Below are positions 1 through 64,000 of a DNA stretch of 64,000 nt, piece after piece (positions within the stretch are counted from its first letter, which is position 1; each line of letters starts with the position of its first letter). The notes under the pieces were generated by a model, which saw nothing but the letters and a program-made list of their open reading frames with translations, had not been told where the DNA came from and made no database searches. Source of the DNA: Pseudonocardia benzenivorans CB1190. GTDB lineage: Bacteria; Actinomycetota; Actinomycetes; Mycobacteriales; Pseudonocardiaceae. The stretch is from NCBI RefSeq assembly GCF_000196675.2, contig NC_015312.1, positions 6,898,501 through 6,962,500 of the forward strand. The letters are read 5' to 3'. The position numbers and the translations under genes are program-made.

Positions 1-1034
1 GGACGACCCCGGCGGCGATCGACGCGTGCCTGCGCGTCGCGGACGCGTCCGGCGTACAGGTCGCCATCCACACCGACACCCTCAACGAGGCCGGTTTCCT
101 GGAGTCGACGGTCGAGGCGATCGCCGGCCGCTCGATCAACGCGTTCCACACCGAGGGCGCCGGCGGCGGGCACGCGCCGGACATCATCGAGGTCGTCGGG
201 ACGGGGAACATCCTGCCCAGCTCGACGAACCCGACCCGGCCGCACACCGTCAACACGCTCGACGAGCACCTCGACATGCTGATGGTCTGCCACCACCTCA
301 ACCCGTCGGTACCCGAGGACCTGGCGTTCGCCGAGAGCCGCATCAGGCCGACGACGATCGCCGCCGAGGACGTGCTGCACGACATCGGCGCGATCTCGAT
401 GATGAGCTCGGACTCGCAGGCCATGGGCCGCATCGGCGAGGTCGTCATCCGCACCTGGCAGACCGCGCACGTCATGAAGGCGGCCCGCGGCGCGCTGCCC
501 GGCGACGGGCAGGCCGACAACCTGCGGGCGCGGCGCTACGTCGCGAAGTACACGATCAACCCGGCGATCGCGCACGGCATGGGCGAGGAGATCGGGTCGG
601 TCGAGGTCGGCAAGCTCGCCGACCTCGTGTTGTGGGACCCGAAGTTCTTCGGCATCCGCCCCGACCTCGTGCTCAAGGGCGGGTTCATCGCGTGGGCCGC
701 GATGGGCGACGCCAACGCGTCGATCCCGACCCCGCAGCCGGTGCTGGCCCGGCCGATGTTCGGCGCGGCACCGGCGGTCGCGGCGGCGACGAGCCTGAAC
801 TTCGTCGCCCCCGCGGCGCTGGAGGCGCGGTCGCTGGAGTCGCTCGGCCTCGCGAAGCCGGCCGCGCCGGTCGCGGACACCCGGTCGGTGACCAAGGCCC
901 ACATGCTGCTCAACGACGCGACCCCCTCGGTGAAGGTCGATCCCGACTCCTTCGAGGTGCGGATCGACGGCGACGTCGTCGAGCCCGCCCCGGTGTCCGA
1001 GCTGCCGATGGCCCAGCGCTACTTCCTGTTCTGA
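1..1034 (+). CDS. ureC: Urease subunit alpha, C-terminal part (5' end outside window)
   Basis: Nickel-dependent catalytic subunit of urease, which hydrolyses urea to ammonia and carbamate in the cytoplasm. About 343 C-terminal residues are present, read in the frame that begins at base 3. The [17 protein letters not shown] and SSDSQAMG motifs carry the equivalents of Klebsiella nickel ligands His246, His272 and Asp360, and MVCHHLN carries the catalytic flap Cys319-His320. The carbamylated lysine lies upstream of the window. The stop codon overlaps the ureF start in a TGATG junction, so the two genes are probably translationally coupled. The identification is secure. Confidence 0.97.
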
Positions 1035-1717
1035 TGCCCAGCCTCGCCACGCTCGTCCTGTCCGACGCCCGGTTCCCCGGCGGCGGCCACGTGCACTCCG
1101 GCGGACTGGAGGAGGCCGTGGCCCGCGCGCTTGTCACCGGGGTCGGCGATCTCGGCACGTTCCTGCACGGGAGGCTGCGCACCGCAGGTCTCGTCGCCGC
1201 CTCCTTCGCCGCGGCAGCGGCGGTCGCCGCGGGCTCCGCGGAGCCGTGCTGGGCAGCGCTGGACGCCGAGCTCGACGCGCGCACCCCGTCGGCGGCGCAA
1301 CGCGACGCGTCGCGCGCGCAGGGTCGCGGCACGCTGCGCGCCGCCCGCGCGTCGTGGCCGTCCCCGGTCCTCGACGCGCTGGTGGCGGCGCATCCGCGGC
1401 CGCACCATCCGCTGCTCGTCGGGGCGGTCGTCGGGATCGCGGGCGGCGACCCCGTCGAGGCCGCGCAGTGCGTCGCGTACCTGGCCGTGAGCGGACCGGC
1501 CTCGGCCGCCGTCCGGCTGCTCGGCCTCGACCCGATCGCCGTCAACGCCGCGATCGTCGCGATGGCGCCGACCGTCGACGAGGTGGTCGCGCTCGCCGTC
1601 GCGGCGGCGGACCGGGCGCCCGCCGACCTCCCCGCACCCGGGGCCCCGATGCTCGACCTCCTGGCCCAGTCCCACGTCCGCCACCACCGAGAGCAGGTGC
1701 GTCTCTTTGCGTCCTGA
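1034..1717 (+). CDS. ureF: Urease accessory protein UreF
   Basis: UreF joins UreD and UreG in the chaperone complex that delivers nickel to apo-urease. The predicted protein has 227 residues and begins [22 protein letters not shown]; the [11 protein letters not shown] stretch near residue 13 is typical of the family, and the rest is alanine-rich and helical, as expected for UreF. The ATG at 1034 overlaps the ureC stop. The gene also overlaps ureG by 11 bases, consistent with one polycistronic ureC-F-G-D message. A longer reading of this frame upstream is antisense-like low-complexity sequence inside ureC and was not used. Confidence 0.93.
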
Positions 1718-2420
1718 GGACCACGTCGGCCACGGCCACGGTCACCTGGTGACCTTCGACCCGACCGAGACCGAGCCCGACCACCACGACACCCCGCCCA
1801 CCCACGGCCGGGCGGTCCGGATCGGGATCGGCGGACCGGTCGGCAGCGGCAAGACCGCGCTGGTCGCGGCGTTGGCGCGCAGCCTGGCCGACCGGGTCCG
1901 GCTCGCCGTCGTCACCAACGACATCTACACGACCGAGGACGCCGACTTCCTGCGCCGCAACGCCGTGCTGCCGCCCGACCGCGTCGAGGCCGTCCAGACC
2001 GGCTGCTGCCCGCACACCGCCATCCGCGACGACATCACCGCGAACCTCGACGCCGTCGAGACGCTCGAGGAGCGGTTCGGCGACCTCGACCTCGTGCTCG
2101 TCGAGTCCGGCGGCGACAACCTCACCGCCGTGTTCAGCCGGGGTCTGGTCGACCGGCAGATCTTCGTCGTCGACGTCGCGGGCGGCGACAAGGTGCCGCG
2201 CAAGGGCGGGCCGGGCGTCACGACCGCCGACCTGCTCGTCATCAACAAGATCGACCTGGCAGCGCTCGTCGGCGCGGACCTCGGCGTCATGACCTCGGAT
2301 GCGCACCGGATGCGCGGCGAGCTGCCGGTCATCGCCCAGTCGCTCGTTCACGACCCGGGGGCCACCGACGTCGGCGAGTGGGTGCTCGCGCAGGTCGGCG
2401 CCGTCCGCGCGGCGGCCTGA
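1707..2420 (+). CDS. ureG: Urease accessory GTPase UreG
   Basis: SIMIBI-class GTPase that powers nickel insertion into urease. The start appears to be TTG at 1707, overlapping ureF, because it keeps the His-rich N terminus (HVGHGHGH, then a second His pair) typical of actinobacterial UreG. The P-loop GPVGSGKT is near residue 40. The metal-binding Cys-Pro-His motif ([12 protein letters not shown]), the ESGGDNL switch motif and the guanine-specificity NKID motif all follow in order. At 237 residues it is slightly longer than non-His-tailed homologues. The product is clear; the exact start is less certain, since a shorter protein from an internal GTG is possible. Confidence 0.95.
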
Positions 2421-2421
2421 G

Positions 2422-3273
2422 GTGCGCGCCCGCGCCGTGCTCGCGGTCGAGCGGGACACCGGTGGCCGGTGCGTGGTGCGCGAGCTGCGGTCGGAGTCGC
2501 CGCTGTCGCTGGTGCCGCGCCGCGGCGTCGCCGGCGCCCTCGACACCGGGGTGACCGTCCACCTCGTCGGGTCCGCGACCACCCCGCTCGCGGGCGACGA
2601 CGTGGAGCTCGACGTCCGCGTCGGGCCCGGGGCGGCGCTGGTGCTCACCGGCGTCGCCGCGGCCGTCGCACTGCCCGGGGCCGGCCGGGCGAGCACCCTG
2701 ACCGTCCGCGTCGAGCTCGACGACGGGGCCTGCCTGCAGTACCTGCCGGAGCCGACGGTCGTGACCTCCCGCGCCGACCACCGCACGTTGCTGCACGCGA
2801 CGCTGCACCCGACGGCACGGCTGCGCGCCAGGGAGGTGCTCGTCGGGGGGCGCAGCGGCGAGCCGTCGGGACGCTACGCCGGGACGACGCGGGTGGTCGA
2901 ACGTGCGCGTCCGGCTCCGGGCACGACGTCGGACCGGGTGCTGCTGCACCAGACGCAGGAGCTCGGCGACGCCGGGCTCGCCGCCTCGTCCGCGTACCTC
3001 GGCGGACGTCGCGTGCTGGCGACCGAGGTGCTCGTGTGGGGCGACGACTCGGCGGACGGCGCCGTCGGCGACGACTGGTCCCTGACGTCGCTACGGGGCC
3101 GCGGCAGCCTCGCCACGGCCGTCGGGCACGACGCCGTCGGCGCGCAGCGGGCGCTCGCCGAGGCGGTCGCGGCCCACCCGGGCTGGACGTCGACGGTGCT
3201 GGCCGGCGCCGAGCGGGCACGCCCGGCCCCACCGCCTCACGCGGCGGCGGACGAGTCCGGGCGGCGGTGGTAG
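2422..3273 (+). CDS. ureD: Urease accessory protein UreD/UreH
   Basis: UreD is the scaffold of the urease maturation complex and channels nickel from UreG-UreF into UreABC. The chosen GTG at 2422 lies one base after the ureG stop and gives 283 residues. The body shows family-type segments such as SPLSLVPRRG near residue 30 and the beta-rich core with LQYLPEPTV. It closes the urease operon. Its 3' end overlaps the convergent acyltransferase gene by 37 bases. The assignment rests on position plus these segments, because the family is weakly conserved. Confidence 0.9.
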   Translation: MRARAVLAVERDTGGRCVVRELRSESPLSLVPRRGVAGALDTGVTVHLVGSATTPLAGDDVELDVRVGPGAALVLTGVAAAVALPGAGRASTLTVRVELDDGACLQYLPEPTVVTSRADHRTLLHATLHPTARLRAREVLVGGRSGEPSGRYAGTTRVVERARPAPGTTSDRVLLHQTQELGDAGLAASSAYLGGRRVLATEVLVWGDDSADGAVGDDWSLTSLRGRGSLATAVGHDAVGAQRALAEAVAAHPGWTSTVLAGAERARPAPPPHAAADESGRRW

Positions 3274-3911
3274 GAGTCGACGTACTCCTGGCCGGTGAGC
3301 TGGGCGATCGCGTCCATCACCTCGTCGGTCACGGCGCGCCGGATGGCCGGCGAGTTCTCGAGACCCTCGTAGCGCGAGAAGTCGAGAGGCGTGCCGAACC
3401 GGACGGTGACGGGCTTGATGCGCGGCACCTTCGCCCCGACGGGCTGCACCTTCTCGGTGCCCACCAGGCCGACCGGGACGACCACCGCGCCGGTGGTGAG
3501 CGCGAGCGTCGCGACGCCGGTGTGCCCGCGGTGCAGGCGGCCGTCGAGCGAGCGCGTGCCCTCCGGGTAGATGCCGAACGCGCCGCCCGCCTCGAGGACG
3601 GTGCGGCCCGCGTCGAGCGCGGCGAGCCCGGCCTTGGCGTTGCCGCGGTCGACCGGGACGTAGCCCAGCGCCGAGAGGAACCGCGCGCCGACGCGGCTCT
3701 TCAGACTGCGACCGGTGAAGTACTCGGCCTTGGCCAGGAACGCGACCGGGCGCGGCGTGACCAGCGGGATCACGGCTGTGTCGACGGCGGCGCGGTGATT
3801 GGACGCGAAGATCACCGGGCCGGTCGTCGGGACGCCGTCGGCGCCCTCGACACGCGGCCTCCAGAGCAGTAGAGCGAGCGGACGAATGACCCACCTGACT
3901 AGGAACTGCAC
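3237..3911 (-). CDS. 1-acyl-sn-glycerol-3-phosphate acyltransferase (PlsC family)
   Basis: Membrane-associated acyltransferase that transfers a fatty acyl group to lysophosphatidate, or a related acceptor, in phospholipid synthesis. The catalytic HX4D motif reads NHRAAVD and the substrate-binding motif is YPEGTRS; a hydrophobic N-terminal segment (FLVRWVIRPLALLLW) anchors it. GTG at 3911 was chosen because GGGGAGAGG sits about ten bases upstream and the protein then starts just before the anchor (224 residues). A longer frame back to 4097 adds only low-complexity Arg/Gly sequence. The precise acceptor cannot be told from sequence. Confidence 0.9.
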   Translation of the reverse strand: MQFLVRWVIRPLALLLWRPRVEGADGVPTTGPVIFASNHRAAVDTAVIPLVTPRPVAFLAKAEYFTGRSLKSRVGARFLSALGYVPVDRGNAKAGLAALDAGRTVLEAGGAFGIYPEGTRSLDGRLHRGHTGVATLALTTGAVVVPVGLVGTEKVQPVGAKVPRIKPVTVRFGTPLDFSRYEGLENSPAIRRAVTDEVMDAIAQLTGQEYVDSYHRRPDSSAAA

Positions 3912-4030
3912 TGCTGCTCGACCTCTCCCCAAGAGTCGACCGTTCCGGCGCCCCCGCCGCCCATCATTCTCTCCCACCCATTGTGACCGCCAGGTCACCG
4001 GAGTGGAACGGCGCCGCGACGCCGCGAGGA

Positions 4031-4047
4031 CGTTCCGACGCGGAACG
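4031..4047. other. Inverted repeat CGTTCCG-ACG-CGGAACG
   Basis: Perfect 7-base inverted repeat with a 3-base centre in the 222-base gap between the DUF3151 gene end and the PlsC start, both on the minus strand. It could be an operator for the acyltransferase gene or a short transcription-attenuating hairpin. No T-tract follows it. Function is unassigned. Confidence 0.4.
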
Positions 4048-4133
4048 CCCGTCCGGGGTGTCCCGGTTCCCGCGCCGGGCCACCCGGCCGACGGCACGGC
4101 CCCGACCGGGGGCGGCCCGCCTGCCTCCGACGC

Positions 4134-4547
4134 TCAGGAGAGGCCGAGCTCGCCCGGGGCGGCCGGGTCGGAGTCGGCCAGGAACGTGCGGCAGCGCTCG
4201 ACCTCGTCGGTCTCGCCGATCGCCTCGGCCGCCCGCAGCAGCGCGGCCAGGGCCCGCAGGAACCCGCGGTTGGGCTCGTGCGACCACGGGATCGGACCGA
4301 AACCCTTCCAGCCGTTGCGCCGCAGCTGGTCGAGGCCGCGGTGGTAGCCGGTGCGGGCGTAGGCGTAGGCCGTGACCGGCTCGCCGGACGCAAGTGCGTC
4401 CTCGGCCAGCGTCGCCCACGCGATCATGGACGCGGGATGCGCGGCGGCGACCGCCTTGGCATCCGTACCGCCCCTCAGCTCCGCCGCAGCCGGGTCGACG
4501 GGCAGCCGCGTGGGCTCGGGGCCGAGCAGGTTCCCGTGCAGACTCAT
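4134..4547 (-). CDS. DUF3151 domain-containing protein
   Basis: Small conserved actinobacterial protein of unknown function, 137 residues from the ATG at 4547. The sequence opens MSLHGNLLGPEPTRLPVD and contains the family-type segments PASMIAWATLAEDAL, AYAYARTGYHRGLDQLRRNGWKG and WSHEPNRGFLRAL, which suggest a helical TPR-like fold. A frame extension of 13 residues upstream is not supported. It sits just downstream of the aldolase gene on the same strand, 111 bases away, an association common in actinobacteria. It is probably co-transcribed with the aldolase; no biochemical role is proposed. Confidence 0.85.
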   Translation of the reverse strand: MSLHGNLLGPEPTRLPVDPAAAELRGGTDAKAVAAAHPASMIAWATLAEDALASGEPVTAYAYARTGYHRGLDQLRRNGWKGFGPIPWSHEPNRGFLRALAALLRAAEAIGETDEVERCRTFLADSDPAAPGELGLS

Positions 4548-4658
4548 CGCACGCCCTCGCCGGAACTCGGGCGGCGCTGCGCGCACGCGCTGTGCCGATG
4601 ATTCGCTCGCTGACGCTCACTCATGGCGCCAATCCTGCCCCGAGCCCGCAGGCGGCCC

Positions 4659-5690
4659 TCAGCGCAGGGTGCGCCCGGCGGACTTCAGCGTCTGGCAGGC
4701 CTCGACGACGCGGTCGGTCATCGACTGCTCGGCCTTCTTCAGGTACGAGCGCGGGTCGTAGTGCTTCTTGCTGCCGACCTCGCCGTCGATCTTCAGCACG
4801 CCGTCGTAGTTCTGGAACATGTGCCCGGCGATCGGCCGGGTGAACGCGTACTGGGTGTCGGTGTCGACGTTCATCTTGACGACGCCGTACGAGATCGCCT
4901 CGTGGATCTCCTCGATCGCCGAGCCCGAGCCGCCGTGGAAGACCAGGTCGAAGGGCTTCGCGTCGGACGACAGGCCGAGCTTGGCGCGCGCGACCTCCTG
5001 CCCCTCCTTGAGCACCTCGGGGCGGAGCTTGACGTTGCCCGGCTTGTAGACGCCGTGCACGTTGCCGAACGTGGCCGCCAGCAGGTAGCGACCCTTCTCA
5101 CCGGTACCCAGCACGTCGACGGTGCGCTCGTAGTCGCCCGGAGTCGTGTACAGCTTCTCGTTGATCTCGTTCTGGACGCCGTCCTCCTCGCCGCCCACGA
5201 CGCCGATCTCGACCTCGAGGATGATCCTCGCCTTCGCGGCGGCGTCGAGCAGCTCGGCCGCGATCGAGAGGTTCTCCTCCAGCTCGACCGCCGAGCCGTC
5301 CCACATGTGCGACTGGAACAGCGGCTCCTCGCCGCGGGCCACCCGCTCGGCGCTGATGGCCATCAGGGGCCGGACGAACCCGTCGAGCTTGTCCTTGGGG
5401 CAGTGGTCGGTGTGCAGCACGACGTTGACGGGGTAGCGGGCGGCGACGACGTGCGCGAACTCCGCCAGGGCGACCGACCCGACGACCATGTCCTTGACGC
5501 CCAGCCCGGACGCGAACTCCGAGCCACCCGTCGACAGCTGGACGATGCCGTCGCTCTCGGCCTCCGCGAACGCGCGCAGCGCCGCGTTGAGGGTCTCGCT
5601 GCTCGTCACGTTGATCGCCGGGAAGGCGTACTCGCCCTTCTTGGCTCCGTCGAGCATCTGGTTGTAGACCTCGGGGGTGGCGATCGGCAT
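4659..5690 (-). CDS. fba: Class II fructose-bisphosphate aldolase
   Basis: Zinc-dependent aldolase interconverting fructose 1,6-bisphosphate with glyceraldehyde 3-phosphate and dihydroxyacetone phosphate in glycolysis and gluconeogenesis. The protein has 343 residues. Zinc-site histidines are visible in HTDHCPKDK, FGNVHGVYKPG and VFHGGSGS, and the phosphate-binding NVDTDTQYAFTRP segment follows; GGEEDG is the class IIA acidic motif. ATG at 5690 is preceded by an AGAGGA ribosome-binding site. The open frame runs on upstream for hundreds of codons, but that part is low-complexity shadow of the genes on the other strand. Identification is certain. Confidence 0.98.
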   Translation of the reverse strand: MPIATPEVYNQMLDGAKKGEYAFPAINVTSSETLNAALRAFAEAESDGIVQLSTGGSEFASGLGVKDMVVGSVALAEFAHVVAARYPVNVVLHTDHCPKDKLDGFVRPLMAISAERVARGEEPLFQSHMWDGSAVELEENLSIAAELLDAAAKARIILEVEIGVVGGEEDGVQNEINEKLYTTPGDYERTVDVLGTGEKGRYLLAATFGNVHGVYKPGNVKLRPEVLKEGQEVARAKLGLSSDAKPFDLVFHGGSGSAIEEIHEAISYGVVKMNVDTDTQYAFTRPIAGHMFQNYDGVLKIDGEVGSKKHYDPRSYLKKAEQSMTDRVVEACQTLKSAGRTLR

Positions 5691-5809
5691 GTGACGTCCT
5701 CTCGTGTCGGAGCTCGTGGGCGGCGCACGTCCGAGCATGTCGGTGCTCGTCACCCACGAGTATCGCGTACCCGCCACCGGGCTCCGCCAATGCCGGATCC
5801 GGCCGCCGA

Positions 5810-5822
5810 TAGACTCCGACGA
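5810..5822 (+). promoter_or_regulatory. Possible -10 box (TAGACT) for a leaderless sigma-factor mRNA
   Basis: TAGACT at 5810-5815 matches the actinobacterial TANNNT -10 pattern and ends seven bases before the GTG at 5823, where no Shine-Dalgarno sequence is visible. Transcription would then start at or next to the start codon. No convincing -35 box was found. Confidence 0.4.
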
Positions 5823-6524
5823 GTGAACGGGGAGGGGAGTCCGGCGAGCCAGCACGCGTACGAGCCCCACGACCGCAACGGCGTCGGGGGTGCGTTCCCG
5901 GGTTCGGCGACCGGTCGCCATGCCCCGAGCGACGGCGAACGTGCGGTCGAGCAGACCCTCAGTCGGCTGCGCCGCATCGACTCGGGTCCCGATCCGGTCG
6001 CCGCGGTGCCACCGCCCCCACCGGGCACGCCGCCGCGCACGTTGGCCGATCTCTACAACGACCACCGGCTCCGGCTCGTCCGGCTCGCGGTGCTGCTCGT
6101 CGACGAGCCGACCACGGCCGAGGACGTCGTGCAGGAGGCGTTCGCCGGCCTGCACCGCAACTGGTCCGGCCTGCGCGACGAGGCGGCCGCGGTCGCGTAC
6201 CTGCGCACCGCCGTCGTCAACGGGTCCCGGTCGGTGCTGCGCCGGCGCCGCACTGCGCGCGACTACGTGCCCCCGCACACGGTCACCGCGCGGTCGGCCG
6301 AGTCGCTCGCGATGCTCTCGGCCGAGCACCAGGCCGTCGTCGACGCGCTGGCGACGCTGCCGCCGCGGCAGCGCGAGGTGCTCGTGCTCCGCTATTACGG
6401 TGGGATGTCGGAAGCCGAGATCGCGGAGGCGACGGGGATCAGCCGCGGTACGGTCAAGTCGACGGCGAGCCGCGGGCTCGACACCGTCGCGAAGGTGATG
6501 GCGGCCCGAGCGTCGGGCCGGTGA
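5823..6524 (+). CDS. SigE-family ECF RNA polymerase sigma factor
   Basis: Group IV (ECF) sigma factor, 233 residues. After an unusual polar and proline-rich N-terminal extension of about 75 residues comes region 2 (LYNDHRLRLVRLAVLLV, then AEDVVQEAFAGLHRNW), and then region 4 with the core LPPRQREVLVLRYYGGMSEAEIAEATGISRGTVKS, given here across residues about 180 to 215. This resembles the actinobacterial SigE-type group often lacking a classic anti-sigma partner. GTG 5823 is the first start after the intergenic region and has no obvious ribosome-binding site. The next gene is a small membrane protein 32 bases downstream, a possible sigma-binding partner by position only. Confidence 0.88.
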   Translation: MNGEGSPASQHAYEPHDRNGVGGAFPGSATGRHAPSDGERAVEQTLSRLRRIDSGPDPVAAVPPPPPGTPPRTLADLYNDHRLRLVRLAVLLVDEPTTAEDVVQEAFAGLHRNWSGLRDEAAAVAYLRTAVVNGSRSVLRRRRTARDYVPPHTVTARSAESLAMLSAEHQAVVDALATLPPRQREVLVLRYYGGMSEAEIAEATGISRGTVKSTASRGLDTVAKVMAARASGR

Positions 6525-6556
6525 CCTCCACCCGGCGGCGACCAGGGAGAACAACC

Positions 6557-6976
6557 GTGACGGCGATGGACGACCCGGGACGGAAGCTGTCGGAGGCGCT
6601 GCGCGCCCGCGCCGGCCAGTCCGGGCTGCACGCCTTCCCGGCCCCGGCGACGCCGCCCGCGCCGGGCTCGCCCTCGGGTCGCTACGCGCCCGCGTCGCCG
6701 GTGCCGCACGTCCCGGCGGGGCCCGGCGCCACGATGCACGGTTCGTCCGTGCAGCAGGCGGCGCCGCCGCACGTGCTCGCGACGACGGCCGGCCACCAGG
6801 GGTCCGGCCGCTGGGCGGAGACGGCCCCCGGCGGCCGGCGGCGCGCCGAGCCGCCCAGCCCGATGAACCAGGTCTGGTGGGCGCTCGGGGTCGCCCTCCT
6901 GGGGGGTGCGGTGCTCGGCTGCGCCCTGGCGTTGCTCTCCGTGCTCGTGCCGGGGCTGCTACCGGCGCTCGGGTGA
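6557..6976 (+). CDS. Small proline-rich membrane-anchored protein, possible sigma-factor partner
   Basis: Not recognised as a named family. The protein has 139 residues from GTG 6557, which follows an AGGGAGA ribosome-binding site at six bases. Residues 1-105 are hydrophilic and rich in Pro, Ala and Gly; a single transmembrane helix of about 22 residues (WWALGVALLGGAVLGCALALL) ends the protein. The layout, a cytosolic tail plus one helix immediately after an ECF sigma gene, is what small anti-sigma or sensor proteins look like. However, no zinc-binding HXXXCXXC motif is present, so that role is inference from position. Confidence 0.65.
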   Translation: MTAMDDPGRKLSEALRARAGQSGLHAFPAPATPPAPGSPSGRYAPASPVPHVPAGPGATMHGSSVQQAAPPHVLATTAGHQGSGRWAETAPGGRRRAEPPSPMNQVWWALGVALLGGAVLGCALALLSVLVPGLLPALG

Positions 6977-7004
6977 CAGCGGCAACCCGGTACCGTCGAC
7001 GATC

Positions 7005-7691
7005 GTGACGAACCTCCTCGGCTCCGTGCCGTCGACCGCCACGCTCGCCCTCGGTCCGGAGTGGCTCCAGCCCGACACGATCATCGAGTGGCTCGGCCCC
7101 TGGGCTCTCGTCGGTCTGGCCCTGATCGTCTTCGCCGAGTGCGGGCTGCTGCTCGGCTTCTTCCTGCCGGGCGACTCGCTGCTGTTCACGGCGGGCCTGT
7201 TCGTCCACCTCGGCGCGATCAAGACGCCGCTGTGGCTGACGTGCCTGATCCTCGTCGTCGCCGCGTTCGCCGGGAACGTGTGCGGCTACTGGATCGGCCG
7301 CAAGGCCGGACCGGCGATCTTCGACAAGCCGAAGTCGCGGCTGTTCAAGCCCGAGCACGTCGAGAAGACGCAGGGCTTCTTCGACAAGTACGGCAACCGG
7401 GCGATCGTCATGGCGCGTTTCGTGCCGATCGTCCGGACGTTCATCACCGTGATGGCCGGCGTCGCGAGGATGGACGCGCGCCGGTACATGACCTACTCGC
7501 TCATCGGCGGGGTGGTCTGGGCCGCAGGGGTGACCGTGCTCGGCTACTTCCTCGGGAGCTTCGACGTCGTCAAGAACAACATCGAGGCGATGCTCGTCCT
7601 GATCGTGCTGATCTCCGTCATCCCGATCATCATCGAGTTCGTCCGGGCGCGGCGCGCGCGCCCGGGACCCGCGCACCGGGCACGCCGCTGA
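7005..7691 (+). CDS. DedA family membrane protein (first copy)
   Basis: DedA/SNARE-associated (VTT-domain) integral membrane protein; the family is linked to phospholipid flipping and envelope homeostasis. The 228 residues carry the family motifs ECGLLLGFFLPGDSLLF (E and the FLPGDS turn), GNVCGYWIGRKAG, and the re-entrant FVPIVRTFITVMAGVARM signature, with several membrane helices. GTG 7005 was chosen; a TACCGT box eight bases upstream and no ribosome-binding site suggest a leaderless message. A second DedA gene follows 43 bases later, so the pair may be one unit. Confidence 0.9.
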   Translation: MTNLLGSVPSTATLALGPEWLQPDTIIEWLGPWALVGLALIVFAECGLLLGFFLPGDSLLFTAGLFVHLGAIKTPLWLTCLILVVAAFAGNVCGYWIGRKAGPAIFDKPKSRLFKPEHVEKTQGFFDKYGNRAIVMARFVPIVRTFITVMAGVARMDARRYMTYSLIGGVVWAAGVTVLGYFLGSFDVVKNNIEAMLVLIVLISVIPIIIEFVRARRARPGPAHRARR

Positions 7692-7734
7692 TCACCTTTG
7701 CGGTGCGCGTGCCCGGCGACCATGCTGGAGACCA

Positions 7735-8592
7735 GTGACCACCACGACCGCCCTCGCGACGGCCTTGGCCTGGGGGCCGCTCGACTCGGCCGCCCCGGCC
7801 ACGGTCTGGGCCGTCGTGCTGACGTTCGTCTTCCTCGAGTGCGCCTTCATCGTCGGGCTGTTCCTGCCGGGTGACTCGCTGCTCGTCGCGGCGGGCGTCG
7901 TGCTCGCGCAGCACGGGCACGAGCGCGGCGCCTGGATGCTCGCGGTCCTCGCGGCCGTCGTCGCCGTGGCCGGCAACCAGGCCGGCTATCTCGTCGGCCG
8001 CTACACCGGCACCCGCATCCTCGCCCGCAAGGACGGGCGGATGCTCAACAAGGCCAACCTCGAACGGGCCGGGGCCTTCCTCGACCGGTGGGGGTTCTGG
8101 TCGATCATCGTCGCGCGCTGGATCCCCTGGATCCGCACGCTGGCCCCGATGATCGCGGGCGCCGTCAAGATGGACAACCGGAAGTTCCTGCTGGCCAACG
8201 CCGTCGGTGCGGTCCTCTGGGTGCCGACGTTGATGATGCTCGGCTACTACGGCGCCTGGGTCCTCGACTCGGTGCCGTGGCTCAAGACGGTCGCGGTCGT
8301 CGCGTCCATCGCGTTCTTCGTCGTCGGCACCGGGCTCGGGGTGTGGCGCTACCGGCAGGAGATGAAACGCCCGATCGACGAGACCGCGACGCTGCCCGAG
8401 CACCGGATCGCCGCGGCGTCGGTGACCGAGGCGGCGGCCGCGCCGGCCGCGGCCGACGGGCTCGGGCCCGCGGCGGACGCCGCCCCCGCACCCGTCGACC
8501 TCGAGAAGACGCGCCGCGCGGAGGCGGCCGGGGTCCAGGGTGTCGCCGAGGAGCCGGACGTCGCCGAGGAGCCGGGGGCCCGCCGGCGCTGA
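7735..8592 (+). CDS. DedA family membrane protein (second copy)
   Basis: Second DedA/VTT-domain protein, 285 residues. It has the same signature order as the first copy: ECAFIVGLFLPGDSLLV, GNQAGYLVGRYTG and ARWIPWIRTLAPMIAGAVKM, followed by two further hydrophobic segments. Unlike its neighbour it ends in a long Ala/Glu/Pro-rich cytoplasmic tail of about 75 residues. GTG 7735 has a GGAG ribosome-binding site five bases upstream. The two paralogues are clearly diverged rather than a recent duplication, so they may handle different lipids; that is inference. Confidence 0.9.
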   Translation: MTTTTALATALAWGPLDSAAPATVWAVVLTFVFLECAFIVGLFLPGDSLLVAAGVVLAQHGHERGAWMLAVLAAVVAVAGNQAGYLVGRYTGTRILARKDGRMLNKANLERAGAFLDRWGFWSIIVARWIPWIRTLAPMIAGAVKMDNRKFLLANAVGAVLWVPTLMMLGYYGAWVLDSVPWLKTVAVVASIAFFVVGTGLGVWRYRQEMKRPIDETATLPEHRIAAASVTEAAAAPAAADGLGPAADAAPAPVDLEKTRRAEAAGVQGVAEEPDVAEEPGARRR

Positions 8593-8596
8593 TCGC

Positions 8597-9649
8597 TCAC
8601 CCGAGCGTCGCCGCCGCCTCCAGCAGCATCCAGCCCGACAGCTGCACCGACAGGTCCGCCTCGGGCGTCCCCGGGGCCGGCACCCGAGCAGGACGACGCC
8701 AGTCGTGCGCGAACACCGGGCCCGTCGCGATCTCCGCCCGGTTGTCCCACACCGACTCCGCGCTCGCGAGCACCAGCCGCCGCGCCGGCGCGGCCAGCTC
8801 GGGCCGGCGGCGTGCCGCATCGGCCAGGTAGCGGGCGAGGATGCCGTTGAACAGCCCGCCGTCGCCGCCGTCGTCGTAGCCGGGGACGACGCCGTCGGCA
8901 CCCGCCATCCGTGTCGACACCGCGTCGAGGACGGCGCCCGCGCGCTCGGCCCAGCGCGGGTCGCCGTCGCGTTCGGCGAGCTCGACGCAGGCCCCGAGGT
9001 ACACGCCCTGGCAGTACGTGTAGGTCGTCGCGGCCACCTCACGGACGGTGCCGTCGGGGGCGAGCCGGACGCCGTCGCGGACCAACCCGGTCCCCGGGTC
9101 GACGAGCTGGGCGGCCATCCAGTCGACGATCGCCGCCGCGAGTGCCACCTGCCCGCGCCGGGCCAGCAGGATCGCCGCGGGGCCGTTGGCGGGGGCGTTC
9201 TTGAAGTCGTCGGCGCGCCGCCACCAGATCCCGCCGCCGCCGTCGGGTGTCCAGCCCGCGCGCAACCGGTCGGTCACCGCCCGCAGCGCACCGGGGCCGG
9301 ACCGGCGGGCGAGCGTCCCGGCCCGGTCGACGGCGAGCCCGAACCAGGCGATGTCGTCGTAGTAGTCGTTGGTCCAGCGGCCGAGGTTCTTCAGCCGGAT
9401 CCCGCGCGTCAGTGCCGCGACGGCCGCGCCGCGCCGGGCCTGCGGATCACGCTGCTGGGCGTCGACGAGGCAGTCGAGCAGGTGCGCCTGCCACCAGTAG
9501 TGCCACGGCCAGGGCCTGCTCACCCGGGGCCGCGGCCAGGCGATCCGGCCGATGCCGGTCCCCGGCGTGACACCGGCGATGCGGCGCAGGTGCCGCCGCC
9601 GGACCGCCGTCTCCGCCGCGGCGGCCCGCTCCGCCCAGCTGTCCCCCAT
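8597..9649 (-). CDS. Glycoside hydrolase family 76-like protein
   Basis: Resembles GH76 endo-alpha-1,6-mannanases, which act on alpha-mannan or mannan-containing glycoconjugates with an (alpha/alpha)6 barrel. The adjacent catalytic aspartates are seen in NDYYDDIAWFGLAV near residue 97, and the family-type WWRRADDFKNAPANGPAAILLAR and TYTYCQGVYLGACVEL stretches follow. The protein has 350 residues and no signal peptide or membrane segment. It is therefore probably cytoplasmic, unusual for an enzyme acting on polymers, and may act on short oligosaccharides. It ends four bases from the convergent DedA gene. Confidence 0.85.
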   Translation of the reverse strand: MGDSWAERAAAAETAVRRRHLRRIAGVTPGTGIGRIAWPRPRVSRPWPWHYWWQAHLLDCLVDAQQRDPQARRGAAVAALTRGIRLKNLGRWTNDYYDDIAWFGLAVDRAGTLARRSGPGALRAVTDRLRAGWTPDGGGGIWWRRADDFKNAPANGPAAILLARRGQVALAAAIVDWMAAQLVDPGTGLVRDGVRLAPDGTVREVAATTYTYCQGVYLGACVELAERDGDPRWAERAGAVLDAVSTRMAGADGVVPGYDDGGDGGLFNGILARYLADAARRRPELAAPARRLVLASAESVWDNRAEIATGPVFAHDWRRPARVPAPGTPEADLSVQLSGWMLLEAAATLG

Positions 9650-9707
9650 GCCCCCGATCCTGGCAGAGCCGGGACGCAGGTCCGGGACGGCGCCCGACCG
9701 CCCCGCC

Positions 9708-11159
9708 TCAGTGCCCGTGGGTGCTGCTCGACGCGTAGTCGGTGTACGTGTAGGGGTTGTCGAGGATCTTCGTCTGCGGGATCTCCGGGTTCATCCCCGC
9801 CTGCCAGGCCTCCTCGCCCATGGTCGAGCGCAGGTGGCTGACGGTGTCGTCGATCTCCGCACGGGCCCGGTCCAGGTCGATCCCGACGAGCCGGTGGTCG
9901 CGCTTGACGATCCGGCCGTCGATGATCACGGTGTCCACGTCGCCGCGCTGGGCCTGGAACACCACGTGGCCGTACGGGTTGAGCAGCGGGAAGGACACGG
10001 GCGAGTCGTCGTTCTTGATCAGCACGACGTCGGCCTTGTAGCCGGCCTGGAGCCTGCCCAGCTCGCCGTCGCGCCCCAGGGCCCGGGCACCGCCGCGGGT
10101 GGCCCACTCGACGACCTGGTCGGCGCGCAGCGACGCGTTCGTGACGGTCTCGCTGCGGGCGTGCGCCTCGAGGTGCTCGCGGGAGCGGTCGGCGCCGAGG
10201 GTCGAGCGCATGGCGGAGAACAGGTCGCCGCTCCACCAGACGCTGGTGTCCATCGACAGCGAGACGGGGATGCCGTGCGAACGCAGCGCCCAGCTGGGCG
10301 GGTAGCCCTGGCCGGCGCTCTGCTCGCTCTCGGTGGAGATCGACACCGAGCCGCCGGTGGCGGCGATGCGGTTGTACGAGTCGGCCGACAGCGATGCGGC
10401 GTGGACGAACACACTGGTCTCGTCGAGGAAACCCGCCTCGTGGGCGAGCCGGATGCCCTCGTCGTTGGTGGCGCCCCAGACCCCGGCGTGCGTCGTGACC
10501 GGGACGCCGAGCTCGCGGGCCGCCTCGTAGGCGGCGCGCTCGGGGAACTCGGGATCGCCGGTGACGTCGAAGGCCAGCTGGAAACGCAGCATGTCGTCGC
10601 CGGTGTCGATGGCCCGGCGGGCGAACGCGCGGAAGTCCGGCGAGTTGGTCCACTCCCAGGGCGCCTGCTGGATGTTGCCGTAGGCGAGGACGAAGCGGCC
10701 CGGAACGGAGCGCAGGGCGTCGGTGGCGGCCTCGGCGTGCTCGACGGTCTGCAGGCCGTGCGACCAGTCGACGGTCGTCGTCACGCCGGCGTCGACGGAC
10801 TCGATCGCGGCGAGCAGGTTGCCGGCGTGGACGTCCTGCGGCCGGAAGTGCCTGCCGGACTCCAGGTAGTACCAGACGAAGTACTGGGTGAGGGTCCAGT
10901 CGGCGCCGTAGCCGCGCATGGCCGTCTGCCACATGTGCCGGTGGGTGTCGATCATGCCGGGCATGACGATCCCGCGGCGGGCGTCGATCTCGACGGTGCC
11001 CGCCGGGACGGTCAGCGCGGGGCCGACGGCCACGATGCGGTGTCCCGAGACGTGGACGTCGGTGTCGAGGAGCACGGAGCGCGCGTCGTCCATCGGCAGC
11101 ACCGTCCCACCGCGCAGGACGGTGTCCGGTCCGGTCGCGTCCCGGTTGACGTCGCTCAT
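9708..11159 (-). CDS. Metal-dependent amidohydrolase (deaminase-like)
   Basis: Amidohydrolase-superfamily enzyme of the cytosine/guanine deaminase and chlorohydrolase (TRZ/ATZ) type, 483 residues. The metal-binding HXH reads DTHRHMWQTAMRG near residue 75; later conserved positions include THAGVWG (metal His), FVHAASLSADSYNRIA, and the catalytic aspartate in LSMDTSVWWSGDL. The C-terminal KADVVLIK and VIIDGRIV segments close the beta-sandwich. ATG 11159 is preceded by GAGGGAG. It diverges from the IclR regulator gene and is thus its likely target. The substrate is unknown; an N-heterocyclic or aminated aromatic compound feeding the ring-cleavage operon is plausible. Confidence 0.88.
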   Translation of the reverse strand: MSDVNRDATGPDTVLRGGTVLPMDDARSVLLDTDVHVSGHRIVAVGPALTVPAGTVEIDARRGIVMPGMIDTHRHMWQTAMRGYGADWTLTQYFVWYYLESGRHFRPQDVHAGNLLAAIESVDAGVTTTVDWSHGLQTVEHAEAATDALRSVPGRFVLAYGNIQQAPWEWTNSPDFRAFARRAIDTGDDMLRFQLAFDVTGDPEFPERAAYEAARELGVPVTTHAGVWGATNDEGIRLAHEAGFLDETSVFVHAASLSADSYNRIAATGGSVSISTESEQSAGQGYPPSWALRSHGIPVSLSMDTSVWWSGDLFSAMRSTLGADRSREHLEAHARSETVTNASLRADQVVEWATRGGARALGRDGELGRLQAGYKADVVLIKNDDSPVSFPLLNPYGHVVFQAQRGDVDTVIIDGRIVKRDHRLVGIDLDRARAEIDDTVSHLRSTMGEEAWQAGMNPEIPQTKILDNPYTYTDYASSSTHGH

Positions 11160-11195
11160 CGCTTCCGCTCCCTCGCGTGGCATCCGGCGCTACTA

Positions 11196-11209
11196 CGGAC
11201 GAACGTCCG
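11196..11209. promoter_or_regulatory. Putative IclR operator, site 1
   Basis: CGGACG-AA-CGTCCG, a perfect 6-base inverted repeat in the divergent promoter region between the amidohydrolase and the IclR regulator. It shares 13 of 15 positions with the repeat upstream of the CoA-transferase gene (12206-12221), which supports one regulator acting on both. Confidence 0.65.
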
Positions 11210-11375
11210 CCCACCGGCCCCTGTGGACATCGGTCACTCTCACGCAGGTCGTGTCACCCTGTCAATGCACCGTCGCACGCCGCGTCGCGGCCCGTCCGCA
11301 ACGCTCCGTCCGCGTGCCGGACAGCTGGTCGCTAGCCTGGTCGTCGACGCCGCACGAACCGGAAGAGGTGGTGGC

Positions 11376-12179
11376 ATGCCGCGCGAGGGAACGGGCCCCG
11401 ACTTCATCGAGGCCCTCGCCCGTGGCCTGGACGTCATCCGCGCGTTCCCGCCGGGCCGGCCGGTCATGTCGCTCAGCGACGTCGCGACCGCGACCGGACT
11501 GGCCCGCCCCACCGCGCGCCGCATCCTGCTGACGCTCGAGGAGCTCGGCTACGTGCGCGTCGACGGCAACGGTTTCGCCCTCACCCCGCGGGTCCTCGAC
11601 CTCGGCGTCGCCTATGTGCGGTCGATGGGCCTGTGGGACGTCGCGCGCCCGCACATGGAGCGGCTCGTCGCACGGACCAACGAGTCGTGCTCGATCGCGC
11701 AGCTCGACGGCTCCGACATCGTCTACGTCGCGCGGGTCGCGGTGCCGAAGATCGTCTCGCTGGCGGTGCAGATCGGCACGCGCTTCCCCGCGCTGCAGAC
11801 CTCGCTCGGGAAGGTGCAGCTCGCCGCGCTCGCGCCGGACGAGCTCGAGCGAGTGCTGGCCGAGCCGACGCGCTCGGGCCTGGTCCCGCGGTGGCAGCCC
11901 GGTGTCGAGGAGCGCGACGCCGAGCTGCGGGAGGTCCGCGCCCGAGGCTGGGCGCTGACCGACGAGCAGCTGACGCTGGGCATCCGCTCCGTCGCCGCGC
12001 CGCTGCGCGACGGGGACGGGCGGGTCATCGCGGGCATCAACGTCAACACCCACGCCGCGGAGACGCCGGTGGAGACGCTGCTGGAGCACCACCTCCCGGC
12101 GCTGCTGCAGGTCGCGGGCGACATCAGCGCCGACTTCGCGCGGCTGGCGAACGTCCCGCACGTGACCGTCGCGTCCTGA
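11376..12179 (+). CDS. IclR family transcriptional regulator (PcaR-like)
   Basis: DNA-binding regulator of 267 residues. The N-terminal winged helix-turn-helix covers residues about 12-75 (FIEALARGLDVIRAF, then SLSDVATATGLARPTARRILLTLEELGYV), and the effector domain follows, with the family-type SCSIAQLDGSDIVYVARV, TSLGKVQLAAL and GWALTDEQLTLGIRSVAAPL. This resembles the PcaR/PobR subgroup that controls protocatechuate and beta-ketoadipate catabolism. It lies between the divergent amidohydrolase and the co-directional CoA-transferase operon, each with a matching inverted repeat upstream. The ATG at 11376 follows GGAAGAGGTGG. Confidence 0.93.
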   Translation: MPREGTGPDFIEALARGLDVIRAFPPGRPVMSLSDVATATGLARPTARRILLTLEELGYVRVDGNGFALTPRVLDLGVAYVRSMGLWDVARPHMERLVARTNESCSIAQLDGSDIVYVARVAVPKIVSLAVQIGTRFPALQTSLGKVQLAALAPDELERVLAEPTRSGLVPRWQPGVEERDAELREVRARGWALTDEQLTLGIRSVAAPLRDGDGRVIAGINVNTHAAETPVETLLEHHLPALLQVAGDISADFARLANVPHVTVAS

Positions 12180-12205
12180 CGGTCGGTGTGGCAGCATCGC
12201 CTTCA

Positions 12206-12221
12206 ACGGACGACTGTCCGT
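12206..12221. promoter_or_regulatory. Putative IclR operator, site 2
   Basis: ACGGAC-GACT-GTCCGT, a perfect 6-base inverted repeat in the 68-base gap between the regulator and the CoA-transferase gene. It is nearly identical to the repeat at 11196-11209 and is placed to control the catabolic operon. Confidence 0.65.
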
Positions 12222-12247
12222 CTGACGGCCGAAGGATCGAGCTGCTG

Positions 12248-13429
12248 ATGTCAGAAATCGCCCGGAAGGACGCCGCCGGACCGTTGGCGGGGTTGCTCGT
12301 GGCCGACTTCTCGCGCGTGCTCGCGGGGCCCTACGCGACGATGCTGCTCGCCGACATGGGCGCCGAGGTCGTCAAGGTCGAAGGCCCGAGCGGCGACGAG
12401 ACGCGCACCTGGACCCCGCCGTCGCGCGGTGAGGACTCCACGTACTACCTCGGCGTCAACCGCGGGAAGCGGTCGATCGTCCTCGACCTGCGCGACGAGG
12501 CCGACGCGGCGCTCGGCCGGGAGCTGGCCCGGCGCGCGGACGTCGTGATCCAGAACTTCAAGCCCGGTGGGCTCGCGAGGTACGGGCTGGACTTCGAGTC
12601 GGTCCGGACGGCGAACCCGGCGACCGTCTACGCGTCGATCAGCGGGTTCGGGGCCGGGGCCGGGGCGCGGGTGCCCGGCTACGACCTGATGGTCCAGGCG
12701 ATCTCGGGCCTGATGAGCCTCACCGGTGACCCCGACGGGCCGCCCTACCGCGCCGGCATCTCCGTGTTCGACGTAATGGCGGGCAACCACGCCGTCATCG
12801 GCATCCTCGCCGCGCTACGGCACCGCGACGCCACCGGCGAGGGCCAGCACGTCGAGGTCAACCTGCTGTCGTCGGCGCTGACGGGGCTGGTGAACCACAG
12901 CTCGGCCTACGTCGCGGGTGGCGTCGTGCCCACCCGGATGGGCAACGCGCACCCGAGCGTCTTCCCGTACGAACCGCTCCCGACCGCCGACAACGACCTC
13001 ATCGTCGCCGCCGCGAACGACGGGCAGTTCCGCAGGCTGTGCGAGGTCCTCGGCATCCCCGACGTGCCCGACGACCCGCGCTTCGCCCGCAACGCCGACC
13101 GCACGGCCAACCGCGAGGTGCTGCGCCCGATCCTGACCGAGCGGCTCGCCACGCGGGGTGCGCTCGAATGGTTCGACCTGCTCGTCGCGGCCGGCGTGCC
13201 GTGCGGGCCGATCAACACCATCGACGGCGGGTTCGCGATGGCCGAGCGGCTGGGCCTCGACCCGGTCGTCGAGGTGGGCGAGGGCGACCGCGCCGTCCCG
13301 ACGACGCGGCACCCGGTGCGTTTCTCGGCCACCCCGGCCGGCTACGCGCTGCCGCCCCCGCGGCTCGACGAGCACGGCCCCGAGCTGCGTGAATGGCTGT
13401 CGAAGGAACCGGAGGACGACCGTGGCTGA
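12248..13429 (+). CDS. CaiB/BaiF family (class III) CoA-transferase
   Basis: Transfers CoA between carboxylic acids. The protein has 393 residues and opens with the family pattern GLLVADFSRVLAGPYATMLLADMGAEVVKVE. The catalytic aspartate is expected in the PGYDLMVQAISGLMSLTG segment near residue 147, and GISVFDVMAGNHAVIGILAAL follows. Its last eight bases overlap the downstream lyase gene, so the two products are coupled: probably this enzyme makes the CoA ester that the lyase cleaves. The likely substrate is a tricarboxylic or hydroxy-dicarboxylic acid released after ring cleavage; that is inference. Confidence 0.92.
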   Translation: MSEIARKDAAGPLAGLLVADFSRVLAGPYATMLLADMGAEVVKVEGPSGDETRTWTPPSRGEDSTYYLGVNRGKRSIVLDLRDEADAALGRELARRADVVIQNFKPGGLARYGLDFESVRTANPATVYASISGFGAGAGARVPGYDLMVQAISGLMSLTGDPDGPPYRAGISVFDVMAGNHAVIGILAALRHRDATGEGQHVEVNLLSSALTGLVNHSSAYVAGGVVPTRMGNAHPSVFPYEPLPTADNDLIVAAANDGQFRRLCEVLGIPDVPDDPRFARNADRTANREVLRPILTERLATRGALEWFDLLVAAGVPCGPINTIDGGFAMAERLGLDPVVEVGEGDRAVPTTRHPVRFSATPAGYALPPPRLDEHGPELREWLSKEPEDDRG

Positions 13430-14237
13430 CGGGACGTACCCGACGGCGCTGGGGGCGTCGAGCCCCGACCGGATCACCCTGCTCGGCGCGGATCTCGCCG
13501 ACGACGTCATGGGCAGCGTCGGCTTCGGCGAGCTGGCGTTCTGGCTCGCGACGCAGCGGCGCCCCTCGCGCGGTGAGACGCGGGTGTTCGAGGCCGTCCT
13601 CGCCGCTCTCGCCGACCACGGGTTCACCCCGACCGCGATCGTCACCCGGCTCACGTACCTGTCCGCCCCCGACTCCGTGCAGGGCGCCCTCGCCGCGGGC
13701 CTGCTCGGCGGCGGCTCCCGGTTCCTCGGCGTCACCGAGGACTGCGGCCGCTTCCTGCACGACGTCCTGGCCGGCGTCGACGGGGCCCTGCCCACCGACG
13801 ACGCCGGCTGGGACGCGATCGCCCTCGAGACGGTGACGGCCCAGCGCGCCGCCCGCCGGTTCGTCCCCGGCCTGGGCCATCACGTGCACAAGGACGGCGA
13901 CCCCCGCACGCCGCGGCTGTTCGCCATCGCCGAGGAGGAGGGCGTCGCCGGCCCGCACCTGGCGCTGTTCGCCGCGATCGGGCGCGTCCACCCCCAGGTG
14001 CTCGGCCGGACCCTGCCGCTCAACGGCGCCGGGGTGTGCGGTGCCGCGCTGGCCGACCTCGGGCTGCCGATGGAGCTCCTGCGCGGCTTCGCGCTGCTGG
14101 CCCGCACCGCCGGGCTGATCGGACAGCTCGCCGAGGAGCTGCGCCGGCCCGTCGCCAACGACATCTTCCTCTCCGTCGACCTGAACAACCGGTCGATCGC
14201 GCCGGAACCGTACGAGCCCGGGAGCGCCCATGGCTGA
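13422..14237 (+). CDS. Citryl-CoA-lyase-like protein (citrate synthase fold)
   Basis: The 271 residues match the small domain and active-site part of citrate synthase, as in citryl-CoA lyases that split a 3-hydroxyacyl-CoA into acetyl-CoA and an oxoacid. The motif PGLGHHVHKDGDPRTPRLF corresponds to the synthase GHRVYK..DPR segment with its catalytic histidine, and the catalytic aspartate would be in VANDIFLSVDLN near residue 250. It is far shorter than a full citrate synthase (about 430). GTG 13422 has GGAGG six bases upstream and overlaps the CoA-transferase gene. The true substrate is unknown. Confidence 0.82.
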   Translation: MADGTYPTALGASSPDRITLLGADLADDVMGSVGFGELAFWLATQRRPSRGETRVFEAVLAALADHGFTPTAIVTRLTYLSAPDSVQGALAAGLLGGGSRFLGVTEDCGRFLHDVLAGVDGALPTDDAGWDAIALETVTAQRAARRFVPGLGHHVHKDGDPRTPRLFAIAEEEGVAGPHLALFAAIGRVHPQVLGRTLPLNGAGVCGAALADLGLPMELLRGFALLARTAGLIGQLAEELRRPVANDIFLSVDLNNRSIAPEPYEPGSAHG

Positions 14238-15096
14238 GCTGGTCGCGGTGATCGCGTCCACGCACCACCCGTTCTACTACCGGGCGAGCACCGCCACCGG
14301 CGACGACCGGCCTCCCTTTGCCGACGAGTGGGTACGCAAGATCGAGGCGTTCCGCGAGACCCTCACCCGGGCCCGCCCCGACGTGCTCGTCATGGTCGGG
14401 TCCGACCACTTCCACCAGCTGTGGCTCGACAACATGCCGCAGTTCCTGGTCGGCAAGGCGCCGTTCTACGACGCCAACTGGTACAACGAGGAACGCGAGT
14501 TCGGCCTGCCGCGGATGACGCTCGCGGGTCAGGAGGACCTGTCGGCCCACGTGCTGCGGCACGGGCTCGACGCGGGGTTCGACCTCGCGTTCTCCAACGA
14601 GCTGCGCATCGACCACTCGATCACGTGCCCGATCATCACGCTGCGTCCGCAGGCGGACCTGCCGATCGTGCCGGTGTACACCAACATCTTCGCGCCGCCG
14701 CTGCCACAGCCGTCGCGGTTCGTGCAGCTCGGCCGCACGATCCGCGAGCTCGTCGAGTCGTGGCCGTCCGACCGGCGGGTGGCCGTGATCGGGACCGGCC
14801 ACCTGTCACTGGAGCTGGGCGGCCCCCGGCAGTTCGGCCCGCACGGACCCGACCCGGAGTTCGACCAGAAGGCCGTTGGCTGGATCGCGGGCGGCGACAT
14901 CGAGGAGTGCCTCGCCGAGGTCAGCCTGGAGAGCCTGCACGCCCCCGGTAACGCCACGCACGGGTTCATGGACTTCATGTTGATGATGGGTGTCGCGGGG
15001 GAGGGGCAGAAGGCCGACTACGTCGACACCTACGACCTGTTCCACACCATGGAGGCGTACTTCACCTGGTACCCGGGAGGGATCGACGGTGAGTAG
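14230..15096 (+). CDS. LigB-like class III extradiol ring-cleavage dioxygenase, large subunit
   Basis: Belongs to the LigB/DODA extradiol dioxygenase superfamily, enzymes that open catechol-type rings next to the two hydroxyls using Fe(II). The protein has 288 residues. Candidate iron ligands are His12 (ASTHHP) and His60 or His62 (VGSDHFH). At the place of the LigB catalytic Ser-His the sequence reads GTGHLSLEL (residues 188-196), and at the position of the third ligand Glu242 it has ATHG (His244), so the active site looks non-standard. ATG 14230 overlaps the lyase gene by eight bases. The next gene encodes a LigA-like small subunit. Confidence 0.85.
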   Translation: MAELVAVIASTHHPFYYRASTATGDDRPPFADEWVRKIEAFRETLTRARPDVLVMVGSDHFHQLWLDNMPQFLVGKAPFYDANWYNEEREFGLPRMTLAGQEDLSAHVLRHGLDAGFDLAFSNELRIDHSITCPIITLRPQADLPIVPVYTNIFAPPLPQPSRFVQLGRTIRELVESWPSDRRVAVIGTGHLSLELGGPRQFGPHGPDPEFDQKAVGWIAGGDIEECLAEVSLESLHAPGNATHGFMDFMLMMGVAGEGQKADYVDTYDLFHTMEAYFTWYPGGIDGE

Positions 15097-15451
15097 GTAT
15101 CTGGTCGACAAGTTCCTCTTCACCGTCGACCGCGACCCGGCGCTCGTCGAGCGCTACCGGGAGGACCCGGTCGGCACCGTGGCGTGGTGGGAGGCCGAGG
15201 AGGCCAACCGGCTGCTCAGCTGCATCGCCGACGAGCGGTCGACGTGGCTCGCCTTCGACGACGCGGAACGGGCCGCGCTCGCCGGGCACGACTACCGGGC
15301 CCTCTTCGCGCTCGGCGCCCACCCCTTCCTGACGTTGACCCTGTTCATCGCGATGTTCGAGCGCGACCACGACGAGCCGCTCGGCTTCCAGCGTGAGTAC
15401 GCGCAGCGGCTCGCGGACTTCTCGCTGCCCTACCCCGACATCGCGACGTGA
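15089..15451 (+). CDS. LigA-like small subunit of the extradiol dioxygenase
   Basis: A 120-residue protein resembling the alpha (LigA) subunit of protocatechuate 4,5-dioxygenase, which caps the active site of the LigB subunit. The supporting stretch is residues about 40-90, with AFDDAERAALAGHDYRALFALGAHPFLTLTLF matching the LigA pattern of an aspartate-rich turn, a helix and a LLRLGG-type segment (quoted here as its key parts). GTG 15089 overlaps the LigB-like stop by eight bases and the gene overlaps the reductase by four. A two-subunit LigAB-type enzyme is therefore likely. Confidence 0.75.
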   Translation: MSRYLVDKFLFTVDRDPALVERYREDPVGTVAWWEAEEANRLLSCIADERSTWLAFDDAERAALAGHDYRALFALGAHPFLTLTLFIAMFERDHDEPLGFQREYAQRLADFSLPYPDIAT

Positions 15452-16419
15452 CGTCCACGGTGCGGGCCGTCGAGATCCGGTCGGCCGGCTCCGCACCGGA
15501 GCCGGCCGACCGGCCGCGTCCGGTGCCGCGCGCCGGTGAGGTGCTGGTCGACGTCCTCGCCGCGCCCATCACGCCGCTCGACGTGCTGTGCGCGTCCGGG
15601 ACGTCGTACTTCGGGATGCCGCAGATGCCCTACGTGCCGGGCGTGCAGGGCGTCGGCCGGGTCGAGGGCGCGACGGTGTGGTTCCCGACGACGGCGGGGA
15701 TGGGCCCGGGCGACGGCAGCATGGCCACGACGGCCGTCGCGGCCCGCGCCGACCTGGTCGTGCTGCCCGACGGCGCCGACCCGGTGCTCGTCGCGGCGCT
15801 CGGGCTCTCGGCGGTCGCCGCGCACATGGCCCTGACGTGGCGCGGCGAGCTGCAGCCGGGGGAACGGGTGATCGTCCTCGGTGCCGGCGGCGTGGTCGGG
15901 CAGGCGGCGATCCAGCTCGCGCGGGTCGCCGGCGCCGCGCACGTCGTCGCGGGTGTCCGGTCGCCGGCCGCAGCCGAGCGCGCGCTGCGGGCGGGCGCCG
16001 ACGCGGTCGTGGAGACCGGGTCCGACGACGTCGCGGGCATCGCCGCCCGGCTCCGCGCCGCGGCGGGCGGCTCGGCCGACCTCGTGCTCGACCCCGTCTT
16101 CGGGGTGCCCGCCGCCGCGGCCCTGCGCGCCCTGCGACCCGGTGGCCGGCTGGTGAACCTCGGCTCGTCCGCGGCGGAGACCAGCCCGATCGACTCGTCC
16201 ACGCTGCGCAGCCGCTCCCTGCGGGTGCTCGGCTACACCAACAACGAGCTCACCGCGGAGCAGCGGTCGTCGGCACTCGTCGTCGTCGCGCGGCTGGCCG
16301 CCCGCGGCGAGCTGACCGTCGCCCACGAGACCGCCGCACTCGACGACGCCACTGCGGCCTGGCGGCGCCACCGCGCCGGTGCCGCCGAGGGCCGGATCGT
16401 CCTCGTCCCGCCGTCCTGA
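15448..16419 (+). CDS. Zinc-independent MDR-family dehydrogenase/quinone oxidoreductase-like
   Basis: Medium-chain dehydrogenase/reductase, 323 residues. The N-terminal GroES-like domain includes PYVPGVQGVGRVEG, and the NAD(P)-binding Rossmann motif VIVLGAGGVVGQAAIQLARVAG begins near residue 140. The structural-zinc cysteine cluster is absent, which points to the quinone-oxidoreductase or enoyl-reductase side of the family. GTG 15448 sits in a GTGA overlap with the LigA-like stop. As the last gene of the operon it may reduce or oxidise a ring-cleavage intermediate; the actual substrate cannot be read from sequence. Confidence 0.88.
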   Translation: MTSTVRAVEIRSAGSAPEPADRPRPVPRAGEVLVDVLAAPITPLDVLCASGTSYFGMPQMPYVPGVQGVGRVEGATVWFPTTAGMGPGDGSMATTAVAARADLVVLPDGADPVLVAALGLSAVAAHMALTWRGELQPGERVIVLGAGGVVGQAAIQLARVAGAAHVVAGVRSPAAAERALRAGADAVVETGSDDVAGIAARLRAAAGGSADLVLDPVFGVPAAAALRALRPGGRLVNLGSSAAETSPIDSSTLRSRSLRVLGYTNNELTAEQRSSALVVVARLAARGELTVAHETAALDDATAAWRRHRAGAAEGRIVLVPPS

Positions 16420-16440
16420 CCGGCCGACGCCCACAACCGG

Positions 16441-17355
16441 TCAGGGCGCGGTGAGCGGCGGGTTCCACGGGGAGGCGACGACGTCGTCGGCGTGCACGGA
16501 CGTCGACCCGCTCGCCGTGGCCTCGACGGTGAAGCGGACCCGACGGCCGGTGCGGTCGTCGGCGGCGGGCTCCGGCAGACCCTCCCAGTCGATCACGGCC
16601 GTGCCCGACAGGTGCAGCGTCGTACCGGTCGCGAAGTCGAGGAACAGCAGCGCCGCCGCCGGGTCGACCGCGATGTTGCCGAGGCTGTTGAACAGGTTGT
16701 TGCCCGGATAGTCCGGCCACCACAGCTCGTGTGCGTTCTCGACGCGGACGAAGCCCGGGGCGCCGCCGCGGTGGGATGCGTCGCTGCCACGGTCGGGATG
16801 GGTGGTGCCCAGCAGGAACGTGTCGGCGTTCCGGACCAGCGCGACGTCGGCGTCGCCGAGTGCCGCCCCGCGCCGGACTGCCCCGGACGACCCGACGTGC
16901 GCGGTGCTGTCGAGGACGCGCTGCTGGATGTACTGCGGGCAGTTGCCGAAGGCCTGCTCGGCCGCGACCACGAGCCCGGAGGCACCCGAGACGGCGAGCG
17001 TGCCGTTGACGCGGATGCGCCGCCGCCGCGCGAAGTCGACCGCGATCAGCCCGACCGCCTGGCCCGCGGGGACGTCGTGCAGCGGGTCGCCCGCGGCGGG
17101 CCGGCCGTGCACCCGCAACGTGGTCTCGTCCGCGACCTCGAGGAACCCGGGATCGCCGGTCAGCGGGGAGATCCAGAGCCGCCCACCGGCGTCGCGCGCG
17201 GTCAGGGCGGCGAACGTGCGATCGGCCAGGAAGCGCTCGGCGCCACCACGCAGGTCGGGTGCCGCGAGCATCCCGGCGAGTCGCGCGGCGTCGCCGCTGA
17301 CCCCTGCGCGTTGCTGCACGGCCACCTCGCCCGCGTGGAAACCGTGACCGGCCAT
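16441..17355 (-). CDS. Pyridoxamine 5'-phosphate oxidase-family flavin-binding protein
   Basis: Split-barrel FMN-binding protein of 304 residues. The segment from about residue 150 to 240, with TFLLGTTHPDRGSDASHRGG, GFVRVENAHELWWPDYPGNN and NSLGNIAVDPAAALLFLDF, is typical of the long PPOX-like proteins that bind flavin or F420 rather than of true PdxH. It converges with the ring-cleavage operon, 21 bases away. Its own promoter region contains an inverted repeat resembling the IclR sites, so it may belong to the same regulon as a flavin reductase or detoxifying enzyme; this is inference. Confidence 0.85.
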   Translation of the reverse strand: MAGHGFHAGEVAVQQRAGVSGDAARLAGMLAAPDLRGGAERFLADRTFAALTARDAGGRLWISPLTGDPGFLEVADETTLRVHGRPAAGDPLHDVPAGQAVGLIAVDFARRRRIRVNGTLAVSGASGLVVAAEQAFGNCPQYIQQRVLDSTAHVGSSGAVRRGAALGDADVALVRNADTFLLGTTHPDRGSDASHRGGAPGFVRVENAHELWWPDYPGNNLFNSLGNIAVDPAAALLFLDFATGTTLHLSGTAVIDWEGLPEPAADDRTGRRVRFTVEATASGSTSVHADDVVASPWNPPLTAP

Positions 17356-17372
17356 GTGTGCCTCCCGAGGTC

Positions 17373-17388
17373 GGGAACGGACGTTCCC
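17373..17388. promoter_or_regulatory. Putative operator upstream of the PPOX gene, site 3
   Basis: GGGAACG-GA-CGTTCCC, a perfect 7-base inverted repeat 17 bases upstream of the PPOX-family start codon. It shares the ACGTNC half-site core with the two repeats near the IclR regulator, but is less similar to them than they are to each other. Confidence 0.5.
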
Positions 17389-17516
17389 TCCTCCGATGAT
17401 GCCTAATGCTCATAGCCCTGTCTATCCATTAGAACAGGTCGTGAGCAGCGACACCGGCGACCGTTCTCGTCACCCCCCGCGGCGGGCGTCGCTCCAGGCC
17501 CCTCCACCAGTGGGTG

Positions 17517-18173
17517 CTACCAGGCATTCCGCAGGTCCGCGTGCTCGCGGACCCACGCGTGCATGACGATCCCGGCCGCGACCCCCGCGTTGATCGAGCG
17601 CGTCGACCCGAACTGGGCGATCGACACCAGCCGTGCCGCCGACGCCCTGGCGGTGTCGGTGAGGCCCGGGCCCTCCTGGCCGAACAGCAGCACGCAGCGT
17701 CGGGGCAACGCGGTCGTCTCCAGCCGCACCGCGCCCGCGGTGTTGTCGACGGCGACGACCGGCAGTCCCCGGTCCGCCGCCCACGCCGCGAGCGCCGCGG
17801 CATCCTCGTGGTGGTGGAGCTGCTGGTACCGGTCGGTCACCATCGCGCCGCGCCGGTTCCAGCGCCTGCGCCCGACGATGTGCACCCCTGCCGCGGCGAA
17901 CGCGTTGGCCGTGCGCACGACCGTCCCGATGTTGTGGTCGTGGCCGAAGTTCTCGATCGCGACGTGGAAGGGGTGCGCGCGGCTCGCGAGATCGGCGACC
18001 ACGGCCTCGCGGCGCCAGTACCGGTACGCGTCGACGACGTTGCGCCGGTCCCCGCCCGCCAGCAGCTCCGGGTCGTACCGCGGGTCGGACGGCGGTGCGC
18101 CCTCCCACGGCCCGACGCCCACCTGCCCGGGGACTGCCCACTCCGTCGCCCCCGGCTCCTCACCCGTGCTCAC
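17517..18173 (-). CDS. SpoU-family RNA 2'-O-methyltransferase
   Basis: SPOUT-class methyltransferase that uses S-adenosylmethionine to methylate the ribose of a tRNA or rRNA nucleotide. Motif 1 reads HNIGTVVRTANAFA, motif 2 LLFGQEGPGL and motif 3 QFGSTRSINAGVAAGIVMH, in the usual order over the C-terminal 150 residues. GTG 18173 (218 residues) was chosen because a GGGGAG lies about nine bases upstream; the frame extends 41 residues further upstream without recognisable sequence. The specific RNA target is not evident. It is the last gene on the minus strand before the catabolic island. Confidence 0.87.
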   Translation of the reverse strand: MSTGEEPGATEWAVPGQVGVGPWEGAPPSDPRYDPELLAGGDRRNVVDAYRYWRREAVVADLASRAHPFHVAIENFGHDHNIGTVVRTANAFAAAGVHIVGRRRWNRRGAMVTDRYQQLHHHEDAAALAAWAADRGLPVVAVDNTAGAVRLETTALPRRCVLLFGQEGPGLTDTARASAARLVSIAQFGSTRSINAGVAAGIVMHAWVREHADLRNAW

Positions 18174-18378
18174 GACGCCATGCTCCCCGGCGCCGTCCGC
18201 CACCGTTCCGCCACCCCACGCGCCCGGGGATCCGGCCCAGGTCCGGCGGATCGCCGGCGATCGGTCGTCGGCGTCGCGACGGCGGGCTACCAGCAACCTC
18301 GCCCGGTTGCTCGACCGTCGGCAGTGAGCCTCTCTGTGTCCGACGTGACCCGCCGGAGGTCGCGCGGACCGGGACGGG

Positions 18379-20793
18379 TCACGACTGGGTGGGTGGCGGT
18401 GCCGGCGTCGCCGCGGCGCTGGTCGGCGGGTCCTCGTGCAGCCGCACGACCGGCAGCGCGAGCTGGACGGCCGTGTGCCCGACGTGCGCCCCGACCGCCG
18501 CGGCGTGGTACTCCTCCAGCCGCGCGAGGAACTCCGGGTCGCTGTAGATGCGCCCGTCGACGCCGGGCCCGACCGTGCCGTTGAGCACGGCCTCGACGTC
18601 CTCGCCGGAGAGCGTCTTGTGCGTCTCCAGCGCGTGGGCGATCGCGAGCACCGAGGAGCGGTTGTCCTCCAGGATCTGTTCGGCCCGGTCGAGCAGCCGC
18701 CCGAGATGGTCCTCGATGCGGTCGGCCAGCGCCCGCCGCAGCACGACCTCGGTGCTCTCGCCGCCCTTGCCGGGAGCGCCCTTGCCCCCGCCCGGGCTGC
18801 CGACCTCGAGCCGGCGCGCCGTCGAGTACGACGACACCGTCGCGCCCATTCCCCAGAAGCCCTCCATGAACGACGCGAGGGTCGTCGCCGACTCGAGGTC
18901 GCCGGACACGCCGGAGGAGCTGTCGCCGTCGAAGAACATCCGCTCCCCGGCCAGCGACGCGAGCGAGACGAGGATGTCGGCCTCGTACTCCGAGCGCCAG
19001 CGGGTGAACTGGTCCTCCGGCGGGATGCTCGCGACCATGCCGAGGTAGTCCGAGCCCTTCTCGATCGTCGCGAGGTCGATCTCCATGTGCTCGCGCACCC
19101 GGAACGCGACGACGGCGTGACAGCCCTCGTGCACGGCGACGGCGTGCCGCTCGCGCTCGATGTACTCGACGTCCTCCGGCGGGCCGAGGTCCTTGAGCTG
19201 CTTGGCGCGCAACACGTCGCGCCAGGTGATGACCTCGCGGCCGTCGCGGATCGCGGTGATCAGGGCCTCGTTGACCAGGTCCTTGATCGTCGCGCCCGTG
19301 GCGTACGGGGTGATGGTGGCGAGCTTGTCGAGGTGCTCGTCGGTGATCTCGTGCGGGACCTTGTCGAAGTAGCCCTGGTAGGTGCGGATGCGCCCGGCCT
19401 TGCTGGGGTAGCCGACCTTGTAGATGCGGTCGATGCGACCCGGTCGCAGCAGCGCCTCGTCGAGCGCCTCGGGCATGTTCGTCGCCATCATGACGAGAAT
19501 CCGGTACTTGGGCGGCGGCTTGGGCCGCATGCCGAGGGCGCGGCGGCCCCACCGGTTGAGCAGGCCACGTGGCTTCTTCAGGCCGGACAGCTCCGTGAGC
19601 AGCGCCTGCAGCGTGCCCATGCCGCCACCGCCGCCGTTCATCCCGCCCATGACGAACCGGCTGCGCCGCTCCGGCTCGGGCGCCGGCATCGAGCGCATCG
19701 CCTCCCGGGTGAGCAGGGAGCGGGTGTCCTCCGACAGGTAGGAGAAGCCGTGGCAGCCGGCGGCGTGGAACGGCGGGGCGGCCATGCCCCGGGGCCCGCC
19801 GCCGGGGCCGACCTGCGCGAGCGAGCCGCGGTTGCCCAGCGCGTCGGCCTCGTCGAAGAAGACGATCACGCCGCCGTAGCGCAGGGACAGCTTGCGCAGC
19901 TTGCGGAACAGCGACTTGACCTTGAGGATGCCGACGCCCATGAACATGTTGATGAACGCGCCGGGGTCGACGAAGACGTAGGGCCGGCCGGTCTCGCCCG
20001 CGACGGCCTCGGCCATCAGCGTCTTGCCGGTACCGGGCGGCCCCCACAGCAGGATGCCGCCGGGGACGTAGCCGCCCTTGGCCTCGATCTCCTCGGGCCG
20101 CTCCAGGTACATGATGTTCTCGCGGATCCGGTCCAGGACGTGGTCCTGGCCCCAGACGTCGGTGAACCGGGTCTTGATGTCGTCCGGGTAGTAGGTGTCG
20201 ACGCCACCGCGGGAGAGCAGCCAGAACAGCCCGATGAACTGGAACGCGATGAAGAAGAAGGCGAAGAGCAGCTGCAGGATCAGCGGCATCGCCTGCCAGA
20301 TCAGCGCGGGCAGCTGGAACACCGCGAGGACCGGCGAGGTCTCCAGGATCGCGGCGGCGACGAACGCGAACAGCACCAGCAGCGCGACGATCTTGATCAG
20401 CCGGCTGAGCCGGAACCGGGTCCAGTCGGAGAACCGCTTCTTCACGGCCCGGTCGAAGCCGCCGAAGACCTTCTCGGACCAGAACCGGTGGTAGCCGACG
20501 GAGCGCTCGGAGACGAAGTAGTGGAGCTGGCGCAGCAGCTCCAGCCCGGCGAGCCAGATCAGCCACTGTGACTCGTAGATCTGGATGCGCAGCGAGTCGG
20601 CGAAGGAGATGAGCGGGTTGTCCGCCATCGCCGCCCAGACGATGACGAAGAACGCCACGGCGAACAACAGCAGCAGCCGGATGCGGTTCCACATCGGCAT
20701 GGGCTTGCGCGTCGTCGGTCGCTCCGGCGGGGGGACGTGGTGGTGCTGCGCCTCCGTCCCGTCGCCGGCCTTCGTCATGTCGGGGGCCGTCAT
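18379..20793 (-). CDS. FtsH-like membrane AAA+ zinc protease, atypical
   Basis: ATP-dependent membrane protease of the FtsH type, 804 residues. Several N-terminal membrane helices lie within residues about 30-200. The AAA domain has Walker A GPPGTGKT, a pore-loop-like FMGVGILKVK, Walker B VIVFFDEADALG and the arginine-finger motif RPGRIDR. The M41 peptidase domain has HEGCHAVVAF, which keeps HEXXH but differs from the usual HEAGH, and the third-ligand region SSSGVSGDLESAT. A Gly/Pro/Met-rich insertion of roughly 80 residues interrupts the AAA domain. ATG 20793 overlaps the stop of the upstream lipoprotein gene. Housekeeping FtsH is probably elsewhere. Confidence 0.88.
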   Translation of the reverse strand: MTAPDMTKAGDGTEAQHHHVPPPERPTTRKPMPMWNRIRLLLLFAVAFFVIVWAAMADNPLISFADSLRIQIYESQWLIWLAGLELLRQLHYFVSERSVGYHRFWSEKVFGGFDRAVKKRFSDWTRFRLSRLIKIVALLVLFAFVAAAILETSPVLAVFQLPALIWQAMPLILQLLFAFFFIAFQFIGLFWLLSRGGVDTYYPDDIKTRFTDVWGQDHVLDRIRENIMYLERPEEIEAKGGYVPGGILLWGPPGTGKTLMAEAVAGETGRPYVFVDPGAFINMFMGVGILKVKSLFRKLRKLSLRYGGVIVFFDEADALGNRGSLAQVGPGGGPRGMAAPPFHAAGCHGFSYLSEDTRSLLTREAMRSMPAPEPERRSRFVMGGMNGGGGGMGTLQALLTELSGLKKPRGLLNRWGRRALGMRPKPPPKYRILVMMATNMPEALDEALLRPGRIDRIYKVGYPSKAGRIRTYQGYFDKVPHEITDEHLDKLATITPYATGATIKDLVNEALITAIRDGREVITWRDVLRAKQLKDLGPPEDVEYIERERHAVAVHEGCHAVVAFRVREHMEIDLATIEKGSDYLGMVASIPPEDQFTRWRSEYEADILVSLASLAGERMFFDGDSSSGVSGDLESATTLASFMEGFWGMGATVSSYSTARRLEVGSPGGGKGAPGKGGESTEVVLRRALADRIEDHLGRLLDRAEQILEDNRSSVLAIAHALETHKTLSGEDVEAVLNGTVGPGVDGRIYSDPEFLARLEEYHAAAVGAHVGHTAVQLALPVVRLHEDPPTSAAATPAPPPTQS

Positions 20794-21458
20794 GGGCTGT
20801 CCTCCCGCACGGTGAACGAGTTCACGACGCCCTCGATCTCGGACTGTCGCTTCTGGAAACAGTCGGCCGAACACCGCGCGATCGCCATGTAGACCTTGCT
20901 GGCGTCGTCGTTGAGGTAGCCGAGCTGGTCGAAGACCTGGGGCGGCCCGCCGTCGAGCCGGTAGACGTAGACCGAGTGCACCCCGCGCACGCCGTGGCCC
21001 GGTGTGAGGACCTCGTCGGCGATCATCTGGAAGTCGGTGAGCCGCGACGCCGAGCCGGACAGCATGAGGTCCTGGCGGGCCGAGGCCGAGACCGGGAAGC
21101 GGAAGTCCCGGATCACGTCGAGGCTCACCTGACCGCGCGACTTCTCCGGCACCCCGTCGACGCTGACGAGCACCAGCGGCTCCTCCGTCTGCGGGTCGAA
21201 CATGTGCTGGAGCTCGGGGGCGGAGTCGGCGTCGTACCCGACGATCCAGGTGCCCTCGGCGCTGCTGTCGGCAGGCGGCGTCCCGAGCGCGGCGGTGAAC
21301 TGCGCCGGGTCGATCTGGTGCCACGTGTTCGGCACCTTCAGGTAGGTCTTGTCGGCGGAGTTGGTGACGTACGTGGCGCTCGGCCCCCCGCACGCGGCCA
21401 GCAGCGCCGCGGCTGCGGCGAGACCCAGTACCGCGGCTCGCAGACGTGGGACGACCAC
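20790..21458 (-). CDS. Predicted lipoprotein co-transcribed with the FtsH-like protease
   Basis: Exported lipoprotein of unknown function, 222 residues. GTG 21458 follows a GGGGGGAAG ribosome-binding site. The signal peptide (VVVPRLRAAVLGLAAAAALLAAC) ends in a lipobox LLAAC at about residue 23. The mature part has two clustered cysteines near residue 197 (ARCSADCF) and no domain that I recognise. Its stop overlaps the start of the FtsH-like gene in an ATGA junction, so the two are translationally coupled. An extracytoplasmic adaptor or sensor for the protease is a reasonable guess, no more. Confidence 0.85.
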   Translation of the reverse strand: MVVPRLRAAVLGLAAAAALLAACGGPSATYVTNSADKTYLKVPNTWHQIDPAQFTAALGTPPADSSAEGTWIVGYDADSAPELQHMFDPQTEEPLVLVSVDGVPEKSRGQVSLDVIRDFRFPVSASARQDLMLSGSASRLTDFQMIADEVLTPGHGVRGVHSVYVYRLDGGPPQVFDQLGYLNDDASKVYMAIARCSADCFQKRQSEIEGVVNSFTVREDSP

Positions 21459-21612
21459 GGCTTCCCCCCTGCGTGACCTTCTCGTGACCAAAATGAGTAT
21501 GAGGCACGAACCTGGCCGTTGCCTGGGCCGAACAGGTTGCGGCTTCGTTTCGGCCCAGCGGCCCTCGACCCGCGACACCCGTCCGGGCCAGCGGCCACGG
21601 CGTCCGTTCGGA

Positions 21613-22164
21613 CTAGAGCCCGATGTCCGCGAGGCTCAGCAACGCCCGGTAGGGCAGCCCCTCGGCCTCGATGGCCTCCTTGGCGCCCGTGTCCCGGTCG
21701 ACGACGGTCGCCACCCCGACGATCTCGGCGCCCACCTCGCGGACGGACCGCACAGCGGTCAGCACCGAGCCACCCGTGGTCGACGTGTCCTCGACGACGA
21801 GCACCCGGCGGCCCGCGATGTCCGGCCCCTCGACGAGGCGCTGCATGCCGTGCTCCTTCGTCGCCTTGCGGACGACGAACGCGTCGAGGGCGACACCGTC
21901 GGCCGCCGCGGCGTGCAGCATCGCGTCGGCCACCGGGTCGGCGCCCAACGTCAGCCCACCCACGGCCTGGAAGTCCCAGTCGGCGGTGAGCACCCGCAGC
22001 AGCCTGCCGACGAGCGGGGCCGCCTCGTGCTGGAGCGTGACGCGGCGCAGGTCGACGTAGTAGTCGGCCTCGGCACCCGAGGCGAGGGTCACCCGGCCGT
22101 GGACGACGCCCAGCTCACGGACGAGCGTCGCGAGCCGCTCGCGGTCGGTGTCGGGGTGGCTCAT
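21613..22164 (-). CDS. pyrE: Orotate phosphoribosyltransferase
   Basis: Converts orotate and PRPP to orotidine 5'-phosphate in de novo pyrimidine synthesis. The 183-residue length is normal. The PRPP-binding signature VLVVEDTSTTGGSVL is near residue 117, and SGAEADYYVDLRR and AFVVRKATKEHGMQRLVEG (flexible loop) match the family. It lies 127 bases downstream of an SDR gene on the same strand. It is separate from the other pyrimidine genes in this window. Confidence 0.96.
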   Translation of the reverse strand: MSHPDTDRERLATLVRELGVVHGRVTLASGAEADYYVDLRRVTLQHEAAPLVGRLLRVLTADWDFQAVGGLTLGADPVADAMLHAAAADGVALDAFVVRKATKEHGMQRLVEGPDIAGRRVLVVEDTSTTGGSVLTAVRSVREVGAEIVGVATVVDRDTGAKEAIEAEGLPYRALLSLADIGL

Positions 22165-22291
22165 CGGACCGCCTCGGCGGGGCTCGTGCGCCGCACCGCG
22201 CAGGCGCGGTGCCGCCGGTCCGCTCGCCCGCCCGGATGCCGATCTGTGGCGCGGCTGCGCTCGCTCATGGAAGTGCCTTCCTCGGGGACCC

Positions 22292-23065
22292 TCAACGCCG
22301 GCCCATGCGGCCGGCGAGGCGGCGGACCAGCCCGCGCGGCAGCAGATCCACCACGCCGACGATCGTCTTGTACTGCGGGCTGGGCACGGACACGACGCGG
22401 CCCTTCGCCAGGTCGGCGAGGCAGTCGTCGACGACGCGGTCGGCGTCGAGCCACAACGGCCCGGTGCGGTCGCCGACGTTCATGCCGGCGCGCTCGTGGA
22501 ACTCGGTGCGGACGAAGCCGGGGCACAGGACCAGCGCGCGCACGCCCGTGCCCGCCGTCGACGCCGCGACGGCCTCGGTGAACGAGGTGACCCACGCCTT
22601 GTCGGCGCTGTAGATCGACCCCTGCCCGGGGACCAGACCCAGCACGCTCGACACGTTGACCACCGCCCCGCGCCCACGGCTCAGCATCCCGGGCAGGGCC
22701 GCCCTCGTCAGCTCCATGACCGCGGTGACGTTGACGTCGTGCTGGTGGCGGAGGTCCTCGGCGGAGGTGTCGACGAACCGCGTCCGGTGCGACATGCCCG
22801 CGTTGTTGACCAGCAGGTCGACGGGTGCGACGTCGGGGTCGGCGAGCCGGTGCGCCACACGCGCGCGACCGTCGGCGGTGGCGAGGTCGGCGGGGAGGAC
22901 CTCGACGTCGACACCGACGCCGCCGGCGCCGAGCCGCTGCGCCGCGGCACGGAGCCGCTCGGCGTCGCGGGCGACGAGGACGAGATCGTGCCCGTCCGTC
23001 GCGAGCCGCGCGGCGAAGGCCGCGCCGATGCCTGCGGTCGCGCCGGTGATCAGTGCTGTGGGCAC
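22292..23065 (-). CDS. Short-chain dehydrogenase/reductase
   Basis: Classical SDR, 257 residues. The cofactor-binding motif TGATAGIG is at residues about 8-15, NNAG near 88, and the catalytic Ser-Tyr-Lys set is in NVSSVLGLV and YSADK. It resembles the SDRs of actinobacterial lipid metabolism with C-terminal extensions after the catalytic core (VDLLPRGLVRRLAGRM), which may form a membrane-associating helix. Substrate is not predictable. It is followed on the same strand by pyrE. Confidence 0.9.
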   Translation of the reverse strand: MPTALITGATAGIGAAFAARLATDGHDLVLVARDAERLRAAAQRLGAGGVGVDVEVLPADLATADGRARVAHRLADPDVAPVDLLVNNAGMSHRTRFVDTSAEDLRHQHDVNVTAVMELTRAALPGMLSRGRGAVVNVSSVLGLVPGQGSIYSADKAWVTSFTEAVAASTAGTGVRALVLCPGFVRTEFHERAGMNVGDRTGPLWLDADRVVDDCLADLAKGRVVSVPSPQYKTIVGVVDLLPRGLVRRLAGRMGRR

Positions 23066-23286
23066 GCGATGACCCTAAGGGTGTCTGACGGATCGCCGTC
23101 GATGGGCTCGGTGATCCGGGCGGTTCGTGGCAAGACGGAGCCGGGTCGGCATACCGGGCGTATTCGGGCCCGGCGACAACGCAGCCACGGGCCGTCCGGG
23201 CGCCGAGACCGCGGCGAGTGATCTGTCGGACGCCCCCTACCCACCGTGCGTCCGGTGGCGCCGCGCCGGTTCGGTTCCGATCGGGG

Positions 23287-23949
23287 TCAGTTCTTGCTCA
23301 GCCGGTGGCGGGCGGCACCCTGGCCCTCTTCGAGCGCGTGCGCGACCTCGGCCATGTCGGCGAGCAGGTCCTGCAGCCGCTCGGTGCTGCTGTCGACGGG
23401 CGCCGCCGCGAGCACCCACGCGTCCTCGGCCCAGAGCAGCTCGATGTCGTCGCCGACGGCGTCGCCCGCCGTGGCCAGTTCCGGGGTGAGCAGCGGCTTG
23501 ACGGCCTCGGCGTCGGAGACGAACGCGTAGCGCTCACCGACGGGCGCGAGCAGGTCGAGCCCGGCGTCGTCGGGCAGCGGCGCCGAGGGCAGCCGCAGCT
23601 CGACGGCGGCCGGCAGCTGCGACTGCACCTGCACGGCGGCGAGCACCGAGCTGATCCGGCCGTGCTGCTCGTGGTCGAACACGTAGGCCTGACGCGGGCC
23701 CTGGTGGGTCGGGACGGTGCCGCTGACCAGGTTGCGGGCCACGCCGGGCCCACCCTGGTGGATCGTCCCGTAACGCCAGCGGCTGGGCAGCACGGGGTCG
23801 CTGTCGGCGTACTCCCACTCCCGCAGGGCGGCCCAGCGCCTGCGGTCGCGGGTGCCCCCGTCGCCGCGGGTGCGGTCGGCGATCAGGAGCCCGATCCCGG
23901 CCAGGAGCGCGACCACGGCGATGACGAACCAGACCGACGCGTTGCCCAC
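23287..23949 (-). CDS. Membrane-anchored hypothetical protein
   Basis: A 220-residue protein of unknown function from GTG 23949. Residues 5-24 form one transmembrane helix (VWFVIAVVALLAGIGLLIA), followed by a basic stretch and a soluble domain of about 180 residues with no motif I recognise. The segment YVFDHEQHGRISSVLAAVQVQ is consistent with a compact beta-sheet domain like those in secretion-associated membrane proteins of actinomycetes. It is the last gene of the minus-strand group that contains the type VII target genes, but it lies 66 bases beyond the WXG-like gene. Confidence 0.7.
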   Translation of the reverse strand: MGNASVWFVIAVVALLAGIGLLIADRTRGDGGTRDRRRWAALREWEYADSDPVLPSRWRYGTIHQGGPGVARNLVSGTVPTHQGPRQAYVFDHEQHGRISSVLAAVQVQSQLPAAVELRLPSAPLPDDAGLDLLAPVGERYAFVSDAEAVKPLLTPELATAGDAVGDDIELLWAEDAWVLAAAPVDSSTERLQDLLADMAEVAHALEEGQGAARHRLSKN

Positions 23950-24015
23950 GGCGCGGAGCCTAGCCGCGCAGCCCCGCCACGTCCGGTAACGCGCCGGTCA
24001 CTCGCCCGTTCGGCG

Positions 24016-24969
24016 TCACCCCCGGCCCGCGGCGGCCGCGCCGTGCTGCTCGTCGAGCCATGTGAGCCCGGTGCCGACGACCGTGCCACCGGCGACCTTC
24101 TCGACCTTCTCGATCCCGTCGGGAACCCGCAGCGGGTTCTCGCCCACCCAGCGGGCCACACCGGGCGCGCCGTCGAGGATCTCCTCCGCCCTGGCCGCGA
24201 TCCCGTCGAGCCGGCGCAGGACGCCGGCGAGCCGCTCCGCGGCCGCGCCGAGGCATCCGATCACCTTCTGCACCAACGCCACGCACCGCCGGGCGAGCGC
24301 CACCGCGGCGGCGACGACGTCGGCGACCCACACCAGCAACGACGTGCCGGCCGTGAACGCCGCCGCCGCGGCCGCCACCAGTGCAGGGCCGACCAGGCCG
24401 CCGACGAAGTCGGCGATCGCGTCGCGGATCGTCGAACGGACCGTCGCGACGTTCGCGGCGGAGTCGAGGAGCTCCCCGCTGACCGTGTGGGCCTCCTCGG
24501 CCGCGACCCGCAGCCCGCCGGTCCACTCGTGGGCGGCGGCGCGGTACGCGGCGGCGGCGGCGCCGTCCCAGCCGCGGACCGTCCGCAGGCCCTCGGCGTT
24601 GACGGTGGCCGCCGACGAGAGCCGCGTGGCGACGCCCGCCCACGCCGCGGCCTCGGCCGTGATGGCGCGGGGATCGCCGGCGAGGGCGTCGAGCGGTTCG
24701 CGCAGGAACGACACGTGCTCGATCAACCAGCCCACCCCGGCCGACGCCAGGCCGCCGAACGGGTCGACGACGACGCCGAGCACGTCGATCCCCGCCGACG
24801 CGGCCTTGATCGCGATGGTCGCGGGGTCGCCCTCGCCGATCGCCCCTGCCGCCTCGGCGACGCTCTCGACGACGCCCGCGCCGGCCACCGCGGAGGTCTC
24901 CTCCGGACGGACGGCGACGTCGGCGGACAGGCCGGCCCGGGCGCTGTCCGGTGGGGCGACGACGGTCAT
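24016..24969 (-). CDS. WXG-motif type VII secretion-type protein
   Basis: A 317-residue alanine-rich protein. Residues about 95-160 form a helical hairpin with a GWDG turn (Trp-X-Gly-like) and the helix AAAAYRAAAHEWTGGLRVAAEEAH, as in long ESX substrates. Residues about 205-245 are a hydrophobic stretch of two possible membrane-inserting helices. ATG 24969 overlaps the stop of the EspC-like gene (ATGA), the usual layout for paired ESX substrates. No toxin domain is recognised in the C-terminal 70 residues. The assignment comes from the motif and the pairing. Confidence 0.72.
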   Translation of the reverse strand: MTVVAPPDSARAGLSADVAVRPEETSAVAGAGVVESVAEAAGAIGEGDPATIAIKAASAGIDVLGVVVDPFGGLASAGVGWLIEHVSFLREPLDALAGDPRAITAEAAAWAGVATRLSSAATVNAEGLRTVRGWDGAAAAAYRAAAHEWTGGLRVAAEEAHTVSGELLDSAANVATVRSTIRDAIADFVGGLVGPALVAAAAAAFTAGTSLLVWVADVVAAAVALARRCVALVQKVIGCLGAAAERLAGVLRRLDGIAARAEEILDGAPGVARWVGENPLRVPDGIEKVEKVAGGTVVGTGLTWLDEQHGAAAAGRG

Positions 24970-25271
24970 CGCCCGACCGTCCGCCACAGCCCGGCGGCCC
25001 GGCGCTCCGCCTCCGCGTAGGCCGCCGCGGCCTCCCCGAGGTGCTGCGCGGTGCGCGCGCCCGCGTCGGCCAGAGTCGTGACCGCTCGGGCCGCGCCCTG
25101 CGCACCCCGGATCGCCGCGCCGCTGAACACCCGACCGACCAGGCCGTACGCGTCGGGTCCGAGCCGGCTCCCGGCGACCGCGGCCTCCCGGATCTTCCCC
25201 GCGACGGCACCGACGTCGGCCCCGTGCCGGGCCAGCATCACGACGTCGACGGTGTAGCCGCCGTCGGTCAC
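24966..25271 (-). CDS. Small EspC-like type VII secretion target
   Basis: A 101-residue helical protein resembling the ESX-secreted EspC-type (PF10824-like) partners: YTVDVVMLARHGADVGAVAGKIREAA near the N terminus, a Gly-rich turn, then an Ala-rich second helix ending in LWRTVGR. GTG 25271 has GAGGGTGG about five bases upstream. It precedes, and overlaps by four bases, the WXG-type gene. The IS110 element lies directly upstream, within about 35 bases of this start codon, so the original promoter or upstream partner genes have been displaced. Confidence 0.72.
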   Translation of the reverse strand: MTDGGYTVDVVMLARHGADVGAVAGKIREAAVAGSRLGPDAYGLVGRVFSGAAIRGAQGAARAVTTLADAGARTAQHLGEAAAAYAEAERRAAGLWRTVGR

Positions 25272-25305
25272 TGGTCCACCCTCTTCTGTGCGGGGGTCAT
25301 GAGGG

Positions 25306-26771
25306 CCTCTGTGGTAGGAAACGGTCGGGAGCCGGGGTGACGGCCCGCGTCGGTCGCCGTGAGACGGCCGCGATGACACTGCCGCCCCCGGTTCCTGCCC
25401 GGTCTGAGATCGACGACAGAGGGCTGCTGCGGTGTTGAGTGCCGGTCAGTGACCACTCGACTCGGGGCCGGGCTCTCGACCGTGTCCTGCCCACTGTGGA
25501 CAGGAAGGCGACGAACGTGTCGCTGGTGGGTGCCGAGTACTTCGTGGGGATCGACTGGGCCGCGACGAACCATGCGGTATGCGTTCTCGACTCGTCCGGG
25601 CGTCGAGTCACCGGGTTCGGCGTGGAGCACACCGCGGCGGGGTTCACCGGTCTGATCCGCCGACTCGCCAAGCTGGGTGAGCCGGGCGGGGTGCCGGTGG
25701 CCATCGAGCGCCCGGACGGGCGGCTGGTCGACGCGCTGCTCGCCGCCGGCTACCCGGTGGTGGCGGTGAAGCCGAACGCGATCAAGACCTGGCGTGAGGG
25801 TGAGGTGATCTCCGGGGCGAAGTCTGATCCCGGTGACGCTCACGTGATCGCCGAGTACCTGCGTCTGCGCGCGCATCGGCTGCGGGCGGCGACCCCCCTG
25901 TCCGAGGACACCCGCGCGCTGCGTCTGGTGTCGCGCACCCGCTCGGATCTGGTCGCCGCCCGTGTCGCGGCGGGCAACCAGCTCGCCGCGCTGCTGGACA
26001 CGGCCTGGCCCGGGGCGAAGGAGATCTTCGCCGAGGTGACCTCGGCGATCAGTCTGGCGTTCCTTCACCGCTATCCGACCCCCGATCATGCCGCGCACCT
26101 CGGGGAGAAGCGGATGGCGGCGTTCTGCATCAAGCACGGCTACTCCGGACGTCGCAGCCCCGCCGAGCTGCTCACCCGGCTGCGCGCCGCACCGGCCGGT
26201 GTCAGCGGCGCAGTCGTGTCCGACGCGCTGCGCGACGCCGTCCTCGCCCTGATCGCGGTCCTGACCGCGCTCAACACAGCGATCAAGGACCTCGACCGGT
26301 CCAACGCCGCGCACCTGCACGCCCACCCCGACGGAAAGGTGTTCACCAGCTTCCCCCGCGCCGGACTGGTCAACGCCGCCCAGATCCGCGCTGAGCTCGC
26401 CGAACCGACGCCTACTCCGGACCGGATGCCATCGCTGCCCTCGCCGGGCTGGTCCCGGTCACCCGCGCGTCGGGCAAGCACCACGCGGTGAGTTTCCGTT
26501 GGGCCTGTAACAAGCGGCTGCGCGTCGCGTTGACCACCTTCGCCGACAATTCCCGCCACTCCAGTCCCTGGGCCGCCGGCATCTACCGGCGAGCTATCGC
26601 CGGCGGCAAGGACCATCCGCACGCGATCCGGATCCTCGCCAGAGCCTGGGTTCGAGTGATCTGGCGCTGCTGGAACAACGGACAGCCCTACGACCCCGCC
26701 CGCCATGGCGGGGCAGCCCGCCAACTCAACCCACCGACCGCAGCCTGACGATCTTGAGGTTGACACAGAGG
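25306..26771 (+). mobile_element. IS110-family insertion sequence (boundaries approximate)
   Basis: An IS of about 1.47 kb that carries one transposase. An 8-base inverted pair, CCTCTGTG at 25306 and CACAGAGG ending at 26771, brackets it and fits the usual size of the family. IS110-type elements do not require terminal repeats or make target duplications, so the exact ends remain provisional. The element lies between an EspC-like gene and a YbaB gene that usually belong to one neighbourhood. Confidence 0.7.
25517..26748 (+). pseudogene. IS110-family DEDD transposase, frameshifted
   Basis: The N-terminal RuvC-like DEDD domain is intact: FVGIDWAATNHAVC (first Asp), VPVAIERPDGRLVDALLAAG (Glu), and SDPGDAHVIAEYLRLRAHRLR (two Asp). 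The C-terminal transposase_20 domain continues in a different frame, with PDAIAALAGLVPVTRASGK and then SFRWACNKRLRVALTTFA to the stop at 26748. The frame change is near 26400, where one base appears to be missing compared with the expected reading Ala-Tyr-Ser-Gly-Pro-Asp. The element is probably inactive unless the shift is a sequencing error. Translation likely starts at GTG 25517. Confidence 0.85.
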
Positions 26772-26774
26772 GTG

Positions 26775-27137
26775 TCATCGGGGCGCCCCGACGAGCGCCG
26801 AGCGCAGCAGGTCGATCGTCGCCCCCGCGCCTCCGACGACGCCCTCCGCGACCTCGACCGCCCGGGCGGCGGCGATCGCGCGGGCGGCCGCCGCCGTCGC
26901 GACGATCTCGGCGGCCAGCCCCTCACGGCCCAGGGACTCGGCCTGCGGCCCCAGCGCGAGCCCGACGAGCGCACCGGACGGCGACGTCGTCGCGGTGACG
27001 GCGCCGTCGCGGCTGCGGGCCGTCCCCGTGACGGCGGCGAGCTCGCCGCCGAGCCGCTCGGCGCGGGCGGCGGCGTCGTCGAGTCGCAGGCGGTAGCCGT
27101 CGAGCCAGGCCTCCGGGCCGCTCTCGTGTGTCGTCAT
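26775..27137 (-). CDS. YbaB/EbfC family nucleoid-associated-like protein
   Basis: A 120-residue protein of the YbaB/EbfC type, small dimers that bind DNA. It has an N-terminal helix (EAWLDGYRLRLDDAAARAERL), a central beta-sheet with TATTSPSGALVGLALG, and a C-terminal Ala-rich helix. In actinomycetes such divergent YbaB proteins often sit next to ESX-target genes rather than near dnaX-recR, and that fits here. The IS element is inserted directly after the stop codon, at about 26775, separating this gene from its probable former partners. Confidence 0.75.
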   Translation of the reverse strand: MTTHESGPEAWLDGYRLRLDDAAARAERLGGELAAVTGTARSRDGAVTATTSPSGALVGLALGPQAESLGREGLAAEIVATAAAARAIAAARAVEVAEGVVGGAGATIDLLRSALVGAPR

Positions 27138-27162
27138 GGCCGCGGACGCTAGAACGCACGAC

Positions 27163-27221
27163 GCGGGTGGCGCGGGCGTTCGCGCCGGATCGGTTCCGGT
27201 CGCGAACCCCGCGCCACCCGC
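27163..27221 (-). terminator. Very long hairpin terminator of clpB
   Basis: Left arm 27163-27176 pairs perfectly over 14 bases with 27208-27221; after one bulged base the stem continues (27178-27184 with 27201-27207) and is capped by a 5-base stem around 27185-27199. It begins 24 bases beyond the clpB stop codon and lies upstream of the YbaB start. There is no T-tract, as is usual in actinobacteria. Confidence 0.75.
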
Positions 27222-27245
27222 GCAGGAGTGTCGTGAGGTCGTGAG

Positions 27246-29861
27246 TCAGACGGTGACGGGCGAGCTGGCCCGGCCGACGATCAGTCCGCCGGTGCCGCCC
27301 GCGGCCGACGGGTCGAGGTCGACCCGGACGGTGTCGCCCTCACGGACGGCCCCCGCGAGCAGCTCCTTGGCCAGCTGGTCGCCGATCGACGACTGGACCA
27401 GCCGGCGCAGCGGCCGCGCGCCGTAGACCGGGTCGAACCCGTTCATGGCCAGCCACTCGCGCGCCGCGTCGGACACGTCGAGCGTGAGCCGCCGCCGCGC
27501 CAGCCGGTTGCCCAGCACGCCGAGCTGGATGTCGACGATGTGGGTCAGCTCCTCGGTCGACAGCGCGTGGAAGACCACGACGTCGTCGAGCCGGTTGAGG
27601 AACTCCGGCTTGAAGTGCCGCTGCACCACCGACATGACCGCGTCCTTGCGGGCCGCGTCGTCGAGTGCCGGGTCGGCGATCGCCTGCGAGCCGAGGTTCG
27701 ACGTCAGCACCAGGATCGTGTTGCGGAAGTCGACCGTGCGGCCCTGGCCGTCGGTGAGCCGACCGTCGTCGAGCACCTGCAGCAGCGTGTCGAAGACGTC
27801 CGGGTGGGCCTTCTCCACCTCGTCGAACAGCACCACCGTGTAGGGGCGGCGCCGCACGGCCTCGGTGAGCTGGCCGCCCTGGTCGTAGCCGACGTAGCCG
27901 GGCGGGGCGCCGACGAGGCGGGCCACCGAGTGCTTCTCGGAGTACTCGCTCATGTCGATGCGCACCATGGCGCGCTCGTCGTCGAACAGGAACTCCGCCA
28001 GCGCCTTGGCGAGCTCGGTCTTGCCGACGCCGGTCGGGCCGAGGAACAGGAACGACCCGGTCGGGCGGTTCTCGTCGGCGATCCCGGCCCGTGCCCGGCG
28101 CACCGCGTCGGACACCGAGCGGACGGCCTCGGCCTGACCGACGACGCGCTTGCCGAGCTCGTCCTCCATGCGCAGCAGCTTGGCCGTCTCGCCCTCGAGC
28201 ATGCGGCCCGCGGGGATACCGGTCCACGCGCTGACGACGTCGGCGACGTCGTCGGGGCCGACCTCCTCCTTGAGCATGACGTCCTCGGTCCGCTCGACGT
28301 CGGCGGTCTTGGCCGCGAGCTCCTTCTCCAGCGCCGGGATCCGGCCGTAGAGCAGCTCGGACGCCCGGCCGAGGTCGCCGTCGCGGTCGGCGCGCTCGTA
28401 CTCACCACGCAGCTGCTCGAGCTGGGCGGCGAGCTCGCGGGTGGCCTCGATGGCGCCCTTCTCGTTCTGCCAGCGGGCGGTCAGCGCGGACAGCTGCTCG
28501 CGCTTCTCGGCCAGCTCGGAACGGAGAGCCGCGAGCCGCTCCTTCGAGGCGGCGTCGGACTCCTTCTCCAGCGCCATCTCCTCGATCTCCAGCCGGCGCA
28601 CCGCGCGCTCGACGGTGTCGATCTCGACGGGCCGGGAGTCGATCTCCATGCGCAGCCGGGACGCGGCCTCGTCGACGAGGTCGATCGCCTTGTCCGGCAG
28701 GAACCGGGCGGTGATGTAGCGGTCGGACAGGGTGGCGGCGGCGACGAGCGCGGCGTCGGTGATCCGGACGCCGTGGTGCACCTCGTAGCGCTCCTTGAGC
28801 CCACGCAGGATGCCGACGGTGTCCTCGACGGACGGCTCGCCGACCAGCACCTGCTGGAACCGCCGCTCCAGCGCGGGGTCCTTCTCGATGTGCTGGCGGT
28901 ACTCGTCGAGCGTGGTGGCGCCGACCATCCGCAGCTCGCCACGGGCGAGCATCGGCTTGATCATGTTGCCCGCGTCCATCGCGCCCTCGCCGGTCGCGCC
29001 CGCGCCGACGATCGTGTGCAGCTCGTCGATGAAGGTGATGATCTCACCGGCGGAGTCGGTGATCTCCTTGAGGACGGCCTTGAGCCGCTCCTCGAACTCG
29101 CCGCGGTACTTGGCGCCGGCCACCATCGAGCCGAGGTCGAGAGCGACCACGCGCTTGTCGCGCAACGACTCGGGCACGTCGCCCGCCACGATCCGCTGGG
29201 CCAGGCCCTCGACGATCGCGGTCTTGCCGACGCCCGGCTCGCCGATCAGCACCGGGTTGTTCTTGGTGCGCCGGGAGAGCACCTGCACGACGCGACGGAT
29301 CTCGGTGTCACGCCCGATCACGGGGTCGAGCTTGCCCTCGCGGGCCCGGGCCGTGAGATCCTGGCCGTACTTCTCCAGCGCCTGGTAGGTGCCCTCCGGG
29401 TCGGGACTCGTGACCCGCGACGAGCCGCGCACCTTGGTGAACGCCTCGCGCAGCGCGTCGGGGGTGGCGCCGTGGCGGCGCAGCAGGTCGGCCACCGGGC
29501 CGCCCTTGTCGGCGAGGCCGACGAGCAGGTGCTCGGTGGAGACGTACTCGTCGCCCATCTCGGTGGCGAGCTGCTGGGCGGCGGTGATCGCCGCCAGCGC
29601 CTCCCGCGAGAGCTGCGGGGCGCTGACGGTCGAGCCGGCCGCGGCGGGGAGCCGCTGACCGAGCTGGGTGAGCTCGGCGCGCACCGCCGCGGCGTCGGCG
29701 CCGACGGCCTCGAGCAGGGGGGCGGCGATGCCGTCACCCTGGGCCAGCAAGGCGCCGAGCAGGTGAGTGGGACCGACATCCGGGTTGCCGGCGAGTGTCG
29801 CCGCCTGGGCAGCGGCCGAGATCGCCTGCTGGGTCTTGGTGGTGGGGTTGAAGGCGTCCAC
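27246..29861 (-). CDS. clpB: ATP-dependent chaperone ClpB
   Basis: Hexameric disaggregase that resolubilises aggregated proteins with DnaK. The 871-residue length is typical. It has the N domain ([16 protein letters not shown]), AAA-1 with [16 protein letters not shown], the long coiled-coil M domain (about residues 400-530) and AAA-2 with [19 protein letters not shown], including the GYVGYDQGG pore-loop-2 motif. GTG 29861 has AGGAGG six bases upstream. A HAIR element and a sigma-R-like promoter lie just upstream, so control by HspR and perhaps an oxidative/heat-stress sigma factor is expected. A strong hairpin follows the stop. Confidence 0.98.
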
Positions 29862-29934
29862 CCGTGTCCTCCTGGGTCCTTCCGTGTCGCGTGGACAGCA
29901 CGGCTGATGCCGAGTGTGCCCTGTCTTCTGAGCC

Positions 29935-29960
29935 AACGTCAGGAAACTTGAGTCTGTTCC
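29935..29960 (-). promoter_or_regulatory. SigH/sigma-R-like promoter of clpB
   Basis: On the minus strand GGAAC (29960-29956) is followed, after exactly 18 bases, by GTT (29937-29935). This matches the GGAAT-N18/19-GTT pattern of the sigma-R/SigH family. Its -35 half lies inside the HAIR element. Confidence 0.5.
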
Positions 29961-29967
29961 ACTCAAC
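29947..29967. promoter_or_regulatory. HAIR element (HspR operator) between clpB and the TPR-AAA gene
   Basis: CTTGAGT-N7-ACTCAAC, one mismatch from the HspR consensus CTTGAGT-N7-ACTCAAG. It lies 86 bases upstream of clpB and 49 bases upstream of the divergent ATPase gene, so HspR bound here could control both. Confidence 0.9.
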
Positions 29968-30015
29968 CACAGGGATTTTCGACGAGCTCTGCGGGTGCGG
30001 GGATACTGAGCATCG

Positions 30016-31227
30016 ATGACCGAGGATCCGCTGCTCACGAGCCTGCTCGCGGCCGTGGCCGCGGCCCCCGACGACGTCCCCCTGCGGCTGCACGTGGCGG
30101 AGCTGCTCGCCGCCGCCCGCCGACCCGCCGAGGCGCTGGCCCACTGCAGCCACGTGCTGGCCGTCGAACCGGGGAACGCAGCGGCGCTCGCCCTGCTGCA
30201 GCGCCTCACCGCCGCCCTCTCCGCGGCGACGCCGCCCGCCCCCGCACAGCCGAGCACGTTCGACTGGGCCAAGGCCGAGGAGCAGGTCGCCGACATCGCG
30301 GCCCCCGCGTTCGCCCAGGACGCGAGCTCCCCACCGGTCGAGGACGTGGAGATCGCGCGGCGCCCGACGGTCCGGCTGGCCGACGTCGGAGGCATGGACG
30401 AGGTCAAGCAGCGCCTGGAGCTGGCGTTCCTCGGCCCCGTCCGCAACCCGGAGCTGGCGCGCCGGTTCGGCACGACGGCCCGCGGCGGGCTGCTGCTCTA
30501 CGGCCCGCCCGGCTGCGGCAAGACGTTCATCGCCCGCGCCGTCGCGGGCGAGCTGGGCGCGAAGTTCGTCGAGATCGGCATCGCCGACGTGCTCGACATG
30601 TGGGTGGGGCGCAGCGAGCGCAACCTCGCCGAGCTGTTCCGCACCGCCCGCCGCAACGCCCCCTGCGTGCTGTTCCTCGACGAGGTCGACGCGCTGGGCC
30701 AGAAGCGCTCGAACCTCACCCACTCCGGCAGCCTGCGCAACACCGTCAACCAGTTGCTGGCCGAGCTGGACTCGGCCACCGGCGCCAACGACGGCGTGTT
30801 CGTCCTGGGCGCCACGAACCACCCCTGGGATCTCGACAGCGCGCTGCGCCGACCCGGCCGCTTCGACCGGATGCTGCTCGTGCTGCCGCCCGACGCGCCG
30901 GCCCGCGCCGCGATCCTGCGGCACCATCTGCGGGACCGGCCCGTCGCCGAGCTCGACCTGGCCGCGCTCGTGAAGGCCACCGAGCACTACTCCGGCGCCG
31001 ATCTCGCGCACGTCTGCGACACCGCCGCGGAACGCGCGCTCGCGCTGTCGATGCGGTCGGGCACCGTCCAGCCGTTGACGACGCGCGACCTGCTCGGCGC
31101 GGCGCGGGAGGTCACCCCGAGCACCGGGCCCTGGTTCGCCGCGGCCCGCAACGTCGCGTTGTTCGGCAACACCGACGGCAGCTACGACGAGCTGGCCGCG
31201 TACCTCAAGCGCAACCGGTCCCTGTGA
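30016..31227 (+). CDS. AAA+ ATPase with N-terminal TPR-like region
   Basis: A 403-residue AAA ATPase of the classical Cdc48/FtsH-like clade. Residues about 1-75 contain one TPR-like helical pair ([39 protein letters not shown], described by its key parts). The AAA module follows with [34 protein letters not shown] and [13 protein letters not shown]. There is no protease or membrane domain. It diverges from clpB over the shared HAIR element, and the TPR membrane protein follows 69 bases later. A stress-induced remodelling ATPase is the best reading; the substrate is unknown. Confidence 0.85.
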
Positions 31228-31268
31228 CGCCGACGTCCGTGACCACCGACCGCCGCGGGAACCCCGCA

Positions 31269-31296
31269 GTGAGAACCGAGCCGTGAGAACCGAGCC
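31269..31296 (+). repeat. Tandem 14-base duplication before the TPR gene start
   Basis: GTGAGAACCGAGCC occurs twice in a row, followed immediately by the GTG start codon of the TPR gene. The three GTGs are 14 bases apart and thus fall in all three frames; only the third is in the gene's frame. Confidence 0.85.
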
Positions 31297-32334
31297 GTGA
31301 CCGCCCCCGACGCCCTCGCCCGCCGGGACGCCCTGTCCCGCGCGGCGCACCTGCGTGCCGTCCGGAGGTTCGACGACGCCGAGCGCGTCGTGCGGCAGGC
31401 CCTCTCCTCGTTCCCCGACGACCCCGAGCTGCTGTGCGAGCTGGCCGCCGCGCTACTGGCCGCCGAGCGCCACGTGGACGGGCTGCAGGCGGCCGACGCC
31501 GCCGTCGCGGCCGCCCCCGATCGCGAACGCGGGCACCGGTTGCGCGGCCTGCTGCTGTCGATGCTCGACCGGCATCCCGACGCCGTGCTCGCCGCCTGGA
31601 CGGCCGTCACCCTCGCACCCGACGAGCCCTACGCGGGCATCGCGTACTCCCGGGTGCTGCAGCGGGCAGGTCGGCCCGCCGACGCCGCGCAGGCGGCCCG
31701 GCGCGTCGTGACGCTGGCGCCGTCCTCGCCCGAGGCCCACCTGTTGCTCGCCGACGTCTCCGGTGACCTCGGTGACCTCGCGACGGCCCGGCGCGCCTAC
31801 GAGGAGACGCTGCGCCTCGATCCCGAGCACGCCGCCGCCCGCCACGACCTCGCCGTGCTCGACGCCCGCACCCACCACCCCGGCCGGGCGCTGCGCGGGC
31901 TGATCGACGCCGGACGGCTCGCCCCGGCGATGGCCCACGTCCGCACGACGGCCGTGGCGGTGCTCTGGCAGCTCGCCGGCCGCACCCGGTTGTGGCTCGT
32001 CGTCGCGACGATCGCGGTGCTGGCGTCGTCGGTCGACCCGCTCGCCACCCGCGTCGTCACCGGCGCCGTGCTGGCACTGACCGTGTTCCTCGGCTGGTGG
32101 ACGCTGCGCGAGCTGCCGCGCGGGTCGTGGCCGGTCGTCGTCGGCACGGTCCGGACCGACCGCCCGTTGACGCTGGTCTACGCGGTGCTCGCGCTGTGCC
32201 TGGCCGACCTCGTCGTCGTACTGGTCACGGGCCTGGGCGGGCTGGCCGTCCTGGTGTGGCTCGCGCTCATCCTGCTCGGGTTGCTGACGATCGCCGTCGG
32301 ACTGGCCCGGCGCCGGCGACGTGGGACCCCCTGA
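31297..32334 (+). CDS. TPR-repeat membrane protein
   Basis: A 345-residue protein. The N-terminal 200 residues form four or five tetratricopeptide repeats (for example RFDDAERVVRQALSSFPDDPELL and DLATARRAYEETLRLDPEHAAARHDLA). The C-terminal part holds about four membrane helices (LWLVVATIAVLASSV, VVTGAVLALTVFLGWW, LTLVYAVLALCLADLVVVLV, LVWLALILLGLLTIAVGL). GTG 31297 is preceded by the 14-base duplication. It follows the TPR-AAA ATPase and may be its membrane dock, since TPRs mediate protein binding; this is inference from order. Confidence 0.83.
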   Translation: MTAPDALARRDALSRAAHLRAVRRFDDAERVVRQALSSFPDDPELLCELAAALLAAERHVDGLQAADAAVAAAPDRERGHRLRGLLLSMLDRHPDAVLAAWTAVTLAPDEPYAGIAYSRVLQRAGRPADAAQAARRVVTLAPSSPEAHLLLADVSGDLGDLATARRAYEETLRLDPEHAAARHDLAVLDARTHHPGRALRGLIDAGRLAPAMAHVRTTAVAVLWQLAGRTRLWLVVATIAVLASSVDPLATRVVTGAVLALTVFLGWWTLRELPRGSWPVVVGTVRTDRPLTLVYAVLALCLADLVVVLVTGLGGLAVLVWLALILLGLLTIAVGLARRRRRGTP

Positions 32335-32341
32335 GCAGGGG

Positions 32342-33148
32342 TCAGCGTCGGCGCAGGGTCCGGGACGCGCCGCCGGTCAGGTGCGTCGTGCTCGGGAAGC
32401 GGCGCCTCCCCGCGGCCGTGGCGGCCGGGTGCGCCTCCCGCGGCACCCGCTGCGCGCTGCCCTTGACCCGGAAGTAGTCCCCGCCCTTGCGGGCCGGGTC
32501 GTCGGTGCCCCACGCGCGGCGCTGCGACACCCGTTCCATCCGGGGGATGTGCTTGCGGCAGTGGATGTAGGCCTCCTCCACACCGACGACGACCCAGCGC
32601 TCCGCCTTGCGCCCGGGGCCGTGGTCGACCCGGGCGCGGGCGAACTCGCGGTGGAACTCGTCGTCGTCGAGGATCCGGGCGGTCCCGTTGACGTGCAGCC
32701 CGATCATGTCCTCGACGAAGTCGACCATCAGCATGCCGACGTGGGCGTTCTCGCTGATGTTGCCGAGGCTCGCGAGGACGCCGTTGCCGCGGTACTCGGG
32801 GTAGGCGAGGGTGTACTCGTCGAGCACGAGGATGAACCCGGGCGGCCCCGCGCGCAGCGACGCGTCGCACTCGCCGTGCGCGTCGGCGGTGGACACGAAG
32901 ACCATCTCCATCCGGCCGATGAACTCGACCATCCGCGGCAGCAGCCGGTCGCGCAGCTGGTCCTCGTAGAACCTGTCGGCCCGGTCGGCGGTGCCGTAGA
33001 CCTGCTGCAACGTGTGCTCGCCCGCCGACCCCGGACGTGACGCACCGTCGTCGGATGACTCCACAGGGGGGTCAGTCGGAAGAGTGACCGAAAGGCCGGG
33101 CGTGCGACGCGGGACGGACCGGCGGAGGCCGGAGACGCGGGGAGCCAC
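32342..33148 (-). CDS. Pyridoxamine 5'-phosphate oxidase-family protein
   Basis: A flavin- or F420-binding split-barrel protein of 268 residues. The barrel runs from about residue 70 to 230, with FIGRMEMVFVSTADAHGECDASLRAG, GNISENAHVGMLMVDF, GLHVNGTARIL and AYIHCRKHIPRM matching the PPOX family. The first 45 residues are disordered-looking. It is distinct from the PPOX protein near 17 kb. It diverges from the flavohemoprotein gene, and a role in oxidative or nitrosative stress is possible. The GTG start at 33148 is the outermost option; a shorter start is equally possible. Confidence 0.82.
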   Translation of the reverse strand: MAPRVSGLRRSVPRRTPGLSVTLPTDPPVESSDDGASRPGSAGEHTLQQVYGTADRADRFYEDQLRDRLLPRMVEFIGRMEMVFVSTADAHGECDASLRAGPPGFILVLDEYTLAYPEYRGNGVLASLGNISENAHVGMLMVDFVEDMIGLHVNGTARILDDDEFHREFARARVDHGPGRKAERWVVVGVEEAYIHCRKHIPRMERVSQRRAWGTDDPARKGGDYFRVKGSAQRVPREAHPAATAAGRRRFPSTTHLTGGASRTLRRR

Positions 33149-33370
33149 ACCCCTACGGTGCCATTAAGTACCCGCGCGGTCACGCCTTGCTCGGTGAAGC
33201 GCTACGCTGCCTCTCCCGGCGTCACCACGCGCCACCCTGCGTGATCAACGTCCCCGAACGGGTGAACGGAGCCCGCTGATGATCGACGCGCGTCTAGGGT
33301 CGGACACCCGCACGCGTCGCGCGGCGGCCACCGGACCCCCGAGCGCCACCGAGGAGAGTGTCGGCCCCCG

Positions 33371-34567
33371 ATGACAGCCGATCAGCTGCTCAGCACCAAG
33401 CTCCCTGCGGCCGACCTCCCCGCGGCTCCCGGGCGCCCCGCCCCGCTCCCCGATGCCTCCGGCATGGTCGAGACCATCCGCCGCAGCTGGGCGGCGATGG
33501 AGGACCAGGCCGACGCCCTCGGCCGGCACTTCTACGCGACGCTGTTCCACATCGCGCCGGAGACCCGGGACCTCTTCCCGGTCAACATGGAGGTCCAGCG
33601 CAGCCGGCTGCTCCGCGCGCTGGTCCACGTCGTGCAGATGGTCGACCAGCTCGACGACCTCGTGCCGTTCCTGCAGCAGCTCGGGCGTGACCACCGCAAG
33701 TTCGGCGTCATCGCCGGGCACTACGACGCCGTCGGCAAGGCGCTGCTGTCGGCCATCGGCACCCACGCGGGCGACGGCTGGACCCCCGAGGTCGAGAAGG
33801 CCTGGACCGACGCCTACACGCTCGCGGGGCAGGCGATGAGCCAGGCCGCCGACGCCGAGCGCGGCCGCGCGTCGTGGCTGGGCCGCGTCGTCGAGCACAA
33901 GCGCATCGGGTGGGACCTCGCCGTCATCACCGTGCAGACCGACGAACCCGTGCCCTACCAGTCCGGGCAGTACGTCAGCGTCGAGACGCCGCAGCGGCCC
34001 CGGCTGTGGCGCTACCTCTCGCCGGCGAACGCGCCCCGGCCCGACGGCTCGATCGAGTTCCACGTCCGCGCCGTCACCAACGGCTGGGTGAGCCGGGCCA
34101 TGGTCGCGCACTCGCGGATCGGCGACACGTGGCGGATCGGGCCGCCGATGGGCCGCATGGGCCTGCACCGGACCGAGGGCCGCGACCTGCTCATGGTCGC
34201 GGGCGGCACGGGCATGGCGCCGATGAAGGCCGTCCTCGACGAGCTGACCCGGCGCTCCGACACGCCGCGCACCCAGGTGTTCGTCGGCGGGCGCACCTGG
34301 GACGACCTCTACGACTTCGACGCGCTGCGCCGCATGTCCTACGCCCACCCGTGGCTCGACGTCGTGCCCGTGCTCGAGCGCGACGACGACGCCGTGGGCG
34401 CCGAGCGCGGCACGCTGGCCGACGTCGTCACCCGGTACGGCTCCTGGGCCGACCACGAGGTCTTCGTCTGCGGCTCGCCCGCGATGATCCGCGCGACGGT
34501 CTCGCGGATGCTGGTGGCGGGCACACCGCTCGACCGCATCCGCTACGACCCGTTCACGATGGACTGA
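33371..34567 (+). CDS. Flavohemoprotein (globin fused to a ferredoxin-NADP reductase domain)
   Basis: A 398-residue fusion that typically detoxifies nitric oxide by its dioxygenase activity. The globin domain (about residues 30-165) shows HFYATLFHIAPETRDLFP and the proximal-histidine segment LGRDHRKFGVIAGHY. The FAD domain has RLWRYLSPANAP, and the NAD domain GGTGMAPMKAVLDEL near residue 280 and FVCGSPAMIRATV near 375. The order and length match bacterial Hmp-type proteins. GAGGAG lies about a dozen bases upstream of ATG 33371. It diverges from a PPOX-family gene. Confidence 0.92.
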   Translation: MTADQLLSTKLPAADLPAAPGRPAPLPDASGMVETIRRSWAAMEDQADALGRHFYATLFHIAPETRDLFPVNMEVQRSRLLRALVHVVQMVDQLDDLVPFLQQLGRDHRKFGVIAGHYDAVGKALLSAIGTHAGDGWTPEVEKAWTDAYTLAGQAMSQAADAERGRASWLGRVVEHKRIGWDLAVITVQTDEPVPYQSGQYVSVETPQRPRLWRYLSPANAPRPDGSIEFHVRAVTNGWVSRAMVAHSRIGDTWRIGPPMGRMGLHRTEGRDLLMVAGGTGMAPMKAVLDELTRRSDTPRTQVFVGGRTWDDLYDFDALRRMSYAHPWLDVVPVLERDDDAVGAERGTLADVVTRYGSWADHEVFVCGSPAMIRATVSRMLVAGTPLDRIRYDPFTMD

Positions 34568-34629
34568 CCGTGAGTGGCGAGGTCTGACCTGGGCTGCCGC
34601 ACCGTCCGGATCTTCCGCGCGCACGAGAA

Positions 34630-34658
34630 CGCCGCGTCCGGGTGAACCGGGCGCGGCG
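34630..34658. terminator. Bidirectional hairpin terminator
   Basis: Bases 34630-34641 pair with 34647-34658 over 12 positions (one G-T wobble) around a GTGAA loop. The hairpin lies between the convergent flavohemoprotein and hspR genes, so it can serve both. Confidence 0.8.
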
Positions 34659-34714
34659 CATGGGGGTCCCGTCGCGGGTGTCTCTTCTCGGAGGTGCCGG
34701 TCGAGTGGGTCGGC

Positions 34715-35191
34715 TCAGTCCGCGTCGCGGCGCGGCTTGGGTCGCCACACCACGAGTGCCTGCCGACGGTCCACCGGCACGAGATCGCGCCGGTAGGACT
34801 GGTGCACGACGGCCGCCGCCTGCTCGGCCGCGGCGTGCGCGGCGGCGAGCTCGGCGGTGAGCTCCTCGACCCGGGCCCGCAGCTCGTCGACGAGCTGCTC
34901 GAGTTCGATGATCCGCTTGACGCCGGCGAGGTTCACGCCGTCGACCTGGGAGAGCCGCTGCACCTCCCGCAGCAGCGCGATGTCGCGCGCCGAGTAGCGC
35001 CGCCCGCCGCCCGCCGACCGGCCGGGGCTCACCAGCCCCAGCCGGTCGTAGCTGCGCAACGTCTGGGCGTGCATGCCCGCGAGCTCGGCGGCGATGGAGA
35101 TGACGAACACCGGGCTGTCCGGGCTCGCACCCGGCGGCAGCACAGCGTCGACGACCGGCTCGTCGCCGCCCGACCTGGTCATCCCCGTCAC
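34715..35191 (-). CDS. hspR: Heat shock repressor HspR (MerR family)
   Basis: Repressor that binds HAIR elements, usually with DnaK as co-repressor, and turns off the dnaK operon and clpB. The 158 residues include the MerR helix-turn-helix [29 protein letters not shown], with wing residues [18 protein letters not shown], followed by a coiled coil ([29 protein letters not shown], residues about 90-120). GTG 35191 overlaps the dnaJ stop. It is the last gene of dnaK-grpE-dnaJ-hspR, as in Streptomyces and mycobacteria, and HAIR elements are present upstream of dnaK and clpB here. Confidence 0.96.
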
Positions 35192-36375
35192 CTCCCGTCG
35201 AGCAGGCCCGCGCGCGGGTCGAAGTCCTTGGTGGACTCCGCGTAGGCCTGCAGTGCCTCCGTGGCCGCGTCGTCGAGCGAGGACGGCACCGCCACCTCGA
35301 CGGTGACCAGCAGGTCACCGGTCTTGCCGTTCTTGCGCTGCACGCCGCGCCCGCGGACCCGGAAGGTCCGCCCGCTCGCCGTGCCCGGAGGAATCTTCAG
35401 CGACACGGTGCCGTCGAGCGTCGGCACCGTCAACGTCGCGCCGAGAACCAGCTCCGGATAGGTGACCGGCACCTTCAGCGTCAGGTCGTCGGCGTTCTTC
35501 GCCGAGCGGCCGAACACCTTGTCCGGTGTGACGTGCACCGTGACGAACAGGTCGCCCGCGGGAGCACCGCCGCGACCGGGCTCGCCCTGGCCCGCGAGCC
35601 GCACCTTCTGCCCGTCGTCGACGCCCGCGGGGACGCGGACCGTCAGGGTCCGGGTCCGGTTGCTGACGCCGCTGCCGTTGCACTGCGGGCAGGGGTCGTC
35701 GATCAGCCGGCCGGTCCCGCGGCAGTCGGTGCAGGGCTCGGAGAACGCGAACGCCCCCTGGCTCCTGCTGACCAGACCGACGCCGTCGCACGTCGGGCAC
35801 GTCCGCGGCGCCGTCCCGGGCTTGGCCCCGGTCCCGCCGCAACGGTCGCACCGGCCCGGCGACGTGAGCCGGATCTGCACCTCGGCGCCGCGGACCGCGT
35901 CGTCGAACGAGATCCGCAGCTCGCTCTCGACGTCGGCCCCGCGCTGCGCGCTCGGCCGCGCGCGACCGGCGCTGCGGCCACCTCCGCCGAACAGCCCGCC
36001 GAAGAGATCGCCCAGGCCGCCGCCTGCCCCGCCGCCGGCTCCGGCGCGCGCGAACAGGTCCTCGAAGGACTGCCCGCCCGCACCGGTGCCGAAGCCGCCG
36101 GGAAAGCCGCCCGCGCCCGCCCCGAAGCCGCCACCGCCCGCGAAGAGCGCGCGGGTCTCGTCGTACTCCTTGCGCTTCTTGTCGTCGGACAGGACGCCGT
36201 AGGCCTCGGACACCGCCTTGAAACGGGCCTCCGCCTTCGCGTCGCCGGGGTTGGCGTCGGGATGCAACTCGCGCGCGAGCTTGCGGTACGCCTTCTTGAT
36301 CTCGTCCGCGGACGCGCCGGAGGCGACTCCCAGCTCGCGGTAGAAGTCCTTCTCGATCCAGTCCCGCTGGGTCAC
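35188..36375 (-). CDS. dnaJ: Molecular chaperone DnaJ
   Basis: J-protein that stimulates the DnaK ATPase and delivers substrates, 395 residues. The J domain (residues 10-75) has [34 protein letters not shown] with the HPD motif. A long Gly/Phe-rich linker (about 85-155) follows, and then the zinc domain with four CXXCXGXG repeats: [24 protein letters not shown] and [11 protein letters not shown] 36375 has an AGGAGG five bases upstream; the frame extends further upstream without support. It overlaps hspR and lies 19 bases after grpE. Confidence 0.97.
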
Positions 36376-36394
36376 TCCGCCTCCTCTCCCCGGG

Positions 36395-37093
36395 TCAGTG
36401 CTGCTCGGGGTGCTGCTTGTCGGTCTGTTGCGGCTCCGCCTCACCCACGGCGGACCCGTCGGTCGTCGGCGCCTCGGTGGCCGAGCGGTCGACGACGGTC
36501 ACCATCGCCGGCCGCAGGACGCGGTCGCCGAGGCGGTAGCCGCGGCGCAGGACCGCAGCCAGGACCGTCACCGTCGGGCCGGTGGCGTCGGACTCCTCGT
36601 GCTGCACGGCCTCGTGCACCGACGGGTCGAACGGCTCGCCGTCGACCCCGAACGGCTCGAGGCCGAGCTTGGTGAGCACGTCGACGACCTTGTCGGCCAC
36701 CGCCTTGAAGGGGCCGTTGAGGTCGCCGTGCTGCTCGGCGCGCTCGATGTCGTCGACCACCGGGAGCAGGTCGGCTGCGACCTGGGCGCGAGCCGTGGCG
36801 AGCACGACCTCGCGGTCGCGGTCGACCCGACGCCGGTAGTTGGCGTACTCGGCGCTGACACGCTGCAGGTCGGCGGTGCGCTCGGCGACCTCGGCCTGCA
36901 GCTCCTCGATGCGGGGATCGGTCGTGGACTCGGGGGCCCCCGGGGCCGGGGCCCCGGCGGGCTCGTCGCCCGCCGGGGTCCTGACCTCACCGGTCAGCGG
37001 GTCGATGCGACGACGGTCGCGCACCACGACCCGCTCACCCTCGTGCTCGCCGCCCGGGCCCGCCTGTCCGTTGGGTCCGTTCGGGTTGCTCAC
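36395..37093 (-). CDS. grpE: Nucleotide exchange factor GrpE
   Basis: Releases ADP from DnaK. The protein has 232 residues, somewhat longer than the enterobacterial form because of a disordered charged N terminus of about 70 residues. The long dimerising helix covers [33 protein letters not shown], and the beta-wing domain has [23 protein letters not shown] and [18 protein letters not shown], all typical. GTG 37093 overlaps the dnaK stop codon by three bases. Confidence 0.96.
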
Positions 37094-38946
37094 TTCTTGT
37101 CCTTGTCCTCGTCCACGATCTCGGCGTCGACGACGTCGTCGGCCTGCTCACCGGCGGCCGTCGAGTCGGCACCGGGGGCGCCGGCAGCGGCACCGTCGGC
37201 ACCCTGCTGCTGGTAGAGGGCTGCGCCGAGCTTCTGGGACTCCTGCCCCAGCTTCTCCACCGCGGCCTTGATGGCCTCGGTGTCGGTCCCCTTCAGAGCC
37301 TCCTGCGCCTCGCCCAGTGCGGCGTTCACGCCGTCCTTGACCTCCGACGGGAGCTTCTCGTCGTTCTCCTTGACGAACTTCTCCGTCTGGTAGACGAGCG
37401 TCTCCGCCTGGTTGCGGACCTCGGCGTCCTCACGACGCTTCTTGTCCTCCTCGGCGTGCTGCTCGGCCTCGCGCATCATCCGGTCGATCTCGTCCTTGGA
37501 CAGGGCCGACCCGCCGGTGATCGTCATGGCCTGGCTCTTGCCGGTGCCCAGGTCCTTCGCCGAGACGTTCACGATGCCGTTGGCGTCGATGTCGAAGGAG
37601 ACCTCGATCTGCGGCACCCCACGCGGGGCGGGCGGCAGACCCGTCAGCTCGAACATGCCGAGCTTCTTGTTGTACGACGCGATCTCGCGCTCGCCCTGGA
37701 ACACCTGGATCTGCACGGACGGCTGGTTGTCGTCGGCCGTCGTGAAGATCTCCGACCGCTTGGTGGGGATCGTGGTGTTGCGCTCGATGAGCTTGGTCAT
37801 CACGCCGCCCTTGGTCTCGATGCCCAGGGACAGCGGGGTGACGTCGAGCAGCAGGACGTCCTTGACCTCACCGCGCAGCACACCGGCCTGCAGGGCGGCG
37901 CCGACGGCGACGACCTCGTCCGGGTTGACGCCCTTGTTGGGCTCCTTGCCGCCGGTCAGCTCCTTGACGAGCTCGGTGACGGCGGGCATCCGGGTGGAGC
38001 CACCGACGAGCACGACGTGGTCGATCTGGCCGACGGAGATGCCCGCGTCCTTCACGACCTGGTTGAACGGCGCACGCGTGCGGTCGAGCAGGTCGCTCGT
38101 GATGCGCTGGAACTCGGCGCGCGACAGCGTCTCGTCGAGGAACAGCGGGTTCTTGTCCGCGTCCACGGTGATGTACGGCAGGTTGATCGTGGCGCTCGAC
38201 GAGCTGGACAGCTCGATCTTCGCCTTCTCCGCGGCCTCACGCAGCCGCTGCATCGCCATCTTGTCCTTGGTCAGGTCGATGCCCTGCGCGTTCTTGAACT
38301 TGTCGACGAGCCAGCTGATGATCCGCTCGTCCCAGTCGTCGCCGCCGAGGTGGTTGTCGCCGTTGGTGGCCTTGACCTCGACGACGCCCTCACCGATCTC
38401 CAGCAGCGAGACGTCGAACGTGCCACCACCGAGGTCGAAGACCAGGATGGTCTGCTCCTTGTCGCCCTTGTCCAGCCCGTAGGCGAGAGCGGCGGCGGTG
38501 GGCTCGTTGACGATGCGGAGCACGTTCAGGCCCGCGATCTGGCCGGCCTCCTTGGTGGCCTGGCGCTGCGCGTCCTCGAAGTACGCGGGGACGGTGATCA
38601 CCGCGTCGGTGATCTCCTCGCCGAGGTAGGCCTCCGCGTCCCTCTTGAGCTTCTGCAGGACGCGGGCGCTGATCTCCTGGGCGGAGTACTTCTTGCCGTC
38701 GATGTCGTCGGTGGACCAGTTGGTGCCGATGTGACGCTTGACCGAGCGGATCGTCCGGTCGACGTTCGTGACCGCCTGGTTCTTCGCCGACTGCCCGACG
38801 AGCACCTCACCGTTGCGCGCGAACGCCACGACGGAGGGGGTGGTACGCGACCCTTCCGAGTTCGCGATGACCGTCGGCTCGCCACCCTCGAGGACGGCGA
38901 CGACGGAGTTGGTGGTTCCGAGGTCGATACCGACCGCACGAGCCAT
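37090..38946 (-). CDS. dnaK: Molecular chaperone DnaK (Hsp70)
   Basis: Central Hsp70 chaperone, 618 residues, first gene of its operon. The N-terminal ATPase domain has [33 protein letters not shown] and the adenosine motif [13 protein letters not shown]; the substrate-binding domain and lid follow, with an Ala/Gly-rich tail ending in EDKDKK. ATG 38946 is preceded by GGAGG. It feeds the DnaK-HspR feedback loop: free DnaK helps HspR repress this operon. Two HAIR elements upstream support that. Confidence 0.98.
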
Positions 38947-38979
38947 GGTTGTTGCCTCCGTGGAATGCCTGTGTATGTG

Positions 38980-39000
38980 CTTGAGCTTGCCTGACTCAAG
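38980..39000. promoter_or_regulatory. HAIR element 1 upstream of dnaK
   Basis: CTTGAGC-N7-ACTCAAG, one mismatch from the HspR consensus, centred about 45 bases upstream of the dnaK start codon. It overlaps the predicted -10 box. Confidence 0.9.
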
Positions 39001-39028
39001 TCTTCACGCGACCCGATGGAGCCGTCAA
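38999..39028 (-). promoter_or_regulatory. Predicted dnaK promoter
   Basis: On the minus strand TTGACG (39028-39023) and AAGACT (39004-38999) are separated by 18 bases, a fair vegetative promoter pair. HAIR 1 covers the -10 side and HAIR 2 lies just upstream of the -35, so bound HspR would flank the polymerase site. Confidence 0.55.
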
Positions 39029-39305
39029 GTTCGGCTTGAGTCGGACACGCTCAACTTGCTTCATACGGCCCAACGGAGAGACGGTCCCCGTTGTTCCCGG
39101 TGCGCCGCGACGATCCGGGCCGAGGCTGGCAGCATCCGGTTGACCAGGAGATACGGTCGGTTGCCGGCGACAGTCGACACGGCCGGGGCGGTTCGCCCTC
39201 GCTGATCCCAGGTGCCGACGTGACGCGCTTCGCATGTGTTGACGCGCTTCGCCGGGGATGCGCCGTTCGGCCTCGACGCTGGTCCGTTCGCCGTATCCTC
39301 CCGAG
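39001..39305. other. Intergenic region between dnaK and the DUF3558 lipoprotein gene
   Basis: About 300 bases without a supported gene. The dnaK-proximal 60 bases hold the promoter and the second HAIR element. The rest contains only short frames with no recognisable sequence. A TATCCT box at 39294, six bases before the GTG at 39306, may be the lipoprotein promoter with a leaderless start. Confidence 0.6.
39035..39055. promoter_or_regulatory. HAIR-like element 2 upstream of dnaK
   Basis: CTTGAGT-N7-GCTCAAC: left half-site perfect, right half-site 5 of 7. It lies 34 bases upstream of the first HAIR element. Confidence 0.75.
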
Positions 39306-39851
39306 GTGCGCGCGACCCGCCTGCTTCCCGGCATCGTCCTGCTGGTCGGCGCCCTGCTGGCGGGGTGCAGTTCCCCGACACCCGGGGCCCCCGCTCCCGC
39401 CGCGCCGGTCGCGTCGACGCCCGCCGGCCCCCCGGAACTCGCCCTCGACGGTGTCAACCCCTGCTCGCTGATCTCTGCAACCCAGCTGCAGACATTCGGA
39501 CTCAGTGCTCCATCGGCTGGCTCCAGCCCTGCTGGCTTCTCGCTCTGCCAGTGGCAACGCGGACGGATCCTCTTCCAGATTACCGCCGTGATCGGCCCCA
39601 ATCCGGAGGACTACCGCCTTTCTGGTGAAAATCCGCTGGCCGTGCAAGTCGGCGGGTATCCAGCCCTCCAGACGCGGCAGGCAGGAGCCGGTCCCGGCGA
39701 GTCCTGCATTTTGTCCATCGGCGTCAAGCGCCAGCAGGTTATGCAGGTGTTGATCGATGATCTCTTCGCAACTGTCTACGAAGACAACGATGCGATCTGC
39801 AGCGAAGCTGCACGTTTTGCCATGAGCGCACTCGAAAGCCTACAACCCTGA
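39306..39851 (+). CDS. DUF3558-type lipoprotein
   Basis: Exported lipoprotein of 181 residues from GTG 39306. The signal peptide RLLPGIVLLVGALLAGC ends in the lipobox LLAGC; the mature domain has the DUF3558-like pattern NPCSLISATQLQTFGL, a conserved SLCQW cysteine and a second cysteine near GESCILSIGV. DUF3558 lipoproteins commonly neighbour ESX target genes, as here. Codon use changes part-way through: GC-rich up to about 39465, then clearly lower in GC to the end, as if the 3' two-thirds came from another source. Confidence 0.82.
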   Translation: MRATRLLPGIVLLVGALLAGCSSPTPGAPAPAAPVASTPAGPPELALDGVNPCSLISATQLQTFGLSAPSAGSSPAGFSLCQWQRGRILFQITAVIGPNPEDYRLSGENPLAVQVGGYPALQTRQAGAGPGESCILSIGVKRQQVMQVLIDDLFATVYEDNDAICSEAARFAMSALESLQP

Positions 39852-39924
39852 GGGCTCGATTTGCACTCGCGACGAACCTTCCGAACTTTCGGCCGCGACA
39901 GACCAAGACTGTCATTATCGCGAC

Positions 39925-40248
39925 ATGCAGCCAGACCTCGGACTCACGACTACAGCAGGGATGACACTCTGGGCTCAAACTGCTGCAGTCTTCAAGGCCA
40001 GCGCGCTCCTGCGCGACGAATCGGAGCGACTCCGCAGCGTGGTGGCGAGAGTGCAGGGCGAAGGATTTAGGCGATGCGCCGAAGATCCGATCTCCGTCGC
40101 CGTCGCCGACGCCTACAACGCCAAGTCCAGAGAGCTTATCCGCACCTATACGAACCACGTTCAGGAACTCGATCAGCAAGCCAATGAACTCGAATCAAGC
40201 GCGCACGCATACGACACATCCGACCGTGCGGCAAGTGAGGCCTTCTAA
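39925..40248 (+). CDS. Small ESX-like helical protein
   Basis: A 107-residue helical protein with no clear family match by eye. The sequence MTLWAQTAAVFKASALLRDESERL and the second helix YTNHVQELDQQANELESSAHAYDTSD predict an antiparallel helical hairpin of the size of EspC/WXG100 substrates, but the central turn lacks a WXG. It sits between the DUF3558 lipoprotein and the PPE-like gene and lies wholly inside the lower-GC block. No strong ribosome-binding site is seen; the CGCGACATG context may be leaderless. Confidence 0.6.
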   Translation: MQPDLGLTTTAGMTLWAQTAAVFKASALLRDESERLRSVVARVQGEGFRRCAEDPISVAVADAYNAKSRELIRTYTNHVQELDQQANELESSAHAYDTSDRAASEAF

Positions 40249-40302
40249 GTTGCTCGGAATTTCACCACAAATGAACTCCGCACAGTCCTAACGAGGTCTT
40301 CA

Positions 40303-41559
40303 ATGACTCAAGTCCCATATTTGCGCTACGAAGGAATCCCTCTCCAGCAGATGTTTGACTGGGTCCACCATGGCCCAGGCGCAGCGGCACTACGTCCCAT
40401 GCAGGATGGCCTCAACTCAGTCGGGAGAGCGTTCGCAGACTCCAGCATCAATATTCGGTCCACTCTGCAATCCCTCGGAATCGAGTGGCACGGCACGGCG
40501 GCCTCGGCGGCGGGGGCGGCGCTCGCCGCGGTCGGGCAGAGCGGGGCGGCGAAGGGTGAGAGCGCCGAGAAGGCCGGCAACAACGCCGAGGCCCACGGCG
40601 TCGACTTCGAGCAGCTGCGGTCGAAGGTCGCCTACCAAGATCCTGGGCCGTACAGCTTCTGGCAGCAGTTCTGGGACAGCGCGTGGGGTCCGGCAGGGAG
40701 CTGGCTCGGCACGCAGTCCGACTACCGCGATGCCCTCGAGCAGAACGAGGCCGCCCGCGGCGAGGCGGTCCGGGCGATGTACGACTACGAGCAGCAGGCC
40801 CGCGACCGGGTCGCGACGTTCCCGGCCGCGGTCGACGACCCGAGGCTCGGCGGCACAGGCGGGGGCGGCAGCCCAGGCGGCGTCGGCGGGATCCCGCACG
40901 TGCCGCCCGGCGGGCTCGGCGCCGGAGTTCCGGGCGTGGTGCCACCCCCGGGCGGCGGCACCGGGCTCGGCGGGGTAGGCGGCCTCGGTATGGGCGGCGG
41001 GGCGGGCAGCGGCAGCCGGGCGGACGGCGGGCTCGGAACCTCAGCAATCGGACCACCCCGACCCGGCGGCCCGGGCAGCCCGGGAGGTCCGGGCGGCGGC
41101 GCCTTTTCCACACCGCAGGGGATCACTCCCGCCCCGCACCCGAGCGTCCCCGCACCAGGCGGAAACCTGCCCCCACCCGGTTCGGCGGTCCCGGCGGCCC
41201 CACCCCCGCTCGTACCCGGGATCCCGATCGGCGCTCCGGTGCCGCCCGGCTCGTCGGCCCCGCGATCGTCCTCGGCGGGGCCCCCGTCGACGGGCCGGGC
41301 GTTCCGCGCCGACCTCCTCCGGTCCGCCGAACCGAACCCGGCGGGCCCTCGCGGCCCGGGCGGCCGGGCCACCGAACCCGGCACGCCGGCCCGCGGGAAC
41401 AGCGGCGCCACGAGCTCGAGCGTGTATCCACCCATGGGCGGGGCGACCGGCCGGAACGGCACCCAGTCGCACCGGACGCGGTACAGCATCCCCAGCTCCG
41501 ACCCGTTCGAGGTCGACGTCCCGCACGTCGCACCGGTCATCGGCGGTGAGGAGCCGTGA
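40303..41559 (+). CDS. PPE-like type VII substrate with Gly/Pro-rich tail
   Basis: A 418-residue protein. Residues about 10-170 are helical with an IEWHGTAA (Trp-X-Gly) turn near residue 66 and a second helical hairpin ending in MYDYEQQARDRVATFPAAV, as in WXG/PPE substrates. Residues about 180-390 are very rich in Gly, Pro and Ala, and the C-terminal end HVAPVIGGEEP is like ESX-linked tails. The first 190 bases are lower in GC than the rest, so a recombination edge lies inside the gene near 40490. ATG 40303 is used. The gene overlaps EspG by four bases. Confidence 0.75.
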   Translation: MTQVPYLRYEGIPLQQMFDWVHHGPGAAALRPMQDGLNSVGRAFADSSINIRSTLQSLGIEWHGTAASAAGAALAAVGQSGAAKGESAEKAGNNAEAHGVDFEQLRSKVAYQDPGPYSFWQQFWDSAWGPAGSWLGTQSDYRDALEQNEAARGEAVRAMYDYEQQARDRVATFPAAVDDPRLGGTGGGGSPGGVGGIPHVPPGGLGAGVPGVVPPPGGGTGLGGVGGLGMGGGAGSGSRADGGLGTSAIGPPRPGGPGSPGGPGGGAFSTPQGITPAPHPSVPAPGGNLPPPGSAVPAAPPPLVPGIPIGAPVPPGSSAPRSSSAGPPSTGRAFRADLLRSAEPNPAGPRGPGGRATEPGTPARGNSGATSSSVYPPMGGATGRNGTQSHRTRYSIPSSDPFEVDVPHVAPVIGGEEP

Positions 41560-42323
41560 GCACGGTCGACTGGGATTCGGCGGCGGTCCTGACCCTCACC
41601 GAGCTCGACGTCGCGTGGGAGCTCGCGGGCCTGGGCGAGCCGCCGTTGGAGCTGGAGCTGCCGTCGCCGGGCACGACCGTCGCCGAACGGGCACACATCG
41701 TCGCGGATGCGACGAGCAGCCTCGCCCGGCGCGGTCTCGCCGAGGACCGACGGCCGAGCCCGTGGCTCACCGCCCTGCTGACGACCCTCGCGCGCCCCGA
41801 CGTCTCCGTCGACGTCCGGGTGCGTGGGCGAACCCTCGTCGGCGGCGTCGCGGCGCGCCGGGCGGGCGCCGCGGTGCTCGCGGTCCGACATCGCGACGAG
41901 GTCGCCGTCGTCCCGATCCCCCCGACCCGAATGCCCGCGGCGGTGGTCGAGGTCGTCGGTGACGTCCGCCCCGGGGCCGGCAAGCCGGTCTCCGTCGCGC
42001 GCGTGGACCTGGAGGCCGCTCTGGATGCCGGCGATCCCGTCACCGCCGAAGGCGGGCATCCCCTCAGCACGGACGACGAGCTCGTCCGCGGCCTGTCCCT
42101 CTCGGCGATCTCCGCGATCATGCGGATGTACGGGGACGTCGACCGGCACGGTCAGATCGGGGTGCGTGTCGGCGGCCGTCGCTCGGCACACGTCGTCGCG
42201 GTACACCGCGGCTCGACGGGCTGGTTCGCCCGGGTCGACCACCGCGACCACGTCACGGTCGCGCCCGTCGACGGGCCAGGCCTCGTCCGTCGCATCGAGG
42301 ACCTGATCGCCGAGGCCACCTGA
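41556..42323 (+). CDS. EspG-family ESX chaperone-like protein
   Basis: EspG proteins are cytosolic chaperones that bind the WXG/PPE partner and keep it soluble for ESX export. The 255 residues carry the fold-typical N terminus with VLTLTELDVAWELAGLGEPPLEL and the C-terminal part HVVAVHRGSTGWFARVDHRDHVTVAPVDGPGLVRRIEDLI. GTG 41556 sits in a four-base overlap with the PPE-like gene, the standard PPE-EspG pairing. The ESX core ATPase and membrane genes are not in this window. Confidence 0.85.
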   Translation: MSTVDWDSAAVLTLTELDVAWELAGLGEPPLELELPSPGTTVAERAHIVADATSSLARRGLAEDRRPSPWLTALLTTLARPDVSVDVRVRGRTLVGGVAARRAGAAVLAVRHRDEVAVVPIPPTRMPAAVVEVVGDVRPGAGKPVSVARVDLEAALDAGDPVTAEGGHPLSTDDELVRGLSLSAISAIMRMYGDVDRHGQIGVRVGGRRSAHVVAVHRGSTGWFARVDHRDHVTVAPVDGPGLVRRIEDLIAEAT

Positions 42324-42699
42324 GGCGAGGGCGAACGAGCCGACACCGACCCCGGGGCGGGGCGGCCGAGCCGCGGCAGCCAAGCCGAGACCGAACGGGG
42401 CCCCAACCCGCAGCGCGCAACCTCATCGTCGAGCACCGGCCCGAGAACGACGATGAGGTTGCGCCCGGACCGAGGCGGCACGGCTCCTCGCTCCCGGCGG
42501 CCCCCGCAGCGCGCCCGAACCAGAGCCGCCCGCCCACTCCCCCGCGCACGGCGCCGGCAGCGCGCCCGGACCACGCCACTCCTCGCGGCCGACAGCGGCC
42601 GCGCCCGAAGATCCCGCGCCAGGGCTGCGCCGCGCAGCCCGGGATCGGACTCAATGTCCAACGACCGCCCTGCGCACACATCCGGGCCGGCCGCGCGGT
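42324..42699. other. Intergenic region between espG-like gene and the T4SS-like operon
   Basis: 376 bases between two convergent genes. Bases 42415-42464 hold a long perfect palindrome. The remainder is GC-rich, with long open frames on both strands that look like composition artefacts; no gene is supported. Confidence 0.6.
42415..42464. terminator. 17-base-arm hairpin, shared palindrome family copy 1
   Basis: Arm 42415-42431 (GCGCAACCTCATCGTCG) pairs perfectly with 42448-42464 around a 16-base loop containing GGCCCGA. It lies between convergent genes and is well placed as a bidirectional terminator. A related copy occurs at 54819-54865. Confidence 0.75.
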
Positions 42700-43131
42700 T
42701 CAGAGCGAGGGCGCCGGCCGGGGTTCGACGCGGCCCGCCGCGGCAGGCGGCAGGGGGTCGTCCACGGGGGCGAGGACGCGGTGCGAGTAGGGGTCCTCGA
42801 CGACGCGGTCGGCGGAGTCGCGGTACTCCAGCTCGCCGTCGGGCCCCAGGTCGGCGACGAACCCGGTCGCGGCGAGCTGCTCCTCGTCGAGGTCGGCCAG
42901 CACCTCCCACCGGCTCGGGACGACGCGGTAGTCGGGCCAGGGCTCGTTGGCGTAGGCGTCGTGCAGGTCGGCGAGCAGTCCGGTGAACACCTGCTGCCAG
43001 CGCAAGGGCATCGACTGCGCGAGCACCCGCGGCACGACGAGATAGTTCTCGTCGGCGCCGGGCGCCGGTCGGTCGAGGTACTCGCGCAGCGGCGTCGTCG
43101 ACGCCGGGGCGTGGGGTTCGTCGCGTGCCAT
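42700..43131 (-). CDS. Hypothetical protein of the T4SS-like operon
   Basis: A 143-residue soluble protein with no domain that I recognise. It opens MARDEPHAPASTTPLREYLD and contains NYLVVPRVLAQSMPLRWQQVFTGLLADLHDAY and EPWPDYRVVPSRWEVLADLDEEQL, a helical conserved-looking core with several aromatic residues. ATG 43131 has GCAGGA five bases upstream. It follows the NlpC/P60 gene by 46 bases at the 3' end of the minus-strand operon. A role in the secretion apparatus is inferred from its position only. Confidence 0.65.
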   Translation of the reverse strand: MARDEPHAPASTTPLREYLDRPAPGADENYLVVPRVLAQSMPLRWQQVFTGLLADLHDAYANEPWPDYRVVPSRWEVLADLDEEQLAATGFVADLGPDGELEYRDSADRVVEDPYSHRVLAPVDDPLPPAAAGRVEPRPAPSL

Positions 43132-43177
43132 CGATCCTGCTTCCGGAGTCGTGCGCGGGCGGTGACCTGCCGCCCGG

Positions 43178-44194
43178 TCAAGCGTCGTTGGGCGTGGTGC
43201 CGGGCCGCGTCGCGAACGGCACCAACTCCCGATAGTTCCACGGCACCGGCTGGACCCGGACCGAGGCTCCGGTGTAGGGGGCCTCGACCATCTTGTCGTC
43301 GCCCATGTACAGCGTCACGTGGTGGATGGTCGACGGATCGCTCGGGTCCGTCGCGTAGAACAGCAGGTCACCGGGCTGTGCGTCGCGGACCGGGACGTGC
43401 CCGCCCGCGTTGTACTGGTCGCGCGACACCCGGGGCAGCTCGATGCCGGCCGCCTGGAACGCGCGGAGCATGAGGCCGGAGCAGTCGTAGGTGTTCGGGC
43501 CCGTGGCACCCCACACGTAGGGCTTGCCGACCTCCTTGAGCGCGAACGCGATCGCGGCGCCGGCGGCGCCCGGGGGCAGGGTCGCGGTCTCGCTGCTGCA
43601 CCGGGCGGGCAGCGCCGCCACGTCGGCCAGCTGCCCGACCAGCGCCGCCGCCAGACCTTCCCATTTCGCGTAGGCGTCGGGGAACGCCGACCGTTGGACG
43701 GTCTGGGCGGCGACGGTCACCGGCAGCGTGTCCCAGCCCGGGACCTGCAGCAGGTGGGTCAGGAACGTCCTGGTGCTGTAAACGGGATCGGTGACCTGCG
43801 CGGGCGATCCCCAGCCCTGTGAGGGGCGTTGCTGGAACAACCCGAGCGAGTCGCGGTCGCCGTAGTTGATGTTGCGCAGTCCCGACTCCTGCATGGCCGT
43901 CGCGAGCGCGACCAGCCAGGCCCGCGGCGGGGCACCCATGTCCTTGGCGACGCCGATGATCGTCTGCGCGTTGTTGCGCTGCTCGTCGGAGAGGTCGGCG
44001 AGCGTTGCGCCCGACCTGCCCGCACCCCGGGAGACGCCGAGGCCGGTGTCGCAGGCGCCCGACGTCGCCACGCCGCCGCTGCTGCCCCCGCCGATGGTGA
44101 ACGCGATGAACCCGACGCCGAGGAACAGGCCGAGAGCTGCGGCGATCGCGACGATCGGGACGAGCAGGCGCAGCGGCCGCAGCGGCGTGACCAC
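43178..44194 (-). CDS. Membrane-anchored lytic transglycosylase-like/NlpC-P60 peptidase (VirB1-like)
   Basis: A 338-residue cell-wall hydrolase. One N-terminal membrane helix (LLVPIVAIAAALGLFLGVGFIAF) is followed by a goose-lysozyme/SLT-like domain with ALATAMQESGLRNINYGDRDSLGLFQQRPSQGWG, and then an NlpC/P60 domain with the catalytic Cys in TYDCSGLMLRAF and His in HHVTLYMGDDKMVEAP. Such bifunctional enzymes open peptidoglycan for conjugative or type IV machinery in Gram-positives. GTG 44194 follows GAGGCG. It is spaced four bases from the upstream membrane protein gene. Confidence 0.88.
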   Translation of the reverse strand: MVTPLRPLRLLVPIVAIAAALGLFLGVGFIAFTIGGGSSGGVATSGACDTGLGVSRGAGRSGATLADLSDEQRNNAQTIIGVAKDMGAPPRAWLVALATAMQESGLRNINYGDRDSLGLFQQRPSQGWGSPAQVTDPVYSTRTFLTHLLQVPGWDTLPVTVAAQTVQRSAFPDAYAKWEGLAAALVGQLADVAALPARCSSETATLPPGAAGAAIAFALKEVGKPYVWGATGPNTYDCSGLMLRAFQAAGIELPRVSRDQYNAGGHVPVRDAQPGDLLFYATDPSDPSTIHHVTLYMGDDKMVEAPYTGASVRVQPVPWNYRELVPFATRPGTTPNDA

Positions 44195-44198
44195 CGCC

Positions 44199-44786
44199 TC
44201 ACGCCTTGTCGGAGTCGGAGACCCGCCAGCTCGAACCGTCGTTCACCACGAGGAGCACGAGGGTGAGCGCGTCGGTGGGCACGGTGACGTGCACCGAGGC
44301 CGGGGAGACGCGCACCGGCGTCGGCGGTCCGGTGACGCGCGACGCCGGGACGTTGCCCGGGTCGACGCTGCCGAGGACGCCCAGGTACTCGTCGGTCGTG
44401 TACGGCCTGAGCCCGGCGAGCCACTGCGCTGACGTCGTCCCCGACGGGTGGTTGACCCAGGCGGCGGCCCAGGAGGCGGCGGCCGCCAGGGCCTGCGGCG
44501 GGGCCTGGTCGAGCGGCAGCGTCGTCGGGGTCAGGGGCGTGACCGGCGGCAGCACCGTCGGCGAGGCCCCGGCGCCGCCGCTGCCGACCGGGGCACCCGC
44601 GGACGGCTGCCCGGCGGTGGGGCGGGCTGCGGACGCCGGCTTGGTGGCCGTGATGGCGACGCTCACCAGCGCGGCCAGCGCGATGACCACGACGACCGTC
44701 CCGGCCAGCCGCAACGGTGAGCGCAGGGGCCACTGCCACAGCGCCCGGTAGGCGGCCGAGCGGCCGCGGGGAGATCTGATCGGCAC
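44199..44786 (-). CDS. Single-pass membrane protein, VirB8/TcpC-like by position and fold
   Basis: A 195-residue protein. A basic N terminus is followed by one transmembrane helix (LAGTVVVVIALAALVSVAIT) near residue 35, a Pro/Thr-rich linker, and an extracytoplasmic domain of about 100 residues (ALAAAASWAAAWVNHPSGT, then VHVTVPTDALTLVLLVVNDGSSWRV). That layout matches the VirB8/TcpC NTF2-like family of conjugation systems, which also ends in a beta-sheet with a conserved Trp. Sequence evidence alone is weak. It lies between the VirB6-like and NlpC genes with a two-base gap to the former. Confidence 0.7.
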   Translation of the reverse strand: MPIRSPRGRSAAYRALWQWPLRSPLRLAGTVVVVIALAALVSVAITATKPASAARPTAGQPSAGAPVGSGGAGASPTVLPPVTPLTPTTLPLDQAPPQALAAAASWAAAWVNHPSGTTSAQWLAGLRPYTTDEYLGVLGSVDPGNVPASRVTGPPTPVRVSPASVHVTVPTDALTLVLLVVNDGSSWRVSDSDKA

Positions 44787-44788
44787 CG

Positions 44789-46765
44789 TCAGCCGTCCTC
44801 GCTGCTGCCGTAGGCAGGTCGTGCCCCGGCCCGGGGCCGGTAGATGCGGTAGACCGGGACGCCGTCGACGAGCTCGGGATCGACGGCACGCGGGCGCGTC
44901 CGCGTGGGCGCGGCGTCGGGGCGGCGGTAGATGACGCGCTCGTCGACCTCACCGGGGTCCGACCGGCCGGGCACGCCAGCAGCACGAGCCGTCCCGCCAC
45001 CCGGGCCGGCGGCGAGGGCCCGCGGGCCGGATCCGGCGCCGAGCGCCGCGGTGCCGGGCGCCTGCACCTCGTTGCGCCGTCGAGACTGCCGCGCGGCGGA
45101 GCCGCCGCCGACGACGGTCGCGGTGGCGGTGACGGTCTCCGGCCGCCCGGCGTCGGGGTCGTCGGCGGCGCCGCCCGCCTGCCGCTCGGTCCACCAGCGC
45201 GACTGCCGGTCGTCGGCGGGGGCGCCGCGGAAGCGCCGCCACACACCCGACATCGGGCCGCCGCCCACTCCCGGCACGATGCCGCCGAACTGGTCGCGGG
45301 TCAGCGACACCATCGACACCAGCCGGCGGAACGGCCGCGCGACGGCCCACATCACGACGGTGACGACCCCGGTGACCAGCAGCGCGAGCCAGAGGTCGAT
45401 GCCGGAGTCGGGCCGGAACAGCGACACGACGAGCAGCGCGTGCAGCCCCGCGAGCGCGCCGACGACGAGCGTGTTGACGATCGCCGCGCCCGCGACCCGC
45501 AGCAGCGCGGGCAGCACCTCGGGTTTGAGGACGGCCACGACGGCGATGGCGGGCGCGCACATCACCATGAGCCGCAGCAGCAGCATCGCGACGAGCACGA
45601 GGACCTTGGACAGCAGCTGGAACAGCGCGATGCAGATGGCCTGTACGACGGCGAGCAGCCCGGCACCGATCCGGCTGCCGGCCTTGCCCTGGAAGTAGGG
45701 GTAGCGGTCGCCGAGCTGACCGGCGATGTTCGTGAAGTCGGTCTTCTTCTGCTGCGCGAGCTGGGCGTTGTCCTGGCCGTCGAGGACCTCGTCGATCGTG
45801 AAGGTCTGGGCGCGCAGCAGGTCGCGGCCGAACTGCTGGGCCTGCGGCACGTCGGGGGAGCCGAACTCGCCGCGCTCCCAGTTGCGGTAGATGACCTGGT
45901 CGACGAGGACCGTCGGCAGGGTGTCGCGGGTGCCGAGACCGACCTGGGAGAGGAACCCCTCCTGCATCTGCGTGACGCCGTCGAGGAGCAGGTTGTCGGC
46001 GGCCTTGGACCAGTCGACCGGCGTCAGGTACGCGGCCGACCCGATCAGCAGCGCGAGTGCTGCGAAGGCGGCACGTTGCGTCTGTCTGGCCAGGTCGCCC
46101 CGCATCGCCAGCACGATGAGGATGACCGCGAGGATCAGCAGCGCGACGCCGATGAACGTCGTGAAGACGGCGTCGTACATGGCCTTCGTCGCCGTCGAGA
46201 TGATCGAGTCGAGCGGGCTGAGCAGCGCGCCGCCCGAGGCGATCAGGTAGTGCGCCCAGTTCACCCCCGCGACGGTGAGCTTCGCGATGTTGAACGTCTG
46301 GTTGCCCAGCCAGGTGTCGGTGGTCGTCGCGGGGTTGAGGACGGCCGAGCCCGCGCAGCCCAGGTCGTAGTTGTGCCAGACCATGCCCGCGTAGCCGACC
46401 TCGCGGTAGACGCTGCCGGGCTCACCGGCGTCCGGACGCAGCGCGTCGAGCGAGCCGACGAGGCCCGTGCCGGGCCGGTCGGGCTCGGGGGCCTCCTTGC
46501 AGTCCAGCGGCTGGGCCATCGCGGGGGTGCCGACGAGCGCCGACCCGCCCATCAGTGCGACGACGACCAGCAACGCGGCGGCACGCCTCGGGATGGGCCG
46601 GACGGTGTCGGAGCGCTCGGCGAGGAACCGGGACGGGTCGCCGACGTCGACGAGCGCGGCGCGCCGCTCGCGCAGCCGTCGTCTGCGGGCCGCGAGCACC
46701 GCGACCAGCACGACACACAGGACGACCCACGGACCTGCGCCCGCGGTGGGGTCCGCCCCGGTCAC
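44789..46765 (-). CDS. VirB6/TrbL-like multi-spanning membrane protein
   Basis: A 658-residue protein. It begins with one helix, then a signal-like segment (AAALLVVVALMGGSALVG), an extracytoplasmic domain, and a core of five to six helices such as VGVALLILAVILIVLAM, ALFQLLSKVLVLVAMLLLRLMVM, VNTLVVGALAGLHALLV and ALLVTGVVTVVMWAV. The cytoplasmic tail of about 190 residues is disordered and ends AYGSSEDG. The architecture fits the VirB6/TrbL channel component of type IV systems. GTG 46765 overlaps the VirB4-like stop. There is no homology by eye to ESX membrane proteins. Confidence 0.8.
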   Translation of the reverse strand: MTGADPTAGAGPWVVLCVVLVAVLAARRRRLRERRAALVDVGDPSRFLAERSDTVRPIPRRAAALLVVVALMGGSALVGTPAMAQPLDCKEAPEPDRPGTGLVGSLDALRPDAGEPGSVYREVGYAGMVWHNYDLGCAGSAVLNPATTTDTWLGNQTFNIAKLTVAGVNWAHYLIASGGALLSPLDSIISTATKAMYDAVFTTFIGVALLILAVILIVLAMRGDLARQTQRAAFAALALLIGSAAYLTPVDWSKAADNLLLDGVTQMQEGFLSQVGLGTRDTLPTVLVDQVIYRNWERGEFGSPDVPQAQQFGRDLLRAQTFTIDEVLDGQDNAQLAQQKKTDFTNIAGQLGDRYPYFQGKAGSRIGAGLLAVVQAICIALFQLLSKVLVLVAMLLLRLMVMCAPAIAVVAVLKPEVLPALLRVAGAAIVNTLVVGALAGLHALLVVSLFRPDSGIDLWLALLVTGVVTVVMWAVARPFRRLVSMVSLTRDQFGGIVPGVGGGPMSGVWRRFRGAPADDRQSRWWTERQAGGAADDPDAGRPETVTATATVVGGGSAARQSRRRNEVQAPGTAALGAGSGPRALAAGPGGGTARAAGVPGRSDPGEVDERVIYRRPDAAPTRTRPRAVDPELVDGVPVYRIYRPRAGARPAYGSSEDG

Positions 46766-49700
46766 CGCCCGGCCTCGCCGGCACCCACCCCGGTGGAGGC
46801 ACCGTCGACGACGCCCTCGTCCGCCCGCCCGCCGTCGCCCGCCCGCCCGCCGTCGTCCGCCCGCCCGCCGGCGGCGTGGTCGTCGTCGAGAAGGCCGTCG
46901 TCGAGGTGGTCCTCGTCGTCGAGCAGCGCGAGGTCCTCGTCGGCGAGCAGCTCGGCCTCCGACGGGACGACGGTCCCGCGTTCGAGCACGACGTCGTCGG
47001 GCGCGGCGGGCCCGAGCACGACGCGCTGCCCGTTGCGCAGGGTGCCGAGCTCCTCGAGGTCGACGTCGCCGTCGAGGTCGAGCCGGCCCGGGCGGAGCCG
47101 TTGCGGCACGGAGCGGTCCGTCGGCTCGTCGGGCGCGCGGACCTCCGGTGGGATGCCGGGCGCCGCGACCCGGGTCGCGTCCGGGTTCGTGTCGAGCGCC
47201 TCGCGGACGTGCTCGAGGTGCGGTGCCTCCAGGTCGATGCGGATCTTCTCGACGCCGCCGTGGCCGTCGGCGAAGACGAACTGGCGCGGGGTGTCGTCGG
47301 GGCGGTCGTCGTGGCGGGGCCGCGGCGACAGCGTCCCCAGCATCTCCTCGTAGCCGACCCCGGTGGGCACGCGCAGCAGCCGCAGCGCGTCGCCCTGGGC
47401 CTCCTCGTCGTCGGTGCGCCCGACGAACACGGCGTTGACCAGCGACGCGAACCCCGACACGCGCAGCAGGTCGCCCGCCAGCTGGGAGGCGAAGAGGGCG
47501 CGGACGTTGAACTTGCGGGAGTCGCGGGCGAGCCGGTCGATCAGCACCTTGCCCGTGGGCACCTGCGAGAGGAAGTGCGTCTCGTCGAGAGCAACGCCCT
47601 TGCGCAGGTTGCGGTCGGACTCGTAGATCGTCCGCTGGGTCAGCCACGACGCCAGGTTCAGCAGCTCGACGGCCAGCGACTCGGAGTCGGTCCACTCCTC
47701 GCGCGGGCTGCCGGGCCGGGGCAGCGTCATGCCCTGCATCGTCAGGACGGTGAGCCGGAAGTCCTGGTGGGCGGCCCAGGGATCCTCGCGGGAGGTGTCG
47801 GGGAACAGCAGCGCGGCCTGCGGCAGCTCGCGGCGTTCCTCGAGGAAGTCGGCGACGACGCCCGCGTGCTCCTCGCCCTCGCGCGCGTGCCGGCGCAGCG
47901 CGTCGATGACCTGGCCGGGGTGCCGGTCGGTCGCGCCGCCGACCTCCCGGACCGCCCGCAGCAGCACGATCCTGGTGTGCGGCATCCGCGCCACGTCGTA
48001 GGGCAGCAGGCCGGTGAGGACGTCGAGGACGAGCCTGCGCCGGGTCGCCGCGGCCAACGACCGCTCGCGCCGCCACGCCCGCTCGGGGTCCTCGTCGTCG
48101 GCGAAGTGCTCGAACCGCGGCTCGGCGACCACCCGGTACGGGTTGAGGATGCCCGGGTCGGCGCGCAGCAGGTTGATGTGCCGCGAGAACGGCGCGAGCT
48201 CCGGCAGGCGGGTCAGCTCGGCGAGCGGGCCGGAGGGGTCGAGCAGCGTCCAGCGCGCGCCCGCCCGCAGCGTCTTGTAGACGATGAGCCCGGTGAGGAA
48301 CGACTTGCCCGAGCCCAGGCCGCCGACGATGGCGGTGAGGCCGGAGGCCCGTCGGACCTCCTGGGCGAGCCAGGGGTCCCACGCGACGGGCCGCCGCGTC
48401 GCCGTGCAGGTCTCGCCGATCATGATGCCGCGCCGGTCACCGACGCTCGCCGTCGCGGCGGGGACGGCCGCGGCCGCCCACGTCACCGAGCCCCGCCGGC
48501 GGTACGCGGTCGACGCCAGCGGCTCACCCGGGATGAACTCCCGCGCGTAGCGGTACTGCGCCTCGGGATGCTCGATGAGGACCTTGGGGCGGTAGAGGTC
48601 GAGGACCTGCTGGGCACGGGTGACGGCCTCGGCCTCGTCGCGCCCGGAGACGGCGATGCGCCACCACCCGTAGAGCCGGGTGTTGAGCTGGGTGAGCCCG
48701 CTCGTGACCTCGTCCTCGACCTGCAGCACACGGTCGGCCTGGCGGGCCAGCGACATCGGAGGCTCGAGGTCGTGGTCGTGGGTGTAGTGCCGGATCTGGC
48801 TGCGCACCTTGCCCATCTGGCGCTGCAGCTCGCCCGTGACGTCCTCGGGGCGGCGGATGTACATCCGCGCGGACCACTCGACGGGGAAGGGCAGCCGGTC
48901 GGAGTGCTGCATCCACGGGTCGTCGACCTCGGGGATGCGCAACCCCTCCATCAGCCCCACCGACAGCACCGCGACGTTGCGCTGCACCGTTTGCGAGCGC
49001 ACCCGGCCGATGACCTTGACCGTCGGCGCGTAGGGCTCCTGGGTGACCGAGACGCCCTCGGTGAACGTGGCGAGGTCCTCGACCTCCCACCGGCCCGTGC
49101 CGCTGGGCACCGACGCCAGCGACCGCGGCGCGGGCAGCCCCAGCGCGACCGACCGGTGCATCAGCCAGGCGATGTCCTCGGCGGAGGCGGGCACCGCGTC
49201 GAGGCCGCTGCCCGCCACGACGACGTCGAGGTGGTTGACCTCGGACTCCAGCGCCGCGAGCTCGGCGCGCGCGGCGGCGGGCAGGAACCGGTCGAGCACG
49301 GGCGCGGCCAGGTCGGCCCAGCGGTCGAGCATGCCGCGCCCGGAGACCTCGATGCCGAGGAAGACCTCCTTGTCCGACATCGACAGGCCCATGAGGTGCC
49401 GCTGCTCGCCCTCGAGGAAGCCGTCCCACCCCAGCGCGCCTGCGACGTCGGGCATGCGCCCCACCGCGTTGTTGTCGAACGACTCCGCCCAGACGTGGAC
49501 GGGGTACGGGCGGGTCGTGACGCGCAGGTGCAACCACCGGCCCTGCAGCTCGCCCAGCTGCGCGGCGATCTGACGGATCAGGATCTCGCGCTGGCCGTCG
49601 CTGCGGAAGCTCCACGCCTGCGCGGCGAGCCGGTACCAGGCCATGACCTGCGTGCCGGTGCGGGTGAGGTGGCCGTCGATCGAGCGGAGCGCGATGTCGG

Positions 49701-49818
49701 GGGTGTAGCCGTCGGCCTTCAGCTCGCCCGCGAGGGAGCGTCCGCGCCGCCGCCTCGGGCCGGCGGTGGCGACGGAGTCGCGGTCGCGGGTGCTGTCCCC
49801 GCCCCTACGCCGGGCCAC
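46762..49818 (-). CDS. VirB4-like secretion ATPase
   Basis: An ATPase of 1018 residues of the VirB4/TraC type that powers type IV secretion. The N-terminal half is a family-specific domain (DGHLTRTGTQVMAWYRLAAQAWSF near the start). Walker A GGLGSGKSF is near residue 500 and Walker B-type VALDETHFL near residue 740. The last 140 residues are highly acidic and repetitive (DDEDHLDDGLLDDD and GRADDGGRA repeats), an unusual tail. GTG 49818 was chosen because it overlaps the VirB3-like gene by 14 bases; a start 16 codons further on is possible. No membrane helix is seen. Confidence 0.88.
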   Translation of the reverse strand: MARRRGGDSTRDRDSVATAGPRRRRGRSLAGELKADGYTPDIALRSIDGHLTRTGTQVMAWYRLAAQAWSFRSDGQREILIRQIAAQLGELQGRWLHLRVTTRPYPVHVWAESFDNNAVGRMPDVAGALGWDGFLEGEQRHLMGLSMSDKEVFLGIEVSGRGMLDRWADLAAPVLDRFLPAAARAELAALESEVNHLDVVVAGSGLDAVPASAEDIAWLMHRSVALGLPAPRSLASVPSGTGRWEVEDLATFTEGVSVTQEPYAPTVKVIGRVRSQTVQRNVAVLSVGLMEGLRIPEVDDPWMQHSDRLPFPVEWSARMYIRRPEDVTGELQRQMGKVRSQIRHYTHDHDLEPPMSLARQADRVLQVEDEVTSGLTQLNTRLYGWWRIAVSGRDEAEAVTRAQQVLDLYRPKVLIEHPEAQYRYAREFIPGEPLASTAYRRRGSVTWAAAAVPAATASVGDRRGIMIGETCTATRRPVAWDPWLAQEVRRASGLTAIVGGLGSGKSFLTGLIVYKTLRAGARWTLLDPSGPLAELTRLPELAPFSRHINLLRADPGILNPYRVVAEPRFEHFADDEDPERAWRRERSLAAATRRRLVLDVLTGLLPYDVARMPHTRIVLLRAVREVGGATDRHPGQVIDALRRHAREGEEHAGVVADFLEERRELPQAALLFPDTSREDPWAAHQDFRLTVLTMQGMTLPRPGSPREEWTDSESLAVELLNLASWLTQRTIYESDRNLRKGVALDETHFLSQVPTGKVLIDRLARDSRKFNVRALFASQLAGDLLRVSGFASLVNAVFVGRTDDEEAQGDALRLLRVPTGVGYEEMLGTLSPRPRHDDRPDDTPRQFVFADGHGGVEKIRIDLEAPHLEHVREALDTNPDATRVAAPGIPPEVRAPDEPTDRSVPQRLRPGRLDLDGDVDLEELGTLRNGQRVVLGPAAPDDVVLERGTVVPSEAELLADEDLALLDDEDHLDDGLLDDDHAAGGRADDGGRAGDGGRADEGVVDGASTGVGAGEAGR

Positions 49819-50488
49819 CGCGGGTTCCGTTGACGTGGTCGGCGACGGTGCGCACCGGACGGGCCGGCGGCGGGGGCGTCCGCCCGACGATCCGGCGCCC
49901 GCCCCTCGCCGAACGGCGGCTCGGTTCGTCGGGCTTCCCGGGCGTTCCGACGCGGACGGGCGCCGCGCGGCCCGGTCCCACGGTCCAGGGACGCGGCGGC
50001 TGCGCGGCCGCGCGTGGCCCGGCGGGCTCGGCCACACGCGCCGCGGCCGGGTCGACGACGCGCGATCCGGAGCTGTCGTGGCCCCGCGGGCCGGTGGAAC
50101 TGCCCTTTCGGCGGGCCGTCCGGGCGAGCGGAGCGGACTGCCGGACGGTGACCCGGCCGGTGCGGATGACGCCCCCGCGGACCGCGGTGCGCTCGCGGGG
50201 ACCCGTCACCTCGTGCCGGAACAGCGAGACGATCTGCCCGAGCGGACGGTCGTAGTTGATCCTCTTGCCGATGAACCGGGTGATGACGATGGTCAGCAGC
50301 AGGGCCCAGGCGACCGAGAAGAAGTCGAGGCTGATCCCGATGCGCCGCTGCACGAACATCACGACGATCATGACGAACAGGCCGAGCCCGTAGCTCACGT
50401 AGCGCGCGCGCCACGGGAAGGTCGCGCGCGGGGGGCCCAGCCAGACGGCATCGACGCGGTACACCTCGTCGTCAGTGCGGACGAGCAC
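49805..50488 (-). CDS. PrgI/VirB3-like membrane protein
   Basis: A 227-residue protein. Two membrane helices (RYVSYGLGLFVMIVVMFVQ and FFSVAWALLLTIVITRFIGK) lie within residues about 30-75, followed by a long basic, Pro/Arg-rich tail. Small two-helix proteins of this kind, called PrgI or VirB3, precede the VirB4 ATPase in Gram-positive conjugation operons, as here. The tail is much longer than usual. GTG 50488 starts the frame and lies four bases after the VirB2-like stop; the end overlaps the VirB4-like gene. Confidence 0.75.
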   Translation of the reverse strand: MLVRTDDEVYRVDAVWLGPPRATFPWRARYVSYGLGLFVMIVVMFVQRRIGISLDFFSVAWALLLTIVITRFIGKRINYDRPLGQIVSLFRHEVTGPRERTAVRGGVIRTGRVTVRQSAPLARTARRKGSSTGPRGHDSSGSRVVDPAAARVAEPAGPRAAAQPPRPWTVGPGRAAPVRVGTPGKPDEPSRRSARGGRRIVGRTPPPPARPVRTVADHVNGTRGGPA

Positions 50489-50492
50489 TCGA

Positions 50493-50756
50493 TCACCCGG
50501 TGATCAACGAGGCGAGGAAGCTGCCGACCTGTGGGCCCGTCCCCGAGACGGCGATACCCAGCGCGACGAGGCCGATGATGAGACCCACGCTCCGCCTGGC
50601 GACACCCGCGTTGTCACCCCGGCCACCGATCCAGAGCAGGATGATCGCGATCCCCAGCAGGATCAGCGGAACGATGTTGTTCTGGATCCAACCCTGCAGG
50701 CCGTTGGTCGTCACCTGCGCAACCCAGAGGGTCACCCCTCCCGCGGCGGCGCTCAT
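50493..50756 (-). CDS. VirB2-like small pilin/membrane protein
   Basis: An 87-residue membrane protein with two helices (IVPLILLGIAIILLWIGG and VGLIIGLVALGIAVSG) joined by a short charged loop, the size and shape of TrbC/VirB2-type subunits. ATG 50756 is preceded by GAGGAGG at about eight bases, the best ribosome-binding site in the operon. It is the first gene of the VirB2-B3-B4-B6-B8-B1-like array. No signal peptide cleavage site is evident. Confidence 0.75.
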   Translation of the reverse strand: MSAAAGGVTLWVAQVTTNGLQGWIQNNIVPLILLGIAIILLWIGGRGDNAGVARRSVGLIIGLVALGIAVSGTGPQVGSFLASLITG

Positions 50757-50958
50757 GACGATTCCTCCTCGTGATGTCCCGACGGCGACATCGTGTGCAC
50801 CGTACCGGGGGCTCTCCCTGACGGCCCGGGGGCGTGGGCCGACCGAGTCAAGCATGCCGACCGGACGAAAATAAGCGTCAGGCGACGACGTTGACCAGTT
50901 GTCGGAGCGGTTCACATGCGGACTGCGACGGTCTCGCGACACCTTCATCCGAACGGGC

Positions 50959-50974
50959 GACGCTACAAAGCGTC
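50959..50974. other. Short hairpin in the gap between the T4SS-like operon and the Fe-S gene
   Basis: GACGCT-ACAA-AGCGTC at 50959-50974 in a 284-base gap. It lies downstream of the iron-sulfur oxidoreductase gene and could end its transcript. The same gap must hold the promoter of the VirB2-like gene; an imperfect GTCACA-ACGG-TGTTAC repeat at 50972-50987 is a possible operator. Nothing else was recognised. Confidence 0.4.
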
Positions 50975-51040
50975 ACAACGGTGTTACGTTCCGCCATCCG
51001 CGCCCGGCCGCCCGAAGGGAGGCAGCCGGGCACGATTCAG

Positions 51041-53335
51041 TCACGTGTTGGCATCCTCCCCGACGGGGCTCTTCTCACCGGTCGTCCCGGCGCCGTCGGC
51101 GCTCCCGTCGCCACGCTTCACCGCGGCCAGCAGCATCTGGGACACGTCCTGGATCTGCACACCCTCGTAACCGCCGCCCGACTGCTTCTCGGTCAGCCCG
51201 TCGGAGAGCATCGTCTTGCAGAAGGGACAGCCGACGGCGATCGTCCCGCCGGCGGCGGCACCGTCGGCGCCGCCGACGCCCGACAGCGTGTCGAGGGCCT
51301 CGGTGGTGCGGGTGACGTTGACCCGCTGGCCGATCCGCTCCTCCATCCACATCCGGGCACCACCCGCGCCGCAGCACATCGAGCGGTCGGCGTGCCGCGG
51401 CATCTCGGTGAGCGTCGCGCCCGCGGCCGCGACGAGCTCGCGCGGCTCGGCATAGACCTCGTTGTGCCGGCCCAGGTAGCACGGGTCGTGGTAGGTGACG
51501 GGCGCACCCTTGTCGGCCGCGGGCTCCGCGACCGGGACGAGCTTGCCCTCGCGCACCAGCTTGTTGAGCAGCTGGGTGTGGTGCACGACCTCGTAGTGCC
51601 CGTCGAGCTGCGGGTACTCGCGGCCGAGGGTGTTGAGGCAGTGCGGGCACGTCGTCACGATCTTGCGGGTGCCGGGCTCGCGCCCCTCGAACACCGCGTT
51701 GAGCACCTCGACGTTCTGCATCGCGAGCATCTGGAAGAGGAACTCGTTGCCGGAGCGCCGCGCCGGGTCGCCGGTGCACGACTCCTCCGGGCCGAGCACC
51801 GTGTAGCCGACGCCCGCGCGGTGCAGCAGCTCGGCCGTCGCGCGGATCGTCTTCTTCTGGTTGTCGTCGAAGGCCCCGGCGCAACCGACCCAGAAGAGGT
51901 ACTCGGTGTCGGCGGAGAGCTCACCGTCGAAGACGGGCACCTCGAAGTCGAGGCCCTTGGTCCACTCCAGGCGGTCCTTGGCGTTCTGGCCCCAGGGGTT
52001 GCCCTTGTTCTCCAGGTTCTTGAAGAGCACGCCGAGCTCGGAGGGGAACTCCGACTCGATCATGACCTGGTGGCGACGCATGTCGATGATGTGGTCGACG
52101 TGCTCGATGTCGACGGGACACTGCTCGACGCACGCGCCGCATGAGGTGCAGGACCAGAGCACGTCGGGATCGATGACGCCGTGCTGCTCCGCGGTACCGA
52201 CGAGCGGGCGCGCCGCCTGCTGCGGACCCGAGCCGAGGACGCGGCCGAAGCCCGACTCCGGGACGCCGTGACCGTGGCCGTTCGTCGCGGCCTCGAGGAC
52301 GTCGAAGTCGACCGACTCGACCTCGGGCAGGTCCTTGCCGCCGATGATGTAGGGCGCCTTCGCGAACAGGTGGTCGCGCAGGTCCATGATCACGAGCTTG
52401 GGGGACAACGGCTTGCCCGTGTTCCAGGCCGGGCACTGGCTCTGGCAGCGACCGCACTCGGTGCAGGTCGCGAAGTCGAGCATGCCCTTCCAGGTGAAGT
52501 CCTCGATCTTGCCGCGGCCGAAGATCGCGTCCTCGTCGGGATCCTCGAAGTCGATCTTCTTGCCGTCCGACATCATCGGCAGCAACGGGCCCAGCGCCTT
52601 GGGCATGCGCTTGGCCGAGACGTTGATCGGCGCCGTGAAGATGTGCAGGTGCTTGCTGTAGGCGACGATCACGAGGAACACGAGCATGACGCCGATGTGC
52701 AGCAGCAGGCCGACGCTCTCGATCACCTCGAGGGTCCCCTGCGACACGCCGTCGAACAGGTGCCCGAGGCCGATCGAGGCCCACGCGCCCGACTTGTAGG
52801 GGAACACCCCGAGCGCCGACGAGGCGGCACGGAAGAAGAACAGCGTCCAGAGGACGTTGAAGATCATGAACAGGATCAGCCAGGCCGGACCCGTGTGGCT
52901 GCCGTAGAACCGCGAGGCACGCGCCTTGCGGTCGGGCGCGTTGCGGATCCGGATGACGGCGAAGACGACCAGCGAGAGCAGGCACAGCACCGCGATGGTG
53001 TCCTGCAGGAAGCCCAGTACCGGCCAGCGCCCGACCCACGGGATGTGGAAGTCGTGGTCGAACAGCGCGCCGTAGGCCTCCAGGTAGACCGTCGCCAGGA
53101 TGACGAACGCCCAGAAGGTGAAGAAGTGCGCCAGCCCCGGCACGGACCACTTGAGCAGCTTCCGCTGGCCGAACACCTCGACGAACTGCGTACGGACCCG
53201 CGCACCGAGGCCGTCGCGGCGGGCGTCGTCGGGCTGGCCGGACTCGACCAGCCGGTAGACCTGCAGCGCGCGGCGGCCGGCGACGGCGACGGCGGCGACC
53301 GTGATCACCAGGCCGATGACCAGTCGGACCAACAC
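51041..53335 (-). CDS. Membrane-bound iron-sulfur oxidoreductase (HdrD/GlpC-like with NarI-like membrane part)
   Basis: A 764-residue electron-transfer protein. About six membrane helices occupy residues 1-260, resembling NarI-type heme or quinone-binding domains. Two 4Fe-4S motifs follow, CTECGRCQSQCP and CTSCGACVEQCP, then two CCG (cysteine-rich) domains with CPHCLNTLGREYP, HDPCYLGRHN, MCCGAGGARMW and GCPFCKTML. It belongs to the actinobacterial Fe-S oxidoreductases thought to couple acyl-CoA dehydrogenase/ETF electrons to the quinone pool. GTG 53335 has GAGGAGG five bases upstream. The promoter region has repeats resembling a TetR site. Confidence 0.92.
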   Translation of the reverse strand: MLVRLVIGLVITVAAVAVAGRRALQVYRLVESGQPDDARRDGLGARVRTQFVEVFGQRKLLKWSVPGLAHFFTFWAFVILATVYLEAYGALFDHDFHIPWVGRWPVLGFLQDTIAVLCLLSLVVFAVIRIRNAPDRKARASRFYGSHTGPAWLILFMIFNVLWTLFFFRAASSALGVFPYKSGAWASIGLGHLFDGVSQGTLEVIESVGLLLHIGVMLVFLVIVAYSKHLHIFTAPINVSAKRMPKALGPLLPMMSDGKKIDFEDPDEDAIFGRGKIEDFTWKGMLDFATCTECGRCQSQCPAWNTGKPLSPKLVIMDLRDHLFAKAPYIIGGKDLPEVESVDFDVLEAATNGHGHGVPESGFGRVLGSGPQQAARPLVGTAEQHGVIDPDVLWSCTSCGACVEQCPVDIEHVDHIIDMRRHQVMIESEFPSELGVLFKNLENKGNPWGQNAKDRLEWTKGLDFEVPVFDGELSADTEYLFWVGCAGAFDDNQKKTIRATAELLHRAGVGYTVLGPEESCTGDPARRSGNEFLFQMLAMQNVEVLNAVFEGREPGTRKIVTTCPHCLNTLGREYPQLDGHYEVVHHTQLLNKLVREGKLVPVAEPAADKGAPVTYHDPCYLGRHNEVYAEPRELVAAAGATLTEMPRHADRSMCCGAGGARMWMEERIGQRVNVTRTTEALDTLSGVGGADGAAAGGTIAVGCPFCKTMLSDGLTEKQSGGGYEGVQIQDVSQMLLAAVKRGDGSADGAGTTGEKSPVGEDANT

Positions 53336-53393
53336 GTGTTCCTCCTCGAACAGCCGGACTCCGCGTGTGGTGGGACGCGGCCCCGTTGGGGCG

Positions 53394-53468
53394 GGAGAGT
53401 AACGCTCCACGCCACCGGGCGCTGGGAAGCACCCGGTTCAATTGTTTAACTAGTTACTGGAGAGTAAC
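53394..53468. promoter_or_regulatory. Repeats in the promoter region of the Fe-S oxidoreductase
   Basis: GGAGAGTAAC occurs at 53394-53403 and again at 53459-53468, and the second copy is half of GTTACT-GGAG-AGTAAC (53453-53468). TTTAACTAGTTACT just before it fits all but one position of the KstR-type pattern TNNAACNNGTTNNA. The AT-rich stretch is unusual for this genome. Confidence 0.5.
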
Positions 53469-53580
53469 AAAGCCGAGGTGAACAACCTAACTCGTGACGA
53501 GTCGGGCGCGCGCGGCGAGGCGGCGCCCCGAGGGTCGCGGCGGACGGACACAGCGGGACCCCGGCAGGGACCCGGCAGCA

Positions 53581-53613
53581 GGGACTCAGCAGGTACTCAG
53601 CAGGGACTCAGCA
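53581..53613. repeat. Three tandem 11-base repeats
   Basis: GGGACTCAGCA, GGTACTCAGCA and GGGACTCAGCA lie head to tail and cover the stop codon of the proline-rich membrane protein gene, whose stop is at 53608-53610. A weaker related stretch precedes them. Confidence 0.75.
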
Positions 53614-54726
53614 GGGGACGAAGGCGGTGATGGCGTAGCGCCGCGCGGTCGGGTTGGTCCACGTCACGGTGACCCTCCCGAGCTGCGGTCCGGCCGCGGC
53701 CGCCCAGGCACTCGTGCAGGTCCCGACGGTGTAGCTCTGCTGGCTCGTCATCGGCACGGCGTCGTGGGGGACGTCGGTGACGGGCACGGGGCCACCCCCG
53801 GAGGCCGCCCGCCGCTGCTGGATCGCGGTCACGGCGGCGGTGCAGTCGGCCGTCCCCGTCGCTGCCGCGAGCTGTGCCGCGGCGGCCGGGGACACGATGC
53901 GGCACACCGGCTCCGGGTCGGGAACCGGGCCCGAGATCGCCCGATCGAGCAGGGGGCCGACCTCCTGCGCGTTGGGCACGCCGCCCACGGTGGCCCGCAC
54001 CTCGTCGCCCGCGTGCGCCTCGATCTGCGCCTGCTGCTGCGTGATCTGGCCGGCCCGGACGCTGAACCCGACGAGCGAGACCGCGCACAGGACCGCGCCC
54101 ACAACGGCGAGCTCCGGGCGCGGCAGCCGCAGCAGCCCGACGAGCAGCACCCCGACGCTGAGCGCGAACGCCCACGCCCACGGGTTGGCGCTCGTCCAGA
54201 CGACGAGGGCGCCGACGAACACGACCCCCGCGACGTGCCACGTCCACCCCCGCAGCAGCCGGTCGAGCCGCAGCACCGACAGCAGGATCAGCGTCCCGAG
54301 CCCGATCGCGAACGGCGGCCACCACTGCGCGACGGGCCGGTCCGGGTCGAGCGTCGGCCAGAGGAAGAAGGGGATGAGCAGCAGCGCGGCGCCGGCGATG
54401 CCCACGCCGATCGCCAGCCGCCATCCCCGGGCCCGGATGCGCTGCCACGGGGTGGGCTTCGGGGGCTCCTGGGGTCGTGAGGGGTCCTGCGGAGGCGGGG
54501 GGACGGCGTGCCCGTGCGACTGCTGCTGCCACTGCTGGTAGTGCCACTGCTGGTCCTGCCAGTGGGGAGGCGGCGTGGCCCACGTGTCGACCCGACCCGG
54601 ATGTCCCGCGGGCTGCTGGTCGCCACGGAGCGCGGGTGGGTGGGCGAGGCCGTGGTCCGCGGGCTGCGGGTGCACCGGCGCGCCCTCGGGCTGCTCCGGG
54701 GGCTGGGGCGGGCGCGGCTCCTCCAT
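53608..54726 (-). CDS. Proline-rich integral membrane protein of unknown function
   Basis: A 372-residue protein. Residues 1-95 are Pro/Gln-rich and disordered; three or four helices follow ([68 protein letters not shown]), and the C-terminal part of about 150 residues is an extracytoplasmic domain with several cysteines (PVCRIV, GTADCTAAV, GTCTSAW, FVPC). Such domains are found in exported actinobacterial lipoprotein-like proteins. No function is proposed. ATG 54726 is the first start. Confidence 0.75.
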   Translation of the reverse strand: MEEPRPPQPPEQPEGAPVHPQPADHGLAHPPALRGDQQPAGHPGRVDTWATPPPHWQDQQWHYQQWQQQSHGHAVPPPPQDPSRPQEPPKPTPWQRIRARGWRLAIGVGIAGAALLLIPFFLWPTLDPDRPVAQWWPPFAIGLGTLILLSVLRLDRLLRGWTWHVAGVVFVGALVVWTSANPWAWAFALSVGVLLVGLLRLPRPELAVVGAVLCAVSLVGFSVRAGQITQQQAQIEAHAGDEVRATVGGVPNAQEVGPLLDRAISGPVPDPEPVCRIVSPAAAAQLAAATGTADCTAAVTAIQQRRAASGGGPVPVTDVPHDAVPMTSQQSYTVGTCTSAWAAAAGPQLGRVTVTWTNPTARRYAITAFVPC

Positions 54727-54818
54727 CGGCGGCCAGCCTACTTGTCGCGAACACCGCCGTCCGTGTCCTCGCCGACGCGCAGCGTCACGCTCCTTCCGAC
54801 GGACGCCCCGACCCCGGC

Positions 54819-54865
54819 CGCAACCTCACCGCTCCGATCCGCGCTCGGCCCGACCGTGAGGTTGC
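54819..54865. terminator. Hairpin, shared palindrome family copy 2
   Basis: CGCAACCTCAC (54819-54829) pairs with GTGAGGTTGCG (54855-54865) around a loop with CGGCCCGA. Stem core and loop heptamer match the hairpin at 42415-42464. It lies just downstream of the response-regulator gene on the minus strand and likely ends that transcript. Confidence 0.7.
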
Positions 54866-54879
54866 GCTCGGGGTGGGGG

Positions 54880-55485
54880 CTAGAGCCAGCCGTGGTCGCG
54901 GGCCAGCCGCGCGGCCTCGGAACGGCTGCCCGCCCCCAGCTTCTGCATCGCCGACGACAGGTAGTTGCGCACGGTGCCCGGGGAGAGGTGGACGCGGCGG
55001 GCGATGTCGTTGGCCGTGCCCGAGTCGTCGACGTTGCGCAGGACCTCCAGCTCGCGGTCGGTGAGCGGACAGTCCTCGCTGGTCAGGGCCGTCATGGCCA
55101 GGTCGGGGTCGACGTAGCGGCCGCCGCCGTGCACGCGCCGCACCACGTCGGCCAGCACGCTCGCCGGCGCACTCTTGGTGACGAAGCCCGCCGCCCCCGC
55201 GGCCAGCGCCCGGCGCAGCACCCCCGGGCGGGCGTGCCGTGTGAGGACGATGCAGCGCGTGCCCGGCTGGTTCTCCGCCACCCACTGGGCGACCTCGGCG
55301 CCGTCGCGGCCCGGCATCTCGACGTCGAGCACCGCGACGTCGGGCGCGTGCACGCGGATGACCTCGACGGCCTCGTCGCCCGTCGACGCCTCGGCGACGA
55401 TCCGCAGGTCGCCCTCCAGGCCGAGCAGGGCGCCGACCGCGCCACGGGTGAGCGCCTCGTCGTCGGCGAGCACGAGCGTGATCAC
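54880..55485 (-). CDS. NarL/LuxR-type response regulator
   Basis: A 201-residue regulator. The receiver domain has ADDEALTR (acidic pocket), the phospho-acceptor aspartate in DVAVLDVEMPG near residue 52, and TKSAPASVLADVV with the conserved Lys. The LuxR-type helix-turn-helix covers PLTDRELEVLRNVDDSGTANDIARRVHLSPGTVRNYLSSAMQKLG (described by its key parts, residues about 140-190). GTG 55485 overlaps the kinase stop. It likely acts at the palindrome in the kinase-ABC divergent region. Confidence 0.93.
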   Translation of the reverse strand: MITLVLADDEALTRGAVGALLGLEGDLRIVAEASTGDEAVEVIRVHAPDVAVLDVEMPGRDGAEVAQWVAENQPGTRCIVLTRHARPGVLRRALAAGAAGFVTKSAPASVLADVVRRVHGGGRYVDPDLAMTALTSEDCPLTDRELEVLRNVDDSGTANDIARRVHLSPGTVRNYLSSAMQKLGAGSRSEAARLARDHGWL

Positions 55486-56672
55486 GTCGTGGCCGACAGC
55501 GCGGCGGCGGGCAGGGACGCGTCGAGCCGGAAGGTGCCGTCGGGGCCGGGGCCCGCGTCCAGCCGGCCGGCGTGCTCGTCGAGGTAGCGGCCGAGCGCGA
55601 CGAGCCCGGTGCCGGTCTCGTCGGCCGCGGCCCCGGCGGACACCCCGTCGTTGACGACGCGCAGGTGCGTTGCACCGCCCTCGACCTGGATCTCGATCGT
55701 GCAGCGGCGCGGCTGGGCGTGGCGCAGGACGTTCGTCATCGCCTCGCGCAGCACCCGGCCGAGGACACCACGGGCCGGCCCGGCCACCGTCGCCGGGTCC
55801 CCGCGCACGACCAGATGCACCCCCGCCGACTCCAGGACGGCCCGCGCCCCGGCGAGCTCCGTCGCCAGATCGGTCGTACGGGTCTCCCGCACCAGCGCGC
55901 GCACCTCGGACAACGACTGCCGCGCGACGCGCTGCACGTCCTCTAGCTCGGCCTTGGAGCGGGCGGCGTCGACGTCCATGAGCCGCGTCGCCAACTCGCT
56001 CTTGAACGCCACGACCTCGAGGGCGTGACCGAGGATGTCGTGCAGGTCGTCGGACAGCCGGAGCCGCTCGCGGGCGGTCGCGAGCTCGGCGGCGACCCGG
56101 CGCGACTCGTCGAGGTCGGTCACGGCCTTGAGCCACCACAGCCGTTCGACGTCGACGCACCACATGATGCCGACGTAGAACGCCGCCAGGCCGGGCGCGA
56201 TCCACGTCGGTGCCGGGAACGGGTAGACGGTGTTCGCGCTGATCAGCCAGCCGAAGCCGAACACGGCGGCCGTCGCCGCGGCGACAATGCCCACGCTGGG
56301 CCACAGCCGGCCGCCGGACACGACGTCGCCCAACAGCACCCCGCTGACCAGCGCCCAGGTGAACCCGACGAACGACGATGCGACCCCGACCAGCGCCAGC
56401 GCCAGCGCGACGGCGAGCGCCACGGCGACGAACCACGGCTCGGCGGGCCTGCCCAGCGACCGGACGTGCTGGCGGATCCGGTGGACGTGCAGCGCGAACG
56501 CGACGACGTAGAGCGTCAGCAGGATCGCGGCGTACGGCGCGGCGGGCAGCCCCGACCAGATCATCGACGCGGGCACGAACAGCAGCCACGCGACGGTGAT
56601 GACCATCCCGATGACGCCGAAGCGCCGGGCGGCCCGCACGCGCCGCTCCTCGGCGCCGCTCAGCGCGTCCAC
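55482..56672 (-). CDS. Sensor histidine kinase (HisKA_3, DesK/LiaS-like)
   Basis: A 396-residue kinase. Six membrane helices in the first 165 residues sense an envelope signal. The dimerisation and phosphorylation site is DDLHDILGHALEVVAFKSELA near residue 210, the HisKA_3 motif with its phospho-accepting histidine. The ATPase domain has REAMTNVLRHAQPRRC (N box) near residue 310 and a GTGLVALGRYLDEHAG (G box) near residue 360. It overlaps the response regulator by four bases and faces the ABC exporter genes. Confidence 0.92.
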   Translation of the reverse strand: MDALSGAEERRVRAARRFGVIGMVITVAWLLFVPASMIWSGLPAAPYAAILLTLYVVAFALHVHRIRQHVRSLGRPAEPWFVAVALAVALALALVGVASSFVGFTWALVSGVLLGDVVSGGRLWPSVGIVAAATAAVFGFGWLISANTVYPFPAPTWIAPGLAAFYVGIMWCVDVERLWWLKAVTDLDESRRVAAELATARERLRLSDDLHDILGHALEVVAFKSELATRLMDVDAARSKAELEDVQRVARQSLSEVRALVRETRTTDLATELAGARAVLESAGVHLVVRGDPATVAGPARGVLGRVLREAMTNVLRHAQPRRCTIEIQVEGGATHLRVVNDGVSAGAAADETGTGLVALGRYLDEHAGRLDAGPGPDGTFRLDASLPAAALSATT

Positions 56673-56699
56673 CCCCGAACCGTAACCGAGAACCCGAGG

Positions 56700-56711
56700 T
56701 GACAGCTGTCA
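56700..56711. promoter_or_regulatory. Perfect 12-base palindrome TGACAGCTGTCA
   Basis: Lies 28 bases upstream of the histidine-kinase start and 82 bases upstream of the ABC ATPase start. A dimeric regulator, most likely the NarL-type protein of the same locus, could bind here and drive both operons. Confidence 0.6.
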
Positions 56712-56793
56712 TCAGATCGCGGACGTGGTGTCACCGCGGCCGATGACCGTCGTGACTACCGGTGACGGGGCCGCACCCGGCACCGTCGACGGC

Positions 56794-57780
56794 ATGACAC
56801 AGACGACCACCCGGCAGGCGGAGCACACCGCCACTGCGCGGGCATCGGCCGTCGAGGTCCGGGGGCTGCAGGTCGCGTACGGCGACTTCGAGGCCGTCCG
56901 CGGGATCGACCTCGACGTCCGGACCGGTGAGGTGTTCGCCCTGCTCGGCACGAACGGTGCCGGCAAGACGACGACCCTGGAGGTGATCGAGGGCTTCGGC
57001 ACCCGCTGCGGCGGGAGCGTCTCGGTCCTCGGCATGGACCCGGCGACGCAGCGCCACGCGCTGACCCGCCGGATGGGCATCCAGCTGCAGGAGGGCGGGT
57101 TCGTCGACGAGCTGACCGTCGGCGAGACGCTGTCGCTCTGGCAGCGGTTGTCCGATCGGCCGGACCGCGTCGAGCGGCTGCTCGACCGGTTCGACCTGGC
57201 GCGGCGCCGCGACACGCCGGCGTCGAAGCTGTCCGGCGGGGAGAAGCGTCGGCTCGACCTGGCTCTGGCGGTGTGGGGGTCGCCAGAGCTGGTCGTGCTC
57301 GACGAGCCGACGACAGGCCTCGACCCGGAGTCGCGGCGCCGCACGTGGGACGCGATCCAGGAGCTGCAGGAGGCGGGCCGCACGGTCCTGCTGACCACGC
57401 ACTACCTGGAGGAGGCCGAGGCACTGGCCGACCGCGTCGCGATCATGCACGAGGGCCGCGTCGCGGTGTCCGGGACGCTCGCGGAGATTCTCGCGACGCG
57501 CCCGGCGGGCTTCTCCGCGGTGCTGCCGGCCGACGCGCCGACGGACCTCCCACGGTTCGCGGGCAGCACCGAGATCGGCGGGGGCCGGCTCTCCGTGCGC
57601 ACGACCGAGCTGCAGGCCGATCTGACGGCGTTCCTGGGTTGGGCGGCCGGCCGGGGGGTCCGGCTGTCGGACCTGCGTGCGGCGCCCGCGTCGCTCGCGG
57701 ACATCTACCACGCGGTGCGCACCGAGACCGGGACGACGGCCGCGCGCACCGGGACCGACACGACGGAGGTGGCCCGATGA
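56794..57780 (+). CDS. ABC transporter ATP-binding protein (multidrug/lantibiotic exporter type)
   Basis: A 328-residue ATPase of the DrrA/NatA type that energises export of a drug or peptide. Walker A is GTNGAGKTT near residue 55, the Q loop is QLQEGGF, the signature is KLSGGEKRRLDLAL, and Walker B is LVVLDEPTTGLDP; the switch histidine is in TTHYLEEAEAL. ATG 56794 was preferred because the longer frame adds only unconserved residues. The permease start overlaps its stop in an ATGA junction. Regulation by the adjacent two-component system is likely. Confidence 0.93.
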   Translation: MTQTTTRQAEHTATARASAVEVRGLQVAYGDFEAVRGIDLDVRTGEVFALLGTNGAGKTTTLEVIEGFGTRCGGSVSVLGMDPATQRHALTRRMGIQLQEGGFVDELTVGETLSLWQRLSDRPDRVERLLDRFDLARRRDTPASKLSGGEKRRLDLALAVWGSPELVVLDEPTTGLDPESRRRTWDAIQELQEAGRTVLLTTHYLEEAEALADRVAIMHEGRVAVSGTLAEILATRPAGFSAVLPADAPTDLPRFAGSTEIGGGRLSVRTTELQADLTAFLGWAAGRGVRLSDLRAAPASLADIYHAVRTETGTTAARTGTDTTEVAR

Positions 57781-58544
57781 CCACGGCGCTGGCGGGAACG
57801 GGTCCCGCGCAGAAGGTCACGGCGTTGGCGGGCACGGAGCTCACGCTCGTCGTCCGCAACCGGACGCTGGCGGTGTCGTCGGTACTGCTCCCGATCGCAC
57901 TGGGGGTGTTCTGGGCGTTCTCCCTCGGTCACGGGCCCGAGGTGTGGCCCATGGTGGTGGCGCTGCAGGTCGCCGTCACGCTCGGGATGGGCCTGTACGT
58001 GACGGGGACCCAGACACTGGTCGCCCGGCGGCACGCCCGGGTCCTGCAGCGCCTGCGCACGAGCGGGATCTCCGACGGGGGCCTGCTGCTGGCGACGCTG
58101 ACCCCGGCGCTGGCGATCGCACTCGCCCAGCTCGTGATCTTCGCGGTCATCGACGTGGTCATCGGGGACCAGGTGCCGTCGAACTGGCCGGCGCTCGTCG
58201 CGCTGGTGCTCGGCGGGATCGCGCTGATGGTCGGCGCGGCGCTGGCGACGAGCGTCGTGACCCCGACGCCCGAGCGCGCCCAGATCACGACGCTGCCGAT
58301 GGTCTTCCTGATGCTGGGCGCCGCGATCGCGATGGTGCTCATCCCCGCGACGGGCTGGCTGCAGGCGCTGCTGCTCGTCCCGGGCGCGGGCGTCGGGATG
58401 CTGGTGCGGCTGATGTTCGGCGGCGAGGTCGGCCTCGGCCCCACCCTGGGCACCATCGCCGCGACCGCGTCGCTGCTGGTCTGGGCGGCGGTGTTCATCC
58501 GGCTCGCCGCGCACCGCTTCCGCTGGGACCCGCGCAACGGCTGA
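57777..58544 (+). CDS. ABC transporter permease (ABC-2 type)
   Basis: A 255-residue permease with six membrane helices, among them VLLPIALGVFWAFSLG, VVALQVAVTLGMGLYV, ALAIALAQLVIFAVIDVVIG, LVALVLGGIALMVGAAL, FLMLGAAIAMVLIP and ASLLVWAAVFIRLA. Its cytosolic LVARRHARVLQRLRTSGIS segment after helix 2 is the coupling helix typical of DrrB-like proteins. Together with the ATPase it makes a two-gene exporter like those of LiaRS/DesKR-linked bacitracin or drug stress loci. Substrate unknown. Confidence 0.9.
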   Translation: MTTALAGTGPAQKVTALAGTELTLVVRNRTLAVSSVLLPIALGVFWAFSLGHGPEVWPMVVALQVAVTLGMGLYVTGTQTLVARRHARVLQRLRTSGISDGGLLLATLTPALAIALAQLVIFAVIDVVIGDQVPSNWPALVALVLGGIALMVGAALATSVVTPTPERAQITTLPMVFLMLGAAIAMVLIPATGWLQALLLVPGAGVGMLVRLMFGGEVGLGPTLGTIAATASLLVWAAVFIRLAAHRFRWDPRNG

Positions 58545-58567
58545 CCCCGCACGGGCCTGCCGGCGGG

Positions 58568-59149
58568 TCAGCGCCGGGTGTCGGCCCGGTGGAAGTTCAG
58601 ATGCGCCCGCGACGGCGTCGGACCGCGTTGCCCCTGGTAGCGCGAGCCGACGCCGTCGCTGCCGTACGGGCGCTCGGCGGGGCTGGAGAGCCGGAACAGG
58701 CACAGCTGCCCGATCTTCATGCCCGGCCACAGAGTGATCGGCAGGTTCGCGACGTTGGACAGCTCCAGCGTGATGTGGCCGGTGAAGCCGGGGTCGATGA
58801 AGCCCGCGGTGGAGTGCGTCAGCAGGCCGAGCCGGCCCAGGCTCGACTTGCCCTCGAGCCGGCCGGCGAGGTCGTCGGGCAGGGTCACGCCCTCGAACGT
58901 GGACCCCAGCACGAACTCCCCGGGGTGCAGCACGAACGGGTCGTCGCCCGCGGTCTCGATCGGCGTCGTCAGCTCGTCCTGCTGCTCACGCGGGTCGATG
59001 TGGGTGTACTTCGAGTTCTGGAAGACCCGGAAGAAGCGATCGAGGCGCACGTCGATGCTCGACGGCTGCAGCATCCCCGAGTCCCAGGGATCGAGGACCA
59101 GCCGCCCGGAGTCGATCTCCTTGCGCAGGTCACCGTCGGAGAGCAGCAC
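58568..59149 (-). CDS. dcd: dCTP deaminase (probably bifunctional dCTP deaminase/dUTPase)
   Basis: Makes dUMP, or dUTP, from dCTP for thymidylate synthesis. The 193 residues contain [53 protein letters not shown] and [41 protein letters not shown], all highly similar to the M. tuberculosis enzyme, which is bifunctional; the final [11 protein letters not shown] is the nucleotide-binding tail. It starts ATG 59149 and is alone on the minus strand between the ABC permease (convergent, 23 bases away) and the epimerase-like gene. Confidence 0.95.
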
Positions 59150-59198
59150 CGGCGGGTTCCTCCCGGGGTGTCGACGACCGGACCCCCGCCACCCTATG

Positions 59199-60317
59199 TC
59201 ACACGTCCGACGACCTCGGGGCGACCTGCGGGAACGGGCACAGCCCGAACATCCACGCGACCGCCGCCTCGGCCCGCTGCGCCTCCTTGCCGTCGTGCCG
59301 CGACGGCACGGGACGGGGGTCGACGTCGAGGATGCGCCAGACGTCGTCGAGGACGTTGCGGCGTGGGACGGAGCGGATCGAGTCGCCGGGATGCGGGACG
59401 TGCGGCCCGTCGACCAGCACCGCAGGCGTCCCGAGGCCCGGCGAGTCGCGGACGAGCTCGGAGTCGTCGGAGATCAGCACCTCGGCCGCCGCCACCAGGT
59501 GCACCAGGTCGCCCAGCTCCACGTGCGGCACGACGACCGCGCGCCCGTGCCGGGCCAGGTCCTCGGCGGGCCCGGACCCGCACAGGTCGCCGAACAGCAC
59601 GACCTCCAGGTCGTCGTCGCGCGCGAGCAGCGCCGGCAGGTCGCCGACGACCTCGGTCGATCCCGGACCGTCCAGGCCGGCGACGACGAGGCGCGCCGTG
59701 CCGCGCGAGACCCGGGCGACGAGGTCGGCGAAGCGGGGGTCCACGGGAGGCCGGTTCGCCCCGACCGTGTCGCCCACCTGCAGGACGTTCGGCCCCAGCG
59801 GGCTGCCGATCGCAGGACCGCCCGCCGTCAGGAACAGCGACGCGAGCTGCCCGATGATCCGCCGGTTCGCCTCCTCGGGGAACGGGCAGAGCAGGTCGTC
59901 GGTCGCGACCCCCGCCTGCAGGTGCACGACCGGGATCAGCCGCCAGAACGCGACCTGGGCGGCGACCACGGCCGTCATGCCCCCGCCGTGGATCATGATC
60001 GCCGACGGGTCCTGGTCGACCAGCAGCGCGTCGAGCCGGGCCATGAGCGACGCCGCGATCGCCGCGGGCGTGTGCCCCGGCGGCTCGTGCTGCAGCAGCG
60101 TGATGTCGGGTGCGACGCCGAGCTCCTCGAACGCGTCGTGGATCGTCATCGGGTCCGGCCCGGTGGCCACCGTGAGCCCACGGATCCGGTCGGCCTGCGC
60201 GATCGCGGTGGCGACGGGCGCGAGGCGCGCGACCTCGGGGCGACTCCCGGCGATCAGGAGCACGTCGTGCTCGTGGTCGTCGGGAAGCTCACCGATGAGC
60301 CTCTCGAATCCCGTCAT
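59199..60317 (-). CDS. UDP-N-acetylglucosamine 2-epimerase-fold protein, catalytic residues apparently lost
   Basis: A 372-residue GT-B fold protein aligned to WecB-type epimerases: [11 protein letters not shown] near residue 25, [22 protein letters not shown] near residue 132 and [18 protein letters not shown] near the C terminus. Against E. coli WecB, Asp95 (HGDTTT) is replaced by Gly112 in HGGGMT, Glu117 (HVEAG) by Gln134 in HLQAG, and the His213 segment (HRRES) by LDGPG; only the Glu131-type PEEANR is kept. It is probably not a working epimerase; it might bind UDP-sugar as a sensor or hydrolase. ATG 60317 has AAGGAA seven bases upstream. Confidence 0.85.
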
Positions 60318-60504
60318 GCCCGTTCCTTCGCTGCGGGGAGCTGACATCCGGGGGCCGCGGCGCCACGTTCCCCGGTCGGACGCAGTGTGGAACACCCGAG
60401 CGCGAGACGTCGAGCGGATCCGAACAGTCCGTGCGGATCCCGGCCCGAAACACCCCGATGGCCCGCAGCCGGGTGGACCATTCAATGACCGAGGGTGACG
60501 ATGC

Positions 60505-60510
60505 TAGAGT
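60505..60510 (+). promoter_or_regulatory. -10 box of the tRNA-Gly gene
   Basis: TAGAGT lies 13 bases before the tRNA 5' end and fits the TANNNT -10 pattern. No strong -35 box is visible. Confidence 0.5.
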
Positions 60511-60523
60511 GATCGCACGCCAT

Positions 60524-60594
60524 GCGGATGTAGTTCAATGGTAGAACATCAGCTTCCCAAGCTGAATACGCGGGTTCGATTCCCGTCATCCGCT
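60524..60594 (+). tRNA. tRNA-Gly (anticodon CCC)
   Basis: 71-base cloverleaf. The acceptor stem GCGGATG (60524-60530) pairs with CATCCGC (60587-60593), followed by discriminator T. The anticodon stem TCAGC/GCTGA encloses the loop TTCCCAA, with anticodon CCC for GGG codons. The T arm is CGGG-TTCGATT-CCCG. CCA is not encoded. A hairpin follows. Confidence 0.97.
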
Positions 60595-60600
60595 CTCACG

Positions 60601-60645
60601 CGAAGGCCCAGCTCAGACGGTGTCCACACCGGAGCGGGGCCTTCG
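60601..60645 (+). terminator. Hairpin after tRNA-Gly
   Basis: CGAAGGCCC (60601-60609) pairs with GGGCCTTCG (60637-60645), with a GGTGTCCACACC mini-hairpin in the loop. It begins seven bases after the tRNA end and likely terminates the tRNA transcript. Confidence 0.7.
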
Positions 60646-60898
60646 TCGTTCGGTGATCCACCCACCGCGCGGGCCAGCCGGCCGACCGGAACACGGGCGT
60701 CCGCAGCGCCGTCCTCGTCGTCGCCGTCGGCGACCGGGCTACCCGCTGCCGGCGCTCGGATCCGGCGGTCGGCCTCGCTCCTCGCCCGCTGATGATCAGC
60801 GCAGCGCGCACGTCGGCCGTCGCACCCAGGCCGTCGTCCCACGCTGCGGGGTCGGCCCGGAGCCGGGCGAGCTCGTCGAGCCGGCCGAGGTCGGGAAC
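60646..60898. other. Intergenic region after the tRNA terminator
   Basis: About 250 bases between the tRNA terminator and the 3' end of the monooxygenase gene. No gene, recognised RNA or attachment-site duplication is seen; open frames here are composition artefacts. Confidence 0.55.
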
Positions 60899-61978
60899 TC
60901 AGCTGCCGACGGGCCCGCCGGCGAAGAAGCGCGTCATGTCGGCCGCGGCCGTCGGGCCGAGCATCATCGACTCCACCGCGGCGCACCTCGCCGCGATCGG
61001 GGCCGTGCGCGCGAACATCTCCTGCTCGTAGCGGCGGATCGCGGCGTCGGGATCGGTCCGGTGCGCGGCGATCGCCAGGCCGAGCTCGAGCGCGTCGAGC
61101 ATCGCCTGGTTGGCACCCTCGCCCACGGACGGCATGAGGTGCGCGGCATCGCCGAGCAGCGTGACGCAGGGCTGCGGCGCCCAGGTCAGCCCCACCGGCA
61201 GCACGGCGTGCGACCGTCTGACGACGGGCCCTTCCGCCGCGTCGGCCAGGGCCGTCACCGTCGACGACCAGCCCGCGGTCGGGTCCGGCCCGTCGCGGTC
61301 GGCCCGCAGCGAGAGGTGGACGCGCACCGTCCCGTCGGCAGCGCGTTGACCTGAGAGGACGACGCCGTCGCCGATCACCCACAGCGACCCGCGCCCGACG
61401 AGATCCGCCGCAGGATGGTCGGCCGCGACGGCGCCGAGGTCGATCCCGATCTTGCCCGACGGCTGCGGTACGGCGTCCGTGAGCAGCGGACGGACCCGCG
61501 ACCACGCGCCGTCGGCGCCGACGAGGACGTCGCAGCCGGCGGTGGTCCCGTCGGCGAAGGTGAGTCTCGGTGTGCCGTCGGGCCGGGTGTCGGCGCGGTC
61601 GAGGCGGTGACCCCACACGACCGTGCCGGCGGGCAGCGAGTCGAGCAGCAGGTCGCGCAGCCCGGTCCGCTCGACCTCAGGCCGAGCCATGTCGTCGGCA
61701 CTGGTGTGCTCGACCAGCACCGCGCCGGTGGGGTCGAGTATCCGCAGGTCCTGGCCCTCAGGACGGGCGACGGCGCGGAACTGCCGCTCCAGCCCCGCCT
61801 CCCGCAACGCCCGCTGACCGGACTCGGGATGCAGGTCGAGGCTGCCGCCCTGCGGCCGGGCGGTCGGCGACGGATCGGCCTCGAGGACGGTCGCCGCGAT
61901 GCCGTGCCGGTGCAGGACCCTGGCCAGGACCAGCCCACCCGGGCCGCCACCGACGATCGCGATGCGCATGTCCGTCAC
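60899..61978 (-). CDS. FAD-dependent monooxygenase (PHBH/TetX-like)
   Basis: Class A flavoprotein monooxygenase of 359 residues that hydroxylates an aromatic or tetracycline-like compound with NAD(P)H. The FAD-binding motif GGGPGGLVLARVL starts near residue 10, the DG motif is VGADGAWSRVRP near 170 and the GD motif is LLGDAAHLMPSVGEGANQAMLDAL near 285. GTG 61978, not the ATG at 61969, is chosen because AGGAGG lies five bases upstream of it. It diverges from a TetR regulator across two tandem palindromes and so is probably inducible by its own substrate, perhaps an antibiotic. Confidence 0.9.
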   Translation of the reverse strand: MTDMRIAIVGGGPGGLVLARVLHRHGIAATVLEADPSPTARPQGGSLDLHPESGQRALREAGLERQFRAVARPEGQDLRILDPTGAVLVEHTSADDMARPEVERTGLRDLLLDSLPAGTVVWGHRLDRADTRPDGTPRLTFADGTTAGCDVLVGADGAWSRVRPLLTDAVPQPSGKIGIDLGAVAADHPAADLVGRGSLWVIGDGVVLSGQRAADGTVRVHLSLRADRDGPDPTAGWSSTVTALADAAEGPVVRRSHAVLPVGLTWAPQPCVTLLGDAAHLMPSVGEGANQAMLDALELGLAIAAHRTDPDAAIRRYEQEMFARTAPIAARCAAVESMMLGPTAAADMTRFFAGGPVGS

Positions 61979-61991
61979 GGTGCCTCCTCGT

Positions 61992-62006
61992 CGATACGGT
62001 GTATCG
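61992..62006. promoter_or_regulatory. TetR operator, copy 1
   Basis: CGATAC-GGT-GTATCG, perfect 6-base arms, in the divergent region between the monooxygenase and the TetR gene. Its centre is 17 bases from that of copy 2. Confidence 0.85.
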
Positions 62007-62008
62007 CA

Positions 62009-62023
62009 CGATACGCTGTATCG
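62009..62023. promoter_or_regulatory. TetR operator, copy 2
   Basis: CGATAC-GCT-GTATCG, perfect 6-base arms, ending on the base before the GTG start of the TetR gene. It also contains TACGCT, a possible -10 box of a leaderless transcript, so the repressor would block its own promoter. Confidence 0.85.
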
Positions 62024-62722
62024 GTGGATGACGGCAGCCCGACGGTCTGGGAACGCGCGGAGCCGCCGCCCCGGACGGCCCCGACCCCGCTGAGCAGGGC
62101 CGCGATCGTGGCGGCGGCGATCGCGCTGGCCGACGACGGGGGGCTCGACGCGGTCTCGCTCCGCAAGGTCGGCGCCGCGCTCTCGGCCGGGCCCATGCGG
62201 CTGTACGGGTTCGTCGACAGCAAGGACGAACTGCTCGATCTCATGGCCGACGCCGTGCAGGGCGAGATCGGCGTGCCGGCGGGCGAGTGGCGGGTCGCGC
62301 TCACCGCGCTCGCCGAGGCCACGCGGGCAGCGGTACTGCGGCACGAGTGGTTCGCCGACCTGATGGGCGGGCGACCGCGGCTCGGCCCCAATCGGCTCGC
62401 CGTGCTCGAGGGTTCGCTGGCCGCGGTACTTCCCGCGTTCCCGGCCGTCGACGACGCCCGCCACGTCCTGTGGACCGTCCACGCGTACGTCGCCGGTGCG
62501 GTGCGGGCGGAGGTCGGCGAACGGCGCGCGGCGCGCAGGACGGGCGTCGACAAGCCTGCGTGGCAGGCCGCGCACGGCGCCTACCTGCGGCGCACCCTCG
62601 CGACCGGCCGGTTCCCGATGATCGAGCGTTTCGTCGCCGAGGGCACCGACGGGGATCCCGCCGCCGTGTTCGCGGCCGGGCTCGCCGCGGTGCTGGACGG
62701 CTTGGCCGCGCAGCGGCGGTGA
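62024..62722 (+). CDS. TetR family transcriptional repressor
   Basis: A 232-residue repressor. The N-terminal helix-turn-helix covers LSRAAIVAAAIALADDGGLDAVSLRKVGAALSAGPMRLYGFVDSKDELLDLM (key parts; residues about 20-75), which resembles the TetR proper (TetR_C/QacR-like) group with a longer C-terminal ligand domain, including AVLEGSLAAVLPAFPAVDDARHVLWTVHAYVAGAV. GTG 62024 is fixed by the abutting operator. It diverges from the FAD monooxygenase and probably senses that enzyme's substrate. Confidence 0.92.
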   Translation: MDDGSPTVWERAEPPPRTAPTPLSRAAIVAAAIALADDGGLDAVSLRKVGAALSAGPMRLYGFVDSKDELLDLMADAVQGEIGVPAGEWRVALTALAEATRAAVLRHEWFADLMGGRPRLGPNRLAVLEGSLAAVLPAFPAVDDARHVLWTVHAYVAGAVRAEVGERRAARRTGVDKPAWQAAHGAYLRRTLATGRFPMIERFVAEGTDGDPAAVFAAGLAAVLDGLAAQRR

Positions 62723-62762
62723 CCGTCGCGGCTCGCCGAACGTGGGCCCCTACCCTGGGACC

Positions 62763-63197
62763 GTGGCGACGCCGTGGAGCCTGACGATCGACTGTGCGTC
62801 CCCGAGCACTCTCGCCGGCTTCTGGGCCGAGGCCCTCGGCTACGCCCCCGCACCGCCGCCACCCGGCTGGTCGAGCTGGGACGCGTGGTTCGACGACCAC
62901 GACGTGCCCGTCGACGAGCGTGGCGACGGCGCGTTCCTGCACGATCCCGCCGGCGTCGCCCCGGCCATCTCGTTCCTGCGGGTCCCCGAGGACAAGATCG
63001 TCAAGAACCGGATGCACCTCGACCTCGCCGTCGGCGGCGGCCGACACGTCGCGTGGGACGAACGCAGGCGCCGGGTGGTCACCGAGGTGGAGCGGCTCGT
63101 CGCGCTCGGCGCCACGGTGCTCGCCGAGGTGCCCGCGGACCGGCCCGACCACGTGACGATGGCCGATCCCGAGGGCAACGAGTTCGACGTCCTGTGA
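62763..63197 (+). CDS. VOC/glyoxalase-like family protein
   Basis: A 144-residue vicinal-oxygen-chelate protein, a fold used by glyoxalases, dioxygenases and antibiotic-binding resistance proteins. The betaalphabetabetabeta repeats are recognised from SLTIDCASPSTLAGFWAEALGY, AISFLRVPEDKIVKNRMHLDL and HVTMADPEGNEFDVL. GTG 62763 follows a TACCCT -10-like box with no ribosome-binding site, suggesting a leaderless message. Small proteins of this type often bind a toxic ligand, which is inference here. The next gene starts seven bases downstream. Confidence 0.88.
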   Translation: MATPWSLTIDCASPSTLAGFWAEALGYAPAPPPPGWSSWDAWFDDHDVPVDERGDGAFLHDPAGVAPAISFLRVPEDKIVKNRMHLDLAVGGGRHVAWDERRRRVVTEVERLVALGATVLAEVPADRPDHVTMADPEGNEFDVL

Positions 63198-63204
63198 GCC
63201 GTCG

Positions 63205-63801
63205 ATGATCGTCTGGGTCAACGGGGCCTTCGGCGTCGGCAAGACACAGGTCGCCCACGAGCTGCGACGACGTCTGGGCCGGGGCTGGATCGCCGACCCC
63301 GAGCTCCCCGGGTTCGGCCTGCACCGCATGCTGCCGCCGCATCTGCGCGGCGACTTCCAGGACGTGCCCGGATGGCGCGTCGGGGTGCGCGACGTGCTGG
63401 GCCGCCTCGACGCGGACGACGCGACCCAGCCGGTCATCGTGCCCATGACGCTCGTCCGCGACGACTACGCCGACGAGATCGTCGAGGCGCTCCGCATCGG
63501 GGGGCACGACCTGCGGCACGTCACGCTCGTCGCGACGCCCGAGACCATTCGTCGACGACTGGCCTCCCGTGGCGGAGCCGTCCGCGACCTGTGGGCACAG
63601 CGGCAGATCGACCGGTGCGTCACGGCCCTGACCGCGCCCCGCTTCGCCCGCCACGTTGCTACCGACGGACGGACCATCGACGAGGTCGTCGAGGACGTCG
63701 CCGCCGGCCTGGACCTCCCGCTCGCGCACGGCCGCGACGGCCGGGTCCGCGGCTTCGTGCGTCGTCGCGCGGTGCAGCTGCGGCACGTGCGGCTGCCCTG
63801 A
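63205..63801 (+). CDS. TmrB-like ATP-binding protein
   Basis: A 198-residue P-loop protein. Walker A GAFGVGKTQVAHEL is at residues 7-20, then a helical lid and a segment DLWAQRQIDRCVTAL near residue 130. The arrangement resembles TmrB, which gives tunicamycin resistance in Bacillus, and related adenylate-kinase-like ATPases; whether it has that role here is unknown. It follows the VOC gene by seven bases, so they are probably co-transcribed. ATG 63205 is the first start after the VOC stop. Confidence 0.83.
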   Translation: MIVWVNGAFGVGKTQVAHELRRRLGRGWIADPELPGFGLHRMLPPHLRGDFQDVPGWRVGVRDVLGRLDADDATQPVIVPMTLVRDDYADEIVEALRIGGHDLRHVTLVATPETIRRRLASRGGAVRDLWAQRQIDRCVTALTAPRFARHVATDGRTIDEVVEDVAAGLDLPLAHGRDGRVRGFVRRRAVQLRHVRLP

Positions 63802-63811
63802 CGGTCTCAGC

Positions 63812-64000
63812 TCAGCCGCCCGTGCGCGCGGCGCGGTTCGCGGACTTGCGGGCGGCGAAGTCGTGCGCCTCGGCGAGGAGCGGTCCGACCGTCGTCGCGA
63901 AAGTCTCGTCGCCGGGGTTGAGGACACACACCCAGTGCTGTGACGCGTAGACGGGATGTGGGACCACGACGTCGAGAACCGTGGCGTCGTGGCCGGTGTC
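63812..64000 (-). CDS. DUF6194-like protein, C-terminal part (5' end outside window)
   Basis: 63 codons run from the right edge to the stop at 63812-63814. The visible stretch HPVYASQHWVCVLNPGDETF followed by a helix GPLLAEAHDFAAR resembles the actinobacterial DUF6194 family. Function unknown. It is convergent with the TmrB-like gene. Confidence 0.7.
   Translation of the reverse strand, partial: DTGHDATVLDVVVPHPVYASQHWVCVLNPGDETFATTVGPLLAEAHDFAARKSANRAARTGG

Follow-up and report, generated by a model that had tools for sequence, protein, structure and literature searches.

Gene content and protein families of the cluster

The window, a stretch of 64,000 nucleotides from Pseudonocardia benzenivorans CB1190, holds between positions 9708 and 17388 the following genes, given with the evidence for each name.

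9708-11183, minus strand: AMH, amidohydrolase-superfamily hydrolase (Amidohydro_1, E=4.9e-31)
11376-12179, plus strand: IclR-type regulator (IclR_C, E=1.1e-31)
12248-13429, plus strand: CaiB, family III CoA-transferase (CoA_transf_3, E=5.6e-118)
13422-14237, plus strand: CCL-like (citryl-CoA-lyase-like) protein of the citrate-synthase fold (Citrate_synt, E=8.4e-16)
14230-15096, plus strand: LigB-like ring-cleavage subunit, LigAB/DesB fold (Pfam LigB, E=3e-25)
15089-15451, plus strand: small LigA-like partner after LigB, 120 aa (position, and the sub-threshold match of a distant homologue)
15448-16419, plus strand: MDR reductase, quinone-oxidoreductase-like, accessory (ADH_zinc_N, E=2.2e-19)
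16441-17355, minus strand: PPOX flavoprotein (read from the sequence)

The five genes from the CoA-transferase to the MDR reductase overlap by 8 (caiB/ccl), 8 (ccl/ligB), 8 (ligB/ligA) and 4 bases (ligA/mdr), as the earlier note had described. They are adjoined by the IclR gene and by the AMH gene, the latter divergent to all the others from IclR to MDR. Pfam and NCBIfam searches returned the families that the same note had assigned, the name LigA-like resting on position. The PPOX gene was discarded as a cluster member: none of the 80 best LigB relatives has one within 8 kb of LigB (at least 40% identity).

LigB matched chain B of 1b4u (E=1.5e-17), and the best match of its predicted model was chain B of 1bou (LigAB, TM 0.81), followed by nine chains of the gallate dioxygenase DesB. 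The iron site of LigAB, a 2-His-1-Glu site, is taken here to be His12, His61 and Glu242. The two histidines are kept in 96/96 rows of clade 1 and 6/6 rows of clade 2, whereas the Glu242 column is Gly or Gln in 18/18 family rows, against Glu in the 4 canonical rows aligned. The catalytic His of class III extradiol dioxygenases presumably sits in a GxGGxSH-type motif; there the window LigB reads GTGHLSL, and has a His191 instead of the His195 equivalent. This His, four residues earlier than the canonical one, is also conserved in 96/96 and 6/6 rows. By fold and sequence similarity, LigB thus resembles class III extradiol dioxygenases (LigAB/DesB), but its predicted active site is non-canonical, with neither an equivalent of Glu242 nor a His at the usual position 195. 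At 1e-3, the LigA-like protein was matched by neither Pfam nor NCBIfam models, and a profile search of the PDB gave nothing significant; by fold, DesB ranked second, not significantly (E=3.0, probability 0.60). Its homologue in locus L127 matched PF07746 at 2.5e-4, below the cut-off.

The CCL-like protein scored above the cut-off of NCBIfam PRK06224.1-5 (267.9 versus 193 bits) and matched citryl-CoA lyase 6hxp (E=3.2e-23). Assuming that the His/His/Asp roles of citrate synthase apply, His66 is invariant in the 20 rows of alignment A3, and the His153 column is His in 126/126 rows, 6HXP included. The column of the catalytic Asp contains Ala (119 rows), Ser (3) or Thr (3), and Asp in the 6HXP row alone, so that the residue is replaced in 125/125 sequences, by Ala in the window. 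The protein therefore shares its fold family and two active-site His with citryl-CoA lyase and with the citrate-synthase-like domain of ATP-citrate lyase, but would lack the full triad. From family membership, acetyl-CoA and an oxoacid are plausible cleavage products.

CaiB and AMH have the residues expected of their families. In CaiB, whose solved relatives include succinate-hydroxymethylglutarate CoA-transferase, over 97% of 95 rows keep Asp175; we take the catalytic residue of family III to be Asp169 of formyl-CoA transferase. The superfamily metal ligands, presumably an HxH, H, H, D pattern, are found in AMH as H81, H83, H232, H261 and D312, each conserved in over 97% of 83 rows; AMH falls just below the cut-off of NCBIfam PRK08204 and its match to PF04909 is sub-threshold. 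For the regulator, the nearest subfamily model is that of PcaR/PcaU/PobR, which it matches at 266 bits against a cut-off of 285.

Conservation of the cluster and of the caiB-ccl pair

Conservation was counted in the 80 best LigB relatives, one locus each. The order caiB-ccl-ligB-ligA, whose recurrence across genomes the earlier note had proposed to count, is kept in 80/80, including L084, where an insertion separates ligB from ligA. AMH was found in 76, IclR in 76 and MDR in 60, and all six core genes (AMH, IclR, CaiB, CCL, LigB, LigA) in 75. With crude gene calling, no further gene family occurs in more than 12 of the 80 loci, which span 21 named actinomycete genera. LigB-type clusters with other versions of CaiB and CCL are also present on alphaproteobacterial plasmids, and in two Alphaproteobacteria an FMN reductase stands where others have MDR. 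LigB relatives without CaiB or CCL in the stretch examined are found in L123 and L124 (two Rhizobium plasmids) and L134 (genome G352). The order kept in the 80 relatives is nevertheless more than chance: for four other LigB matches from the genome of the window (L143-L146), the surrounding 18 kb or so gave no ccl or caiB match at E 1e-12 over half of the query, the LigB match of L146 being itself too short to pass this filter.

We asked whether these data fit a classical 4,5-cleavage of gallate or protocatechuate, with hydratase and aldolase encoded elsewhere and CaiB/CCL serving an unrelated organic acid under shared regulation. The predicted LigB fold, nearest to LigAB/DesB, and the PcaR/PobR-like regulator speak for it. 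As in the protocatechuate 4,5-/gallate pathway (LigAB or DesB, LigI, LigJ, LigK), a LigB-fold opener has a small partner and adjoins an amidohydrolase-superfamily gene, an arrangement that L221 and L222 also show next to their LigAB-type genes. However, ccl overlaps ligB, caiB and ccl accompany it in all 80 relatives, the tail follows the opener through the exchanges described below, and LigB is devoid of the canonical iron-ligand Glu. Unlike that pathway, the window combines a CoA-transferase and CCL with a non-canonical LigB site; LigC, LigI/LigJ (PF04909) and LigK were not found above Pfam cut-offs among the eight proteins at 9708-17355. The Pseudarthrobacter version of that pathway has a LysR-type regulator (PMC8431788), in contrast to the IclR of the window. 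We consider classical cleavage very improbable.

The converse question, raised in the earlier note, was whether the transferase/lyase pair is conserved without a dioxygenase. Among 394 actinomycete genomes searched, 44 had CCL at 60% identity or more. LigB lies beside ccl in 23 of them, and a hydroxyquinol-type intradiol dioxygenase in 7; in one (G152), ccl lies on a different contig from LigB and caiB. The remaining 13 had neither dioxygenase in the stretch examined, nor a CaiB beside ccl, and in 9 of these an AMP-dependent acyl-CoA ligase adjoins ccl. Wherever caiB adjoins ccl in these genomes (30 in all, leaving aside G152 and the pairs L167 and L213, which run off contig ends), a gene for a ring-cleaving dioxygenase lies beside the pair. 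In one genus (matched to Streptomyces), ccl occurs in 9/150 genomes: 4 with LigB, 3 with the intradiol enzyme, 1 with a VOC and a hydrolase gene, and 1 at a contig end.

More distantly, the Cupriavidus necator pBB2 cluster (L227) also has a CCL (45% identical) adjoining CaiB; it differs by LeuC/LeuD-type hydratase genes and by annotated surroundings without a dioxygenase gene. CCL homologues elsewhere adjoin CoA-transferases and hydratase-type genes (LeuC/LeuD, MmgE/PrpD), which by analogy may follow the same logic: hydrate, activate, cleave.

Exchange of the ring-cleaving dioxygenase

In 9 loci, LigB and LigA are replaced by an intradiol dioxygenase (PF04444 and PF00775); AMH and IclR are each present in 8 of them. 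Its nearest solved relatives are PnpC (3n9t) and hydroxyquinol 1,2-dioxygenase (1tmx), with E about 1e-72. The two openers never occur together within 6.5 kb of one ccl (0/121 loci). On the careful CCL tree, the starred branches require the intradiol label to change at least 5 times, and a single clade of intradiol loci was rejected (p-AU 8e-40); the CaiB tree requires at least 4 changes. With thinned rows, opener labels were only weakly clustered on both trees compared to shuffles, which frequent exchange and erratic transfer would both give. Ten genomes carry a member of the intradiol clade (at least 60% identity), and 7 of them have the tail; the exceptions are G291 (CaiB at 79% and a decayed ccl), G000 (CaiB 36% identical) and G353 (neither).

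In five of the nine intradiol loci (L148-L150, L211 and L212), the tail proteins are about as close to those of the window as in many LigB clusters: 80-83% identity for CaiB and 66-74% for AMH, where present, and 82-85% for CCL. In the other four (L153, L154, L156, L162), CaiB and CCL are merely 65-72% identical. This lower identity would suit openers that cut different substrates into different products, a tolerant CaiB/CCL acting as a generic CoA-dependent tail, and the variable accessory hydroxylases and hydrolases suggest varied upstream substrates. We find this unlikely, as the closeness of the tail in five loci and the presence of IclR in 8/9 favour the same intermediates and inducer. 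Aromatic hydroxylase genes inside or near some clusters are PobA-like (L085, L096), phenol-hydroxylase-like (L040) or MhpA-like (L120, L131, L162, L208). These hydroxylases are rare in the 80 LigB loci (2 PobA-like, 1 phenol-hydroxylase-like, 0 MhpA-like), which leaves few loci as a basis for the substrate class. Next to the cluster of L120, a leuD is annotated, with no leuC.

From gene content and trees, we conclude that AMH, IclR, CaiB and CCL stay while the opener swaps between LigB/LigA and a hydroxyquinol-type intradiol enzyme. Since the opener is exchanged with the tail unchanged, there is good support for ring cleavage that feeds a common tail of CoA-transferase and lyase.

Candidate pathway

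It is rather probable that the cluster serves aromatic catabolism, with a ring-cleaving dioxygenase whose product, an oxo-dicarboxylate (or tricarboxylate), enters a fixed tail. The exchange suggests that the substrate is a triol of the pyrogallol type (1,2,3-) or the corresponding acid, since on such a ring extradiol and intradiol enzymes can attack one and the same bond and arrive at a single product. The opener would yield 2-hydroxymuconate from pyrogallol, 4-oxalomesaconate from gallate, or a pyrone formed from either. LigI and LigJ, which perform hydrolysis and hydration in the protocatechuate pathway, belong to the superfamily of AMH; AMH probably hydrolyses or hydrates the ring-cleavage product in a like manner. 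CaiB would then transfer CoA from a donor such as succinyl-CoA onto the distal carboxylate, and the CCL-like protein would cleave the resulting 3-hydroxyacyl-CoA, releasing acetyl-CoA and a 2-oxo acid. MDR, or the FMN reductase, may hold the oxidation-prone triol in its reduced state, or act as an enone reductase. An actinobacterial enzyme is known to form 4-oxalomesaconate from gallate (PMC8431788).

The residues missing from LigB (18/18) and from CCL (125/125) speak against this proposal, as do the rarity of hydroxylase genes, the LigB relatives without CaiB or CCL, the three intradiol genomes that depart from the usual tail, and the weak clustering of the opener labels. Locus L208 fits hydroxyquinol and maleylacetate equally well: it joins a gamma-resorcylate-decarboxylase-like gene (2dvt, E=2.5e-83), an MhpA-like FAD hydroxylase, the intradiol enzyme, a CaiB 79% identical to that of the window and a decayed ccl. 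Maleylacetate would then be converted by CaiB to maleylacetyl-CoA, a beta-ketoacyl-CoA from which the CCL-like protein would release acetyl-CoA and maleate by hydrolysis; these steps would take the place of both maleylacetate reductase and the beta-ketoadipate tail. The intradiol enzymes are indeed nearest to hydroxyquinol 1,2-dioxygenases, an Asp-less lyase could perform hydrolytic retro-Claisen cleavage, and maleate hydratases are of the LeuC/LeuD family, of which L120 has the leuD. The known hydroxyquinol/gamma-resorcylate pathway shares with L208 the intradiol type, the decarboxylase-like gene and the hydroxylase, but not the CaiB and ccl remnant; no maleylacetate reductase was recognised among the scanned L208 genes (part of its ORFs). 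Hydroxyquinol, however, does not account for the role of AMH and, to our knowledge, a LigAB-type extradiol enzyme is not expected to form maleylacetate from it. We give this route little credence.

Compared to the beta-ketoadipate pathway (PcaGH/CatA, PcaIJ, PcaF), the pyrogallol-type proposal follows the same broad steps: the ring is cleaved, a dicarboxylate receives CoA, and C-C cleavage then yields acetyl-CoA, under a regulator nearest to PcaR/PcaU/PobR. It differs by a family III instead of a family I CoA-transferase, by a citrate-synthase-fold protein instead of a thiolase, and by its LigB or hydroxyquinol-type opener; neither a PcaIJ-type transferase nor a thiolase was found among the eight proteins at 9708-17355 (Pfam, NCBIfam). 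We found no published account of a pathway of this kind. We propose, tentatively, a widespread, undescribed finish in which the product of a 1,2,3-triol, formed by mutually exclusive openers (LigB with an unusual iron site, or intradiol), is passed to a family III CoA-transferase and an Asp-less lyase to give acetyl-CoA and an oxo acid. The earlier note's joining of ring cleavage to CoA chemistry in one unit stands. Its gallate or protocatechuate substrate, true citryl-CoA-type cleavage and substrate-supplying amidohydrolase are unproven; AMH could equally act after ring opening.

If confirmed, this CoA-dependent tail would join the known meta, ortho and gallate routes, and give a function to proteins named 'citryl-CoA lyase' despite the missing catalytic Asp. 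It would also offer a natural experiment, unrelated dioxygenases being swapped in one pathway, which narrows the substrate to a compound that both should cut to the same product. Actinomycetes are major degraders of plant-derived phenolics, and the cluster appears, from its distribution, to be common to many soil bacteria, its opener swapped for an unrelated enzyme several times. Protocatechuate 4,5-dioxygenase homologues are described as almost exclusively proteobacterial (PMC8431788), in contrast to the 21 actinomycete genera with a LigB-type cluster.

The gene cluster and its conservation

The genes analysed here lie in a window of 73% G+C, within the 7.44-Mb genome of its actinomycete host.

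Genes of the cluster in the window and the gene that follows it, with Pfam/NCBIfam support for their names
9708-11183, minus strand: amidohydrolase (AMH), name supported
11376-12179, plus strand: IclR, name supported
12248-13429, plus strand: family III CoA-transferase (CaiB), name supported
13422-14237, plus strand: citryl-CoA-lyase-like protein (CCL, gene ccl), name supported
14230-15096, plus strand: LigB, name supported
15089-15451, plus strand: LigA-like protein, no match
15448-16419, plus strand: MDR reductase, name supported
16441-17355, minus strand: PPOX-type flavoprotein, TIGR04025-like but under the cut-off, directly past the operon on the opposite strand

The existence and placement of the genes read by the earlier note were borne out, its overlaps of 4-8 bases being 8, 8, 8 and 4 bases for caiB/ccl, ccl/ligB, ligB/ligA and ligA/mdr respectively. 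Its family names also held in Pfam/NCBIfam, except for that of the LigA-like protein, which matches neither. Elsewhere in the same genome (G000:C2:111411-112516), CoA-transferase family III gene fragments, some with internal TGA stops, are probably a decayed copy.

A scan for LigB over 84,980 species, with one genome per species, gave 394 relatives; the analysis went on with the best 80. In all 80 loci, caiB, ccl and ligA were present, always in the order caiB-ccl-ligB-ligA. AMH and IclR were each found in 76 of the 80, with variable strand and position, and MDR in 60; for both AMH and IclR, two of the four absences fell on contigs shorter than 12 kb. All six core genes occurred together in 75 of the 80 loci. 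The PPOX flavoprotein was found in none of them, and no further gene family in more than 12, with crude gene calling. Plasmids of Aminobacter, Sinorhizobium and Martelella carry a LigB 63-67% identical to that of the window, together with a LigA partner and with CCL and CaiB proteins whose identity to their counterparts in the window is only 33-40%. On two Rhizobium plasmids LigB and LigA again form a pair, and no CaiB or CCL was found in the stretch examined. A second LigB clade (clade 2, loci L127-L130 and L140; LigB 34-42% identical), distinct from the window's clade 1, lies near a CaiB (35-36%), and none of the stretches examined gave a CCL match. Genes for Amidohydro_2 and MDR dehydrogenase proteins were also seen in the clade 2 loci scanned (L127, L140), and L127 has in addition OsmC and a LigA-like protein with a weak LigA match.

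Exchange of the ring-opening dioxygenase

Among 394 actinomycete genomes, LigB of the window's clade (at least 65% identity) was detected in 25, and CCL (at least 60%) in 44. LigB adjoins ccl in 23 of these 44 genomes, and one genome (G152) has the same set split over contigs. In 7 others, the neighbour of ccl is an intradiol dioxygenase. Neither opener was seen in the stretch examined of 13 genomes, 9 of which have an AMP-dependent acyl-CoA ligase beside ccl. The two openers were never found together within 6.5 kb of one ccl (0 of 121 loci). The rest of the tail, AMH and IclR, accompanies the intradiol gene in 8 of nine loci each, the ninth (L211) starting at a contig end. Within one genus (matched to Streptomyces), ccl was present in 9 of 150 genomes: LigB accompanies it in 4, the intradiol enzyme in 3, and a VOC protein together with an alpha/beta-hydrolase in 1, the remaining copy lying at a contig end. 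Conversely, the intradiol clade (at least 60% identity) was found in 10 of the 394 genomes, and the tail in 7 of these 10. Of the other three, G291 combines CaiB (79%) with a ccl that has decayed, the host genome of the window has an accompanying CaiB only 36% identical to the one in the window, and in G353 neither CaiB nor ccl was found.

The opener type was then placed on trees of the tail proteins, gains and losses being counted alike as changes. The intradiol label required 5 changes on a quick CCL tree (69 rows), at least 4 of them forced by starred branches; 6 on a careful CCL tree (47 rows), at least 5 forced; and 7 on a CaiB tree, at least 4 forced. In the CCL trees the LigB rows were thinned to every third or fourth of L039-L118, and the careful tree left out the long rows L119, L121, L122 and L166, 5 of the 8 acyl-CoA-ligase rows, and rows without a recognised partner. 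In this careful tree, intradiol loci formed one group in 0 of 200 bootstrap trees, and a single clade was rejected (p-AU 8.15e-40). Shuffled labels gave counts as low as those observed in 0 of 500 cases for LigB and 0 of 500 for intradiol on the quick tree, 45 and 13 of 500 on the thinner careful tree, and 159 and 70 of 500 on the CaiB tree, meaning that on the thinned CCL tree and the CaiB tree the labels are weakly clustered relative to shuffles. The changes counted on the CCL and CaiB trees, with the rejection of a single clade, indicate that unrelated dioxygenases were swapped time and again while the tail behind them stayed the same. We take this repeated exchange as the strongest evidence for ring cleavage by LigB/LigA and for a tail that handles the product.

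In L151, L157-L160, L163-L165 and L219, a branch of CCL is paired with an AMP-dependent acyl-CoA ligase in place of CaiB, and no LigB or intradiol match was found in the stretch examined. At L207 (G000:C1:5325759-5327865), the host genome of the window encodes a second intradiol dioxygenase from the swap clade (72%); next to it stands the 36%-identical CaiB, and in the vicinity are a VOC protein and a methyltransferase. A ccl remnant, in which a deletion has joined the beginning of CCL to a late section, lies between caiB and the intradiol gene at L208:10402-10836 (minus strand); the genome concerned, G291, retains ccl in a separate LigB cluster. A DoxX-family membrane protein occurs near the opener or the cluster in both intradiol and LigB loci (L148, L153, L154, L156, L215, L216). 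VOC-family relatives lie near CCL in L040, L065, L126 and L214. In L214 and L126 a VOC protein and an alpha/beta-hydrolase stand beside CaiB/CCL, with neither LigB nor the intradiol enzyme, as a third opener might, but since VOC relatives adjoin the LigB clusters of L040 and L065, this evidence does not allow the VOC protein to be named as an alternative opener.

Enzyme features and proposed route

Sequence comparison makes LigB a homologue of LigAB (E=1.5e-17). The AlphaFold model of LigB (mean pLDDT 81.9) matched LigAB best, then nine chains of the gallate dioxygenase DesB (TM 0.76-0.81). The LigA-like protein had no significant match by sequence or fold. In all 18 rows of the LigB family that were aligned, Gly or Gln stands where four canonical enzymes have the iron-binding Glu, and the window's LigB reads GTGHLSL at their GTGGxSH-type motif, so the iron site must differ. 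His12, His60, His129 and His191 are invariant (96/96 clade 1 and 6/6 clade 2 rows); His244, kept in 96/96 rows of clade 1 only, is a candidate iron ligand in that clade. In CCL, both active-site His are retained, and the catalytic Asp of citryl-CoA lyase is Ala, Ser or Thr in 125 of 125 sequences. The catalytic Asp of CaiB and the metal ligands of AMH are conserved.

We propose that a triol and O2 would be converted by LigB/LigA, or by the intradiol enzyme, to 2-hydroxymuconate or 4-oxalomesaconate, or a derived pyrone, a step backed by homology and by the opener exchange. AMH would then hydrolyse or hydrate the ring-cleavage product, CaiB would form its CoA thioester, and CCL would release acetyl-CoA and a 2-oxo acid. 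The order and chemistry of these later steps are deduced from the families of the proteins and from other clusters, where CCL homologues have CoA-transferases and genes of hydratase type as neighbours (LeuC/LeuD in Cupriavidus, MmgE/PrpD in Limimaricola). Alternatively, the AMH step could precede ring opening. Among solved structures, AMH comes closest to atrazine chlorohydrolase and deaminases, and a deaminase might prepare an N-heterocycle. This is not our first choice, because the Glu of the H-x-x-E motif that these deaminases carry is absent after H232, and because clusters without AMH have other kinds of hydrolase: Amidohydro_2 (clade 2), a CocE/NonD hydrolase (L119) or an alpha/beta-hydrolase (L214, L126).

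Like the beta-ketoadipate pathway, the proposed route would in outline lead from ring cleavage through CoA transfer to the release of acetyl-CoA, but its enzyme families are others. The earlier note had called the pathway a candidate undescribed one; a full-text search of open-licence papers listed none on this gene combination. Nor did open-licence full texts yield any mention of the CoA esters to be expected, maleylacetyl-CoA, hydroxymuconyl-CoA, oxalocrotonyl-CoA or oxalomesaconyl-CoA.

Candidate substrates

From a contiguous triol, extradiol and intradiol enzymes give one product, and for this reason compounds of the pyrogallol or gallate type are the simplest common substrate of both openers. 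The main rival is hydroxyquinol. The exchanged intradiol protein (Dioxygenase_N and Dioxygenase_C) has PnpC and hydroxyquinol 1,2-dioxygenase as its nearest solved relatives, and contains two Tyr and two His that align with the iron ligands of 1tmx.

Gene neighbours yielded hints only, and few of them; a family scan covered a selection of the flanking genes, and the rest were compared with a few reference proteins. In or near some of the clusters were found PobA-like hydroxylases (L085, L096), a phenol-hydroxylase-like enzyme (L040), MhpA-like hydroxylases (L120, L131, L162, L208) and P450s (L044, L047, L117; L123, L124). The L085 protein is remote from true PobA, scoring 241.9 bits where the cut-off is 351, with E=9e-50 for its best match among solved structures. 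Besides its ccl remnant, of which the two ends alone survive, L208 has a gamma-resorcylate-decarboxylase-like gene and an MFS-like frame (labelled by eye). These neighbours are consistent with aromatic-acid or phenol chemistry. Hydroxylases are rare in the best 80 LigB loci (PobA-like 2, phenol-hydroxylase-like 1, MhpA-like 0). Finally, a MetE-like methyltransferase consisting of the catalytic domain alone (L040:12203-13252), possibly serving a demethylation step, accompanies some of the actinomycete clusters and that of Aminobacter, with copies 71-92% identical to that of L040 in L039, L046, L065, L085, L095, L096, L117, L119 and L139.
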